DNA from: Hexactinellida sp. DTS-2022
Taxonomy: Eukaryota; Porifera; Hexactinellida
Length of the DNA: 64,000 nucleotides
NCBI GenBank assembly: GCA_028753945.1
Contig: JAPNXP010000007.1
Location: forward strand, 4,092,001-4,156,000
Direction: 5' to 3'
Position numbers and translations under genes: made by a program
The notes under the pieces: model-generated
The model's input: the letters and a program-made list of their open reading frames with translations, nothing else
Told to the model about the DNA's origin: nothing
Databases searched by the model: none
Part shown: piece after piece, positions 1 through 64,000 of the stretch
Position numbering within the stretch: position 1 is the first letter of the stretch
Layout of the letters: each line of letters starts with the position of its first letter

Positions 1-68
1 TATAAACACATATATAGAAAATGTTTCTAAAAACACTGATCTACAGACAGTGTCTTTATATCATGTAT

Positions 69-854
69 CATGGCCTACTATAATACGGTTATACATGCTG
101 CCGAATCATAGTAGAAAATAAGAGTCCAGTTTTGTAATTTTATTCTAAGCTAAACTATGCTTCCTATTGCTATTATTTGGATTGTGTATGGGGTAATCAA
201 CCATTGTGAGTCCATTAGAACCACTTTTGAGAATCTCAGATTTGTGGTTAAGCTATTTAGGCGCCATTTAATGATGACACCACAATATACAAAAATATAC
301 AATTCGAGTGTAAAGAACTACAAGAAAAAGAAAATAATTTGCTAATATACTTAGAATACATTTTCCGAATATATAATGAGAATGAATATATATAAACCAG
401 CAATTATATACGTTTTATGGACGAAAATAGTAAGTTGTAATTCGGATACTACTTGTATTTTAGCATGTGGTTGCTTTATAATTTTAAAAAAATTTAGAAT
501 GTCGCCATTTTGTGATTTAGTAGCCTTTGGGATATGAAATATATCCCTATTTTAGTATTCCTATTATAAAATTATTAGAAAGCAGGAAGTAACTGGAATT
601 TATGATATTTGAATTTTTTTTTCATTTTACCAAAAATTGTTACGGTCATCATTAAATGGCGCCTAAACAGCTTAACCACAAATCTGAGATTCTCAAAAGT
701 GGTTCCATTGGACTCACAATGGTTGATTACCCCATACACAATACAAATTATGCCAATAGGAAGCATAGTTTAGCTTAGAATAAATTTACAAAACTGGACT
801 CTTATTTTCTACTATGATTCGGCAGCATGTATAGCCGTATTGTAGTAGGCCATG
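69..854. mobile_element. Foldback element, CATG ends, 7-bp TSD (P-superfamily candidate)
   Basis: Long inverted arms (about 69-278 and 645-854) begin catggcctac and end gtaggccatg. The 7-bp sequence catgtat flanks both sides (62-68 and 855-861). The small ORFs in both arms are mirror translations of one repeat. The outer flanks gtgtctttatat and atataaagacac are themselves complementary, so the target was a small palindrome. The related copy at 6803-8671 has the same ends and also a 7-bp duplication. CATG ends and 7-8-bp duplications occur in the P superfamily; that assignment is inference. Confidence 0.75.
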
Positions 855-861
855 CATGTAT

Positions 862-1438
862 ATATAAAGACACTTTCTAACAGCAAGGACATTTTGCCTA
901 GGAAAAAAGTAGGCGTATCCTATGGCTCATTTGCCGAGTAAAGACACTTTTGTCTAGTATACTCCAATAACTCACTTAAAGACACTTTTATGGAGCATTT
1001 AGATTTTAAGATATATGCAGGTTTGTGTTTTAATAGTATAGATTTAGGGATTAGAAGACTCAAGTGTTTCTGGTTCCAATTTTTGGATAGCTTTTCGTAT
1101 TTGGAATGTTGCGTTTGAAATATCAGAAGCAATTGTTTTTAAAGATGTATGAAAATATTTACTTTCTAGTTCATTAATTAAGGACGCGATTATCCTAGTA
1201 TTATTTAAGGTGTTCATAGTTTCCTAGTCTTTCTGAAAGACCCGGACATTTAGAGAGGAATCAATAAATATGAAGAAATAATAGAAATTGTAAGATCATC
1301 TGATTGTAAAACTTTGATAAGTCGAACACGGTCATCTGAAAACCAAGAGAGCCAGTCTACAGGTAGAGTGAAACTTTGTTAAGGTAACTAGTGAAGTTAT
1401 ACTATTTTTCAGCTCCTCAGCTTTTTGAGATTCACGAC
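862..1438. other. No gene seen; Helitron tail fragment
   Basis: AT-rich. Around 1015-1047 lies the 5' end of a family-A Helitron (minus strand), recognisable by ttgtgttttaatagtataga. Minus strand 1240-1382 has an open stretch (starting QSFTLPVDWLSWF) that could be a downstream part of the THAP gene at 1439-1829, but no frame joins them. Confidence 0.4.
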
Positions 1439-1829
1439 TTAGTACGCTAGCACGATGGCCTTTTGGAAATGTACTTCTTCTTTTGAATCAATAAATAACC
1501 GATCGGGTCTTGAAGATGATTCCGAATAATAAGGAGCACAGCCTGGTAGAGAGGATGGAATAGCGCCCTTCCAGAGTTTTGGTTTTCCTCTTGGAACTTC
1601 AGTAAAGATCCGTCTGGATTAGGAATTTATATGTACGTTCAACATCATCTTCGCGAAAATGATGGATACATAGATAAACATGTTTTAGTTTAGTTATGTT
1701 TTCACGATGAAGAGCATTGAACCACTGCTTTCGTAATTCTTCGGGTTGGTTAGGTAGTTCGGATACTGGTACGTATGGATCATCCGGATAAAAATTGCCT
1801 TTGCATTCGGTACAGAATTTATTGGGCAT
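1439..1829 (-). pseudogene. THAP zinc-finger protein, frameshifted fragment
   Basis: The minus-strand reading frame from 1829 begins MPNKFCTECKGNFYP and carries the C2CH layout of a THAP domain: C-x2-C near residues 6-9, a central tryptophan (KQWFNAL), then C-x2-H followed by F (CIHHF) near residue 54. This frame stops at 1599, but the adjacent frame is open to 1439 and continues as expected for THAP (EVPRGKPKLWKGAIPSSLPG), matching the basic-then-proline end of the domain. The simplest reading is one frameshift near 1600-1610. THAP domains bind DNA and occur in P-element transposases and in many host proteins. A terminus like that of the foldback family lies 308 bp upstream (2119-2137) in the right orientation, so this may be a remnant P-type transposase. 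The N-terminal zinc finger is well supported; the rest of the protein is not visible. Confidence 0.7.
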
Positions 1830-2118
1830 AGGAAAGATAATCGGTAATTTAAAAAATAATAGTTAGCAAAATTGAGAAGATACTTTCCATAATATAAGAT
1901 AGAATAAAAATAATCCAGTAACTGAGTAGTATTTAACAAATTGGTTACGTTTCAGGAACAAACAAACAAAAATTACAATTAAAAAGAATATTAGTCGTTG
2001 CAAGTCAGTTAAGCGTAATAGATCTCAATTGAGTATCTTCTTAAAAAATATTATGGTCGGTCAACAAAAATGACTTGATTACAATCCATGGTCAGAAAAA
2101 TCGATTTTATACATTGGC

Positions 2119-2137
2119 ATTATTATAGTAGGCCATG
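2119..2137. mobile_element. Solo terminus of the CATG foldback family
   Basis: The sequence tatagtaggccatg is the right-hand end of the family seen at 69-854 (its reverse reads catggcctactataata, matching the left end there over 17 bases). No mate was found to its left. It faces the THAP remnant at 1439-1829. Confidence 0.5.
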
Positions 2138-2185
2138 ATGTAAACTAATATATGAATGTACATACATATACGGGTAGCTGGAATT

Positions 2186-2400
2186 TGTCCTACAATTATG
2201 TAGGAAATTGTCCTACAATCTGTAGTGTAGGAATTTGTCTTACACTATATTAAAGATAGGAATTTGTCCTACGACCAATTCCGGAATTTGTCCTACACTA
2301 TATTAAAGATAGGAATTTGTCCTACGCTATATTAAAGATAGGAATTTGTACTACAATATATTTAAGGAAGGAATTTATCCTACAACTGGTGGTAATTGTT
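2186..2400 (+). repeat. Tandem subterminal repeats of a MULE
   Basis: At least seven imperfect copies of ggaatttgtcctac, most separated by tatattaaagata. The same motif forms the left border (18650-19080, same strand) and right border (22890-23030, inverted) of another MULE copy, so this block is probably the left end of the element encoding the transposase remnant at 2651-3552. Confidence 0.65.
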
Positions 2401-2650
2401 TTGTATTTATCGCTAGTATTGTATTTTCAATATGCGTCAATAGCAAATTTATAGTGATTGTTTTGTATTTAATAAGACCTAAGAAGTGTCTATGCATTTT
2501 ATATTTGACAATTCCATATTACAGTAGGTATATGCAATTTGCATCGAGGTATAATTTGCAAATTATTCATATTACTCATTTTGAAATTGTACCAACTATT
2601 TCTAAGTGATCTCTATGGAATATACCGTTATTTAAGGTAAATAGAAAAAT

Positions 2651-3552
2651 TTGTCGAATTATTTTTGTGAAGGTTTCCATTATATCAATGCTAGGGAATC
2701 TGAATCCTGTATTTATGTAAAATGTAGCCTGTTTCGAACTCAATCTTGTGAATGCTATGGAAAAATAAACAAATCAGCAAATTTACTCGAAATTTCTACT
2801 TTTCACAACCATGAAGCTGGAGAATATAATCATGATGCAATTACACTAAGTAATAAAATTAAGCGAAGAGCGGAAATATCTACTACGAACCTTCGAGAGA
2901 TATTTAATACTTGCCGAGAATCTGAGGGGTCATCTACTGTTACCTTCAAAAATTGGAAAGTAGTATGTGTAAGAGGAGAAGAATCATGCAACCTAAATTA
3001 CCTACTACTACAGCATTAAAATTTGATCAATTGTTGCAAGAGTCACAACATTATTCAAACCATTTACAAACAGTCATCAACAGAGATAACATTGCTATTA
3101 TTTTTGGTTCAAGCTGTATGAGAAACATGCTAAAGAGTTCAACGATGGTTCACTTTGATGGAACTTTTAACGTTGTTCCATGGCTCTTTTATCAACTGTT
3201 TACAATCTTCGTTCACGTTGATGGCCATGTTCTTCCCGCTATACATGTTCTCATGACAAGTAAATATGAAGCTCTAATCATGTTGTATTTTTATCAATTC
3301 GTAAATTATTTTCCTGATTTTAAACCTACTTTCGCGATTGGTGATTTTGAAATAGCTCCAAGGAATGCTCTAGCACAAACATATCCATATATCACGATAA
3401 TTGGTTGCTGGTTCCATTTTACGAAAGCAGTCTTTGAAATGGTTAAGAAAATCGGACTTTCAAAATTATATACGCATAAGCAACTTTCAAAGTATGGATC
3501 CGAAATTAAAATGGCATTACCACTAATGCCAGAAAATTTTCTCTGTGCCTAA
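2651..3552 (+). pseudogene. MULE transposase with FLYWCH finger, broken
   Basis: Two overlapping frames make one decayed Mutator-like transposase. Frame 1 (2651-3019) holds a FLYWCH-like finger: aromatic/cysteine residues (YVKCSLF, CECYGK) and the terminal TFHNHE. Frame 2 (2953-3552) holds the core: FDGTF with the first catalytic Asp, the membrane-like FYQLFTIFVHVDGHVLP strand, GDFE with the second Asp, and GCWFHF with the C/H motif, ending soon after the MALPLMP segment. A frameshift lies in the overlap, and the third acidic residue (NNxEGWH in the intact relative at 32267) is missing, so the 3' third is lost. No ATG begins frame 1. The relative at 32267-33646 is about 459 aa; this copy is inactive. 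Confidence 0.85.
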
Positions 3553-3565
3553 ATAAAATCTGAGC

Positions 3566-4525
3566 ACGCACAACACGCCCAAAATACTCAATTTGTACTA
3601 CCTAAGTTTTTGGGCATCTCTCTTTTTTCCAAAGTTACGCGTCTGGAGGCGCGTCGCGCAAGCCTGGATGAAACCCTGGAATCCTGGATGGAATGTATAT
3701 CATGTTTTGTTATTTAATGAATCGCTTCGCTTGTTAGGTGTCGACGCTGTGCCGACGCATGTTCCTTTGGTGGTACTATATTTTGGTAGTGGTTTATTGA
3801 TATTGGCTCCAAAGGAGCATGCTATCAACAGAGCTGCAATTTTTGATTTTTTTCGCCATGTCATGAACCTCACATGGTGTTCAGACTCATTTAACAAGTT
3901 GTTACAGGACAAAGGAACGTATGATGAATTTGAAGTTTATTTCTATCTTAAACGATCTTGAGTTTATTGCCATTCATTAATTATGTATTGATAATAAATT
4001 ATATTATTAGTTAAGTATTTTAGAAATGTTATCCACGGTGAGTTGAGTTGAGTCAACAAATTCCTTATACAGGTAAACCTCCCAAAGCGGCACCTCCGAG
4101 TAGCGGCAACCTCCGAGAAGCGACACAAAATCATTCTCCCGATGGGTGCCGCTTTGGGAGTTTTACCTTACGAGCAACCTCCCAAAGCGGCAACCTGCGA
4201 GAAGCGGCACAAAATCATTCTCCCGATGGGTGCCGCTTTGGGAGGTTTACCTGTATTATTAAATTTAATCCAATCCATTGTATATATAGTAATACTAGAA
4301 TTAAAAAGAAGCCAGCCGGAATTTATAAGTTAAACAAAAATCGTAACCCCAGGTGCACATCTGTAACCCATGAGACACCTGTCCTACAAATTTTGGTTTT
4401 TAGTTAATTAAACTCTGTTCTGTGGAGAGGATAGGACCAATAATAATAATAATAATAACTAACCAAGGCACTAAGATTAGAACTGGGCCACTATACTATA
4501 GTATAGTCGGCACAGTAAAACTGCA
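3566..4525 (+). repeat. Dispersed copy of the hairpin unit
   Basis: A single copy of the unit found in tandem at 46976-59131. The hairpin arms lie at about 3745-3790 and 3806-3848 (gctgtgccgacgcatgttcc and its complement, degraded). Then follow the shared boxes gagttgagtcaacaaattcc (4047), agaagccagccggaatttat (4309), gtaaccccaggtgca (4341) and the short palindrome actatactatagtatagt (4490-4507). It starts close to where the MULE remnant at 2651-3552 ends. A MITE (4070-4253) interrupts it. Confidence 0.7.
4070..4253. mobile_element. 184-bp TA-target MITE with 24-bp perfect TIRs
   Basis: Ends begin caggtaaacctcccaaagcg and are perfect inverted repeats over 24 bases. TA flanks both sides (4068-4069, 4254-4255). 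The uninterrupted target (ccttatattatattatt) is seen in sister hairpin units near 51035 and 52610, which fixes both borders. The interior is a partial direct duplication of about 95 bp. TA target use suggests Tc1/mariner-type mobilisation. Confidence 0.85.
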
Positions 4526-4711
4526 TTTATCAAACACTATATGCAGGATTAGGGAAGCAGGATAAGGCCGATATATCCAAAACTGGAATAAGGCCGAAAA
4601 ATGATCACGACTGTAATAACCCCGAAAAATTCTGACATAAAATATTTGAGACAGTATATATTATACTTTAACAGGTTTGATATCAAATTAGGGATTTTTT
4701 GTCTAAGTGTA

Positions 4712-4957
4712 TCAACTTCGTTCAATTATCATGATGATTATAAACAAAATATCATTTACGAATGATTGGTAATGATAAAAACAACTAATATAATTAGAGA
4801 AATACTTGTAAACTGTCCCTCTGCACACTAGACACCTGCTTGACTCTTCAGTAGAGATAATCTCGGTGCAGTGATAGCAAGTTTGTATAAGGCGACATGC
4901 AAGAATTAGAGCATCAACTTCATTTATCGAACATACTCGACTAAGTCTTTCGTTCAC
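4712..4957 (-). pseudogene. Cys-rich zinc-binding fragment (RING/treble-clef-like)
   Basis: The minus-strand frame contains CRLIQTCYHCTEIIS followed by SSRCLVCRGTV, giving paired C-x2-C motifs 13 residues apart, as in the second half of RING or related treble-clef fingers. The preceding residues (INEVDALILA) look helical. The remainder, rich in Y, F and I, looks like non-coding AT-rich sequence. It may be an exon fragment of a zinc-finger gene or a transposon remnant; no partner exons were found. Function is unknown. Confidence 0.35.
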
Positions 4958-5730
4958 TTAAGTTGGGATATATTTGTGGCGTCACTGGCGTGGCAACGGC
5001 AATATCACCCATTTTACCATCAGTGGCGTCGCTAGCGCTCCGTATGATTGGGGATAATAGTGAAAATCGAATCAAATTCAAAACTTAAGACACTTCTCTA
5101 AGTTGCTTAAAGTTCGGTCTTAAGATCGAATTTAAATCTTAGTGAATACCGATGACATTGAATACGACTTAAGATGAATCTTAAGTTCGATCTTAAGTTC
5201 TTAGTGAATACGGCCGCTGGTTTTAACACTCAATGTTGGGTCAAACTCAATTATTTGAATTATTTTCCTCAAAATATTGCAACAGATCACTTTTGAAATG
5301 GTTACCAGATCATTCAGTTCAATCATTCTTGCCTTCTTCCATTTAATCAACTCAATCAAATCATTATTGAACCTTCATCAGATCATTCAATTCAATTCAA
5401 TCAATTGAATTTGGATTGAATTAAATAATTCATTTCAAATCAATTCAAGTCAAGTCAAACACATTCAGGGCCGTAGTTCGTATCACAACTATATAAGTGT
5501 CTTCTACCCGGATACCAGGTATATTTCGGGCAGCAGTGGTCACGACACCTGTGACTGTAATAATCAGTCTAAGGATTATGGCGAGGTTAGCATCTATTAT
5601 TTATTATACTGATCACCAAAATTTCTCAAATTATACCTTCAAATCATTCTCAATAGATATGCATTGGTTAATACAAATTTCAGATAAGCGAGCAAAATTT
5701 GACCGTTCTTGTGTGTTCGTATTAACTAGG
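4958..5730. other. No gene; palindromic and CAATT-rich low-complexity sequence
   Basis: 5070-5210 has several short palindromes built on cttaag/gatc (aagttcgatcttaagttc). 5220-5470, continuing at 5930-6110 beyond a MITE, is a degenerate repeat of tcaattcaa and related words. No coding signal. Confidence 0.5.
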
Positions 5731-5738
5731 TTCTACAG

Positions 5739-5881
5739 TAGCGATTCCCAACCTTTTTCAACCGTGGACCACCTATAGTCATTCTGTGGACCCCCTCCCA
5801 TGACAGTAATACATCTTGTGGACCCCTTCAGGCATCAGTGGACCCCTAAGGGGTCCATGGACCCCAGGTTTGGAACCACTG
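5739..5881. mobile_element. hAT MITE, 143 bp
   Basis: Left end tagcgattcccaacc, right end ggtttggaaccactg (imperfect TIRs). Perfect 8-bp target duplication ttctacag at 5731-5738 and 5882-5889. The interior repeats gtggacccc. Too short to encode protein. Confidence 0.9.
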
Positions 5882-6189
5882 TTCTACAGTAAGGATTTGA
5901 GTGGACAGACAGAAAATGGAGGAACTGCAGGCTCAGACAAATCAAATCAATTCAACCCAATTCAATTCAAATCAAATTAATTCAGATAAATTTCAGATCA
6001 TTAAAAAAAAACTCAAGTTCCACAAGTAATTCAATCAATTCATTCACTATCTAGAAACAAACTCAATCAATTCACTTCAAAAAATGAAGTAAATTTCAGT
6101 TCAAAATGATTTGACTTAGTCCTGGCAGCATCAGCCTTTTAACTACTTGGCCAAAACCTACCAACTCTGAGTGAAAAATATATTGATTC

Positions 6190-6555
6190 AAAACTTAATT
6201 CGAGCTGGCTTGTATTTCATTTTAATATTTCACTACAATGGATTATAGCGAATTAAATCAAGTATGCGAATCTGTTTAGACCGAATTAAATATACTATGG
6301 ATAATATTACCAAAATAATTAACTAAATAGAGAAATTATAATTTATACATATTTATTAATGATATTAATCAAAAGGATGGTTTGTTATAGAAACAATCTT
6401 CCAATTTATCAATCGTTACTTTCGGCTCGTGACGACTTGGCACATGGGTCTTAACACATTTAAGTTTAGATGAGATGACAAAAAATCTAAAATTACAGCT
6501 GTGCCGACAACATTTTGGCACAGCAATTCCTTTGGAGGCACTAACAATCAACCAA
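6190..6555 (-). repeat. Diverged hairpin unit, reverse orientation
   Basis: On the minus strand, 6555-6485 reads as the right arm of the hairpin (tagtgcctccaaaggaa, then gtcggcacagctg) with a short insertion, followed by diverged spacer (gattgataaattggaagattgtttctat and onwards). It shows that the unit disperses in both orientations. Confidence 0.55.
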
Positions 6556-7260
6556 CACTTAAATACAGTGTATTAAAAATACATATGAATATGCTCTGAG
6601 ACTTCTCTTAACTACTTAAGACTAAAGAAATTGTGTAGAAATTATGTAACAGTAACAAAGGACAAAATAATTTACAAATAGATTATAGAATAGTAGTATT
6701 TTTATGTAGCAAGGTATTAAGGTTCACGAACTAACTTATTGAACTTGAAATGAACGAACACAATGCAAGGCTTTTAAGGGATTCATACTGAACGAACTGA
6801 ACCATGGCCTACTTAATATACGGCTATATACCATGCCACCGAGAAAGCCAGAAAACAAATACGCCAGTTTGTACTTTTTGTATAAAGGCAATCTAGTCTA
6901 CATTATCAGATATGTCTTTGTATGAGGTATTCAGGTATGATCAATCCATCGTCTGAGTTTCTCAGGACTGTGCTTAAGTGAGGTGGGTGCAATTTAATGA
7001 TGACGTCAGCATTTTTATACATATTGGTCAACATAATTCTTTACCTCACAATACTATATAACCAATCATATACTAGTAGAGCGTTGTTTCTTTACTACAC
7101 CCAGTTCCATTCATATTCAGGAAGTCACAATTATGCTGATTCTAAATTAAATTATGAAATCATTATAAACACCCATAATTCCAACTTTAATATGTTACCT
7201 GAGGTTGAAATATCAATGTAATAATATCATTAAATCATTCTTTATTCTAAGTTTCCAGAG

Positions 7261-7565
7261 ATGGGTTCAATTCAATTCAATTCAATTAATTAATTCCGTT
7301 TCCTAATTATAAATTTGGGATTTAAGTCCCATTCCCATTCCTTGAGTTGAAATTTAAAGATTTAATTGCTATTCTCATCCCCTTGACTAAGAGTTTAAGT
7401 CTTATTACCATCCATCCCTTGAGAGTGAGATTTTAATATTTAGTTCTCAATCCCATTCCCATTCACTGATTAAGGATTAAATCCCACTCCCATTCACTGG
7501 CTAAAGAATTAAGCCCCGTTTGACATTTTCAGTTTAATCCTCAATCCCATTCTGAATGGGACTGA
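7261..7565. repeat. Degenerate tandem repeat inside the foldback element
   Basis: About five imperfect 55-65-bp units with tttaagtcccattcccattc followed by cttgag or cactga. No coding potential. Confidence 0.5.
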
Positions 7566-8064
7566 GATTACTCTGAATTTAATTATTTACTATTGCTGAT
7601 CAGTTATTTGGTTGGTATCTTGACTTGGGGGCCTTTTAATGTGACATTCTATTGATAAATCATCTTCATAAATGCGGTGGAAAATGGAATAGCGAAAAAT
7701 CATGGGCCACTTGTAACGGTTATATCCATCAGGGATACTTTCTAAGGCATGTATATGCAAAAAAAACAGGTCGTTTGCAGGCTGTTTCGGATATTTTTGA
7801 TAAGATGTACACCATCGAATATTAGTTATATATATTTAACGTAGTTCAGTCTTTTGGGCAATTGCCCAGGACCTACCACTATGGGGGCCTACTTTTTCCA
7901 GATGGTTAATTTTAACTTATTGGATTACAGTTTTTTATAATAAATTGATTATTTTAGCCTAACAAATTATTTCACGAATTTATGTGCCATTTATAGATAC
8001 ATACTATTTGTCTAGTACAGACATACGTAAACTCAAGTTCAGTAAAATACATTGTATACATACC

Positions 8065-8190
8065 AAGGAATTATCCAGGAGCGCGAGACACTCCTTTTAA
8101 CTATGATTTTTGGAAAATTTGAATTTAGGAGAGCGAAAATTGGAATCTTCTCCTATACAGTAACATTAATTTATGATTTAGGCGTATGAG
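8065..8190 (+). repeat. Dispersed repeat shared with 13125-13285
   Basis: The stretch gaattatccaggagcgcgag through atttaggcgtat matches the reverse complement of 13125-13285 at high identity. The second copy shows an 86-aa open frame, but this copy does not preserve it, so the conservation is better read as repeat history than as coding constraint. Confidence 0.5.
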
Positions 8191-9076
8191 CGTTTTACAA
8201 ATGGCTGTATAATACACTGATACATACGTATTCTTAATTTAGCATTCAAATAACTGTACGTCAATACAATATGCAACTGAACTGCATCCATTATTCTATA
8301 ATGAATGATATATTATCTAATGATTTTCTGTTATCTCTCTATCTGTCTGTCTGTCAAGTACATATGTTAGTATCTTTATCAAAGGCGTCTTTGCATGGGG
8401 GGAGGGAAGAATAGAACTGCCACTATTTATTATGCAACATAAAAATGCTGACGTCATCATAAAATGGCGCCTAATCCACTTAACCACAATCCTGAGAAAT
8501 TCAAAATGTTTTATATGGATTGATCATACCTTAATATATTACCTCGTATAAAGTTATATCTATTAACATAAGAAGGCAGGATTGCAAAAGAAGGAAAATT
8601 TGAAACTGTTCTCTTTATTTTCCGGCCTTCGGTGACATGTATAGCCGTATATTAAGACAAAGTAGGTCATGACTGAACGAACGTTAACGGTTGCCGAACG
8701 GCAGTTGTTGAACGAACTGAATGACGAGAACTATTTAAACTGAATAATTATATAAATTATAAATATAATCCGTGAAAATATAAGAAATCACTGCAAAAAG
8801 TGCTAATTCCGGACAACCTTCGTAGACTCATGTCTGCTCACCGTACTTAATAATGAACAGGGCCTCAAAATCAGATCTGCCGAACTGAACGAACTGAACG
8901 AAATATTTGAAATATATTTGAATTTTAGCACAAATTTTAGAAATCAAGAAATTTAATAAATCTTACTGAAAATGGTGTCAAATATAGTTGAAAATGTAAA
9001 TTAAAATTTGAGTAATGCACCTAGCTAATTGAATCATAAGGATTGATTATTGATTGTTTCGAGAAAATATACATAC

Positions 9077-10381
9077 CTGATCTAGAATTGGTAAGTAGAC
9101 ACGTTCTTCCTCCATAGCAGCAAAGAAGGCACAATGTAATGGAGTATTTCCCATATTGTCCTGTCTATGTATTAGTTCAGGGGAATGACATAATACAGAT
9201 TGGCAAAGAGGATAGTATGGAATCATAATAAAGTAGTGTAATAGGTTTGCACCATTCTTAGGATTATCTTCTGGAGTCCTGTGTAGGTGAGAGAAAATTA
9301 TATCGAAACAATCTTTCAAGAATGTAAGAAATTCCAAATTGTCACGTAAGTCCAAAGCCCATTTATAGTAACTAAAAGAGGGGGAACAATTATATTAAAT
9401 AAACATACACTGCGGGTTTTTAACAAATGGTAAATACCTCAATTCCAAATCATTCATAAAGTCTATAATACGTAATGATGGATGAGTTGGATCTTTCACT
9501 AAAATGTTCTTGTCCTCAATTTTTACCAAGCTGCCGTCTATATTATGACGAAAATTCCATTCACACCTATTGAAAAAATCTTCAGCTCTAGGATTCCATT
9601 TCACAGCTTGAAATAAAGCACCTATTTCAAATGATAAATCATCAAACTCGGGCACATACGATGAAATTAAATTCAACAGGCCAAGGTTACAATCATTTAA
9701 CGCTTTATTTATTTTTTTGAGGTCGCGCTTTATAAGTCCTTTTCGCATTTTTTTTGCGATTGTAGACATATGTCCTCTCTCATTGGATTTCCTTTGTTTT
9801 ATAAATTCATCTTCTATTGGTGCTGGTTGTGGTTTTGGAGTTCCTGGCTTGAGACGCTGTCTATCTGCTTGGAAACATAGTAATACACTAATAACGCGAA
9901 GATAAGCTTCTTTCATGAAGTCGAGTTCAACTTCGTTGTATAAAACTATTGCTTTTTGCAAAGGTGTTTCTTCTTTCATTGCCTGGAGATTAGGATTTCC
10001 CCTCCGTTCTAGTAGAATTCTCAAAATCATAGCGTAACCTTCACAAGTGACATAATGCATGGCGGTCCCAAATTCACCAGATTTACTCATATAATTAACT
10101 GCTTTCCGAATTTCCTCCTCATTGTAACGCATCATGAGGGCAAGACGAACTTTTTCTTCTACTTCCCTGTGGACACCTTGGTAGAGGCGTTCGTGAATAT
10201 GATCCGAAACAATGAGATAGAGCTGTCGTTCAAGTTCCTTGCGAATATCACCTGTATAATTCTTCTCAAATTTCAGATCATTCTCTTTGACAAACTTGTT
10301 AATTGAATCGTAGAGCCAGCCAAAAATCGGTAGTTTAGTGTCAAATACAGATCCCAGTCCCAAAAAAGAAATTATTGACAT
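9077..10381 (-). CDS. Ankyrin-repeat protein 1 (FLGLG family), two visible exons
   Basis: Exon 1 runs 10381 to 9438 and exon 2 runs 9371 to 9077, separated by a 66-bp intron (donor GTATTT, acceptor CTTTTAG) that joins in frame at phase 2 (the junction reads DLELSYYKWALDLRDN). Together they encode 413 residues. The N-terminus is MSIISFLGLGSVFD; a helical charged region follows, then ankyrin motifs at about residues 105-145 (GTAMHYVTCEGYAMILRILL, NPNLQ, TPLQKA) and 360-405 (NGANLLHYF, DNMGNTPLHCAF). A proline-rich linker (KPGTPKPQPAPIEDE) lies near 180. Exon 2 ends at a consensus donor (CAG|GTATGT), so at least one more exon is expected; the nearest acceptor (near 8965) would give an immediate stop. 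The partner is unknown; ankyrin repeats bind proteins. Gene 38042-38916 is a clear paralogue. Exon structure is well supported, function is not. Confidence 0.85.
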
Positions 10382-11469
10382 TATCTACTCAGAAATAATT
10401 GAAAAGAAAGTTCCATATTTAAGCAAAATGCCTATAGTATCGGATTACTTATAAAGTAAATTACAAAGGAAGCCGCTTAATCGGGACAAATTGGTGGGAA
10501 ACGGATTTTTGTATTCTAAATCAACTCTTTATTGGGAAATAAATCTCCATTAAAGGAGAAAGACTTTGTGAATCATCAGTATTTGGGCTCATCTCCTAAT
10601 TAACTTAAGAAGAGGACAGAGCAGTGCGAGCCTATTGATACCTGCCCAGGTCAAACCTAACTAGAGCAAGCATCATTACTACCCATTGTTAAAAAAATTT
10701 TATATTATTAACTTCTTAAACTCTTAATATCATCATGGTTTCCTTTATTTTAGTTTTCGCTAGAAAATTCTACTAGTATTTGTTTTGAAACTAGCATATT
10801 AGTGAGAACCTGGTCAGAACCTGGTCTGGAAAAATTCTGCCCAGGTTTGACCTGGTCAGTTTGTATTAGTGGCACGGCCCTGGAGGTTGATATTCATTGG
10901 CACATGTTTTTTGTCTCGGTAAAGCTATGAAACTCAAGCTTTTTCTTCGATAAGAATTATATATGCAAAATGCCTGATGCGAATAAGAATTATTTTCTAT
11001 AAGCACTATGCAGAATATTACTTTGGTATCTCTTTATACAGTCCTAATGCTACAAGATTTAGTAAACAACTATTCCTTACTTGGTAAATTAAACTAAACT
11101 GTAATAAGTATAAACATTACTGAAACATGTTTTTCAGGGTATATATATTATATACAAATAGTAAACGGGTTAATTTGGACAAAACACTGACTTCCGAAAA
11201 GTCCTAATTAAGCAGCTCCCACTGAATATAATCTTTTGCTTAATATACAGATAGATGTATAAGCTATAGGCTAATTAAATTTTCAAATGCTTTGATTATA
11301 TATAAACAATTGACCGGAGTAATACCCATTGAATAGCCATTGTAGGGACCTGATTTTGTGGAACGTTTTGTTCGTATTATCCGGAAATTCGTGTTAACCG
11401 TGTTCGTACTAACAAGGTTTTACTGTATATACTATTGTCCGTATTTCCTATTTATACAATTCATTGTAG
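10382..11469. other. No gene; hAT end and pogo-like end
   Basis: 10741-10876 is a solo hAT end (gtggcacggccctg at the border) related to 26230-26412. 10450-10500 and 11190-11220 carry related words (cttaatcgggac, gtcctaattaagc). 11350-11425 resembles the end of a pogo/Tigger element (aaggttttactg followed by TA). No coding signal found apart from the acceptor at 11468-11469. Confidence 0.5.
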
Positions 11470-11715
11470 AAAGATTCTGAATCAGCTCCTACTAGAGACA
11501 CCGCACTGACCCGGTCCGGATATCTCCTACAGTTAAACATAGCCAGCAATGGTAAGCTAATAGGCGTTAACAGGACCATACAGGCCTCTAAGAAGAGATG
11601 GCATACACTGAAGATGAACTCGGAGGGAACTGGTTTCCTCATAGAGAGTAGCAAGACCGGTCGCAGTGGTGTAGGGGGCAAGAGTGTTGTCTCTTCTCGT
11701 GTGTATATCTGTTAG
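11470..11715 (+). CDS. Possible terminal exon, beta-trefoil (FGF-like?) fragment
   Basis: An 81-codon open frame starts straight after a good splice acceptor (ttcattgtag) and ends in TAG at 11713. Base composition is less AT-rich than the flanks and the codons look protein-like. It contains GYLLQLNIASNGKLIGV, then KKRWHTLKMNSEGTGFLIES and SSKTGRSGVGGKSVV. The alternation of short hydrophobic strands with NGKL.G and G.FLI.SS.TGR resembles two consecutive lobes of the FGF-type beta-trefoil, by eye only. No upstream exon was found within the 300 bp before it, where a pogo-like end is inserted, so it may be a stranded exon or a pseudogene. The minus-strand frame over the same bases is a shadow. 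Confidence is moderate that it is or was coding, low for FGF. Confidence 0.4.
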   Translation, partial: KDSESAPTRDTALTRSGYLLQLNIASNGKLIGVNRTIQASKKRWHTLKMNSEGTGFLIESSKTGRSGVGGKSVVSSRVYIC

Positions 11716-11893
11716 TAAGTCTATAAAAGGGCCGTCCTATTCATTCGAGCTAATCAACACTGGAAATAAGGTAGTGATATTATAAGCTGACTATTTCATT
11801 GAGATAGTAAATATTTGCAGTGGATGCCTATTATAAGAACATCGTCGGGAACTGCATATATTTTTCTTAAAATCCGGCATAAATTATATAGGG

Positions 11894-12960
11894 CGTGACC
11901 TTCGATATATAAGGCCTGAGTGCTAAGCGAAAATTTGTGTACCATGGATTACTTAAAGTGCATTGAAAAATGGAGAATTGTTCTTTATCCCAATAATTAG
12001 CAATGATAGAGCTGAAAAGTGTATTATAACTATATAGGAATATGGTACCCAGGTATACATAGCACTCTCCAGAATTGTGATATGTCATCATCTGATGACG
12101 TAATGGTAATTTTGGTTGCGAATTATCTTGTTTTTCTAGCATACTTTTAACATAGTTAAACGCGTTATAAATGTTCAAAATTGGAACATGGTTATACCCA
12201 TAACTAGTTGAAAAAAATATAACGAAATTATAAATGGAATGTTGACACATTCCTCGGTTGCCATGGAAATGTATATTTCCTAAAATGTGTCATAACTCAA
12301 AAACTATGAATGTTATGTAAACTAGGCTGGTACTGATCTGTCCGGAATAGGTAACTTCCTATTTATTGATAATACATTTTATATGCCTAACTTCAATCAT
12401 CTTTGAGATAGTGAGTCATTACCTAATAATGAATTAAGTGTTAATTATGTCATGATCTCAAAAGTTATTGAAGTTAGGCATATAAAATGTATTATCAATG
12501 AATAGGAAGTTACCTATTCCGGACAGATCAGTACCAGCCTAGTTTACATAACATTCATAGTTTTTGAGTTATGACACATTTTAGGAAATATACATTTCCA
12601 TGACAACCGAGGAATGTGTCAACATTCCATTTATAATTTCGATATATTTTTTTCAACTAGTTATGGGTATAACCATGTTCCAATTTTGAACATTTATAAC
12701 GCGTTTAACTATGTTAAAAGTATGCTAGAAAAAAAGATAATTCGCAACCAAAATTACCATTACGTCATCAGATGATGACATATCACAATTCTGGAGAGTG
12801 CTATGTATACCTGGGTACCATATTCCTATATAGTTATAATACACTTTTCAGCTCTATCATTGCTAATTATTGGGATAAAGAACAATTCTCCATTTTTCAA
12901 TGCACTTTAAGTAATCCATGGTTCAAACCAGCACTCAGGCCTTATATATCGAAGGTCACG
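11894..12960. mobile_element. 1.07-kb near-perfect palindrome (foldback element)
   Basis: Two arms of about 510 bp (11894-12405 and 12450-12960) are inverted copies with only scattered differences, round a spacer of about 45 bp. The ends are cgtgaccttcgatatataag and its complement. Both arms give identical small reading frames on opposite strands, as expected of a palindrome and not evidence of a gene. Related single-arm sequence occurs at 46331-46430 and 59679-59747. Confidence 0.85.
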
Positions 12961-13124
12961 TATAGGGGTATATGGCAACCGTTTTCCAAGTAGATTTTTC
13001 TTTTAACCGGCATCTACAAGAATGTTATAAGCTGAGTAACCATTAAAATGGTAAACAATTCAATAATTCATGTTCTTTTTGACTTTATTATTCAATTTAA
13101 TAGAAACCCTATGTAAATACGCTC

Positions 13125-13285
13125 CTAATCCTGGTATGATCCAATTTAATACACCTAAATCACAAATTAATGTTACGGTATAGGAGAGGCCTAGAGGATT
13201 CCAAATTTTCCCCCTCCTAAATTCAAATTTTCCAAAAATCACGTTCCAAAAGGAGCGTCTCGCGCTCCTGGATAATTCATCTACT
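13125..13285 (-). repeat. Dispersed repeat shared with 8065-8190
   Basis: Inverted relative of 8065-8190, including the gagcgtctcgcgctcctgg hairpin at 13251-13269. A minus-strand 86-codon frame spans it; see the rejected list. Confidence 0.5.
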
Positions 13286-13326
13286 GTAATGTAATGTATG
13301 GCATTCCTAAGGTATCTCACTGCTTC

Positions 13327-13673
13327 ATGGCGGAATCTAACGAGGAGATGATAGAGTGGATTAACGCAATAGCCTCAGTGCTGTCCTCTGATATGTACAT
13401 ACGGACAGCAGGCCCGGTAGTCCTAGCTTCTCTATATACACAGCTGATACGATACGGAGAGGCGCTCTAACGGGAGCTCAGTCCCAACAGAGAACTGTTA
13501 TACAGTCCGGGAGACTGCAGAGGGTAGGGGATGCGTCAGCTGATAATACTAGGGCTAGACGCGTTAATAGAAAGAAGATATTCTGGCTGTATGAGAACCT
13601 AGCGCGTAGGAGGATAAATAGATACGATAGTGATATGGTGTATGTACAGGATGCTACTCCGCCAGGTAATTAG
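13327..13673 (+). pseudogene. Unrecognised coding stretch with one frameshift
   Basis: ATG at 13327 opens a 47-codon frame (MAESNEEMIEWINAIASVLS onward) that stops at 13468. The next frame is open from before that stop to 13671 and reads TGAQSQQRTVIQSGRLQRVG, then RRVNRKKIFWLYENLARRRI. The composition (GC-richer than the flanks, acidic then strongly basic) changes smoothly across the overlap at 13455-13470, which suggests a one-base frameshift in a single gene of about 115 residues. It ends near a possible donor (CCAG|GTAATT), so it could also be a first exon. I do not recognise the family. The basic C-terminal half might bind nucleic acid; that is a guess. Confidence 0.4.
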
Positions 13674-13933
13674 TCAAGTTAACCATTATGTAATGCAGTG
13701 ATACTTTATATGGCATACGTACCTAAGCTTTCAAACCCATTTTCTGGATATTATTGTTGAAATAATTGGATTTTGGGATAAAGTTAACTTAGGGCTATTA
13801 GCTAAACGAATATACAGAATATTTGAATATTTGAACAAGTATTCTTTCGTTTACTACCTTGGACAACAACATGGATTTGTATAGTTGGAGAGATCATAAT
13901 TATAATTTCCTACATGTTTAGTGTATATTTTGC

Positions 13934-14559
13934 AGTGTTCGACAAATTAGGTGGTTTGGTGGCGTTAGCCACCAAAAATCTTAGATAAACCACCAAATTT
14001 TGCCTTTGGTGGCTTAACTAATCCACCATAAATCGCGGATTATTTGACTTTATCTAGATCAATGGTTCCCAAACTTTTTGAAAAGAATGGCATTTAGGTC
14101 CCCATATTCATTTGGGAACGTCTTTCGGTCCCCCATGAAATAATATACAAAAATTGCTAAACTTGTAATTTAAATACTTTTGAAAAACTACTAAATTATG
14201 ACAGAAAAAAGAGAAACTATGGTTATACTATATATTAAACCTGTATTACTAAAATCTTTGCTTACAAGAAATGATTATTTATACAAAATTTGCAAAATAT
14301 TTCACTATAATAATTGTTTTAATTATATCTCGCGGTCCTACAAAAAGTGCCTCGCGGACCCCAGTTTGGGAACCCCTGATCTAGATTGTATTTTTCGATG
14401 CATTAATTGCTATACATCTTAGTGTTGTTTTACGGCATCAGAAGTTTGTTAAGTCTTCAGTAGTTTGTTAAACCAGCCGTTGTTTATTCTTTAGCCACCA
14501 GAAAAAGTGAGATGGTGGCTTAATTAGCCACCATCGAAATTTCATTTTGTCGAACACTT
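13934..14559. mobile_element. Older hAT-like element split by a younger MITE
   Basis: Left end cagtgttcgacaaatta and right end tttgtcgaacactt are inverted. Subterminal words (ggtggc/gccacc) recur in both halves (13950-14030 and 14500-14535). A clean target duplication was not found. The 14060-14378 MITE lies inside it. Confidence 0.55.
14060..14378. mobile_element. hAT MITE, 319 bp, nested
   Basis: TIRs caatggttcccaaac and gtttgggaacccctg. Perfect 8-bp duplication atctagat at 14052-14059 and 14379-14386. The same TIR type as 5739-5881 (gtggttcccaaac-like). Confidence 0.92.
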
Positions 14560-15406
14560 TATAACAACGATTTAATTATTATAACAGTTCAAAAAATTTC
14601 CATTATATTTGAGTTTTGAATTTGATTTAATGCTTAATATTCGTTCGTTTAGAAACAAGTTCGTTGGTTAGATTTCGAATATTCGTTTCAGTCCCAGTTT
14701 ATACCATACTTAAACCGGCCTTTAGCGCTGTTTTTGTGAACAATTTATGTATGTCAGTTAGAAAAGTATTACGTATACCAGAGTTCGCTAACTTTTGCAG
14801 CAAACCGGCCACATTTAAGTAAGGACATATCAGTACCGGCCGTATCTAAGAAAATTGTTTTTTTCGTATTAAACTAATTGGTTATATATAGCCTTACTAT
14901 ACGTATAAAAATTACTAGCGGATCCAGAAATGTTCAAAAGGGGGTGCCCAAGAAAAAAAAAAGTGAGGGAGTTTTAAGGGAATCTCTGGGCCGGGCTTGC
15001 CCTCCAGAATTTTTTTAACTTATATATACCTGCGTATATATAGCTCATTGGTGTTTCTAGAACAAAATTAGCTAGTAAACTGTGTACACGTTAATCCATT
15101 TGTGGTTAGAGTAAAATAGTCAGTTATATGGCAATCCTATAGTATCTAGATTCTAAAACAAAAAAAAATATCAAATTTCAAGTAAAAGGAAGTTAAAAAA
15201 AACTCCTTAAAATGTACCAAAAATTAAAAATTGTCCTCGTAGAACATTTTTAGGCACCAGCCGCACTAAAGAAGCAATCCGACGCATCTGGGCTAAAATT
15301 TCGAATTTGCGAAACCCTGCATTATATAATTCATCTTCGTTACTAAATTAAGAGTAGTAGACCAGGATATTTTAAAGGTTGAGACCTTGGTGTAACAATA
15401 CTTTGC
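14560..15406. other. No gene; one degraded hAT-like end
   Basis: 14918-15010 (gcggatccagaaatgttc, then gggggtgccc) resembles a hAT MITE end without a mate. The rest is AT-rich with no reading frame or repeat I recognise. Confidence 0.4.
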
Positions 15407-15535
15407 AGCCGCCGAGGCCGACCCGAATCGTGGTTAAACTCAACACTGCAGCGACCGCGGCCGTCCCGAATCGTGGTTAAACTCAACACTGCAGCGACCG
15501 CGGTCGTCCCGAATCGTGGTGAAACTCCATAAACT
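15407..15535. repeat. 43-bp GC-rich tandem repeat, three copies
   Basis: cccgaatcgtggttaaact recurs at 15422, 15465 and 15508 with 43-bp spacing; units contain gcagcgaccgcgg. It stands out against the AT-rich flanks. Confidence 0.75.
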
Positions 15536-15780
15536 TGGTGCAAATTTTACACTAAGATCGGCCTTAAAAAAACCTGCAGACAGTGTAGTAGACCATAGTT
15601 ACAGGCCAGGCACTTCATAGAATATTTTCATCCAATAATATATATATTATTGATTTAAGAGTGAAATTCCAATCCAATAGTAATCCAAATATCGTATAAA
15701 TATTTTAAGTAGCCCCGCCTAAAAACATCACACAATCTCTTTAGAGAAGTTTGTAATGTCTAAGTATTTTAATTAATAAA

Positions 15781-16290
15781 CTAGCGCGCTTCGCTTGCTA
15801 GGTCGCTTCGCGGTAGAACACAACCACACATTAACCGCTTCGCGGTTGATGTGTGTTATATATACTTTTAACATTGATTATAAAGCGTAAATAGGCCTAA
15901 ATTGTCAAGTTTTATAATGTGAAATTTTAGTGATTACGTCATCATGCGGTGAGTTAGCATATTCGTAATCTGGTGTGACCAACGTGTCCGCATCATTAAT
16001 GTACATGTTCTATTAAATTTTCAGATTTTTATGTTTTAGAGGGCGCGAATTATGTGCGATTAAGTGAATTTTAAAGGTTCTCGAAATGTGACAATGACGT
16101 CATAACTTGTTGAGGTGTGAGAAATTTTGAGTGGAAACCTCAACTTGTTGGCGGGTGCCAAAAGTAACCCGTATATGCCAAAAATCTAATTAGGAAATCG
16201 TCCAGTTTCTTCAATCAACTCGGAACATACAAAGAAATATATACACACACCCACACATATATACCCAGCCTTGTGTTTTAATAGTATAGA
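15781..16290 (-). mobile_element. Non-autonomous Helitron, family A, 510 bp
   Basis: On the minus strand it begins TCTATACTATTAAAACACAAG-like sequence at 16290, preceded by A, and ends CTAG at 15781, followed by T. The 3' end has GC-rich hairpins (aaccgcttcgcggtt; gctaggtcgcttcgcgg). These are Helitron hallmarks: TC start, hairpin, CTRR end, insertion between A and T, no target duplication. No Rep/helicase gene. A perfect (CATA)n tract starts 3 bp beyond its 5' end. Confidence 0.85.
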
Positions 16291-16293
16291 TAA

Positions 16294-16887
16294 ATACATA
16301 CATACATACATACATACATACATACATACATACATACATACATACATACATACATACATACATACATACATACATACATACATACATACATACATACATA
16401 CATACATACATACATACATACATACATACATACATACATACATACATACATACATACATACATACATACATACATACATACATACATACATACATACATA
16501 CATACATACATACATACATACATACATACATACATACATACATACATACATACATACATACATACATACATACATACATACATACATACATACATACATA
16601 CATACATACATACATACATACATACATACATACATACATACATACATACATACATACATACATACATACATACATACATACATACATACATACATACATA
16701 CATACATACATACATACATACATACATACATACATACATACATACATACATACATACATACATACATACATACATACATACATACATACATACATACATA
16801 CATACATACATACATACATACATACATACATACATACATACATACATACATACATACATACATACATACATACATACATACATACAT
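16294..16887. repeat. Perfect tetranucleotide microsatellite, about 148 copies
   Basis: Uninterrupted atac/cata repeat for 594 bp with no variant unit visible. Long open frames in several frames (YIHT and YVCM repeats) are arithmetic consequences of a four-base repeat, not genes. Confidence 0.98.
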
Positions 16888-17930
16888 CACTTGGTCGAAA
16901 TTACTTCACCGTTATGTCTAATAGGTAAAATATGCCAAAACACATATTTGCGCAAAATTGTTTGGAAAGTGTAGTTCAAAGGGTATCCTGTACTGATATT
17001 TAGGCATATATGGTGAATCTCAGAATTGCATAATTTACTACTAGGAATACTCTAGATGATGTAGAGATTGACTTCTATGATTTTTTTTTTCTTAATTTTC
17101 AATAAATGATGGTGTTTTTTAATAAAATATGACGTAATCTCCCAAATATGGAAATTTTTCAAAATTGTTGAATCTTTTTGAAATTTTCAACATATTATTA
17201 GAACACTATTTCTTCACAGTAATAGTCTTTATTTTAATTATTTTGCAGAAGAAACGATCCTATTACGTCATTTCTAAATTCGAAATTTTTTCCAAAAAGA
17301 CACTTTGGGCAGAAAAATCTAAAAAATTTAATTTTTATCCTAGAAACTCAATTTTTTTTTAAAATGCTCAGTATATGTAGGCGCATGTTTTCAATCGCGG
17401 TTGTTTTGGCATTATAATACAAAAAAATTGAATTAGTATACTTTTAATGAAGAAAAGTGGGGGTTTTTTGACCAATTTCACAAAAATGACAATAACATAG
17501 AGTAGATTAAAGAAAAAGCATATTTTGGTCTGATTGAAAACATTGAGTATTGACTCAGGTATAATTTATAATTGACATGTTTCGCACTAAAAACTAACAT
17601 AAATTTTTTTTTAATTCTTTGGCTAGTATGGATTAGGCCTATTTTGACATTGTCTAGTTCATAACTAAGGATATATACATAGTAGAACTCTAATATTTTC
17701 AGGGATATCTTAGAATACTTAGTACTATCCAAAAACGCAATAAAAACATTAGGTCGTCGGGTGTCGAAATATCAATACAGAGCGACCTTAATGACAACAT
17801 CTCAAAAACTATTTATTTGGGAGCACATAAATTTTATATTAACTAATAAATAACCTACCATCATAGTATCCGTACATAAAAATTCTCCACTTTTAACGCT
17901 TCCGTGATACCTTGTATCAACCCTGGGTTA
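16888..17930. other. No feature recognised
   Basis: AT-rich single-copy-looking sequence with homopolymer runs (17082-17090, 17351-17360). Small frames here show no motif. Confidence 0.5.
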
Positions 17931-17938
17931 ATATTAAT

Positions 17939-18267
17939 CAAGGTTGAAACCGCTCGAACCGAATATCAGTATTCATTAATAGTTGCCTACCGAATACGAA
18001 TACTGATACTTGGTTGAGTAACCGAATACGAATACTGATAATATTCGGTTACGTCAAACAAATACAAATAGTACTGATAATATTCTGTTACGTCAACCGA
18101 ATATGAATACTGATAATATTCGGTCGGGAGACCGATAGCGAATAGTGATATCAGGTTGGCAACCGAATACCAAATACTGATTGATATCAGGTTGGCAACC
18201 AAATATCAATTATTCGGCAAATAATATTCGGTTCAAACAAATATATCAGTATTCGGTTTCAACCTTG
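17939..18267. mobile_element. hAT MITE with internal repeats, 329 bp
   Basis: TIRs caaggttgaaaccg and cggtttcaaccttg. Perfect 8-bp duplication atattaat at 17931-17938 and 18268-18275. The interior is a run of accgaatacgaatactgata-type repeats related to the subterminal sequence. Confidence 0.92.
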
Positions 18268-18839
18268 ATATTAATACATTATGAACGTAATTTTCCACCG
18301 ATAATTAATGTCCAATTACCAGCAGTTCATATTAGCTGAGACATTCAAAAAAATTGTCGTAGTATGGTTATCCTCTTGTAATCACCGAACATAAAGAGCT
18401 CTGAAATAGCACAAAAGTGTAAAGTTAAATACGCTAGCTGTACATGCATATAGTATTGTAAGTATTCATATTCTAGAATCTAGAAGTATACGCACGTAAT
18501 AGTAAACTCTCAAAATAGTAATATTTCGGATAATTGGGGTCCGATTAAGAGAAGTCGACAGTCCGAGCAAATGAAACTTTTGGACCAGAGTGGTTGTTCG
18601 TTGTTTAGCTAATAGTCCTTCGTTGACAGGGAAAATGAAAGTCAAGCTGAATTTGGTAAAGTTGAATACGTCCTAATAAATATCCGGATTTTGTCCTATT
18701 TCAAAGTTTAGAATTTGTCCTAGAATTTTTCCAACTAATATTCAAAGGTTGGAATTTTCCTACTCCTATTTTGGAATTTGTCTACAAATATTCAAAGGTT
18801 GGAAGTTGTCCTACTCTAGTTTGGAATATGTATAACAAG

Positions 18840-18991
18840 CAGGGCCGGCGGAAGAGGGGCGGTTGGGGCGGCCTGGGCCGCCCCACTTTTTCTGTGATTT
18901 GTATGGTACTTTGAAATTTCGCGGGCGTGGTTCGTAATACTATTATACAAGGCTGCCCCACATCTCACAAGGCCGCCCCACCTCTCGCCTG
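18840..18991. mobile_element. hAT MITE, 152 bp, GC-rich
   Basis: Ends cagggccggcggaag and ctctcgcctg with GGCGG-rich subterminal regions. Perfect 8-bp duplication ataacaag at 18832-18839 and 18992-18999. Inserted in the left terminal repeats of the MULE. Confidence 0.9.
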
Positions 18992-19095
18992 ATAACAAGT
19001 ATTCAAAGGTTGGAATTTGTCCTACTCCTATTTTGGAATCTGTCCTACAAATATTCAAAGATGGAATTTATCCTACGATTTCCTTTTTACGATAT

Positions 19096-20222
19096 AATCT
19101 GTGATGACTCAGCATTTTTTACTTGCGTGTTGGGTATTCACCCAACTCCAACCAATCCATGCGAATTATGTAATTCACAAAATTGTAAAATACATTTTTT
19201 TGACGATGTCATCATCACCTCAAGATGTCAAGACCCACTTGTATAGATGGTACGTGGCATAAGGACCAATTGATAAATTGAAAGTTTGTTTCTATCTTGT
19301 ATCATCTCTGAGATTAATGAAATTTAGCTAATTAGTATAAATATTTAATTAATAAATTAATAATTTAACACCATTATTATGTACAGCAAAATAAATTAAG
19401 TTCAATTATTTGACTTATTATTAATTTAAATCGAATTTCACTATCATATTTGAATTCAGCGCACTCGATAACTCCAATAATCTAATTGGAACCGTCTCTA
19501 TAAGTTAACACAGAGCGAATTAATTAGAATTAAATATGTCATGTATCCATTGTGCAAGCATATTCTTGTTGAAGTAAATATAATCACTTAATCTGTCGTT
19601 GTTGTGGAATGTAAAATCTTAGGTTGCAATTAGAAAATAGAAGCCATCTCACAAGTTGAATCAATATAATTATTACAAGTTGAATCAATAGAATTTGAAT
19701 TGACACTTTCAATTGAAATGAAGTGTTAGTAAACAAAGGAAACTTGCAACTCAATTGTGGCACTAACGAAACCCAATTTAAAAATTCGTACACTGTGAAA
19801 AGGTGTAGAATTTAATTCTCTATTGAATGCATATAATTTGAATATTCGCGCACAATTTATTGTTCTTTTTCTAACATTAAACAGGTGTAAAAATGTGTCC
19901 AAAAAAATGTGATCAAAAATCGTGACCCCAGGTGCAATCTGTAACCCATGAGACACCTGTCCCTAAATTTCAGTTCTTAGTTAATTAAACTCTGTTCCGT
20001 GTACGATCTACGGACTAATAATAATAATATTAGGTAACCAAAGCACTAAGAGTCTAAGACCAATACTGGGCCACTATACTATAGTATAGTCGGCACAGTA
20101 ATAACCAAAGCACTAAGACCAATACTGGGTCACTATACTATAGGATAGTCGGCACAGTAATAATAAAGGCAGTGATTCCAATACTGGGCCACTATACTAT
20201 AGTTCAGTCGGCACAGTAATAA
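19096..20222 (+). repeat. Dispersed hairpin unit with three short palindromes
   Basis: Starts within gatgactcagcatttttta and follows the order of boxes of the 46976-59131 units (dgatgtcatcatcacctcaag, ggaccaattgataaattg, ctgtcgttgttgtggaatgt, gtgaccccaggtgc). It lacks the long hairpin. It ends in three copies of gccactatactatagtatag within tactgggcc...ggcacagta (20068-20222; the third copy is altered to atagttcag). Confidence 0.7.
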
Positions 20223-20401
20223 ATCTCATCGTTAGGCAGAACCAAAATCCTAGATTACTTAACTTAATTCATTTCTAGTAGAAATCCTAGGTTCCATGGA
20301 TAGTCTTATTATAGAAGCCAATATAGGTGTAATAAATAAATAATACATTAGAGACTCTAAGCGCATTCTTTGTTAACAAACAAATCAGATTGATAGTAAT
20401 A

Positions 20402-20587
20402 CAGTTCAAACCGGTTTTTTCTAACCATTTCTTTTCAGATAAAAATAGTAAGAAAAAACCGATAGTTAGAAAAAACCGATGAAAAATACAGTATAGTTGG
20501 AATTTCTTACAAAAGATTGCATTACTAATAGTTAGAATAAACCGATAAGTTAGAATAACCCGAGTTAGAATAAACCGGTTTCGACTG
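20402..20587. mobile_element. Pogo/Tigger-type MITE, 186 bp
   Basis: Ends cagttcaaaccggtttttt and aaccggtttcgactg; TA on both sides (20400-20401, 20588-20589). Internal repeats of gttagaataaaccg. No coding capacity. Confidence 0.8.
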
Positions 20588-20699
20588 TATTATGCATACT
20601 TATGTCATTGACGTAAGCTAAATACATCACGAATAGAAATAAACTGATGGAAGCCAAACTGGATTAATCAAGTATGCAATTTCGGAATTAATGTAGGTG

Positions 20700-21542
20700 A
20701 AGATTAAATCATCAAACCTCAATATGTGCAATGACGCAGCAATTGGAGGTTACATTTTTGTTATTGCCTGGTTCAGATTAAATGCGAAAATTATAAAAAT
20801 TTCTAGAGACATGCAATACATTCTATTTTATAAATGTGACAAAATTATTTGACGATTGAATCAAAAATGTAAGAGCTGTATCCAAATTAGTTCGTACGTG
20901 ACGTCACAATCCCATAAATCGGTATACATGTGTCTCATTTCATGTTGTCTTGCCATCTAAAATTGTGGCCGAATCGGATAAGAACTGAAAGAGTTATTCC
21001 CAAATAAGTGCATTTATGACGTCATTATCCCGTTATTCTGTCTCAAAAACCAATAGATCGTTGTCGAAGTACAAAATTACCCCTGCAAGCCAATTTTCAG
21101 ATTTCTAGGACTCGTAGTCTTTCCTAATAATTCTAGACAAACACAAACACTCACACAAACACTTGCACTTTGCAATACCTGTGTTGGTACGATGCACTAT
21201 TTATGGTTGATTAGTGTAGCGACTAATTAATTAACTGTGTCACAATCAGAAGAAAAATGGGAATTCGTGAACTGTTATCAGGTGTAGAAATTTAGTGTAC
21301 GTCTAATGCTTTTAATTTTTTACAGATCGGAACAAAATTGGGAAGCTAGTACAAAATACCTGTTTTTCGAAACTATGACGTCACAATCCCGTTATTTTGT
21401 TTCAAAAACCAATAGATCGTTGTCGCAGTACAAAATTACCCCTGTATACAAAATTTCAGCTTTCTGGGACTCGTAGTCTTTCCAATTAATTCTGGACAAA
21501 CACACAAGCAAACAGACAACAATTGCGCTTTTAATATAGAGA
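20700..21542 (-). mobile_element. Helitron family B, incomplete, with a repeated segment
   Basis: On the minus strand it begins TCTCTATATTAAAAGCGC at 21542, preceded by A. The body contains two copies of caatagatcgttgtcgcagt (about 21050 and 21413), so two partial elements are fused or one was duplicated. The GC-rich 3' hairpin end is missing; the left limit is uncertain. Confidence 0.65.
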
Positions 21543-21544
21543 TA

Positions 21545-22370
21545 CGTAGATTAAGAAAATTGGTCTATATAAACAATACAAAACCTATCAAATATTTAGA
21601 GAAATGGGTTCGCAAGTTAATGGCTCTTGCTTTACTTCCTGAAGAAGAAATACACAAAGTTTATATCTCACTGGAATTACCGACATCTCAAATAGATGAC
21701 GGCAAAGGAACTTGTTAAAAAAATTCGAAACCAGGACATGAATCAGTGGAAATGTTAACCTCTCAGTTTTCTAATACGAAAATCAACAAACAATGACCCA
21801 AAATCTTATCAGAAATCACTAAAGTCATATATTAAAACTCCACATCCAAACAATGGAAATTTATGGTCTATTTGAACAATAATATTTACAGATAACGACA
21901 TTGAATTTCAGCGATTGCTGGAAAAAACGAAATAACTAGAGAAGCGAATTCCTGTACAAAGGCCAAAAAGGCAAAACAAATGAATGAAAGAAAATACCTG
22001 ATTGGTTTTTATAATGCACCTAGATGCAATTTCATTAACAATTAGCCGTGAACATTTCAATCCTGATATTCAATCGAAAGTTTCTGATATACAGTAAATT
22101 ATAATGAAACAAACAATGATGAATTTACACTCGATCCCGATCAGTGCCATGTATGTTTAATGCCAAGGCAGTCAATTTTTTCCTCTTGAATGGTGAGTTT
22201 TGTGAAGCTGTGCTAATCAACTCTCGAATATGGGTGCAAATTGTCCAATTTGTCGGGAACCAATTCATGGAAGAGTAAGAGATTTCAATAAATTGCATCT
22301 CAATACGTATTCACAATTATTCTATAATTTCATGACTTACTTTGTTATTTGTATTGCTCATTATTCACAT
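21545..22370 (+). pseudogene. MULE transposase 3' part with RING-like tail
   Basis: 21570-21716 encodes KYLEKWVRKLMALALLPEEE, matching the MALAFIP region after the second catalytic Asp of MULE transposases (compare the intact gene at 32267). The following 400 bp is full of stops and frameshifts. Near the end, CHVCLMPRQSIF (22145-22180) and, after a frame change, FCEACANQLSNMGANCPICR plus EPIHGRVRDF (22198-22294) fit a C3HC4 RING finger: C-x2-C, then C-x2-C, then C-P-x-C-R; the central Cys/His pair is eroded. It suggests the ancestral protein was a MULE transposase with a C-terminal RING domain, or that a RING exon was carried by the element. Inactive. Confidence 0.65.
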
Positions 22371-22384
22371 TAATAAATCCAAAG

Positions 22385-22798
22385 CAGAGTGGACCATGGG
22401 TCAGATGGGTCTCATAAATTGATGGGTCATGGGTCACGGCTTTGTGACCCATGACCCATGACCCATTTGGAATTTCGATGTTCGTCCAGTTATAGTACGA
22501 ATCAAATTAACCCAGAAACATTACAGGGTATTTCTTTGGTATTATAAGTCTACCAAAATTAATTGATTGACAAGCATCATACGTTTATTATAAGTCGGAT
22601 TGTGTTACATAATGTTTAGATATTGAAAAATAGATATTTAAAGAGGTCAATGGGTAACACGATGGGTCAAAGCGTTACTTGATGGGTCAATGGGTAACTC
22701 GATGGGTCATGGGTCAATGGGTCAATGGGTCAATGGGTCACAAATGCGATGGGTCAGATGGGTCATGGGTCACCAATGTTGACTCATGGTCCACTCTG
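22385..22798. mobile_element. hAT MITE with GGGTCA repeats, 414 bp
   Basis: TIRs cagagtggaccatggg and catggtccactctg. Flanks atccaaag (22377-22384) and agccaaag (22799-22806), an 8-bp duplication with one mismatch. The interior is dominated by atgggtca/tgacccat words. Confidence 0.88.
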
Positions 22799-23294
22799 AG
22801 CCAAAGTCACTTGATGCATTATAAGAAAAACTTTTACACTTAAATATCTAATTTTACACTTAAATATATATTCTCTGTAAATTTCATACTTAGGAATTAT
22901 TATTTGTTTATTTGTAGGATAAATTCCAAAATAGGAGTAGACAATTCCCAACCTTTGAATATATGCAAGACAAATTCCAAAATTTTGCATATAGGACAAA
23001 TTCCGAGAGTTTTGTAGGAAAAATTCAGTTACCCCTGAAATCTAATCCAATTTCAATTGATAGTTAAAGTGAAAATGGGATCTGTCGCTTTCAAATTATA
23101 CCTCCACCCCAAGACGATTCGAGGACTAGTAGGGTTGTCCGCCACTCGGAAACCTAACGTTATGATTAATTAAATTAGTGCTAGTACAATATCTATAAAT
23201 AGATATCACATATATATCTCGGCCCAAATCACTGTAAATGAAGTATAAAATAGTCAAGCAAGTTGGTTTGCATAGAAAATTGGATTTGTCCTAT

Positions 23295-23455
23295 CAATGG
23301 CGGTTCCAGGGGAGTCGCATACGGGGAAAAAATCCTGAGTTAAGACACTCTGTCTCGGCCCTAACCCAGGTTGTTATAATTGAACGGGGCATGTCCGAAT
23401 TATATAAAAAGTCCCTCTAGTAACCGGGGCTGACCAGATCCTGCGACCGTCCCTG
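23295..23455. mobile_element. hAT MITE, 161 bp, diverged ends
   Basis: Left end caatggcggttccagg, right end cctgcgaccgtccctg (imperfect inverted repeats). Flanks tgtcctat (23287-23294) and tgtactat (23456-23463) differ at one base, as expected of an old 8-bp duplication. Confidence 0.65.
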
Positions 23456-23463
23456 TGTACTAT

Positions 23464-24035
23464 AGATAGCTGTTAAAATCTTCAAACTATCATGTTATAT
23501 AATTATATCAATATTGATTTGAACATACTCAAAAAAGAACATAATATGGTTGTCATTGCTGAAGTTGTCCCGGCCGTCCCAAATTTGAAAAAGTGTCCCT
23601 GAGCTTCGAAAGTTTCACTACAGGTATTTTAAAGTAATTTAAGGCCCCGTAAAGACTTAGTAAATCTTATTTTGGCACCAATAATGTGTAAATTCAAATT
23701 TATGCTAGAGACTTGCTTGCATCGGCAAACCTAGTATAATCTGCCAAGGATATTTAAAATATACCACTTTAAAATATTTCCGGGCTCAAATTAATGAATT
23801 TAGGAAGGTTTGTTCCTCTTGTCTATGCCCCTGAGAATACTTGGTACAAACTTTCTTAGCGACTCGATGTCATGCGTATTTTCATCCATAATCGTGAACA
23901 TAAGTGGACAATGCGGACCACGCCAACGATACATACGACGAGCTAACAAGATATTGGGCCAGTACCGTCTTCCAGTGATATAAAAGAGATACCATTGACA
24001 AAATAGAGAGTATTTATAGGCAATAACAACAGCTT
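23464..24035. other. No gene recognised
   Basis: AT-rich; contains tcccggccgtcccaaattt (23568-23586), a possible relic of another hAT MITE end, and no readable ORF. Confidence 0.4.
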
Positions 24036-24360
24036 ATGGATAGCAAGAAACGTAACAATCTGTTTGAAATGAAGTTTCAGGAAGAGTATTCAATCAAACT
24101 AGATAAACTGTTTGACAAGGTTAATGATACGCGGATAACTTAATTATGGTTGGGGAAGGCCGGCAGTTCATGCGCATGGGTCGTTTTGGAAGCATCGGAA
24201 GAATAGCTCAAGGAGGGCGGCGAAAGCAAGGCGGACACTTTGTAAGCATCTAAAAGCAGCTACATTAAAACACCTGTCCACCAGCCAAGAGGTTGTTTCA
24301 GGATTGGGCGACAGCACTGATGAAGACATGAGTGAGATAAGACCGCCACATACAAATTGA
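24036..24360 (+). pseudogene. Unrecognised small gene or exon pair, frameshifted
   Basis: ATG at 24036 opens 35 codons (MDSKKRNNLFEMKFQEEYSI onward), a charged, probably helical segment, stopping at 24141. The overlapping frame from 24139 is open for 73 codons to 24358 and reads VHAHGSFWKHRKNSSRRAAK, then LKHLSTSQEVVSGLGDSTDE and DMSEIRPPHTN. The amino-acid composition is protein-like in both halves and they overlap by only a few bases, consistent with a single frameshift. Another frame (24145 onward, MVGEGRQFMRMGRFG) is open for the same stretch but looks like a shadow. No family recognised. Confidence 0.35.
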
Positions 24361-24769
24361 AGCCTATGCTAATACACATGTTTGATTGAAGAGTATTCAC
24401 GAATATATCAGTTGGTGCAGCAGGAGTGTTCTCACTTAAAGTCATCTAACTTAATTATACTTACTTATATAAATGTAGAATACATAATATGAATGGTGGA
24501 AGTTAGTTCGCGAGGAAGAATGTTCGCGGGGTACAAGAAGTTTATATATTTTTGATTTCCCGTATCCATATGTTTCTAATTTCCACTTACTGTTTGTTAT
24601 CTGAATATCAGTATTATATGTGTTGTTATTTATCAACACACAGAGGTTTCATTTGGCATACAAATTCCTTACATAAGGTAGACTGTAGTAGAGAGACTAT
24701 ACAAATTACAATTTACTTATACTAATCTCTACTGATATCATTTTATTGATTCTGTCTTCATTAAACGAA
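24361..24769. other. No feature recognised
   Basis: AT-rich; small minus-strand frames show no motif. The Helitron array begins at its right edge. Confidence 0.4.
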
Positions 24770-25247
24770 CTAGCGCGCTTCGCTTGCTAAGTCACTTCGC
24801 GACAGAACACAACCAGACACCAACCGCTTCGCGGTTGGTATGTGGTTTACGTATATACTTCTAACATTGATTATAAACAGTAAATAGGCAAAATTAGTCG
24901 ATTTTGTCGACTGATGACGTAATCATGCGATAATGAGTTAGCATATTGGTGATCTGGTGTGATCAACGTGTCCGCATCATTAATGTGCATGCTCGATTAA
25001 ATTTTCAGATTTTTATCTCTTAGAGGGCGCGAATTATGTGGGTTAAGTGAATTTTCAGGGTTTTCGAATGTGACAATGACGTCATAACTCGTCGAGGTGT
25101 GAGAAATTTTGCGTGGAAACCTCAACTTGTGGCGGGTGCCAAAAGTTACCCCAATATGCCAAAAATCAAATTTGGAAACAATCCAGTTTCTTCAATAAAC
25201 TCGGAACATACAAACAATTATATACACAGGTTTGTGTATTAATAGTA
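24770..25247 (-). mobile_element. Helitron family A, fused to family B
   Basis: The 3' terminal hairpins and CTAG at 24770 match the copy at 15781. At its 5' side it joins family B directly: on the minus strand B's CTCG is followed by TACTATTAATACAC, so the first four bases (TCTA) of A are missing at the junction. The first member of the tandem array. Confidence 0.8.
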
Positions 25248-25576
25248 CGAGCCCTTCGGTCTCGGTCGCTTCGCGACGGATCACTCTCTCACAAAGGCCG
25301 GGTCGCGACCTTTGTTCGTTCGTGGTAGACACTACGTGGTACAAATAACGGCCGCTTCGCGGCCTTACCCACCGTGAGGTAGAAAACAGAATAGAGAAAA
25401 GATTTATGTAGTTCAAATAGGAATTTATATTAATGTCACTTATGCATATCTAAATATCTAAACTTATGCATTTCTGTATGTTATTAATAAATCACTAATA
25501 AAACTAACTAAACTGAAATCATGCAGGTGGAGCCAGCAGGTAATCAGCAAACCTCAATATGTGCAGTGAATTTAAT

Positions 25577-26412
25577 CAGGGTTGGAATTTAACCCGGGTT
25601 AAATAGGTTTAGCCCAGCCCAGTGGGTTAAACCCGGGTTAAATGCGGTTAAACCCGGGTTAAATGGGGTTAAACCGGGTGGGGAATTATTAAATAGGTCT
25701 AAAGTGAACACGTAAGTTTTAATAGAGATTAGTTCATTTATCCATACATTGAATCGATAATAACTCATAACTATGATTAATATATTTCCAAACTTAATAA
25801 TTATGTAGAATAATTATACTCAAATTACCAGTCGAAATCGATTGTACCCCTCAATTCACGATAACAAGTGACAAGTTTTGCTGCTTTCTCTAAACCCAAC
25901 CTATTCCGGAGTTTAGTTTGGATAAAGCTAAAATTAGAAAATATCCGCTCAATAGAAGCCGAACTTGCTGGTAGTTTAAGTAGACGAAGGGCTAAGTCGC
26001 TCAATTCTGGATTCACATTTTTATGGGTTTTCTTGATGCATAACCACCATACACATGGGTCTATCTTTTCGAGAAAAGTCTCGCTAAACATGTGACTTGG
26101 AAACGGCATTGCCTCTGCTTCAAATGCGCATAAGTCAACTTGTACTCCCTGCCATTTGCTAGAAACCAATTGATGAGCGGATTCTAAGTGTTCAGTAGCC
26201 ATGCCTCTTCCTCGATACTTAGGATGTAGCAAAATTTCGCTAGAAAATTATACTAATTTAATTAAACTTTAAATATTATCTTTATTATTTGTTTTGAAAC
26301 TCAGCAAGTAAGTGAGAACCTGGTCATTTGACCAGGTTGACCTGGTGAGAACCTGGTCTGGAAATATTCTGCCCAGGTTTGATCTGGTCAGTTTGTTTTA
26401 GTGGCACGGCCC
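25577..26412. mobile_element. hAT sequence inserted in a Helitron unit
   Basis: The right border gtggcacggccctg (26399-26412) is followed exactly by Helitron-B sequence (cttgccatctaaaattg; compare 20970). The left border cagggttggaatttaacc (25577) starts a run of ttaaacccgggtta repeats and is preceded by Helitron-like sequence (cctcaatatgtgcagtg; compare 20718). The two ends differ, so this may be two hAT elements or one with a rearranged left side; no matching 8-bp duplication was found. It contains the transposase remnant at 25825-26232. Confidence 0.55.
25825..26232 (-). pseudogene. hAT transposase C-terminal fragment
   Basis: Open minus-strand frame of 135 codons. The C-terminal 80 residues are a typical hAT dimerisation region: WWLCIKKTHKNVNPELSDLA, then LRLLKLPASSASIERIFSNF, then KLRNRLGLEKAAKLV. 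The catalytic DDE core and BED finger are absent; the frame starts only about 170 bp inside the TIR, so the element has lost its middle. It could at most supply the dimerisation domain. The plus-strand frame here is a shadow. Confidence 0.9.
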
Positions 26413-27609
26413 TGCTTGCCATCTAAAATTGTGGGCGAATCGGATACGAACTAAAAGAATTATTCCCAAATAAGTGCCTTTATGACGTCATAATCCCGTT
26501 ATTTTGTTTCAAAAACCAATAGATCGTTGTCGCAGTACAAAATTACCCAAGAATACAAAATTTTCAGCTTTCTGGGACTCGTAATCTTCCAATCAATTCT
26601 GGACAAACACACACACATACACAAACAAACAAAACATAATATTCCGCTTTTAATTTACTAGCCCTTCGGTCTCGGTCGCTTTGAGACTGTTCGGCGTTTC
26701 ACACCTCATTTGACGACCGCTGCGCGGCCTTACTACTGCTTGAGACTATAATTTAGAATTAGAAATCTATGTGGTGTAATAAATATACTCCTCATAAGTC
26801 CCCTTAATTCAAATAATGTTACACAATTAATTTGTTTGGGAAATTCAAATTCTCATATTAATAGCTCAATAAATTTCTATTGCACGATAAGGATAGCTCG
26901 AATCCAAATAATACTAAAAGAAAAACATGCAATAGAATAGACAAATGATTGATTGGTTAAATGAATTTATTTTCAATTAATCAGATTGCAGCCTCATAAA
27001 ATCTTTCTATTAGGCACAGGCGATTTAGAATAATTGAATAAGTTAGCTAATCCAACAAACCCTCGAATTTAATTGGCTAACATATTTTGTCACCTTCAAA
27101 TGTGAATATTTCTCTTCAAAAACCAATAGATCGTTGTCGCAGTACAAAATTACCCCTGTATACAAATTTTCAGCTTTCTGGGACTCGTAGTCTTTCCAAT
27201 CAATTCTGGACAAACACACAAACAAACAAACACACAACAATTCCTCTTTTTATATACGAGCCCTTGGGTCTCGGTCGCTTCGCGACGGATCACTCTCTCA
27301 CAATAGTCGCGAAGGGACTTTTGTTCGTTCGTATTATGGCACTACGCGATACAATTAATGGCCGCTTCGCAGGCTTTCCCTTCCCAAAAGCAATCACATT
27401 AATAATGAGTTTTAATAGCTCAATAAATTTCAGTTGCACGATAAGAAAGCTCGAATTAAAATAATACTAAAAGAAAAACAGGCAATAGAATAGACTAATG
27501 ATTGATTGGTTAGATGAATTTATTTTCAATCAATCAGATTGCAGCCTCAAAAAATATTTCTATTATGCACAATCTATTTATACTAATTGATGAAATCTGC
27601 TAATTCATA

Positions 27610-30600
27610 CTAACAAACCCTCGAATTTAATTGGCTAACATATTTTGTCACCTTCAAATGTGAATATTTCTCTTCAAAAACCAATAGATCGTTGTCGCAG
27701 TACAAAATTACCCCTGTATACAAATTTTCAGCTTTCTGGGACTCGTAGTCTTTCCAATTAATTCTGGACAAACACACAAACAAACAAACAAACAAACACA
27801 CAAACAACAATTCCTCTTTTTATATACGAGCCCTTCGGTCTCGGTCGCTTCGCGACAGATCACTTTCTCACAAAAGTCGCTTTGCGACTTTTGTTCGTTC
27901 GTATTAGGCACTACGCAATAGAATTAACGGCCGCTTCGCGGCCTTTCCCTTCCCAAAAGCAATCACATTAATAATGAGTTTTAATAGCTCAATAAATTTC
28001 AGTTGCACGATAAGAAAGCTCGAATTAAAATAATACTAAAAGAAAAACAGGCAATAGAATAGACAAATGATTGATTGGTTAAATGAATTTATTTTCAATC
28101 AATCAAATTGCAGCCTCAGAAAATATTTTTATTATGCACAATCTATTTATACTAATTGATGAAATCTGCTAATCCATACTAACAAACCCTCGAATTTAAT
28201 TGGCTAACATATTTTGCAACCTTCAAATGTGAATATTTCTCTTCAAAAACCAATAGATCGTTGTCGCAGTATAAAATTACCCCTGTATACAAATTTTAAG
28301 CTTTCTGGGACTCGTAGTCTTTCCAATTAATTCTGTACAAACAAACAAACAAACACACAAACAAACAACAATTCCTCTTTTTATATACGAGCCCTTCGGT
28401 CTCGGTCGCTTCGCGAAGGATCACTCTCTCACAAAAGTCGCTTCGCGACTTTTGTTCGTTCGTGTTAGGCATTACGCAATACAATTAACGGCCGCTTCGC
28501 GGCCTTTCCCTCCCCAAAAGCAATAATATTAATAATGAGTTTTAATAGCTTAATAAATTTCAGTTGCACGATAAGAAAGCTCGAATCAAAATAATACTAA
28601 AAGAAAAACAGGCAATAGAATAGACAAATGATTGATTGGTTAAATGAATTTATTTTCAATCAATCAAATTGGAGCCTCAGAAAATATTTCTATTATGCAC
28701 AGGCTATTTATACTAATTGATGAAATCTGCTAATCCATACTAACAAACCCTCGAATTTAATTGGCTAACATATTTTGTCACCTTCAAATGTGAATATTTC
28801 TCTTCAAAAACCAATAGATCGTTGTCGCAGTATAAAATTACCCCTGTATAAAAATTTTCAGCTTTCTGGGACTCGTAGTCTTTCCAATTAATTCTGGACA
28901 AACAAACAAACACACAAACAAACACACAACAATTCCTCTTTTTATATACGAGCCCTTCGGTCTCGGTCGCTTCGCGACGGATCACTCTCTCACAAAAGTC
29001 GCTTCGCTACTTTTGTTCGTTCGTGTTAGGCACTACTCGATATAATTAACTGCCGCTTCGCGGCCTTTCCCTCCCCAAAAAGCAATCACATTAATAATGA
29101 GTTTTATTAGCTCAATAAATTTGAGTTGCACGATAAGAAAGCTCGAATCAAAATAATACTAAAAGAAAAACAGGCAATAGAATAGACAAATGATTGATTG
29201 GTTAAACGAATTTATTTTCAATCAATCAGATTGCAGCCTCATAAAATATTTCTATTATGCACAATCTATTTATACTAATTGATGAAATCTGCAAATCCAT
29301 ACTAACAAACCCTCGAATTTAATTGGCTAACATATTTTGTCACCTTCAAATGTGAATATTTCTCTTCAAAAACCAATAGATCGTTGTCGCAGTACAAAAT
29401 TACCCCTGTATACAAATTTTCAGCTTTCTGGGACTCGTAGTCTTTCCAATTAATTCTGGACAAACACACAAACAAACAAACAAACAAACACACAAACAAC
29501 AATTCCTCTTTTTATATACGAGCCCTTCGGTCTCGGTCGCTTCGCGACAGATCACTTTCTCACAAAAGTCGCTTTGCGACTTTTGTTCGTTCGTATTAGG
29601 CACTACGCGATAGAATTAACGGCCGCTTCGCGGCCTTTCCCTTCCCAAAAGCAATCACATTAATAATGAGTTTTAATAGCTCAATAAATTTCAGTTGCAC
29701 GATAAGAAAGCTCGAATTAAAATAATACTAAAAGAAAAACAGGCAATAGAATAGACAAATGATTGATTGGTTAAATGAATTTATTTTCAATCAATCAAAT
29801 TGCAGCCTCAGAAAATATTTTTATTATGCACAATCTATTTATACTAATTGATGAAATCTGCTAATCCATACTAACAAACCCTCGAATTTAATTGGCTAAC
29901 ATATTTTGCAACCTTCAAATGTGAATATTTCTCTTCAAAAACCAATAGATCGTTGTCGCAGTATAAAATTACCCCTGTATACAAATTTTAAGCTTTCTGG
30001 GACTCGTAGTCTTTCCAATTAATTCTGTACAAACAAACAAACAAACACACAAACAAACAACAATTCCTCTTTTTATATACGAGCCCTTCGGTCTCGGTCG
30101 CTTCGCGAAGGATCACTCTCTCACAAAAGTCGCTTCGCGACTTTTGTTCGTTCGTGTTAGGCATTACGCAATACAATTAACGGCCGCTTCGCGGCCTTTC
30201 CCTCCCCAAAAGCAATAATATTAATAATGAGTTTTAATAGCTTAATAAATTTCAGTTGCACGATAAGAAAGCTCGAATCAAAATAATACTAAAAGAAAAA
30301 CAGGCAATAGAATAGACAAATGATTGATTGGTTAAATGAATTTATTTTCAATCAATCAAATTGGAGCCTCAGAAAATATTTCTATTATGCACAGGCTATT
30401 TATACTAATTGATGAAATCTGCTAATCCATACTAACAAACCCTCGAATTTAATTGGCTAACATATTTTGTCACCTTCAAATGTGAATATTTCTCTTCAAA
30501 AACCAATAGATCGTTGTCGCAGTATAAAATTACCCCTGTATAAAAATTTTCAGCTTTCTGGGACTCGTAGTCTTTCCAATTAATTCTGGACAAACAAACA

Positions 30601-30993
30601 AACACACAAACAAACACACAACAATTCCTCTTTTTATATACGAGCCCTTCGGTCTCGGTCGCTTCGCGACGGATCACTCTCTCACAAAAGTCGCTTCGCT
30701 ACTTTTGTTCGTTCGTGTTAGGCACTACTCGATATAATTAACTGCCGCTTCGCGGCCTTTCCCTCCCCAAAAAGCAATCACATTAATAATGAGTTTTATT
30801 AGCTCAATAAATTTGAGTTGCACGATAAGAAAGCTCGAATCAAAATAATACTAAAAGAAAAACAGGCAATAGAATAGACAAATGATTGATTGGTTAAACG
30901 AATTTATTTTCAATCAATCAGATTGCAGCCTCATAAAATATTTCTATTATGCACAATCTATTTATACTAATTGATGAAATCTGCAAATCCATA
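27610..30993 (-). repeat. 1,692-bp higher-order duplication in the Helitron array
   Basis: Three consecutive units (27827, 28388, 28949) recur at an exact offset of 1,692 bp (29519, 30080, 30641). Small reading frames at 27610, 27708, 28296 and 28740 recur unchanged at 29302, 29400, 29988 and 30432. I noted one substitution (gcaata/gcgata near 27907/29599). Neighbouring units within a block differ much more. Confidence 0.9.
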
Positions 30994-31761
30994 CTAACAA
31001 ACCCTCGAATTTAATTGGCTAACATATTTTGTCACCTTCAAATGTGAATATTTCTCTTCAAAAACCAATAGATCGTTATCGCAGTACAAAATTACCCCTG
31101 TATAAAAAATTTCAGCTTTCTGGGACTCGTAGTCTTTCCAATCAATTCTGGACAAACACACACACAAACAAACACACAAACAACAATTCCTCTTTTTATA
31201 TACGAGCCCTTCGGTCTCGGTCGCTTCGCGACGGATCACTCTCTCACAAAAGTCGCTTCGCGACTTTTGTTCGTTCGTGTTAGGCACTACGCGACACAAT
31301 TAACGGCCGCTTCGCGGCCTTTCCCTCCCCAAAAGCAATCACATTAATAATGAGTTTTCTCAATAAATTTCAGTTGCACGATAAGAAAGCTCGAATCAAA
31401 ATAATACTAAAAGAAAAACAGGCAATAGAATAGACAAATGATTGATTGTTTAAATGAATTAATTTTCAATCAATCAAATTGGAGCCTCAGAAAATATTTC
31501 TATTATGCACAATCTATTTATACTAATTGAAGAAATCTGCTAATCCATACTAATAAAGCCTCGAATTTAATTGGCTAACATATTTTGTCACCTTCAAATG
31601 TAAATATTTCTCTTCAAAAACCAATAGATCGTTGTCGCAGTACAAAATTACCCCTGTATACAAATTTTCAGCTTTCTGGGACTCGTAGTCTTTCCAATCA
31701 ATTCTGGACAAACACACAAACAAACAAACAAACAAACACACAACAATTCCTCTTTTAATAT

Positions 31762-31842
<81 letters not shown>

Positions 31843-31848
31843 TAGATA
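31762..31848. repeat. GATA microsatellite
   Basis: About 20 gata units with two gatata interruptions, touching the 5' end of the last Helitron unit. Confidence 0.95.
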
Positions 31849-31980
31849 AAGAGAAACAAGTATAAATATGTATAATGCCTCAATATTGGGGTTTATCTAT
31901 ACGCTAAACCACGTTTCTGATTGGGTATCTTATTGGGTGAGTGAAAAATGGGGCATATGCAAGGTTAGGATACATACATG

Positions 31981-33865
31981 ATATCTTCCCACTTCGTCAA
32001 TTCTCATTTCGTCAATTCCCATTTTGTCAATTCCCATATCGTCAATTTCATATTTCGTCAATTCCCATTTCGTCAACGTTGACTAAATGGGAACTTGTAT
32101 ACACATAATAGTTTATGTATAACGCTCAAAAACAATTGTTCAATGGTGAATAGTTACCTTTGTCACCTACTGGGGCTTCACCGATGGTTATTTTCTTATA
32201 TAATCAGTGTACAAGCAATGAAAGTATATCTTGCTAATTGTTATAAAATATATTTACCTGGTTTGCATGTTCGCCGAGACGACAAAGGGAAAACGTGCAG
32301 TAATCCATGAAGGATATCTGTATCAGAAAATTCGAGTTAATGGTCCTAAGTCATGGTGGAGATGTCAAGATAGGAGCTGTAATGGGAGGATAAGTATGGA
32401 TGATGACATTGTGATTAACGTGTCAGGAATTCATCATCATCCTCCCAATATGGCGAAGATTACTGCACAGACTGTAATAAGAAAAATGAGAAAAAGAGCT
32501 ATTGAAGAAACTACATCAATCCCTAAAATATATGCTGAAGAAATAGCGGCTGTTTCAGGGTATGAAGGAGTCGAACATTCAGAATTAGCGATCAATTTAC
32601 CACAGTTTCCCGCTATAAAATCGTCACTTTATCGAGGCCGGATGACAAAATATCCTTCACTACCACAAACTATTCAAGATATTACTTTTGGTGGTGATTG
32701 GACTCGTACTATTCAAGGGGAAGACATGCTTCTTGCAGACTCTGGTGAGAATGATCCTGAAAGAATTATAATGTTTGCAACAAAGAAAAATTTGGAAATA
32801 TTATGTAACTCGGACTGTATTTATCTCGATGGAACTTTCAAATCATGTCCAGATTTATTTTATCAGCTCTTCACTCTCCATGCTTTCGTAGAGGGGAAAC
32901 AATTCCCGTTTGTTTATGTTCTTCTACCTGGAAAGACAAGAATTTTATATGATCGAATGTTTCATATGCTGAAAGAAGCTTGTTGGAATAGCAACTTTCA
33001 AATGAATCCAAAGAGAATAATGTCAGACTTTGAAAGTTCTTTGATCCCATCAATTGCAATTCAATTTCCAGGATCCAAGCATAAAGGTTGTTTTTATCAT
33101 TTTTCTCAAGCAATCTGGAGGAAAGTTCAAAGTCTAGGTTATCAAACCGAGTACTTGAACAATGATCAATTTAGGGTATTTATACGAGAGATGATGGCAC
33201 TTGCTTTCATTCCTGAGTGGGAAGTAAGCATTGCGTTCCAGTCACTTTGTGCAGATACACCTGAGGGCCTCAATGTTGGCGAATTTATAGATTATATGGA
33301 CAGGACGTGGATAAATGGAACGTTCAAACCTGATTTGTGGAAAGTTTTCGACTCGAATGGACCTCGCACAAATAACCATCTAGAGGGATGGCACAATAGA
33401 TTGAACAGCTTTTTGGGAAGGCGGCATCCTAATATTTATCAATTGATGCAATTTATTACAAAAGAACAAGCTGTAATTGATATTGAAATTATCCAACTAC
33501 AAGCTGGTGCACTAGCTCCACCAAAGAAGAAGATGTACATTGCACTAGAATGTAGGATTGAAAATTTACGTCAGAAATATACGCGCGGTGAATTGGATAT
33601 CGATGAATATTTGCTCAGGATAGCAAATAATTTAGCAAATAGATAATTGATATTTTGAGTGTTTTGTTGAGTTGTGTTAACGTGTTTTCTCAAGAATTAT
33701 TAACCTATTTGAGTTTACTTGTAGTCTAGTAATTATGTCCCATTTCGTCAACGTTGACGAAGTGGGAATTGAAGAAATAGCAAGTTGACAAAATGGGAAT
33801 TGACGAAGTGAGAATTGGCGAAATAGGAATTGACGAAGTGCGAATTGACGAAGTGGGAATAATTC
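31981..33865 (+). mobile_element. Complete autonomous MULE element, 1,885 bp
   Basis: Perfect 9-bp duplication acatacatg at 31972-31980 and 33866-33874. Both termini are arrays of a 15-16-bp motif, ttcgtcaattcccat on the left (31988-32096) and atgggaattgacgaa on the right (33738-33860), inverted relative to each other. One intact transposase gene lies between. The architecture is complete and the gene has no stop, so it is probably young or active. Confidence 0.92.
32267..33646 (+). CDS. MULE transposase, FLYWCH finger plus DDE core, intact
   Basis: The first ATG of the frame is at 32267 (MFAETTKGKRAVIHEGYLYQ), giving 459 residues; bases upstream in the same frame begin only with TTG. Residues about 5-60 form a FLYWCH-type zinc finger (SWWRCQDRSCNGRIS, then GIHHHPPN). 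The MULE core follows: the first catalytic Asp in YLDGTFK (about residue 188), the second in MSDFESS (about 254), the C/H motif GCFYHF (about 275), and a candidate catalytic Glu in RTNNHLEGWHNRLN (about 373), with MALAFIPEWEV between. The C-terminus is helical and basic (PPKKKMYIALECRIENLRQK). It cuts and pastes the element flanked by the ttcgtcaattcccat termini. Two dead relatives occur nearby (2651 and 33960), with different sequence. No intron is needed. Confidence 0.93.
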   Translation: MFAETTKGKRAVIHEGYLYQKIRVNGPKSWWRCQDRSCNGRISMDDDIVINVSGIHHHPPNMAKITAQTVIRKMRKRAIEETTSIPKIYAEEIAAVSGYEGVEHSELAINLPQFPAIKSSLYRGRMTKYPSLPQTIQDITFGGDWTRTIQGEDMLLADSGENDPERIIMFATKKNLEILCNSDCIYLDGTFKSCPDLFYQLFTLHAFVEGKQFPFVYVLLPGKTRILYDRMFHMLKEACWNSNFQMNPKRIMSDFESSLIPSIAIQFPGSKHKGCFYHFSQAIWRKVQSLGYQTEYLNNDQFRVFIREMMALAFIPEWEVSIAFQSLCADTPEGLNVGEFIDYMDRTWINGTFKPDLWKVFDSNGPRTNNHLEGWHNRLNSFLGRRHPNIYQLMQFITKEQAVIDIEIIQLQAGALAPPKKKMYIALECRIENLRQKYTRGELDIDEYLLRIANNLANR

Positions 33866-33959
33866 ACATACATGTAATGATATTATAGTTAACCTGATCA
33901 ACAATCCGAAATAGAACTAGCTCATACACACGCGCACTCACAAGATCGTATTAAGTTGT

Positions 33960-35363
33960 TGAAGGAATATATAGAAAGATGAAGGATTTAGCATTTGTTA
34001 CTGAGCAGAGCACTAGAGGAATTCTATTTTCAGGTCTAGAAACAATGCATCCACCTACTGTAAACAAGCTCTCACAATTAGAATCCGTGAAATGAACGAT
34101 TCGAAATTACAAAGTATAGGTATAGAAAATTGTGGTAACCTTAACACCGCTGCTGAAATTGTCATTCCAGATAGATATAAAGTCACTCTGAAGGGCGAAC
34201 CATTTTTGTTGTATGATTATGGATTTGGTGACTAGCAAAGGATTATTTTCTATGCTGGTACAGGAAATTTCATTTATTGTCTAAGTAATTGTGACAACTG
34301 GTATTGTGATGGAACGTTTAATGTGGTTCCGTATCTGTTCTCACAATTATACACTATTCATGCAGAAAAAGATGAAACATTATTCCATGTATCTATGCAC
34401 TGCTCCCGAAAAAAGAAATTATTAGAAATCGAACCATCGTTAAATCCTGTTACCGTGATGATTGATTTTGAAAGAGATTTGATTAATGCAGTCATAGGTG
34501 TCGAACTTTCCAATTTTTCTGAAAATCTGGGGGGGGGGGCAGCCAGAGAACATTTAAAAGACATTTATTTATGTTGCAATTAATAGGCAAAAATCACAGA
34601 TAATTTTTAAATTAATAACGTAATGAGATGTAAATTTACTGAGAAAGCTTTATGCAACTTAACATTTTGGGGCAAAGTAAAAACGTATTATCTTCCACTG
34701 TTTCAAATAATTTTCAAGACAAACGCCAGCTGAGGGGACGAAATCTGGGGGGGGGGGGAGCGAGACCTATGCTGCCCCCCCTACAACGACGCCTATGAAT
34801 GCAGTGGAGAAGAATTTTAATTATGTAATAACAGGATGCCTTTCTCAATTGTCGCAAAACATATTTAGACAGGTTCAGAAACAAGGGTTGGCTACACGCT
34901 ACCAAGAGGATAACAATTTTGCAATGAATATCAAAATGCTTGCTAGTTTAGCGTTTCTTCCAGAAAATGACGTTGAAAGTGTTTTAATATTCTTATGCAC
35001 CAGTTTCCAAAAGAGGCCAAAACTTTGGCGAAATACTTCGAAAACACGTACATTGGTAAAGTCTTACACTGCCTCTGTAGAAGGACACCAATGTTTCCAA
35101 TTAGAATATGGAATATTCATCCAAGAGTGAACAGTGGTCTAGCCAGAACAAACAACAATGTTGAAGGATGGCATAATGCATTTAAATCCACAGTAGTCTC
35201 CTCACATCCATCTTTTTGTAAACTATCAACGTTTTACAAAGGGAACAGTCATTGCAAGAGGCAGTTTTGGAAAAATCGGTTAGCTGGTAGACAAATAAGA
35301 GATCAAAGCTCCGTTGCGGTGATGTTCGTTCTTAGCCCTTGTAGCAGATTATGGATCTCGTGA
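33960..35363 (+). pseudogene. Second MULE transposase, broken and interrupted
   Basis: Fragments in three frames follow MULE order: an N-terminal linker (FVTEQSTRGILFSGLETMHP), CDGTFNVVPYLFSQLYTIHA with the first Asp near 34312, VMIDFERDLINAV with the second Asp near 34465, then after a 305-bp insertion GCLSQLSQNIFRQVQKQGLA and MLASLAFLPENDVE, and in another frame ARTNNNVEGWHNAFKS with the candidate Glu near 35162. At least one stop near 34093 and two frameshifts are present, and the FLYWCH finger is not recognisable. It is not a recent copy of the neighbouring intact element; residues differ throughout. Confidence 0.88.
34493..34797. mobile_element. hAT MITE inside the broken transposase, 305 bp
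   Basis: TIRs cataggtgtcg and cgacgcctatg. Perfect 8-bp duplication aatgcagt at 34485-34492 and 34798-34805. Removing the insert plus one duplication makes the transposase frame continuous across the site. Contains G runs (34528-34537, 34747-34758). Confidence 0.95.
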
Positions 35364-36462
35364 TTCATTGAGTTATCTAAAGGGAATCGCATACAATTTG
35401 AGTTTTAAAGAATTATATACCCTCATTCTTAATCATAGTTTCCTATTAAGTATTTAATAATATGTTAAATACCTTCATTCTTAACAACACTTTTTCATTA
35501 TTTAATTTTACATTATCAATATGCTTAATTAATTATTAACTTGAGAGAAATTTAATCTACATTATTTTATGTTTTTTTAACTTTGAACGAATGGTGTCAA
35601 AATATTATTTACGAGGCCTCTGTGGGACCCTAAATTTATTCAGAATTAGATGAATTTTATCAGAGTCATTTTAAGAAACTCTTAGGAGACCCCCAAGGTT
35701 CATTTATTGTTTATTTTAAGCAAGCAAAGTTTAACTGTCTTCAGCTTCTTTATATTTGTAATTGTCAAATCAGCCTAATATCATAAATGCAAATCATCTA
35801 GTATACAATTATGTAAGTGTTCCAGTGCTTATATTTTTACTGAAATAAAAGGGGCCCAAATACATTCAGCCTCAGAGATAATTCCCGCTTGGGGACCCCC
35901 ATGAAATTTTATGAACTTTATTGTTTTGGATACCCTACTCAACTTAAATGCAATAATTTACCTAATTGTTACTCGATTCCCTTAATTAAACATAAATAAT
36001 ATAGAATAATTAATGTACATAGTAATCAGAATAAATTGAATAATTCATTAGATTAACATTATCCCATCTACAATACATATATTAGACTAAATTAAAACAT
36101 GTTACAACGAAGCATTGCTTAGGGATTATTTCAATCTTACTCTAGCTTCGTAAGTAGGGATATTTAATTGAGCCAATCTATCATTGCATGATCTAATGAT
36201 ATTTAATAGGGAACTATTTTTGCAACGCGACAAAATACTATTACATTCAATTATTCCAAGTTAAAACTTTCAATATGTACAAAATGATGAGTTGTATGTG
36301 ACCTATCCAAGAAAATTGTTGTAAGCTAAGATTTAGTCCATTACTAAGGTAAAAACCCCATAAAAGTACAATATATATATATTAATCCTAGCGTTCAACA
36401 GAATAACAAACAATTATATATCAAAACATTGTCCCAAGTATAGCTGTATCAAATATCTAGCA
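35364..36462. other. No gene; AT-rich upstream of the 109-aa gene
   Basis: Contains degraded words like ggggacccccatgaaattt (35894) and gtgggaccct (35622) that recall hAT MITE ends, unpaired. A TATA-rich stretch (tatatatatatta, about 36371-36384) lies 80-90 bp before the next ATG and could be a promoter element. Confidence 0.4.
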
Positions 36463-36792
36463 ATGTCTATCATATCATTTCTTGGACTAGGACCAGTTTT
36501 CGACGTAGATCCACTTTTCGGTTGCTCTGAAGAAGAAATGGAGCTGCTCTTCGAGAGATACTTAGCTGGGGACACCTCTCTTCCACCAGAAATAATTGCG
36601 GAGTTCAATATACAGACAAAGAACACGGCACCATCTGTTGATAATCAGAAAGGAACATTCAGTATTAGCGGACCACCTCCAGCCTACTGCGACATCGAGA
36701 AGGGATTGCCTGTTAAAAAACCTAAACATGTGACTTACGGAGCAATTGAAGGGAAATCAACATCAACAAAGAAGACAGATTCCAAGAAATAA
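36463..36792 (+). CDS. 109-aa FLGLG-family protein with PPxY motif
   Basis: Single open frame from ATG 36463 to TAA 36790. The N-terminus MSIISFLGLGPVFD is almost identical to ankyrin gene 1 (9077-10381) and close to ankyrin gene 2 (MTLSGFLGLGPLFD). After it comes an acidic helix (SEEEMELLFERYLAG), a short linker, a proline motif GPPPAYCDIEKG containing PPAY (a WW-domain ligand of the PPxY type) near residues 68-72, and a Lys/Ser/Thr-rich tail. There are no ankyrin repeats. The matched N-terminus in an otherwise different protein suggests a shared localisation or docking signal, or a truncated family member fused to new sequence. Whether it has further exons cannot be seen; function unknown. 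Confidence 0.65.
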   Translation: MSIISFLGLGPVFDVDPLFGCSEEEMELLFERYLAGDTSLPPEIIAEFNIQTKNTAPSVDNQKGTFSISGPPPAYCDIEKGLPVKKPKHVTYGAIEGKSTSTKKTDSKK

Positions 36793-38041
36793 GTTAATTG
36801 ATTAAAACTTGAGTATACATTTTGTTTATATTAAGATATCTTTACAATGTTAAACTGTGAGATAATTCTTTTCATTAGCATGAATGATTAGGAAATTATA
36901 AATTGATAAGAACAAAGATTTTAGGACATACTACTAAAGTAGGATTAAAACACTTACTCTGTCATTACGGTAATAGTGGTATGGCGTATGTAAATATTTG
37001 GGGAGTATAAATAAAATTAATATAGCTTTTACATTTTTGGTATATCTCAAGAATCCAGGACAACTGTGAGAGTAAAATAATTAGGACAACAATTTAATAG
37101 AGAGAATATTTTATATACGCATAAATTACAAAAAATGAATGCAATGCTGTTTGCTTTATTTTACCATTACAGTAGTATCGAGTAGTATATACTTAATGAT
37201 TGATGATGTAATCGATATTAATAAAACTTGATAGTTGTGTGTGTGTGTATTGTTCTTTGTCCGCATTGATTAAGGGGCATATAAACTGTAGATAAATATA
37301 TGAGATATGTATAACTTCCAAATGTCACTAATAAGTATGATGAACACGAATTTCACATTTATAAATACGTATATAATATGAATAAATAAATTGGCTTTCT
37401 ATTTGTTTGGTCTTCTCGGTAACACATGTGGCCGTGTATAAAGAAGGCTACTATGTATAAATATTTATTGTTTTGATTTGGTACATAATATATAAAGAAT
37501 TATCTATTAAAATATAAATGAACCTAAAGACTAGCTTACAAATATTTGAATTGGTAAATAGAATGTTGATTACGAATTTATGTTCACAAATTTCTCTAAA
37601 ATAATTTTTTTGTTGTTGTTAATTACTAATTAAGTAAAGAAATTAGTTAAAATTCAAATTAACAGGGACAACTTCCAAATGCTGTACTAGGTGAAAATTA
37701 TGGTAAACACCAAAATCGCATTATAAATTTCTAAAATTATATCTTTAGAGTTGTTTACCTTAAAAAAAGTGAAAACGCATAGTAGTTGAGTGATCTGTCG
37801 CAAAGCGACCGAGACCGAAGGGTTCGTTATTCATTAAGGCCAGGAATAATAGGAAAAATTACACGCAATAATAAATATTTGGAGTTACAATTGACTCGGC
37901 TTAATTTGGAATATTTTTTAAACAGTGTGTCCCAATAGACAGTTTACTTAGAATCGCGGTTAATCGGGGCTAACTGCCTGAAACCATCGTGTCCCAATTA
38001 AGCGGAGTCTACTGTATATTCAAAACGATCAATGTACTTAC
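36793..38041. other. Intergenic / intronic; relic transposon ends
   Basis: A short (GT)n at about 37237-37250. 37395-37449 resembles the right end of the CATG foldback family (cggtaacacatgtggccg, then aaggctactatg). 37785-37826 is the 3' hairpin end of a family-B Helitron in plus orientation (gcaaagcgaccgagaccg, ending ttcg). Downstream exons of ankyrin gene 2 should lie here, but none is readable. Confidence 0.45.
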
Positions 38042-38916
38042 ATTTTATCAACTGCACAGAAAGAAATCATTTGATTGCCAAAATTGCCTCCTTTGGCAGT
38101 GATAACCAACCACATCTCAAAAGGCATTCCTCTCAAATGATCAAATTCTTTATATTTCGCGCCAAATAATCCAATGTTCCAATTAAAAATTGTACTTCGA
38201 AACTCTTCAAGTGATTCAGGATTTCCTAATCGCATACACTTAACAATTTTCCTAAAAAAATCAGCTACACCTTCCCGACTATCGAATCGTCTCACTTTTT
38301 TTAATTCCTCATCTAATTCAGGAGTCAGTTTATATTTATGTTTCTTATAAATTGCTTCACTATCAGCACCAAAGCAATGTAATACTTTAATCACCATAAT
38401 GTAGTCCGACTTTTCAACAACTAGATCAGGTTTAGGATCAATCGGGAGTTCATCAAATTCATCTATTATTGGATCATCATATGGGAAGACCTCGTCGTGG
38501 AATTTTCCAAAAGCTCTGCCTATTGGGGTCACGTTGTGGAAGAATAGTTCCGCATTTCCTTTCTGCTCTAGGAGTAGACGGAGAATGCAAGGATATGCCT
38601 TGTCTACGATGTAGTGAAGAGGACTTCCTAGTTTGATATATTTATCGGTAAAATTTACAGCTCTGCTCATGTCAAAGTAGTCACCCTTGGAAGGGTTATT
38701 TGCAAGCATTATATAAATCTTATCAGATAAGATTTTAAATAATTCTGGTTCTAATGAGACTCTATCAAGTCTAGGATTGTCATCTGGTCCATCAAAAGAA
38801 CGAGCGTCAATACATTTTTGTAGAAAGTAGCGACGAACTTCTTTGTGAATCCAATCATTGTTAGGTAGGTGGAGATCAAAAAGAGGTCCAAGACCTAGGA
38901 ATCCTGATAGAGTCAT
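38042..38916 (-). CDS. Ankyrin-repeat protein 2 (FLGLG family), first exon
   Basis: ATG at 38916; the open frame reaches a strong donor (AAAAT|GTAAGT) at 38042 just before an in-frame stop, so about 291 residues of a longer protein are visible. N-terminus MTLSGFLGLGPLFDLHLPNN. It aligns along its length with ankyrin gene 1: GSPLHYIVDKAYPCILRLLL matches GTAMHYVTCEGYAMILRILL; both then have GN.., TP, an A-rich helix, VL.CF.AD, and N.GL followed by an EFD motif (KYKEFDHL; VPEFDDL). The ankyrin unit lies at about residues 93-130. Acidic linker DEFDELPIDPKPD near 150. The next exons are not found. It lies between the 109-aa family member (opposite strand) and LMAN2. Confidence 0.8.
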
Positions 38917-39008
38917 ATCGTAGATGGCCTACTAAATATTATCATAATAATACTGTAATAATTCTTAAATGCATATAGTTTAGCAAATTATATATAGATT
39001 ATCATGAG

Positions 39009-39209
39009 CAGGCACGTAGCTACGGGGGGGCGAGGGGGGGCGACCGCCCCCCCAAAAGTACTTCTCGCCCCCCCTCCCAAGAGAATTAGGAAGTGTTCGT
39101 TATAGTAAATAGAGTGATTCGTCCCCCACTTGCCCCCCCGACTCCCTGCACTTGCCCCCCCCAACATAAAACTTGCCCCCCTGAATTACATACTCTAGCT
39201 ACGTGCCTG
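39009..39209. mobile_element. hAT MITE, 201 bp, poly-C rich
   Basis: TIRs caggcacgtagctac and gctacgtgcctg. Perfect 8-bp duplication atcatgag at 39001-39008 and 39210-39217. The interior is rich in gcccccc/gggggg runs. Confidence 0.95.
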
Positions 39210-39276
39210 ATCATGAGATACAAATTTGATAAAGCCTAACATTAATTGCTATATACAAGTAACTAAGGAGAAAGAA

Positions 39277-41287
39277 CTAAAATAAACGTTTGTTCTTATT
39301 GTTCCTTGTTCTTTGAAACCAGATATAACATACAACAGCCCCGATAGCAACAACCAGCAAGAATAAAGCCATAAAAGTGAATACTTTGTAGGTACGTGAA
39401 GAAAAGAAGGGCTCTGAGATACTAAATATAGGCTTGGCTCCCTTTTGCTGAGCATAAGGGACAATTTCATCGCTCGAAATAGAAGGCACTTCAATATTTA
39501 AGTTAGTAGTGTCTACTTCGTAGGACTTAATATAAATGATGTCATGATTATCAGCGAGATCACCCGTTGCGCTTGAAACTCCAAAGAAATAGCCTATTTA
39601 TGAAAGAAAATATTTAATTTAGATAGGATAATATAGGAAAACAATTCAAATCTACCTAATTATTAGTGTTCAATATTTTAACGACAGTACCTGTCGGCAA
39701 CAATACATCGTGTAAGTAGAAACAAAGTTGCCAGTTATCACCGCCTTCCAGATTATAACTGACTGCTAGTTGATTGCCTATATAGGAGATAGAGAAGACG
39801 GCAGACTCCTTAGCACGTAGCTTGCAGTGACAGCCAGCTAACATAGAATCTCTGCCGTCTAGTTGCGAGTCATACTTCATACTACCATTAAAAACTGAAG
39901 CACTGATATATGGGAACTCCTATTAAACAAACAGCATGATTAAATAAATATAAGACTGTATAAAACTTGTAATGGAAAAAATATTTTTGGTGATTCACTG
40001 AGTGTTTCACAGAATAAATAATCAGGAAAGCCCATTATTAATCCATAAACCGCCTCTAAAGATTAAAAAACTACAATTACAAATAAGTTAAATAACCTGA
40101 TTTGAGTAGATATTGTTTTGGAATGTATCAAAGAATATTCCAACTCCAGAGAAGTAGTCTTTAGCGCCAAAGACTCCTCCATCTTGACTTCTCTCCTTCG
40201 CATACCAGAATGCAAAGCCGTCTCCAAAGAGTGTACGTCCTGAGCCGTGAATGTGAACATGTAAGTGTATTTCCCAATACCTGTACGTGACAGGAATAAC
40301 ATTCCATATTGATCCTAAGGAACACAAGTGAAAGTTAATGTTTTTTAATGAATTTAGTTGGTACGTATATGTTTCATAAAGAAAAGGATATTGTATCTCA
40401 TTATTGATTAAATTAAGTCTCTAGTGTCATTTCGGTTGGACTAACACCTTCGTGGGCCTGGAGTACTTATTACCTTAAGCCACACATCCGTATGTCCGAC
40501 ACAGTGCCTATAGTGCTTACGGGATAATGGATCCTGCTAGTTACTACTATTCAGGGTGCATATCAAATCTATCTATTGTACAGTTAGTAATTGACAAACA
40601 AACGATTAATTAAATCATTTTTAATTCATACTTAGAGATAACTTTAATATTCGTATTGCCCAGACATAAGAAACAAAAATTAATCTAGTACAAGGTTATT
40701 TATACCATGGGTCTCGAGTCTCGACCCAGTAGCCGGGCCGGATTTTATATGGCAAAGTTTGAATCTTTGGACAGGTTGGGCACATTCGTAGTCGACAATT
40801 TGTTAAGTAATGTGCAGATATCCTCCATCCTCCGAATTCTCGGGATAGGATACCACACTTTCCTACCCAGAAATAAATGGGGAGTCTATCCTAGCAGGAT
40901 AGCAAGTTGGGCGCCAGTACAGTACCACGGTAACCGTCACTACCACCATAATATATATATTACAATATCTCTTAGGATTTGCATGATAAACATTAATACA
41001 GGACCTACTAAGGAATATGAAAATGAATTAAAATTATAGTACGTACCTCTTCTAGCCTGTCTGTCGGGAGTCAATCTCACAAAATCATTTGTAATAAGAG
41101 TGCTACCCGTATAGTCCCAGTTAGCGACCTGCATTCCTCTTCCCTGGTATGGGCGGATTAATGAATACTCTTTCCTAAAGAAAGTCGAGAACTCATTTGT
41201 CTCTGCCCCATGTTCTGTTAGTACTTGTGCACATAGGAAAGAGAAGAGTATAAACATGCTACACTGCATATTGGTAGCTACAAACAT
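39277..41287 (-). CDS. LMAN2: VIP36/LMAN2-type L-type lectin, cargo receptor
   Basis: Four exons: 41287-41047, 40314-40097, 39919-39691 and 39593-39277, with GT-AG introns in phases 1, 0 and 1; total 334 codons (human LMAN2 is 356). Exon 1 carries a signal peptide (MFILFSFLCAQVLT; ATG at 41287 or 41269) and SLIRPYQGRGMQ then WDYTGSTLITNDFVRLTPD. Exon 2 has GSIWNVIPVTYRYWEIHLHV and GDGFAFWYAKERS, and exon 3 FPYISASVFNGSM, CHCKLRAKES and LPTG. Exon 4 has GVSSATGDLADNHDI, a stalk, a single transmembrane helix (FTFMALFLLVVAIGAVVCYI) and a short cytosolic tail ending KRLF. The family binds high-mannose glycoproteins and cycles between ER and Golgi. The Asp of GDG and Asn of the TFQNN loop are kept, but the His of the usual YDH is Ser (KYDSQ), which may change sugar binding. 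Orthology by eye is strong. Confidence 0.93.
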
Positions 41288-41439
41288 ATTTAATTAGGGG
41301 ATAATTTAATATAGCTCAGCTCGTAAGCTCACCTCACTAGAGTTCAGTTTTGACAAATAATAAATATAGATTCAATTCCAAGTCTCATATAGTAATGCAC
41401 AAACCACTATTACTAGATGATATTATTGGATACTTAATA

Positions 41440-41740
41440 ATGGATGGTAACATTAGTAGGGGTTTATTTTGGGGTAACCCTCAAATTTGGGGGAGCCCCC
41501 CAAATCCAAATATTTATCACTTATTTTGGAGGTGCCCTCTCTATTTGGGGGTGCCCCCCCCCAAATAAAATTGGAAGTAGTAATTTTTTGGTATTATTGG
41601 GGGGGGCCCCCCATAAAATCGAATACATGTTTAATAACTGGAATATTTTGGGGAGTCTTCTCCCAAATAAAATTAAGATTCGTGATTCATTATTATGAAG
41701 TACATTAAATACAGAAGTCATGTGCACGCCCAAATTTGCC
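41440..41740. repeat. Degenerate G/C-run repeats
   Basis: About five imperfect units of 45-60 bp with ttggggg..gcccccc words and local hairpins (ggggggggccccccc, 41600-41613). The open frames across it in several phases are artefacts. Confidence 0.5.
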
Positions 41741-41983
41741 GTGGCTCCCTTACAAATTTTAACTGTAAAAGAAAATAGTTACACTGTATTCGGTTATACA
41801 CCAGTTTACTAACAGGCGTTTTAAGTGAATTACAATATGTTAGGAAGGATAAATTGTGATAAAATGAAGTGAATAAAAATTTATTAGGAAGGATAAATTA
41901 TGATAAAATGAATGTGTTAACTACTAAAAAGAAATAATATGAAGTACTATGATTAACAAAGAGAGGATGAAATTTATTTAGAG

Positions 41984-42404
41984 CAAGGGTGGGGTTGGTT
42001 AACCGATCCGAGGCTAGGGATACAATTCGATTTCTCGCCACGGTTAACCGGTTAACCGCGCCCGTCCTACTCACTACAATAAATCCTTTATAAAAATTTG
42101 ATTATACTACAGAATAGGACTCAGCTGTATAAAGTATAACCGCATAAGTATATTAATTGATACATTTCGTGCTTTAGGTAAATTTAAATCAATGTTATCT
42201 AAGAAAATTTATTAAGTGGTGATGAGAAATGGATTTAGGTCCACATATTCTGATAAAATTTAAAAAAATTTAATACTTTATATATTAATTTCCCAATAAC
42301 TCTGCTGATATTCAACAGACCGGCTAACTGGTTAATAAAATCTCTAACCGTTAACCGATTCAGCAACGGTTAACCGGTTAGCCGGTTAACCGAATCCAGC
42401 CTTG
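41984..42404. mobile_element. hAT-like MITE with GGTTAACCGG repeats, 421 bp
   Basis: Ends caagggtggggttggttaac and gttaaccgaatccagccttg. Subterminal gttaaccggttaacc repeats at both ends. Candidate duplication atttagag (41976-41983) / aattagag (42407-42414) has one mismatch and a 2-bp offset on the right. It interrupts the 3' end of the OTU-like gene. Confidence 0.7.
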
Positions 42405-43136
42405 TAAATTAGAGAAAACTGAAACAATTGGTTCATAATGGTAGCAATCATTATGGAGATAGATATTCAGAGCACTTGTAACGTTCTTTCCTCTTTTGGG
42501 ATTGAATCCATTGTGAGAAATTTTTTGCCATTCATTATACCCTTGAAAACATAAATATCTGTTTCTAACCATATTGCGAAAGAGAATAATTCAACGTCAG
42601 TTCCCCAGACTGTTATTGCTGACATCTTTTTCTTAGAAATATATTCCCCAATATTCTGATCGTGTTTTATCCTAACATATTTTTCACATAGGGAAGATGC
42701 CCTCATAAAAGTCAATAATTTCTTGCGTATATTATTTTATGTATATCTTCATTTGCTGACAACCACCATCCAAGTGCCCTAAACAGGCAATTCCCATCTG
42801 CAATTATGGATACCTTTTCCTTAGGATTACAATTATCTAGTATATACCCACTTGCGATTATCTCAGATGAAATCGGTGACACCTTTTGATAATCTAAAAG
42901 CATCTTACATTTCAAAATTCTCCATTCGTTATCCACTGGTAAAAAATGATTACTGGGATTCGAAGAACTTGTCCTATCGGAAATCAATTGTAGAAATTCA
43001 TTTTGTTGGTGTCCTCCTGATTTGGGAAATAGAAGTTTTCTTGTTTTCTTGTTAACATCCATTGGATTTTGCACTTGTGATAATGTGAAATTTAAGTGTA
43101 AATTGGATGTAGAAGGAACCTCAGATTTGTTCATAA
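42405..43136 (-). pseudogene. OTU-family cysteine protease, frameshifted
   Basis: Three minus-strand frames together make one OTU domain. Frame 1 (43134-42712) contains the catalytic signature IADGNCLFRALGWWL with Asp and nucleophile Cys. Frame 2 (42715-42467) carries the middle: RIKHDQNIGEYISKKKM, then WGTDVELFSFAIWLETDIYV. Frame 3 (to 42405) has IYLHNDCYHYEPIVSV with the catalytic His. OTU enzymes cleave ubiquitin chains; OTU domains also occur in transposon proteins. Frameshifts near 42713 and 42470-42480 and a MITE just after the His make it a probable pseudogene. A 500-bp hAT element is inserted at its N-terminal side (43137-43636), so the coding region probably began further right. Confidence 0.8.
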
Positions 43137-43636
43137 CAGAGTTGGAATCGGGTTCGGGTTTCTCGGGTCGGGTCGGGTTCGGGTCGGGTTCGGGTCGGGT
43201 TCGGGTCGGGTTCGGGTCGGGTTCGGGTTCAGATTCGGATTTAGAATCGGGTTCGGGTCGGGTTCGGGTTCGAAGTTGATCAGTTCGAACTTTGTGCGTA
43301 ATTTTTTTAAATTCAATGATTTAATTCTATTTTTTGAAAGATTATATTTACAATAGAAACAATATATGGAACTTTAATGAAATTGCCTCATAAGGACATT
43401 TATGGGATAAATATTATTAACCCATACTTGTTTGACTAATATTAGTTGAAATGTCAACATAACATATATTTTAGAGGAATTTCAGTTAATATCCACACTT
43501 ATATACACTTCGGGTTCGGGTTCGGGTTCGGGTCGGGTTCGGGTTGAAGATCGTCGGGTTCGGGTCGGGTTCGGGTTGAATATCGTCGGGTTCGGGTCGG
43601 GTCGGGTTCTGAAAAGTGGACCCGATTCCAACTCTG
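43137..43636. mobile_element. hAT MITE with CGGGTTCGGGT repeats, 500 bp
   Basis: TIRs cagagttggaatcggg and cccgattccaactctg. Perfect 8-bp duplication gttcataa at 43129-43136 and 43637-43644. Both halves carry ggttcgggtcgggttcggg repeats in the same orientation. The RPDPNP/GFGSGSG reading frames in it are repeat translations. Confidence 0.95.
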
Positions 43637-44390
43637 GTTCATAATATTTTCTGTTCTTGAAAAATTTATCAGTTCTAAAGTAATTAAACAATTTTTGAAA
43701 AGCGAGAAAACTTGACAGCATTTTCATCATCGCAAATTGAATCCGAGGATATCTCATCATCGAGATCTGAAAGTTTTCTCTTTCGTTTATTCAAATGAAT
43801 TGAAAAATAGTATCATTTCCATCTATTTGCTGAATATTTTTTCTTATCTCCGTTTGTTTATCGTAGTGTTGTTTCAACAACTGGAAACAACAGTCATAAG
43901 TATAGCCTCAGAAAACGCGTTCTTGACAACTATGAGTCGCTGATGGAGCCAAAGTTTGCAATAGTTTACTAAAATAATTTCCATGTTCATCTTGTAACCC
44001 TCTGCTACTATACCAGATTTGTAAAATCCCAAGGTATTCTTTAAACCCTCGATGAGCTAGATATTTATGTTTAAGCAGAGTAGATTCAGAGTTTTTGTCT
44101 ATTTCAATATTTTCTGAAATTGCACAAAATTCGACAAACTGCTCATCGAAAACTTCAGACAGTAATTCTTGATAAAATATCATCTCATTTCTCCCTTGTT
44201 AATTAAGATTTGTGGTATTTCTCTCATCTAAGTTAATGAAATTCTTTTGATCATCTTCGTGAGTCGTTTGTCTCAAATTTTGGATCATTTTTCGTGTATT
44301 ACACCACTTATCTGCAGTGATCTGTTCATACTTTAATAAAAATTTATTGTACTTGCTCCGATTAAATTGCACAGAAAAAGAGGAAACCAT
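43637..44390 (-). pseudogene. Upstream part of the OTU gene or its element, unrecognised
   Basis: Minus-strand coding-like pieces: 44390-44199 (MVSSFSVQFNRSKYNKFLLK onward, rich in K, N and Q) and 44183-43908 (MIFYQELLSEVFDEQFVEFC, then HKYLAHRGFKEYLGILQIWY). They lie in different frames and may be exons or frameshifted parts. 43680-43640 reads toward the start of the OTU frame once the hAT insert is ignored. No family recognised; position and orientation suggest they belong with the OTU fragment. Confidence 0.4.
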
Positions 44391-44459
44391 ATTCTCATTG
44401 ACAAGTAGGTCTTTAAAATTTCCCGATTTTCATTGCCAATTGTGGAAAGATCAACAGGT

Positions 44460-45027
44460 TGATGTGTCTAAAATTAATTATAATGCGTAAATAGGCCTAA
44501 AATAATCAAATTTAATACGGGTTACTTATATGGAGCTCAGTTACTGGTAACTGAACTGACATATAAGGAAGTGTTTCAATTTTAAAAGACCCATAAGCTC
44601 AGAAATTAAATTTAGACATAAATAAAAACCTACTTCAGTTACCAGTAACTCAGCTCCATATAAGTATTTTGAATTTAATAATGTGAAATTTTAATGATTA
44701 CGTCATCATGCGCTAATGAGTAAGCATGTTGATAATCTGGTGTTACCAACGTGTCCGCATCGTTAATGTACATGTTCTATTAAATTTTCAGATTTTTATC
44801 TATTAAAGGGTGCGAATCATGCGCGAATAAATGTGAGAATGACGTCATAACTTGATGAGGTGTGAAAAATTTCGAAGGAACCTAAACTTGTTGTCGGGGG
44901 GCAAAGGTTGTCCTTATATGCCAAAAATCAGATTTCGAAACAGTCCAGTTTCTTCAATCAACTTGGAACATACAAACAATTATATACACACATACACCCT
45001 TGTGTGTTAATACTTAATAGTATAGAT
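44460..45027 (-). mobile_element. Helitron family A, lacking its 3' hairpins
   Basis: 5' end on the minus strand near 45027 (plus-strand cttaatagtataga then t). The body matches 15880-16280 (tgattacgtcatcatgcg, gtgtccgcat, ccagtttcttcaatcaac). The GC-rich CTAG end is absent. A MITE interrupts it at 44525-44664. Confidence 0.75.
44525..44664. mobile_element. TA-target MITE with 32-bp TIRs, 140 bp
   Basis: Ends cttatatggagctcagttac and gtaactcagctccatataag, TA on both sides. The uninterrupted Helitron sequence at 15895-15925 supports the borders approximately. Confidence 0.8.
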
Positions 45028-45037
45028 TCAAATTAAG

Positions 45038-45303
45038 CAGGGCTTTTCATGAGTCACCGAGTCATTTGACTCGTGATAAAATTCAGTAACTCGAGTCACC
45101 GAGTCAATTGACTCGTGACAAAATTCACTGACTCGAGTCACCGAGTCAATTGACTCGTGACAAAATTCACTGACTCGAGTCACCGAGTCAATTGACTCGA
45201 CTCGTGACAAAATTTGGTGACTCGAGTCACCGAGTCTGACTCGATGACTCGTGGTCGCGACTCGCGAGTCATCGAGTCAATGAAGTGACTCGTGAAAGCC
45301 CTG
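45038..45303. mobile_element. hAT MITE with GAGTCACCGAGTCA repeats, 266 bp
   Basis: TIRs cagggcttttcatgagtcac and gtgactcgtgaaagccctg. Perfect 8-bp duplication aaattaag at 45030-45037 and 45304-45311. The interior consists of gactcgagtcaccgagtcaa units. Confidence 0.95.
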
Positions 45304-45478
45304 AAATTAAGATGAAATGTAATTTGAATATTGAAATTCTATTTAGATCAAACATTGGGTGCGGTATGTGCAACCAGAAGAAGCACACTCCCATCCCGTA
45401 TGTGAGGGTTTTTTTTAATTTTAATTTAAGTATAGTACTTAGTATAGTAAATATTAATTTAGTGCATATTGAATAGTA

Positions 45479-46033
45479 CACTAACCGGCCAAAAGTATTT
45501 GAACAGCAATAATTTATATTCAGACATTTGAGGTTATACCAGCATAATAACGTTGGTAGATGCTACAAAATGACTATTTACATGAAACGATATGTAAAGT
45601 ATTATGAACAGCAAAATATTCGAATTTTCATTTTTATGGAGGCGTTAAATATTTAATTAGCTATTTAAATAATTAATTTGTGACCATTAAGATGCAATGT
45701 TAATATATTAATTCTCATAGCAGATTTGAATTCCACATGGTTAAATTACTCTAAGTGCATAATTTCAAATCAATCCGAATATTTTCTACTGTGATACAGA
45801 CACATTTCCATTTGTGCCACTTAGCCACAAGTGGCACATGGCAGAAACAATTATGCCACATCGGATATATTTTCTAAATTGAAATGAAATCACAATATTT
45901 TGTAATGTACATATCTATAATAATATATTTATAGTCATTTCAGAGTAGTTAAGATAGTCTTAATAAGTTAACAGATGAGTATTGTGTGTGCATTAAAATC
46001 TCTAATGTTCAAATACTTTTTGGCTGGTTAGTG
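45479..46033. mobile_element. Tc1/mariner-type non-autonomous element, 555 bp
   Basis: TIRs cactaaccggccaaaagtat and actttttggctggttagtg, TA on both sides (45477-45478, 46034-46035). The interior is AT-rich without a transposase frame. Confidence 0.85.
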
Positions 46034-46120
46034 TAAATAGGTGATTATCATTAAATATTAGATGAAATTTTAGTTTTCATTACGTGTAGTTCACTCTGAG
46101 GTATTTTAAATAACCACATA

Positions 46121-46220
46121 CAGTAGATGTCGGATGTAAGCACACCGGTTATAAGAACATGCCGGTTATAAGCACATCAAGTACAGTTCCCGACGATGTG
46201 CTTATAACCGGAATCCATTG
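46121..46220. mobile_element. Pogo-type MITE, 100 bp
   Basis: Ends cagtagatgtcggatgtaag and cttataaccggaatccattg, TA flanks. Internal ccggttataagcacat repeats. A related fragment with catcgtcgggaactg lies at 11837-11853. Confidence 0.75.
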
Positions 46221-46330
46221 TACTATTAACTTAATATACCCATTTTCTCTGGAATATTCTCAATTTAAATAATCATCTGATAAAGTTTCGTAATTTTTGG
46301 TGCGATTTATCGTGTGCTATAACTACTACT

Positions 46331-46430
46331 TTTAATTATGCAAAAAGTGGGGTTTAAAGACGCGATAATTCGCACCAAAATTAAGATAATGACATATCAT
46401 AATTCTTTGATACCATATTCCTATCCCATA
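46331..46430. repeat. Relative of the 11.9-kb palindrome arm, left piece
   Basis: Matches 12735-12835 (gataattcgca, ccaaaatta, gacatatca, taccatattcctat). It continues at 59679-59747 (cactttcagctcaatcgtg..., compare 12842-12890), showing that the whole 46431-59678 block was inserted into this repeat. Confidence 0.7.
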
Positions 46431-46595
46431 GCTCCCAAGTAGGGGTCTCAATCCCGGGATCTCGGGATCCCGGTCCATTTTAGCCCGGGATTCAATCCCG
46501 GGATTAGACTTGCCAATCCCGGGATCCAGATATATTATGAGTATAGCAATGATTGTGAAGCCTGATGTGAATATTATCTTCTCGCATGACATATA

Positions 46596-46788
46596 CTGTC
46601 AGGTCTGCTTATTATGAACAAGATTTCGTCTGATAATATGAAGATTTATTATTATGAACAAATCCTACGGTCCCAATTTAACAACTTACATAGGGTTTGT
46701 ATTAAGTTGAGTTCGCTTATTATGAAGTCTCTCTATTATGAACACAATTTTTGGTCCCTTGAATGTTCATAATAATAGAACCTGACTG
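46596..46788. mobile_element. Pogo/Tigger-type MITE, 193 bp
   Basis: Ends ctgtcaggtctgcttatta and taatagaacctgactg (both continue as ttattatgaaca), TA flanks at 46594-46595 and 46789-46790. Internal words attatgaaca recur. Confidence 0.8.
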
Positions 46789-46975
46789 TAATTATATTCT
46801 TTAATTCATTTTTATCGCTTACATTTCTCGGTAATCAATTATTCGTTACTTGTTCAATTACGTGTGGCTTTGTCATTAGGTGAATTATTGATAACATGAT
46901 GCTTTGTTTATTAACAACAATCTTGAACCATTTCATATAAATATAGATTTAAATTCCTATCAGGAATAATCAGAA

Positions 46976-49900
46976 AATCCAAAATTGCAGCTGTGCCGAC
47001 GCATGTTCCTTTGGTGGCACTATATTTTTGTGTTGTTTATTGATAGTGCCTCCAAAGGAACATGCTGTCGGCGCAGGCTGCAATTTTGGATTTTTTTTCG
47101 CCAAGTCATCAACGTCCAAGGTGTGAAGAAGCATTTGTTATTTGGTCCGAGTCACAAGGAACGGTAAATAAATTTGAAGTTTGTTTCTATCTTAAACCAT
47201 CTTGAGTTTGATGCCATTCATTCATTATGTATTGAGAATAAATTATATTATTAGTTATTTATTTTAGCAATGGTATCCACGATTGGTTGAGTTGAGTCAA
47301 CAAATTCATTATATTATATTATTATATTTAATCCATTGTATAGTAATACTACAATTAAATAGAAGCCAGCTGGAATTTATAAGTTAAATCAATTTAATTA
47401 TTGCAAGTTGAAACAATAGTGAAAGATTTAACAAGTTAAATCAATATAAATATTACAAGTTGAAACAATGGAATTAGATTTCACAGTTTTACAGTAATTG
47501 AAGTGTGAGTAAACAAAGAAATTTCAACCCCTATTTATGGCAGAAATTAAACCCTTTATTGAAAATTTTCTTCTCCCATCAGACGCAGAATTTTATGGTG
47601 AATCCAAATGTGAAATAAAAATTGGGGGTTTAGTAAAATATTTTTTGAGTTATGGACCAGACAAATTTTGAAAGGTGTTAAAGATGTGTAAAAGATTTTT
47701 AATCAAAAATCGTAACCCCAGGTGCAAATTAGACGGTCCCATCGCACCTACATGCCAAGTTTCAGCCCATCAACTATAAAGCTCAGGCCAGGGCACCGTC
47801 TACGGAGAAAAAAATAAAATCCAAAATTGCAGACTGTGCCGACGCATGTTCCTTTGGTGGCACTATATTTTGTTGTTTGTTTATTGATAGTGCCTCCAAA
47901 GGAACATGCTGTCGGCACAGTCTGCAATTTTGGATTTTTTTTCGCCCAGTCATCAACGCCTCAAGGTGTCAAAAACCATTTGTTAATTGGTCCGAGTCAC
48001 AAGGAATGGTAAATAAATTTGAAGTTTGTTTCTACCGTAAACCATCTTTAGTTTACTGCCATTCATTCATTATATATTGATAATAAGTTATATTAATAGT
48101 TATTTATTTTAGCAATGGTATCCATGGTTGGTTGAGTTGAGTCAACAAATTCCTTGTATTATATTATTTTATTTAATCCATTGTATAGTAATACTAGAAT
48201 TAAATAGAAGCCAGCTGAAATTTATAAGTTAAATCAATTTAATTATCGCAAGTTGAATCAATAGAGTAGGATTTAACAAGTTTAATCAATATAATTATTA
48301 CAATTTGAAACAATAGAATCAGATTTCACAGTTTTACAGAAATTGAAGTGTGAGTAAACAAAGAAATTTCAACCACCATTTATGGCAGAAATTAAACACT
48401 TTATTGAAAATCTTCTTCTCCCATCAGACGCATAATTATATGGCGAATCCAAATGTGAAATAAAATTTAGGGGTTTAGTAAAACAATTTTTGAGTTATGG
48501 ACCAGACAAAATTTGAAAGGTGTTAAAGATGTGTCAAAAATTTCTTAATCAAAAATCGTAACCCCAGGTGCAAATTAGACGGTCCCATCGCACCCACATG
48601 CCAAGTTTAAGCCCATCAACTATAAAGCTCTGGCCAGGGCACCGTCTACGGAGAAAAAAAAAAACCAAAATTGCAGCCTGTGCCGACGCATGTTCCTTTG
48701 GTGGCACTATATTTTGGTGGTGGTTTATTGATAGTGCCTCCAATGGGACATGCTGTCAGCATAGCTGCAATTTTGGATTTTTTTTATCTATGTCATCATC
48801 ACTATGAAGGTGTTAAATTATTTCAAAAAGGTGTTACAGAAGGCATCGACCCTTAGAGTGGTGGAAGTTTCCATTTAGTTCACTTCATTTTAGAGATATT
48901 CAAGTATGAGTAGAATATAATAGCTGATGACTCAGCATTTTTTATGTGAGTGTTGGGTCATCACCCAACATCAACTAACCCATTTTAAATGTCGAATTAA
49001 CAAAATTGTAAAAACACATTTTTTTGACGATGTCATCATCACCTCAAGGTGTCAAGACCCACTTGTATAGGTGGCACGTGCCACAAGGACCAATTGATAA
49101 ATTGAAAGTTTGTTTCTATCTTCTATGATCTCTGAGATTAATGAAATTTAGATAATTAGTATAATATTTAATTAATCTATTAATAATTTAACACCAATAT
49201 TATGGTCATCAAAATATATTAAGTTCAATTATTTGTAAGTATTATTAATCTAAATTGAATTTCACTATCATATTTGAATTCAGCGCACTCGATAACCCCA
49301 ATAATCCAATTGGAACCGTCTATAAGTTAAATACAAAAGGAATTAATTATAATAAATTACGTCAGTACATTAATTGTGCAAGAATATTCTCGCGAAATAA
49401 ATATAATCACTTTATCTGTCGTTGTTGTGGAATGTAAAATGTTAACGGTTCTATCATAAACCATCTTTAGTTTAATGCCATTCTTACTTATTGATAATAA
49501 ATTAAATTATTAGTTATTTATTTTAGCAATGTTATCCACGGTGAGTTGAGTAAAGTCAACAAATTCCTTATATAAATTAATTTAATTTAATCCATTGTAT
49601 AGTAATGCTAGAATTAAATAGAAGCCAGCTGGAATTTATAAGTTAAATCAATATAATTATCGCAAGTTGAATCACTAGAGTAGGATTTAACAAGTTAAAT
49701 CAATATAATTATCGCAAGTTGAATCACTAGAGTAGGATTTAACAAGTTAAATCAATATAATTATTACAAGTTGAAACAATAGAATTAGATTTAACACTTT
49801 ACTGAAATTGAAGTGTGAGTAAACAAAGAAATTTCAACCCCCATTTATGGCAGAAATTGACCCCTTTATAGGAAAATTTATTCTCCCATCAGACGCAGAA

Positions 49901-52900
49901 TTTTATGGCGAATCCAAATATGAAATAAAATTTGGGGGTTTAGTAAAACATATTTTGAGTTATGGACCAGACAAATTTTTAAAGGTGTTAAAGATGTGTC
50001 AAAAATTTGTTAACGAAAAATCGTAACCCCAGGTGCAAATTAGACGGTCCCATCGCACCTACATGCCAAGTTTCAGCCCATCAACAATTAAGCTCTGGCC
50101 AGGGCACCGTCTTCGGGGAAAAAAATAATAATAAAAAAAATCCAAAATTGCAGACTGTGCCGACGCATGTTCCTTTGGTGGCACTATATTTTGTTGTTTG
50201 TTTATTGATAGTGCCTCCATAGGAACATGCAGGCGCAGGCTGCAATTTTGGATTTTTTTTCCGCCATGTCATCATCACTATGAAGGTGTTAAATTATTTC
50301 AGTAAGGTGTTTCAGAAGGCAACGACCCTTAGAGTCGTGGAAGTTTCCATTTTGCTCACTTCGTTTCAAAGATATTCAAGTTTCAGTAGAATATAATAAG
50401 TGATGAGTCTGCATTTTTTATGTGAGTGTTGGGTCATCACCCAACACCAACTAACCCGTTTTAAATGTCGAATTAAAAAAATTGTAAAAATACATTTTTT
50501 TAACGATGTCATCATCACCTCAAGGTGTCAAGACCCACTTGTATAGGTGGTACCTGGCATAAGGACCAATTGATAAATTGAAAGTTTGTTTATATCTTGT
50601 ATCATCTCTGAGATTAATGAAATTTAGCTAATTAGCATAAAAATTTAATTAATGTATTAATTATTTAACACCATTATTATATACAGCAAAATAAATTATT
50701 TGCAATCATTATTAATTTAAATTGAATTTCACTATAATGTTTGAATTCCACGCACTCGATAACCCCAATAATCCAATTGGAACCGTCTATAAGTTAAATA
50801 CAAAAGGAATTAATTATAATTAATTACGTCAGTACATTAATTGTGCAAGAATATTCTCGCCGAAATAAATATATTCACTTAATCTGTCGTTGTTGTGGAA
50901 TGTAAAATCTTAACGGTTCTATCATAAACCATCTTGAGTTTAAAGCCATTCATTCATTATGTATCGATAATAAATTATATTATTAGTTATAAATTTTAGC
51001 AATGTTATCCACGGTTAAGTTGAATTAAGTCAACAAATTCCTTATATTATAATATTTTATTTAATCCATTGTATAGTAATACTACAATAAATAGAAGCCA
51101 GCTGGAATTTATAAGTTAAATCAATATAATTATCGCAAGTTGAATCACTAGAGTAGGATTTAACAAGTTTAATCAATATAATTATTACAAGTTGAAACAA
51201 TGGAATTAGATTTCACAGTTTTACTGAAATTGAAGTGTGAGTAAACAAAGAAATTTCAACCCCCATTTATGGCAGAAATTGACCCCTTTATTGAAAAATT
51301 TCTTCTCCCATCAGACGCAGAATTTTATGGCGAATCCAAATGTGAAATAAAATTGGGGGTTTAGTAAACAATTTTTGAGTTATGGACCAGACAAAATTTG
51401 AAAGGTGTTAAAGATGTGTCAAAAATTTGTTAATAAAAAAACGTAACCCCAGGTGCAAATTAGACGGTCCCATCGCACCTACATGCCAAGTTTCAGCTCT
51501 CTATGTATGCAGGTGTGGCCAGGGCACCTGCTACGGAGAAATAAAAATCCAAAATTGCAGCCTGTGCCGACGCATGTTCCTTTGGTGGCACTATATTTTG
51601 TTGGTTGTTTATTTATAGTGCCTCCAAAAGAACATGCTGTCGGCGCAGGCTGCAATTTTGGATTTTTTTTTCGCCATGTCATCATCACTATGAAGGTGTT
51701 AAATTATTTCAAAAAGGTGTTACAGAAGGCATCGACCCTTAGAGTGGTGGAAGTTTCCATTTAGTTCATATAATTTTAGAGATATTCAAGTTTGAGTAGA
51801 ATATAATAGCTGATGACTCAGCATTTTTTATGTGTGTGTTGGGTCATCACCCAACATCAACTAACCCATTTTAAATATCGAATTAACAAAATTGTAAAAA
51901 TACATTTTTTTTACGATGTCATAATCACCTCAAGGTGTCAAGACCCACTTGTATAGGTGGTACCTGGCATAAGGACCAATTGATAAATTGAAAGTTTGTT
52001 TCTATCTTGTATCATCTCTGAGATTAATGAAATTTATCTAATTAGTATAAATATTTAATTTATTTATTTATTATTTAACACCATTATTATATACAGCAAA
52101 ATAAATTAAGTTCAATTATTTGCAATTATTATTTATTTAAATTGAATTTCACTATAATATTTGAATTCCACGCACTCGATAACCCCAATAATCTATTTGG
52201 AACCATCTCTATACGGTAAACACAGAGCGAATTAATTAGAATTAAATATGTCAGTACATTAATTGTGCAAGAATATTCTCGCTGAAATAAATATAATCAC
52301 TTAATCTGTCGTTGTTGTGGAATGTAAAATCTTAACGGTTCTATCATAAACCATCTTTAGTTTAATGCCATTCATTCATTATGTATTGATAATAAATTAT
52401 ATTATTAGTTATATATTTTAGCAATGTTATCCACGGTGTGTTGATTAAAGTCAACAAATTCCTTATATAAATTAATTTAATTTAATCCATTGTATAGTAA
52501 TGCTACAATTAAATAGAAGCCAGCTGCATTCATTGTGTATTGCTATTAAATTATAATATTCGTTATTTATTTTAGCAATGTTATCCACGGTTGGTTGAGT
52601 TGAGTCAACAAATTCCTTATATTATATTATTTAATTTAATCCATTGTATAGTAATACTACAATTAAATAGAAGCCAGCTGTAATTTATAAGATGAATCAA
52701 TATAATTATTACAAGTTGAATCACTAGAGTAGGATTTAACAAGTTAAATCAATATAATAATCGCAAGTTGAAACAATGGAATTAGATTTAACAGTTTTAT
52801 TGAAACTGAAGTGTGAGTAAACAAAGAAATTTCAACCCCCATTAATGGCAGGAATAAAACCTTTTTTGAAGGTTTTCTTCTCCCATCAGACGCAGAATTT

Positions 52901-55900
52901 TATGGGGAATCCAAATATGAAATAAAATTTTCGGGTTTAGTAAAACATATTTTGAGTTATGGACCAGACAAAATCTGAAAGGTGTTAAAGATGTGTCAAA
53001 AATTTCTTAATAAAAAATCGTAACCCCAGGTGCAAATTAGACGGTCCTACCGCACCTACATGCCAAGTTTCAGCCCATCAACTATAGAGCTCTGGCCAGG
53101 GTACCGTCTACGGAGAAAAAAAAAAAAAAAAATCCAAAATTGCAGCCTGTGCCGACGCATGTTCCTTTGGTGGCACTATATTTTGGTGGTGGCTTATTGA
53201 TAGTGCCTCCAAAGGAACATGCTGTCGGCACATGCTGCAATTTTGGATTTTTTTTCGCCATGTCATCATCACTATGAAGGTGTCAAATTATTTCAAAAAG
53301 GTGTTACACAAGGCATCGACCCTTAGAGTGGTGGAAGTTTCCATTTAGTTTACTTCATTTTAGAGATATTCAAGTTTGAGTAGAATATAATAGCTGATGA
53401 CTCAGCATTTTTTATGTGAGTGTTGGGTCATCACCCAACATCAACTAACCCATTTTAAATATCGAATTGACAAAATTGTAAAAACACATTTTTTTAGCGA
53501 TGTCATCATCACCTCAAGGTGTCAAGACCCATTTGTAGAGGTGGCACGTGCCATAAGGACCAATTGATAAATTGAAAGTTTGTTTCTATCTTCTATGATC
53601 TCTGAGATTTATGATATTTAATTAATTAGTATAAAAATTTATTTAATGTATTAATTATTTAACACCATTATTATATACAGCAAAATAAATTAAGTTCAAA
53701 TATTTGCAATTAATAATAATTTAAATTGAATTTCACTATAATATTTGAATTCCACGCACTCGATAACCCCAATAATCTAATTGGAACCGTCTCTATAAGT
53801 TAAATACAGAATGAATGAATTATAATAAATTACGTCAGTACATTAATTGTGCAAGAATATTCTCGCAGAAATAAATATAATCACTTAATCTGTCGTTGTT
53901 GTGGAATGTAAAATCTTAGGTTTCAATTAGAAAATAGAAGCCTACTAGATCTCACAGGTTGAATCAATATAATTATTACAAGTTGAAACAATGGAATTAG
54001 ATTTAACACTTTCAATTGAACTGAAGTGTTAGTAAACAAAGGACACTTGCAACTTAATTGTGGCACAAACGAAACCCAATTTCAAAATTCGTGCACTGTG
54101 AAAAGGTGTAGATTTTAATTCTCTATCCGTACATGTAAAACTTATCAAGCTCAAAAATAATTATTTCATTTTATGAGCCATAACTAGTTTAAATAGGTGT
54201 TAAAATTATTTGATCAAAATTCGTAACCCCAGGTGCAAATTAGACGGTCCCATCGGACCTACATGCCAAGTTTCAGCTCTCTATGTATAAAGGTGTGGCC
54301 AGGGCACCGTCTACGGAGAAAAAATAAAAATAAAGGCAGTGATTCTAATACTGGGCCACTATACTATAGTATAGTCGGCACAGTAATAAATAAAGGCAGT
54401 GAGATTAGAACTGGGCCACTATACTATAGTATAGTCGGCACAGTAAAAATCCAAAATTGCAGCCTGTGCCGACGCATGTTCCTTTGGTGGCACTATATTT
54501 TGTTGGTGGTTTTTGATAGCGCCTCCAAAGGAACATGCTGTCGGCGCAAGCTGCAATTTTGGATTTTTTCTCGCCAAGTCATCAACCCTCAAGGTGTGAA
54601 GAACCATTTGTTAATTGGTCGGAGTCACAAGGAACGATTGTTGAATTTGAAGTTTGTTTCTATCATAAACCATCTAGAGTTTAATGCCATTCATTCATTG
54701 TGTATTGATATTAAATTATATTATTCGTTATTTATTTTAGCAATGTTATCCACGGTGAATGAGTAAATCAACAAATTCCATATTTAATTTAATTTTATTT
54801 AATCCATTGTATAGTAATACTACAATTAAATAGAAGCCAGCTGGAATTTATAAGTTAAATCAATATATTTATCGCAAGTTGAAACAATAGAATAAGATTT
54901 AACAAGTCAAATGAATATAATTATTACAAGTTGAAAAATAGAATTAGATTTAACACTTTTACAGAAATTGAAGTGTGAGTAAACAAAGAAATTTCAACCC
55001 CCATTTATGGCAGAAATTAAACCACTTATTGAAAATTTTATTCTCCCATCAGACGCAGAATTTTATGGTGAATCCAAATGTGAAATAAAATTTGGGGGTT
55101 TAGTAAAACATTTTTTGAGTTATGGACCAGACAAATTTTGAAAGGTGTTAAAGATGTGTCCAAAATTTGTTAATCAAAAATCGTAACCCCAGGTGCAAAT
55201 TAGACGGTCCCATCGCACCTACATGCCAAGTTTCAGCCCATCAACAATTAAGCTCTGGCCAGGGCACCGTCTACGGAGAAAAAACAAGGTGTCAAGAACC
55301 ATTTGTCAATTGTTCCGAGTCATAAGGAACGGTAGATAAATTTTAAGATTGTTTATATCATAAACCATCTTGAGTTTAATGCCATTCATTAATTGTGTAT
55401 TGATAATAAATTATATTATTAGTTATATATTTTAGCAATGTTATCCACTGTAGTGAGTTGAGTCAACAAATTCGTAATATTATTTAATTTTATTAATCCA
55501 TTAAATAATAATACTACAATTATATAGAAGCCAGCTGGAATTTATAAGTTAAATCAATATAATTATCGCGAGTTGAATCAATAGAGTAAGATTTAACAAG
55601 TTAAATCAATATAATTATTACAAGTTGAAACAATAGAATTAGATTTAATATAATTATTACAAGTTGAAACAATAGAATTAGATTTAACAGTTTTACTGAA
55701 TCTCAAGTGTGAGGAAACACAGGAGATTGGCACCCCAATTATGGCACAAAGCTATGCTAAATTGAACATTCGTGAATTGCCAAAAGGTGTAGAAATTAAT
55801 TCTATATCCGTATATGTAAATTTTATCAAGCTCAATATTAATTATTTCATGTTATGAGCCATAATTAGTTTAAATAGGTGTTAAAATTATTTGATCAAAA

Positions 55901-58479
55901 ATCGTAACCCCAGGTGCAAATTAGACGGTCACTCCGCACCTGCATGCCAAGTTTCAGAACTCAATGTATACAGGTGTGGCCAGGGCACCTGCTACGGAGA
56001 AATAATAAAAATAAAAATCCAAAATTGCAGCTGTGCCGACGCATGTTCCTTTGGTGGCACTATATTTTGGTGGTGGTTTATTGATAGTGCCTCCAATGGG
56101 ACATGCTGTCAGCACACCTGCAATTTTGGATTTTTTTTCGCCATGTCATCATCACTATGAAGGTGTTAAAATATATCAAAAGGTGTTACAGAAGGCATCG
56201 ACCCTTAGAGTGGCGGAAGTTTCCATTTAGTTCACTTCATTTTAGAGATATTCAAGTTTGAGTAGAATATAATAGCTGATGACTCAGCATTTTTTATGTG
56301 AGTGTTGGGTCATCACCCAACATCAACTAACCTATTTTAAATATCAAATTAGCAAAATTGTAAAAACACATTTTTTTAACGATGTCATCATCACCTCAAG
56401 GTGTCAAGACCCACTTGTATAGGTGGCACGTGCCATAAGGACCAATTGATAATTTGAAAGTTTGTTTCTATCTTCTATGATCTCTGAGATTTATGATATT
56501 TAATTAATTAGTATAAATAATTATTAATAATATTTATAATTTAACACCAATTTCAATGTCAACTTATATTTATTAAGTTTAATTATTTTGTCATAAATAA
56601 TTAATTAATTAATTTGGCTATCAAATTTCAATTCCGCACACTCGATAACCCCTAATAAACAAATTGGGAGCATCTATATAAGTCATATACTGACTTAATT
56701 AATTATTATTAATTACGTCAGTATATTAACAGTGCAAGAGTATTCTTGCAGAAGGAAATATAATCACATAATCTGTCGTTGTTATGGAATGTAGAATCTT
56801 AGTTTTCAATTGGAAAATAGAAGCCTACTCGATCTCACAAGTTGAATCAATATAATAATAACGAGTTGAAACAATAGAATTAGATTTAACACTTTCAATT
56901 GAACTGAAGTGTTAGTAAACAAAGGAAACTTGCAACTCAATTGTGGCACAAACTAAGTACAATTTGAAAATTCGTGCACTGTGAAAAGGTGTAGAATTTA
57001 ATTCTCTATCGAATGCATATAAATAGAATATTCGCGCACTATTTATTGTTCTTTTTCTAATATTAAACAGGTGCAAAAATGTGTCCAAAAAAATGTGATA
57101 ATAAAACGTGACCCCAGGTGCACATCTGTAACCCATGAGACACATATCCTGAAAATTTGGGCTCTTAGTTAGTAAAACTCTGTTCAGTAGAGAGGCTACG
57201 GACTAATAACTAACCAAAGCACTAAGATTAGAACTGGGCCACTATACTATAGTATAGTCGGCACAGTAATAAAAATCCAAAATTGCAGCCTGTGCCGACG
57301 CATGTTCCTTTGGTGGCACTATATTTTGGTGGTGGTTTATTGATAGTGCCTCCAATGGAGCATGCTGTCGGCACAGGCTGCAATTTTGGATTTTTTTTTT
57401 CGCCAAGTCATCATCACTATGAAGGTGTTAAATTATTTCAGAAAAGTGTTTCAGAAGGCAATGACCCTTAGAGTGTTGGAAGTTTCCATTTAGCTCACTT
57501 AATTTTAGAGATATTCAAGTTTGAGTAGAATATAATAAGTGATTGAGTCAGCATTTTTTATGTGCGTGTTGTGTGATCACCCAACACCACCCAACCCATT
57601 CGAAATATATAATTCACAAAATTGTCAAAACTCATTTTTTTTACGATGTCATTAACACCTCAAGGTGTCAAGACACATTTATAGAGGTGCTACGTGGCTT
57701 AAGGATCAATTGATAAATTGAAAGTTTGTTTCTATCTTCTATAGTCTCTGAGATTTATGATATTTAATTAATTAGTATAAATAATTATTAATATTATTTA
57801 TAATTTAACACCAATTTCAATGTCAACTTATATTTATAAAGTTTGATTATTTTGTCATAAATAATAAATTAATTTATTTGGCTATCAAATTTCAATTCCG
57901 CACACTCGATAACGCCTAATAAACAAATTGGGAGCATCTATATAAGTCATATACTGACTTAATTAATTATAATTAATTACGTCAGTATATTAACAGTGCA
58001 AGAGTATTCTTGCAGAAGTAAATATAATCACATAATCTGTCGTTGTTATTGAAATCTATAATCTTAGTTTTCAATTGGAAAATAGAAGCCTACTCGATCT
58101 CACAAGTTGAATCAATATAATAATCACAAGTTGAAACAATAGAATTAGATTTAACACTTTCAACTGAACTGAAGTGTTAGTAAACAAAGGAAATTTCCAA
58201 CTCAATTGTGGAACAAACGAAGCCCAATTTAAAAATTCGTGCACTGTGAAAAGGTGTAGAATTTAATTCTCTATCGAATGCATATAAATTTAATTTTCGG
58301 GTACTATTTATTGTTCCTATTTCAATATTAAACAGGTGCAAAAATGTGTCCAAAAAATGTAATTAATAATCGTGACCCCAGGTGCATATCTGTAACCCAT
58401 GAGACACATATCCGTAAAATTTGGGCTCTTAGTGAATAATACTCTGTTCTGTGGAGAGGATACGGAAGGATAATAATAA
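46976..58479 (+). repeat. Tandem array of hairpin-bearing units
   Basis: Nine long hairpins at about 46976-47092, 47818-47936, 48664-48779, 50141-50254, 51548-51664, 53133-53249, 54450-54565, 56019-56132 and 57276-57392. Each has about 48-bp arms (ccaaaattgcagcctgtgcc, gacgcatgttcctttggtgg, cactata and complement) round a loop of about 20 bp. Spacing is 840 bp for the first two, then 1.26-1.58 kb. Spacers share boxes in fixed order, including gtaaccccaggtgca, aattagacggtcccatcgca, ggaccaattgataaattg, ctgtcgttgttgtggaatgt and agaagccagctggaattta. A unit near 55285 lacks the hairpin. The reading frames over hairpins (RRMFLWWHYI and similar) are not genes. Confidence 0.9.
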
Positions 58480-58977
58480 TAATATACCAAAGCACTAAGA
58501 CCAATACTGGGCCACTATACTATAGTATAGTCGGCACAGTAATAACTAACCAAAGCACTAAGACCAATACTGGGCCACTATACTATAGTATAGTCGGCAC
58601 AGTAATAATAAAGGCAGTGATTCCACTATACTATAGTATAGTCGGCACAGTAAAAATAATAAAAATAATAATAAAGGCAGTGATTCCAATACTGGGCCAC
58701 TATACTATAGTATAGTCGGCACAGTAAAAATAAAGGCAGTGATTCTAATACTGGGCCACTATACTATAGTATAGTCGGCACAGTAAAAATAAAAATAATA
58801 AAGGCAGTGATTCCAATACTGGGCCACTATACTATAGTATAGTCGGCACAGTAAAAATAAAGGCAGTGATTCTAATACTGGGCCACTATACTATAGTATA
58901 GTCGGCACAGTAAAAATAAAAATAATAAAGGCAGTGATTCCAATACTGGGCCACTATACTATAGTATAGTCGGCACA

Positions 58978-59012
<35 letters not shown>

Positions 59013-59131
59013 GGCAGTGATTCCAATACTGGGCCACTATACTATAGTATAGTCGGCACAGTAAAAATAATAAAAATAAAGGCAGTGATTCCAATACTGG
59101 GCCACTATACTATAGTATAGTCGGCACAGTA
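58480..59131 (+). repeat. Array of short perfect-core palindromes
   Basis: About ten copies of taaaggcagtgattccaata followed by ctgggccactatactatagtatagtcggc-type sequence ending acagta, joined by aataat/aaaaat spacers. The core ctatactatagtatag is a perfect palindrome; the outer arms gggcca and tcggcac pair imperfectly. Single copies occur near 4475-4520, 20068-20222, 54345-54446 and 57232-57270. Arms resemble those of the long hairpin. Confidence 0.9.
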
Positions 59132-59353
59132 AAAATCTTAATTAAAATCTTATTATTACTATACTACGATCTTATGCTCTATTTATTATGTAACGGAGTT
59201 ATCAATCAATACACAATTACATTAATTCAACATATTTGCATGATTGGTCAAGTGTCAATAAATTATTTGATCAATCCCGGGATCCCGGGATTGAACATGA
59301 TTCCAATCCCGGAATTGGAAAAAGGCTCCGGGATTGAGACCCCTACTCCCAAG
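59132..59353. other. Right end of the hAT-type unit, no gene
   Basis: AT-rich to 59272, then cccgggatcccggg repeats up to the TIR. Confidence 0.5.
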
Positions 59354-60165
59354 TGACCCGCATTTGAGCATCGAAAGCCGCTGACCCGCGAAGGTCCTCG
59401 AAAAACCCGCATTGGAAAACTAATTTTCTGGAGCACAATTCTCTAAAATCAGATCAGTATTAAGACTAAGCACGCTTAAAACACCTAAATAGTTCCCTTT
59501 TTGTTCATTTTAGTTACTCTTATTCAGTAAATAGGTAGTAAACTTGTCTGTTTCCAATAGAAACTAACATAAATATGTCAAAATGGCTTTACCAATCAAA
59601 TTTTAAGTACTCCAAAACGAGTCCACACCCCCTTCGAATGACCCGCATTGGAGCAACTTGAGAGGTTGCTATCCCATACGGTATATTAAATTCACTTTCA
59701 GCTCAATCGTGACTATTTATTGGAAAAGATCAATTCCTCATTATTAATCTATACCATTAAAACACAAGCCTGGGTGAATATGTGTATATGTGGTGTATAT
59801 ATTTGTTTGTATGTTATGAGTTGATTGAAGAAAGTGGACGGTTTCCAAATGTGATTTTTGGCATATAGGGGTAACTTTTGGCACCCGCCAACAAGTTGAG
59901 GTTTCCAATCAAAATTTCTCACACCTCGACAAGTTATGACGTCATTGTCACATTTCGAGAACCCTGAAAATTCACTTAATCGCACATAATTCGCGCCCTC
60001 TAAGAGATAAAATCTGAAAATTTAATAGAACATGTACATTAATGATGCGGACACGTGGGTCACACCAGATCACCAATATGCTTACTCATTATCGCATGAT
60101 GACGTAATCACTAAATTTCGCATTGTTAAATTCTACTATTTAGGCCTATTACGCTTTATAATCAA

Positions 60166-61368
60166 CGAGCCCTTCGGTCTCGGTCGCTTTGCGACAGATC
60201 GGTGCTACGCACCTCAAGTTAACGGCCGCTATGCGGCCTTACTCTTCACCCTTTCTGCATGGAAAATGGTAGAAAGGGACGTTATATAGATCCTTATATG
60301 ATTTCCATTTTTTTAACTTGCTTTTCATATTCTAAATTTATAAACGCGAAATTCGTGATCAGCATACTTGTTTACCTATAATACCCGGTGAAAGCTAACT
60401 TCTAGGTTGATTTTTAATTTCATCAATTTGTTTTCCTATTTTTGTAAACAACAACAACAAATATTCATATTATAATTTTTATAAACGCGAAATTCGTGAT
60501 CAGCATACTTGTTTACCTATAATACCCGGTGAAAGCAAACTTCTATGTTGATTTTGAATTCATTAATTTGTTTACCTATTTTGTGTAAACAACAACAATA
60601 AATATTCATATTAGAAAATTGTAAATGCGAAATTCGTGTTCAGCATACTTGTTAACCTATAATACCCGTTGGAAGCGAACTTCTAGGTTGATTTTAAATT
60701 TCATTAATTTGTTTACCTATTTTGTGTAAACAACAACAACAAATATTCATATTATAAATTTGTAAATGCGAAATTCGTGTTCAGCATACTTGTTAACCTA
60801 TAATACCCGTTGGAAGCAAACTTCTAGGTTGATTTTGAATTTCATTAATTTGTTTACCTATTTTGTGTAAACAACAACAACAAATATTCATATTATAAAT
60901 TTGTAAATGCGAAATTCGTGTTCAGCATACTTGTTAACCTATAATACCCGTTGGAAGCAAACTTCTAGGTTGATTTTGAATTTCATTAATTTGTTTACCT
61001 ATTTTGTGTAAACAACAACAACAAATATTCATATTATAAATTTGTAAATGCGAAATTCGTGTTCAGCATGCTTGTTAACCTATAATACCCGTTGGAAGCA
61101 AACTTCTAGGTTGATTTTGAATTTCATTAATTTGTTTACCTATTTTGTGTAAACAACAACAACAAATATTCATATTATAAATTTATAAATGCGAAATTCG
61201 TGTTCAGCATACTTGTTTACATATTATAACATTTGAAAGTTAGTGAATATCTCATATATTAATGCGGTTTCTATCCCCCCGTCACTTTAATACAATCCGG
61301 ACAAACAAACACACACACACACACACACAAACAAACACACACACAACAATCGAGATTTAATAATTAGA
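60166..61368 (-). mobile_element. Helitron family B, nested, with tandem core
   Basis: On the minus strand it starts TCTAATTATTAAATCTCG at 61368 after A and ends CTCG at 60166 before T. The host sequence either side (ataatcaa and tattaggagtatata) is continuous in the family-A copies at about 15852-15876 and 24850-24880, proving insertion between A and T without duplication. Most of its body is the 140-bp repeat array. Confidence 0.88.
60335..61230. repeat. 140-bp tandem repeat, about 6.5 copies
   Basis: gcgaaattcgtg recurs every 138-140 bp, with cttgtt.acctataatacccg and gtaaacaacaacaacaaata in each unit. The fourth to sixth units are almost identical while the first two are diverged, so the array grew from its right side. 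Confidence 0.9.
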
Positions 61369-61679
61369 TATTAGGAGTATATAAACCACACACCAACCGC
61401 GAAGCGGTTGGCGTGTGGTTGTGTTCTGCCGCGAAGCGACCTAGCAAGCGAAGCTCGCTAGTTAATTAATTAAAGTAGGATTAATCATTACAAATAGAAA
61501 TAGGATTACGTGGAGTATCTACGCTAGTATTTGGAATAATAGAATTGACATCGTTATCAACTGTAAAATGTTCCAAGTGTTTTCATTGTACTGTAAGAAA
61601 CACATATTCACTTACAAACAACTAGCATCATTATAATATCATTAATTATCAAAGCAGTACAGTGGATTCCGGTGTAACC

Positions 61680-63855
61680 GCCCAGATTATACCCCCCCCT
61701 CCTCGAATATACCCGGGTATAATCTGTCCTAATCCAGAATATACCCCCGGGTATGAAGTGGGCTAACCCAAAATATACCCTTTGGGCGTATAATCTGGGC
61801 TAGCCCACTCAGGGGCGAGGCCAGCCTCAACTGTTTTGTAGGGCTTAAGCCCTGGACAATCACTCAAAAATAGAGGTCCAACGAGAACCTCAAAAGAATC
61901 TAACAATTTTTTAGTCATCCCACAGTGGTATTATACTACATTTTACTTTCCAATCCAATCGAGATTATTTTCGATACTCGATTGCTGATTTTTCGAATCA
62001 ATTGGATTGCCCATAGTTTAGATAGATTGGAACGCAATCAATGGACCTGGATCGATTTTATTTCTGTTTCTCGATTGGTGAAATATTTTTACCCAAATTG
62101 ATGGATAAAATAAGATCTAACATTTATCTCAAATCATTATTGCAACTTGGTTGTCAGTTTCAGACAATGTGTATACCCTTTTTCATTATTAATTTAAATC
62201 AACATCATAATTTTCGATAATTCGATTCTTTAATCCAAGGGTATGTTCAAATGCGAATTGTATCTAGTTACTACTGAAATGTATAAATAGTGGTGCCTCT
62301 GATGTGACTAATAAAGAATCGATTAGAATTTCAACTAAAATAAAATATATCTAGGTAATAAGCTAACAACATGTAAATATTATGATCAACCGACCTAAAT
62401 AACTTAGAAAAATCGATAAAAACATTAGAAAAATCGATAGAAAAACCTTATCAAATCGAATGCGATTATCGATGGTCAATATCAATTGGATTTCTCAGGT
62501 GCAGCGTCTATTGTGCAACCCACGATATCGGTTGGATTGGATTGACAACCTGATTACAAAGGAATATTGACTAATTATATATGAATTATTTGACTAATTA
62601 TATATGAATTATTTGATCTAATTGTAAATTTGAAACAGTCGAAACATTGTCATTACCATTCAAATTAGATCAGTATGGAACAAAAATGCAATTGGATGCA
62701 TAACTAAATATTTCAATAGGCAAAATTATTTGGCGGGCCTGCATATTTTGCTCCTGCGGGCCGAAGTTTGTAGACCCCTGGTCTAAAGAATTAATTAAAG
62801 AAACAATACTAAAGTATATGAGAACATTGATATCTAAAATATTAATTTCAGAAATTATCTAATTAAATATAGAAATGTTGTACTATTTTATACGTAAACA
62901 CCATCAGTAATTAAATTAGGGGGCTAACTTTATAAAATTTGGGGGGGGGGCTAAATTTCGGATTTGGTGGGGCTTAGCCCCTAAAGCCCCCCCCTGGCCT
63001 CGCCACTGAGCCCACTCCATACCCGGGTACAGTCTGCTAGGAGCTAGGACAGATTATACTCCCTGCATACCGTATATTGTGTCATGTGCAAAAATGTGGG
63101 GCGTCTGGTGTAATCTATGTAAATCCCATATTACGCGATGCAACTTTGTTGCATGCAACATTATATATACGTACAAGGTGCAACAATTTTGCATGAATAT
63201 CGAACACTCAACAATTTGCATGAACTATCGCAAAAACAAATTTGTATGCAACATTCCAAATATACGATGCAACTTTGTTCTACTATCTAATTTTCTTCGT
63301 ATATAAACAAATAAACGTATGACCCATCTCTAAGTTGAATTATTATCGAATATATGAATTATGCCAATTATCCATGAACTACTAACTTTTTGGCAAACTT
63401 TTGGTATTCGCGATATTGATAGTTTATTAGCGAGATTTACCCGCTGAGAAGTTGAATTTGATTAAATATGAGTTCTCTTGGTAGTTTTAACAATCAATAA
63501 TGGATTATTCGGCAAATAGAATAGTTTATAATCTATTCACAATTATTTGAAAAAAATTTCAATTAATTAGAACGTATTTTAGTACAAAAATTAAAACCAC
63601 ATAATATAAACTTGTGGTGGATTTTTTGTTCAATCGTCATTCGAAATATTGTTGCACCTTGTACGTATATACAATGTTGCATGCAACAAAGTTGCATCGT
63701 GTCTGATCACTGTGGTGGGATTTATGTATACATAGATTACACCAGACGCTTCACATTTTGCACATGACACAATATACGGTAGCAGGGAGTATAATCTGTC
63801 CTAGCCTAGACTATACCCGAAAATAATCTGTTCTAATCCAGATTATACCCCTTGT
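61680..63855. mobile_element. Foldback element with GTATAATCTG and GCAAC palindromes
   Basis: Inverted arms 63035-63195 and 63640-63795 share agattatactccctgc, accgtatattgtgtcatgtg, cgtctggtgtaatctatgta and gatgcaactttgttgcatgc; outer parts (61690-61800 and 63800-63850) share cagattataccc and ctgtcctaat. Interrupted in its left arm by a hAT insertion. No gene. Confidence 0.7.
61810..63008. mobile_element. Non-autonomous hAT element, 1,199 bp
   Basis: TIRs caggggcgaggccag and ctggcctcgccactg. Perfect 8-bp duplication agcccact at 61802-61809 and 63009-63016. The interior has no transposase frame; near 62745-62782 it carries what looks like an end of another hAT MITE (gaagtttgtagacccctgg). Confidence 0.93.
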
Positions 63856-64000
63856 TTAAAACCGTTAAACCGTTAATAAAACGTCGGCCTGCCGACGCGC
63901 TCGCCTGACTAGACCATTAGTGATAGACATTTCAAATTTAAACATGGAATAGAGAAATTCCTGGAGATGATCACCTCGAAGGCCGATTTCTCAATTTCTT
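63856..64000. other. Window end, no feature
   Basis: Short single-copy-looking sequence; nothing recognisable. Confidence 0.4.

Follow-up and report, generated by a model that had tools for sequence, protein, structure and literature searches.

How many mobile elements lie inside one another between positions 46331 and 59747 of this window (the whole 64,000-nucleotide stretch of DNA analysed, C16:4092001-4156000), and in what order did they arrive? We compared each layer of the block with its relatives, all taken from the same assembly (112.4 Mb, 18 contigs; eukaryotic, judging from its hAT and Helitron domains and its repeats), using genome searches that scored the best candidates only, such that all copy counts given here are lower bounds. 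The nested insertion very probably consists of four mobile-element layers, laid down in the order old repeat, small inverted-repeat element, hAT-type element and tandem array. An earlier note on this DNA had described a three-layer nest; this nest exists, and relatives that lack the inserts support the sequence of events given there for the three outer layers, while the fourth layer, the array, had been overlooked.

The outermost layer is an old dispersed repeat, and its two halves were delimited by a search with the joined flanks and an alignment of relatives.

46331..46420, unstranded: left half of the old dispersed repeat
59675..59747, unstranded: right half of the old repeat, beginning with the target sequence 'cata'

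When the two flanks were joined into a 184-base query, with the split point at 46426/59675, they matched a dispersed repeat at about 66-72%. No insert interrupts the match at the join in 25 of 28 fetched relatives (L041-L068), these 25 not being independent copies because several loci overlap as neighbouring inverted pairs, and the match covers only one side of the join in L049, L064 and L065. The earlier proposal that the outer flanks are halves of one repeat is therefore confirmed. At the join the sequence of the relatives is ...gataccatattcctatatag-ttataata..., evidence for a single ctat in the insertion site.

As the first step, a small inverted-repeat element would have landed in this old repeat, with duplication of 6 bp of the target. 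Its parts now lie on either side of the later insertions.

46421..46426, plus strand: left target duplication of the small element (ctatcc), from family comparison
46427..46439, plus strand: left end of the small element (catagctcccaag), with the same left end at 28 of 29 other loci
59346..59668, plus strand: remainder of the small element, from the copy search, its first 8 bases forming the right-hand copy of the hAT duplication
59669..59674, plus strand: right target duplication of the small element (ctatcc), from family comparison

Without the hAT-type element the small element measures 328 bp, and about 40 or more copies were found with the query 59340-59760. The family ends read CATAGCTCCCAAGT and, at the opposite end, ACTTGGGAGGTATG, with inverted ends of 14 bp, and the right end of the window element has diverged (gaggttg versus gaggtatg). 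Duplications of 5-7 bp flank 11 of the 15 copies that have both ends, compared with 0 of 210 mismatched flank pairs used as a control; the remaining four (L010, L024, L035 and L036) have no duplication of at least 5 bp. The word ctatcccata does occur at 46421-46430 and 59669-59678, as the earlier note stated, but its reading as a 10-bp duplication did not hold. Since CATAG is the family's own left end (28 of 29 other loci, with an exact 'cata' start in 23 of those 28) and family duplications are 5-7 bp long, we take the outer duplication to be ctatcc (6 bp) only. The left 'cata' is thus the end of the small element, so that four of the ten bases fall within an element end, an outcome that the note had itself named as evidence against its reading, and the right 'cata' (59675-59678) is target sequence that matches by coincidence.

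In a second step, a short non-autonomous hAT-type element would have entered the left inverted repeat of the small element, duplicating 8 bp, and was presumably moved by transposase acting in trans from the hAT proteins of this genome.

46432..46439, plus strand: left hAT target duplication (ctcccaag), within the left inverted repeat of the small element
46440..46973, plus strand: left arm of the non-autonomous hAT-type element, delimited by short relatives
59131..59345, plus strand: right arm of the hAT-type element, delimited by short relatives
59346..59353, plus strand: right hAT target duplication (ctcccaag)

The inverted repeat TAGGGGTCTCAAT is present at both ends of this layer, the element ends read TAGGGGTCTCAATCCCGG, and we take short terminal inverted repeats of the form TAGGGGTCTCAAT to indicate the hAT type. 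The perfect 8-bp copies lie directly outside these inverted ends, just as had been reported, and their placement exactly at both ends cannot be due to chance. By contrast, the inner hAT unit of 12.9 kb proposed earlier has to be divided, because the two arms together amount to only ~749 bp and hold a separate insertion of 12.16 kb. Copies of the hAT are numerous in the genome (about 40 or more), many of them detected with the query 46300-46700, and the six short relatives with both ends (L002-L005, L007 and L008; 731-780 bp) match window positions 46440-46977 and 59127-59345 with nothing between, position 46973 being joined straight to 59131. Five of the six have their own exact 8-bp duplication, L008 being the one without. 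The element resembles other short non-autonomous members of the hAT superfamily in its 8-bp target duplications, its TAGGG... inverted ends and the abundance of short copies, and is unusual among them only in its cargo. Across the genome, the hAT transposase domain PF05699 (Pfam) gave at least 150 scored matches, counted irrespective of their position relative to these ends. The reverse nesting was observed at L007 (C2:777074-780324), where the same short hAT lies inside a Helentron-array unit with an 8-bp duplication.

The cargo is a tandem array on the opposite strand. Among 27 hAT left-arm rows, 25 are followed at once by the right arm; the other two, in the window and at a locus on contig C8, lead into an array.

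46974..59130, minus strand: tandem array of non-autonomous Helentron units, with an empty site in the 25 hAT copies just mentioned
46974..47098, minus strand: terminal hairpin, the 3' end of the outermost unit, identified from nine direct copies and the fold
47817, 48661, 50138, 51545, 53130, 54447, 56014 and 57273, minus strand: starts of the other unit 3' ends
58480..59130, minus strand: minisatellite at the 5' end of the array, with a 59-68 bp period containing ...CTATACTATAGTATAG... and first bases ACTGTGCCGAC after a T-run

As assembled, the array spans 12.16 kb and contains nine copies of the 125-bp hairpin at spacings of 844-1585 bases. Read along the minus strand, it begins with a 5' T-run, ACTGTGCCGAC and the minisatellite and finishes with the hairpin, CAATTTTGGA and a T-run at the 3' end. 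The hairpin folds at -82.9 kcal/mol over 180 nt, and CTGTGCCGAC adjoins the 5' end of the array with an inverted copy near the 3' end, forming subterminal inverted repeats. The target is a T5 run; the A-runs on the left (4) and right (5) leave room for a duplication of 4-6 bp, and the positions of the array ends are ambiguous by 4-5 bases inside the A-runs. Four loci elsewhere were listed as single-unit, of which only C14 is flanked on both sides by unrelated sequence, this monomer having T-rich edges and no clear duplication; C7, C2 and C12 were rejected as single-unit copies because further units continue on at least one side. We also rejected one common pair of array ends at all loci, as three other arrays have different edges. 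A strict unit order common to all arrays found no support, the 98% unit being the final one in only part of the arrays. An array at C3:3615558-3624854 has units that switch strand part-way, in a large inverted arrangement.

Seven open reading frames in the array were compared with Pfam, and no family scored above the cut-off (one weak match, E 0.72). The units are a non-autonomous Helentron derivative without Rep or helicase genes of their own. A hammerhead or other known RNA was considered and rejected, as the 20 Rfam matches in 46300-59800 at E up to 1 were all below the gathering score and consisted chiefly of microRNA-precursor models placed on hairpins. A tRNA-derived unit was likewise rejected, a bacterial-code scan having found no tRNA in the window.

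The assignment to Helentrons rests on contig C1, on which a frame with a helicase C-terminus and an endonuclease (Pfam UvrD_C_2, 2.9e-10; Exo_endo_phos_2, 2.3e-7) ends 600 bp short of a segment with a 90.5% match to window positions 47320-46974. The end of this frame is open over 674 aa and has an OTU-like tail by eye, and 3 kb upstream there is a Rep domain (PF14214, E 5e-28, in a 1700-aa frame), which by arithmetic shares this reading frame. A 1286-base query running from the frame end through the hairpin showed that six loci hold the frame end: in four of these the sequence continues without interruption as far as the shared 3' hairpin end (positions 1282-1286), a fifth breaks off at 921, and in the sixth ~800 bases intervene. 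The last ~363 bases of the query alone were found at more than 30 further loci. Because frame-end loci reach the same hairpin, the 3' end of the units is common to full Helentrons with Rep, helicase and endonuclease, such that a dispersed satellite-like repeat of this genome is now tied to a Helentron 3' end.

Array loci were also found near Reps of the C1-type clade more often than expected by chance. Among the matches listed, a distance of 20 kb or less separates 10 of 53 array loci from such a Rep (shuffled mean 0.65, maximum 6; 0 of 2000 shuffles reached 10) and 0 of 53 from a Rep of the other clade, with the Rep list and the clade split chosen by eye and the size of C5 assumed. PF14214 matches in the genome fall by score into two Helitron Rep groups (about 220 and 104 bits), and many of these frames run for 1300-1900 aa without stops, which makes recently active copies likely.

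Published Helentrons favour T-rich targets and have an inverted subterminal repeat 38-60 bp from the 3' end (PMC4067079; Thomas et al. 2014). Compared with the Helentrons and HINE/DINE-1 elements in the part of that source used here, the array is alike in sharing its 3' end with a Rep/helicase/endonuclease frame, in T-rich insertion with T-runs at the borders, in a 3' stem-loop, and in short inverted repeats near both ends with internal micro- or tandem repeats. It differs from the elements described there in its 3' hairpin, which at ~125 bp is far longer and extends to the terminus, in an inverted subterminal repeat that lies ~14 nt rather than 38-60 bp from the 3' end, and in having several units, head to tail.

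As the third step, head-to-tail non-autonomous Helentron units (HINEs) would have inserted, as one block, at a run of five A/T within the hAT. We infer that the source of this multi-unit block was rolling-circle replication past unit ends, in which case rolling-circle transposition would have both made and inserted it with trans-acting Helentron proteins of this genome. For unit 50404-51813, identity reaches 97% to units elsewhere and 87-91% to the longer matches in its own array; unit 56010-57272 is matched at 98-99% by at least 18 rows elsewhere, of which 12 are nearly full length, and at 91% by its neighbour. Since units are closer to other loci than to their own neighbours, the block did not originate on the spot from a single unit; judging from these identities, the array appears to have arrived as several units or to have been joined from several. 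Growth in place from one inserted unit via unequal crossing-over, although compatible with the variable unit lengths (844-1585 bp) and with a large internal duplication in the C1 array, is very unlikely given that both tested units are up to 97-99% identical to units at other loci versus 87-91% to window neighbours. Later local growth or loss of arrays is likely, given local duplication elsewhere.

Tandem arrays of truncated Helitrons are described as products of rolling-circle replication (Xiong et al. 2016, via the review PMC12628747), and the window array resembles them, as far as the review's account used here goes, in its head-to-tail units, many unit ends and genome-wide dispersal. In plants such arrays have many 5' ends and one 3' end according to the same account, whereas the window array has nine 3' ends. 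A second parallel in that review is with the MITEs Xstir and miDNA4 in Xenopus, which are likewise short non-autonomous DNA transposons with a tandem array inside and have AT-rich microhomology at the array edges. Unlike in Xstir and miDNA4 as presented there, the array in the window consists of copies of another transposon and is absent from most hAT copies (25 of 27), and we do not credit it to MITE-type spread by the hAT. As Helitron or Helentron arrays and tandem-repeat MITEs have both been described already (in the portions of PMC4067079 and PMC12628747 drawn on here), we claim no new kind of element; the case is unusually readable but otherwise ordinary, and the kinds of element are all known.

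The order of the insertions is shown by comparison with relatives, together with both duplications and the empty hAT in most relatives. Each layer has relatives without the next insert: 25 of 28 for the old repeat, 28 of 29 with an unbroken left end for the small element and 25 of 27 with an empty interior for the hAT. The stratigraphy is therefore clean, and the order has been tested rather than guessed. Identity to the nearest relatives rises from the outside in (old repeat ~70%, small element 97%, hAT 98.5%, and one array unit 98-99% in the innermost layer), which agrees with the order of insertion but dates the families rather than the insertions.

The second array-bearing hAT, at C8:2348753-2355857, is 7.1 kb long and has an array of this kind inserted at the identical nucleotide. 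Both layer-4 junctions are seen again there at 98%, with bases identical to those of the window, and their recurrence speaks against a misassembly of layer 4. The C8 copy is flanked by its own perfect 8-bp duplication, gatgcaag. In the hAT arm tree, the window groups with L002, L003 and L008 (support 100/98) and C8 falls outside, and a joint clade of window and C8 was rejected (p-AU 0.00016; eight rows, 737 columns) in a test chosen only after the differing sites had been seen. The arrays of the window and C8 are 94.8% identical over their first 325 bases, compared with 95.3% for the window and C1 arrays, and ~90% identical at their right ends. A hairpin-loop variant was rejected as proof of a single origin of the C8 and window arrays, since C2 has a 100% match over 46974-47060.

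As the hAT arm histories are discordant, the jump of one composite is less likely than either repeated insertions in a single T-run or an exchange among hAT copies. Just short of an even chance, in our judgement, is that two Helentron arrays independently entered the same T-run in two hAT copies. The arm tree, which separates the window from C8, fits this reading, and the T-rich targets reported for Helentrons (PMC4067079, in the part cited above) fit it as well. The hAT arms contain only four A- or T-runs of at least 5, two of them correctly oriented, so two hits in one run are not far-fetched. Against it, both junctions are base-identical although A/T-run lengths vary among copies elsewhere. 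It is possible, if rather unlikely, that unequal exchange or gene conversion in the arms passed the array from one hAT copy to another; this would account for identical junctions alongside discordant arm histories, but the tract would have to end no more than ~18 bases from the right junction, where site 59149 differs, and to carry at least 6 kb. On a third view, which corresponds to the 12.9-kb hAT unit of the earlier note, one hAT received the array a single time and its ends then carried it on as a composite, with window and C8 as sisters. This would be the simplest reading of the base-identical C8 junctions and of the 8-bp duplication around the C8 copy, but it is improbable in view of the post hoc rejection of the joint arm clade and of a C8 array no closer to the window than the C1 array, and the duplication is equally expected if the array arrived after the hAT.

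A further proposal is that the five-A/T run in the hAT is a preferred docking site at which circles released from arrays dock repeatedly by microhomology, turning short hATs into carriers of multi-kilobase satellite blocks. We advance it because the hAT sequence 'CAGAAAAATC' resembles the unit-to-unit joint 'CAGTAAAAATCC', and consider it speculative and doubtful. With one array site occupied in two hAT copies of different arm histories, the choice between hot spot and exchange becomes testable.

Outside the nest, the window contains an acidic repeat frame with an OTU-like motif after it (42712-43320, minus strand; the motif by eye, with a weak Pfam match) and, at about 16186-16974, a long four-base repeat that is open in several frames (YIHT/YVCM repeats). 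A 474-aa frame at 32222-33646 (plus strand) combines MULE transposase with FLYWCH finger domains; a second MULE frame, at 2926-3552 (plus strand), is shorter.
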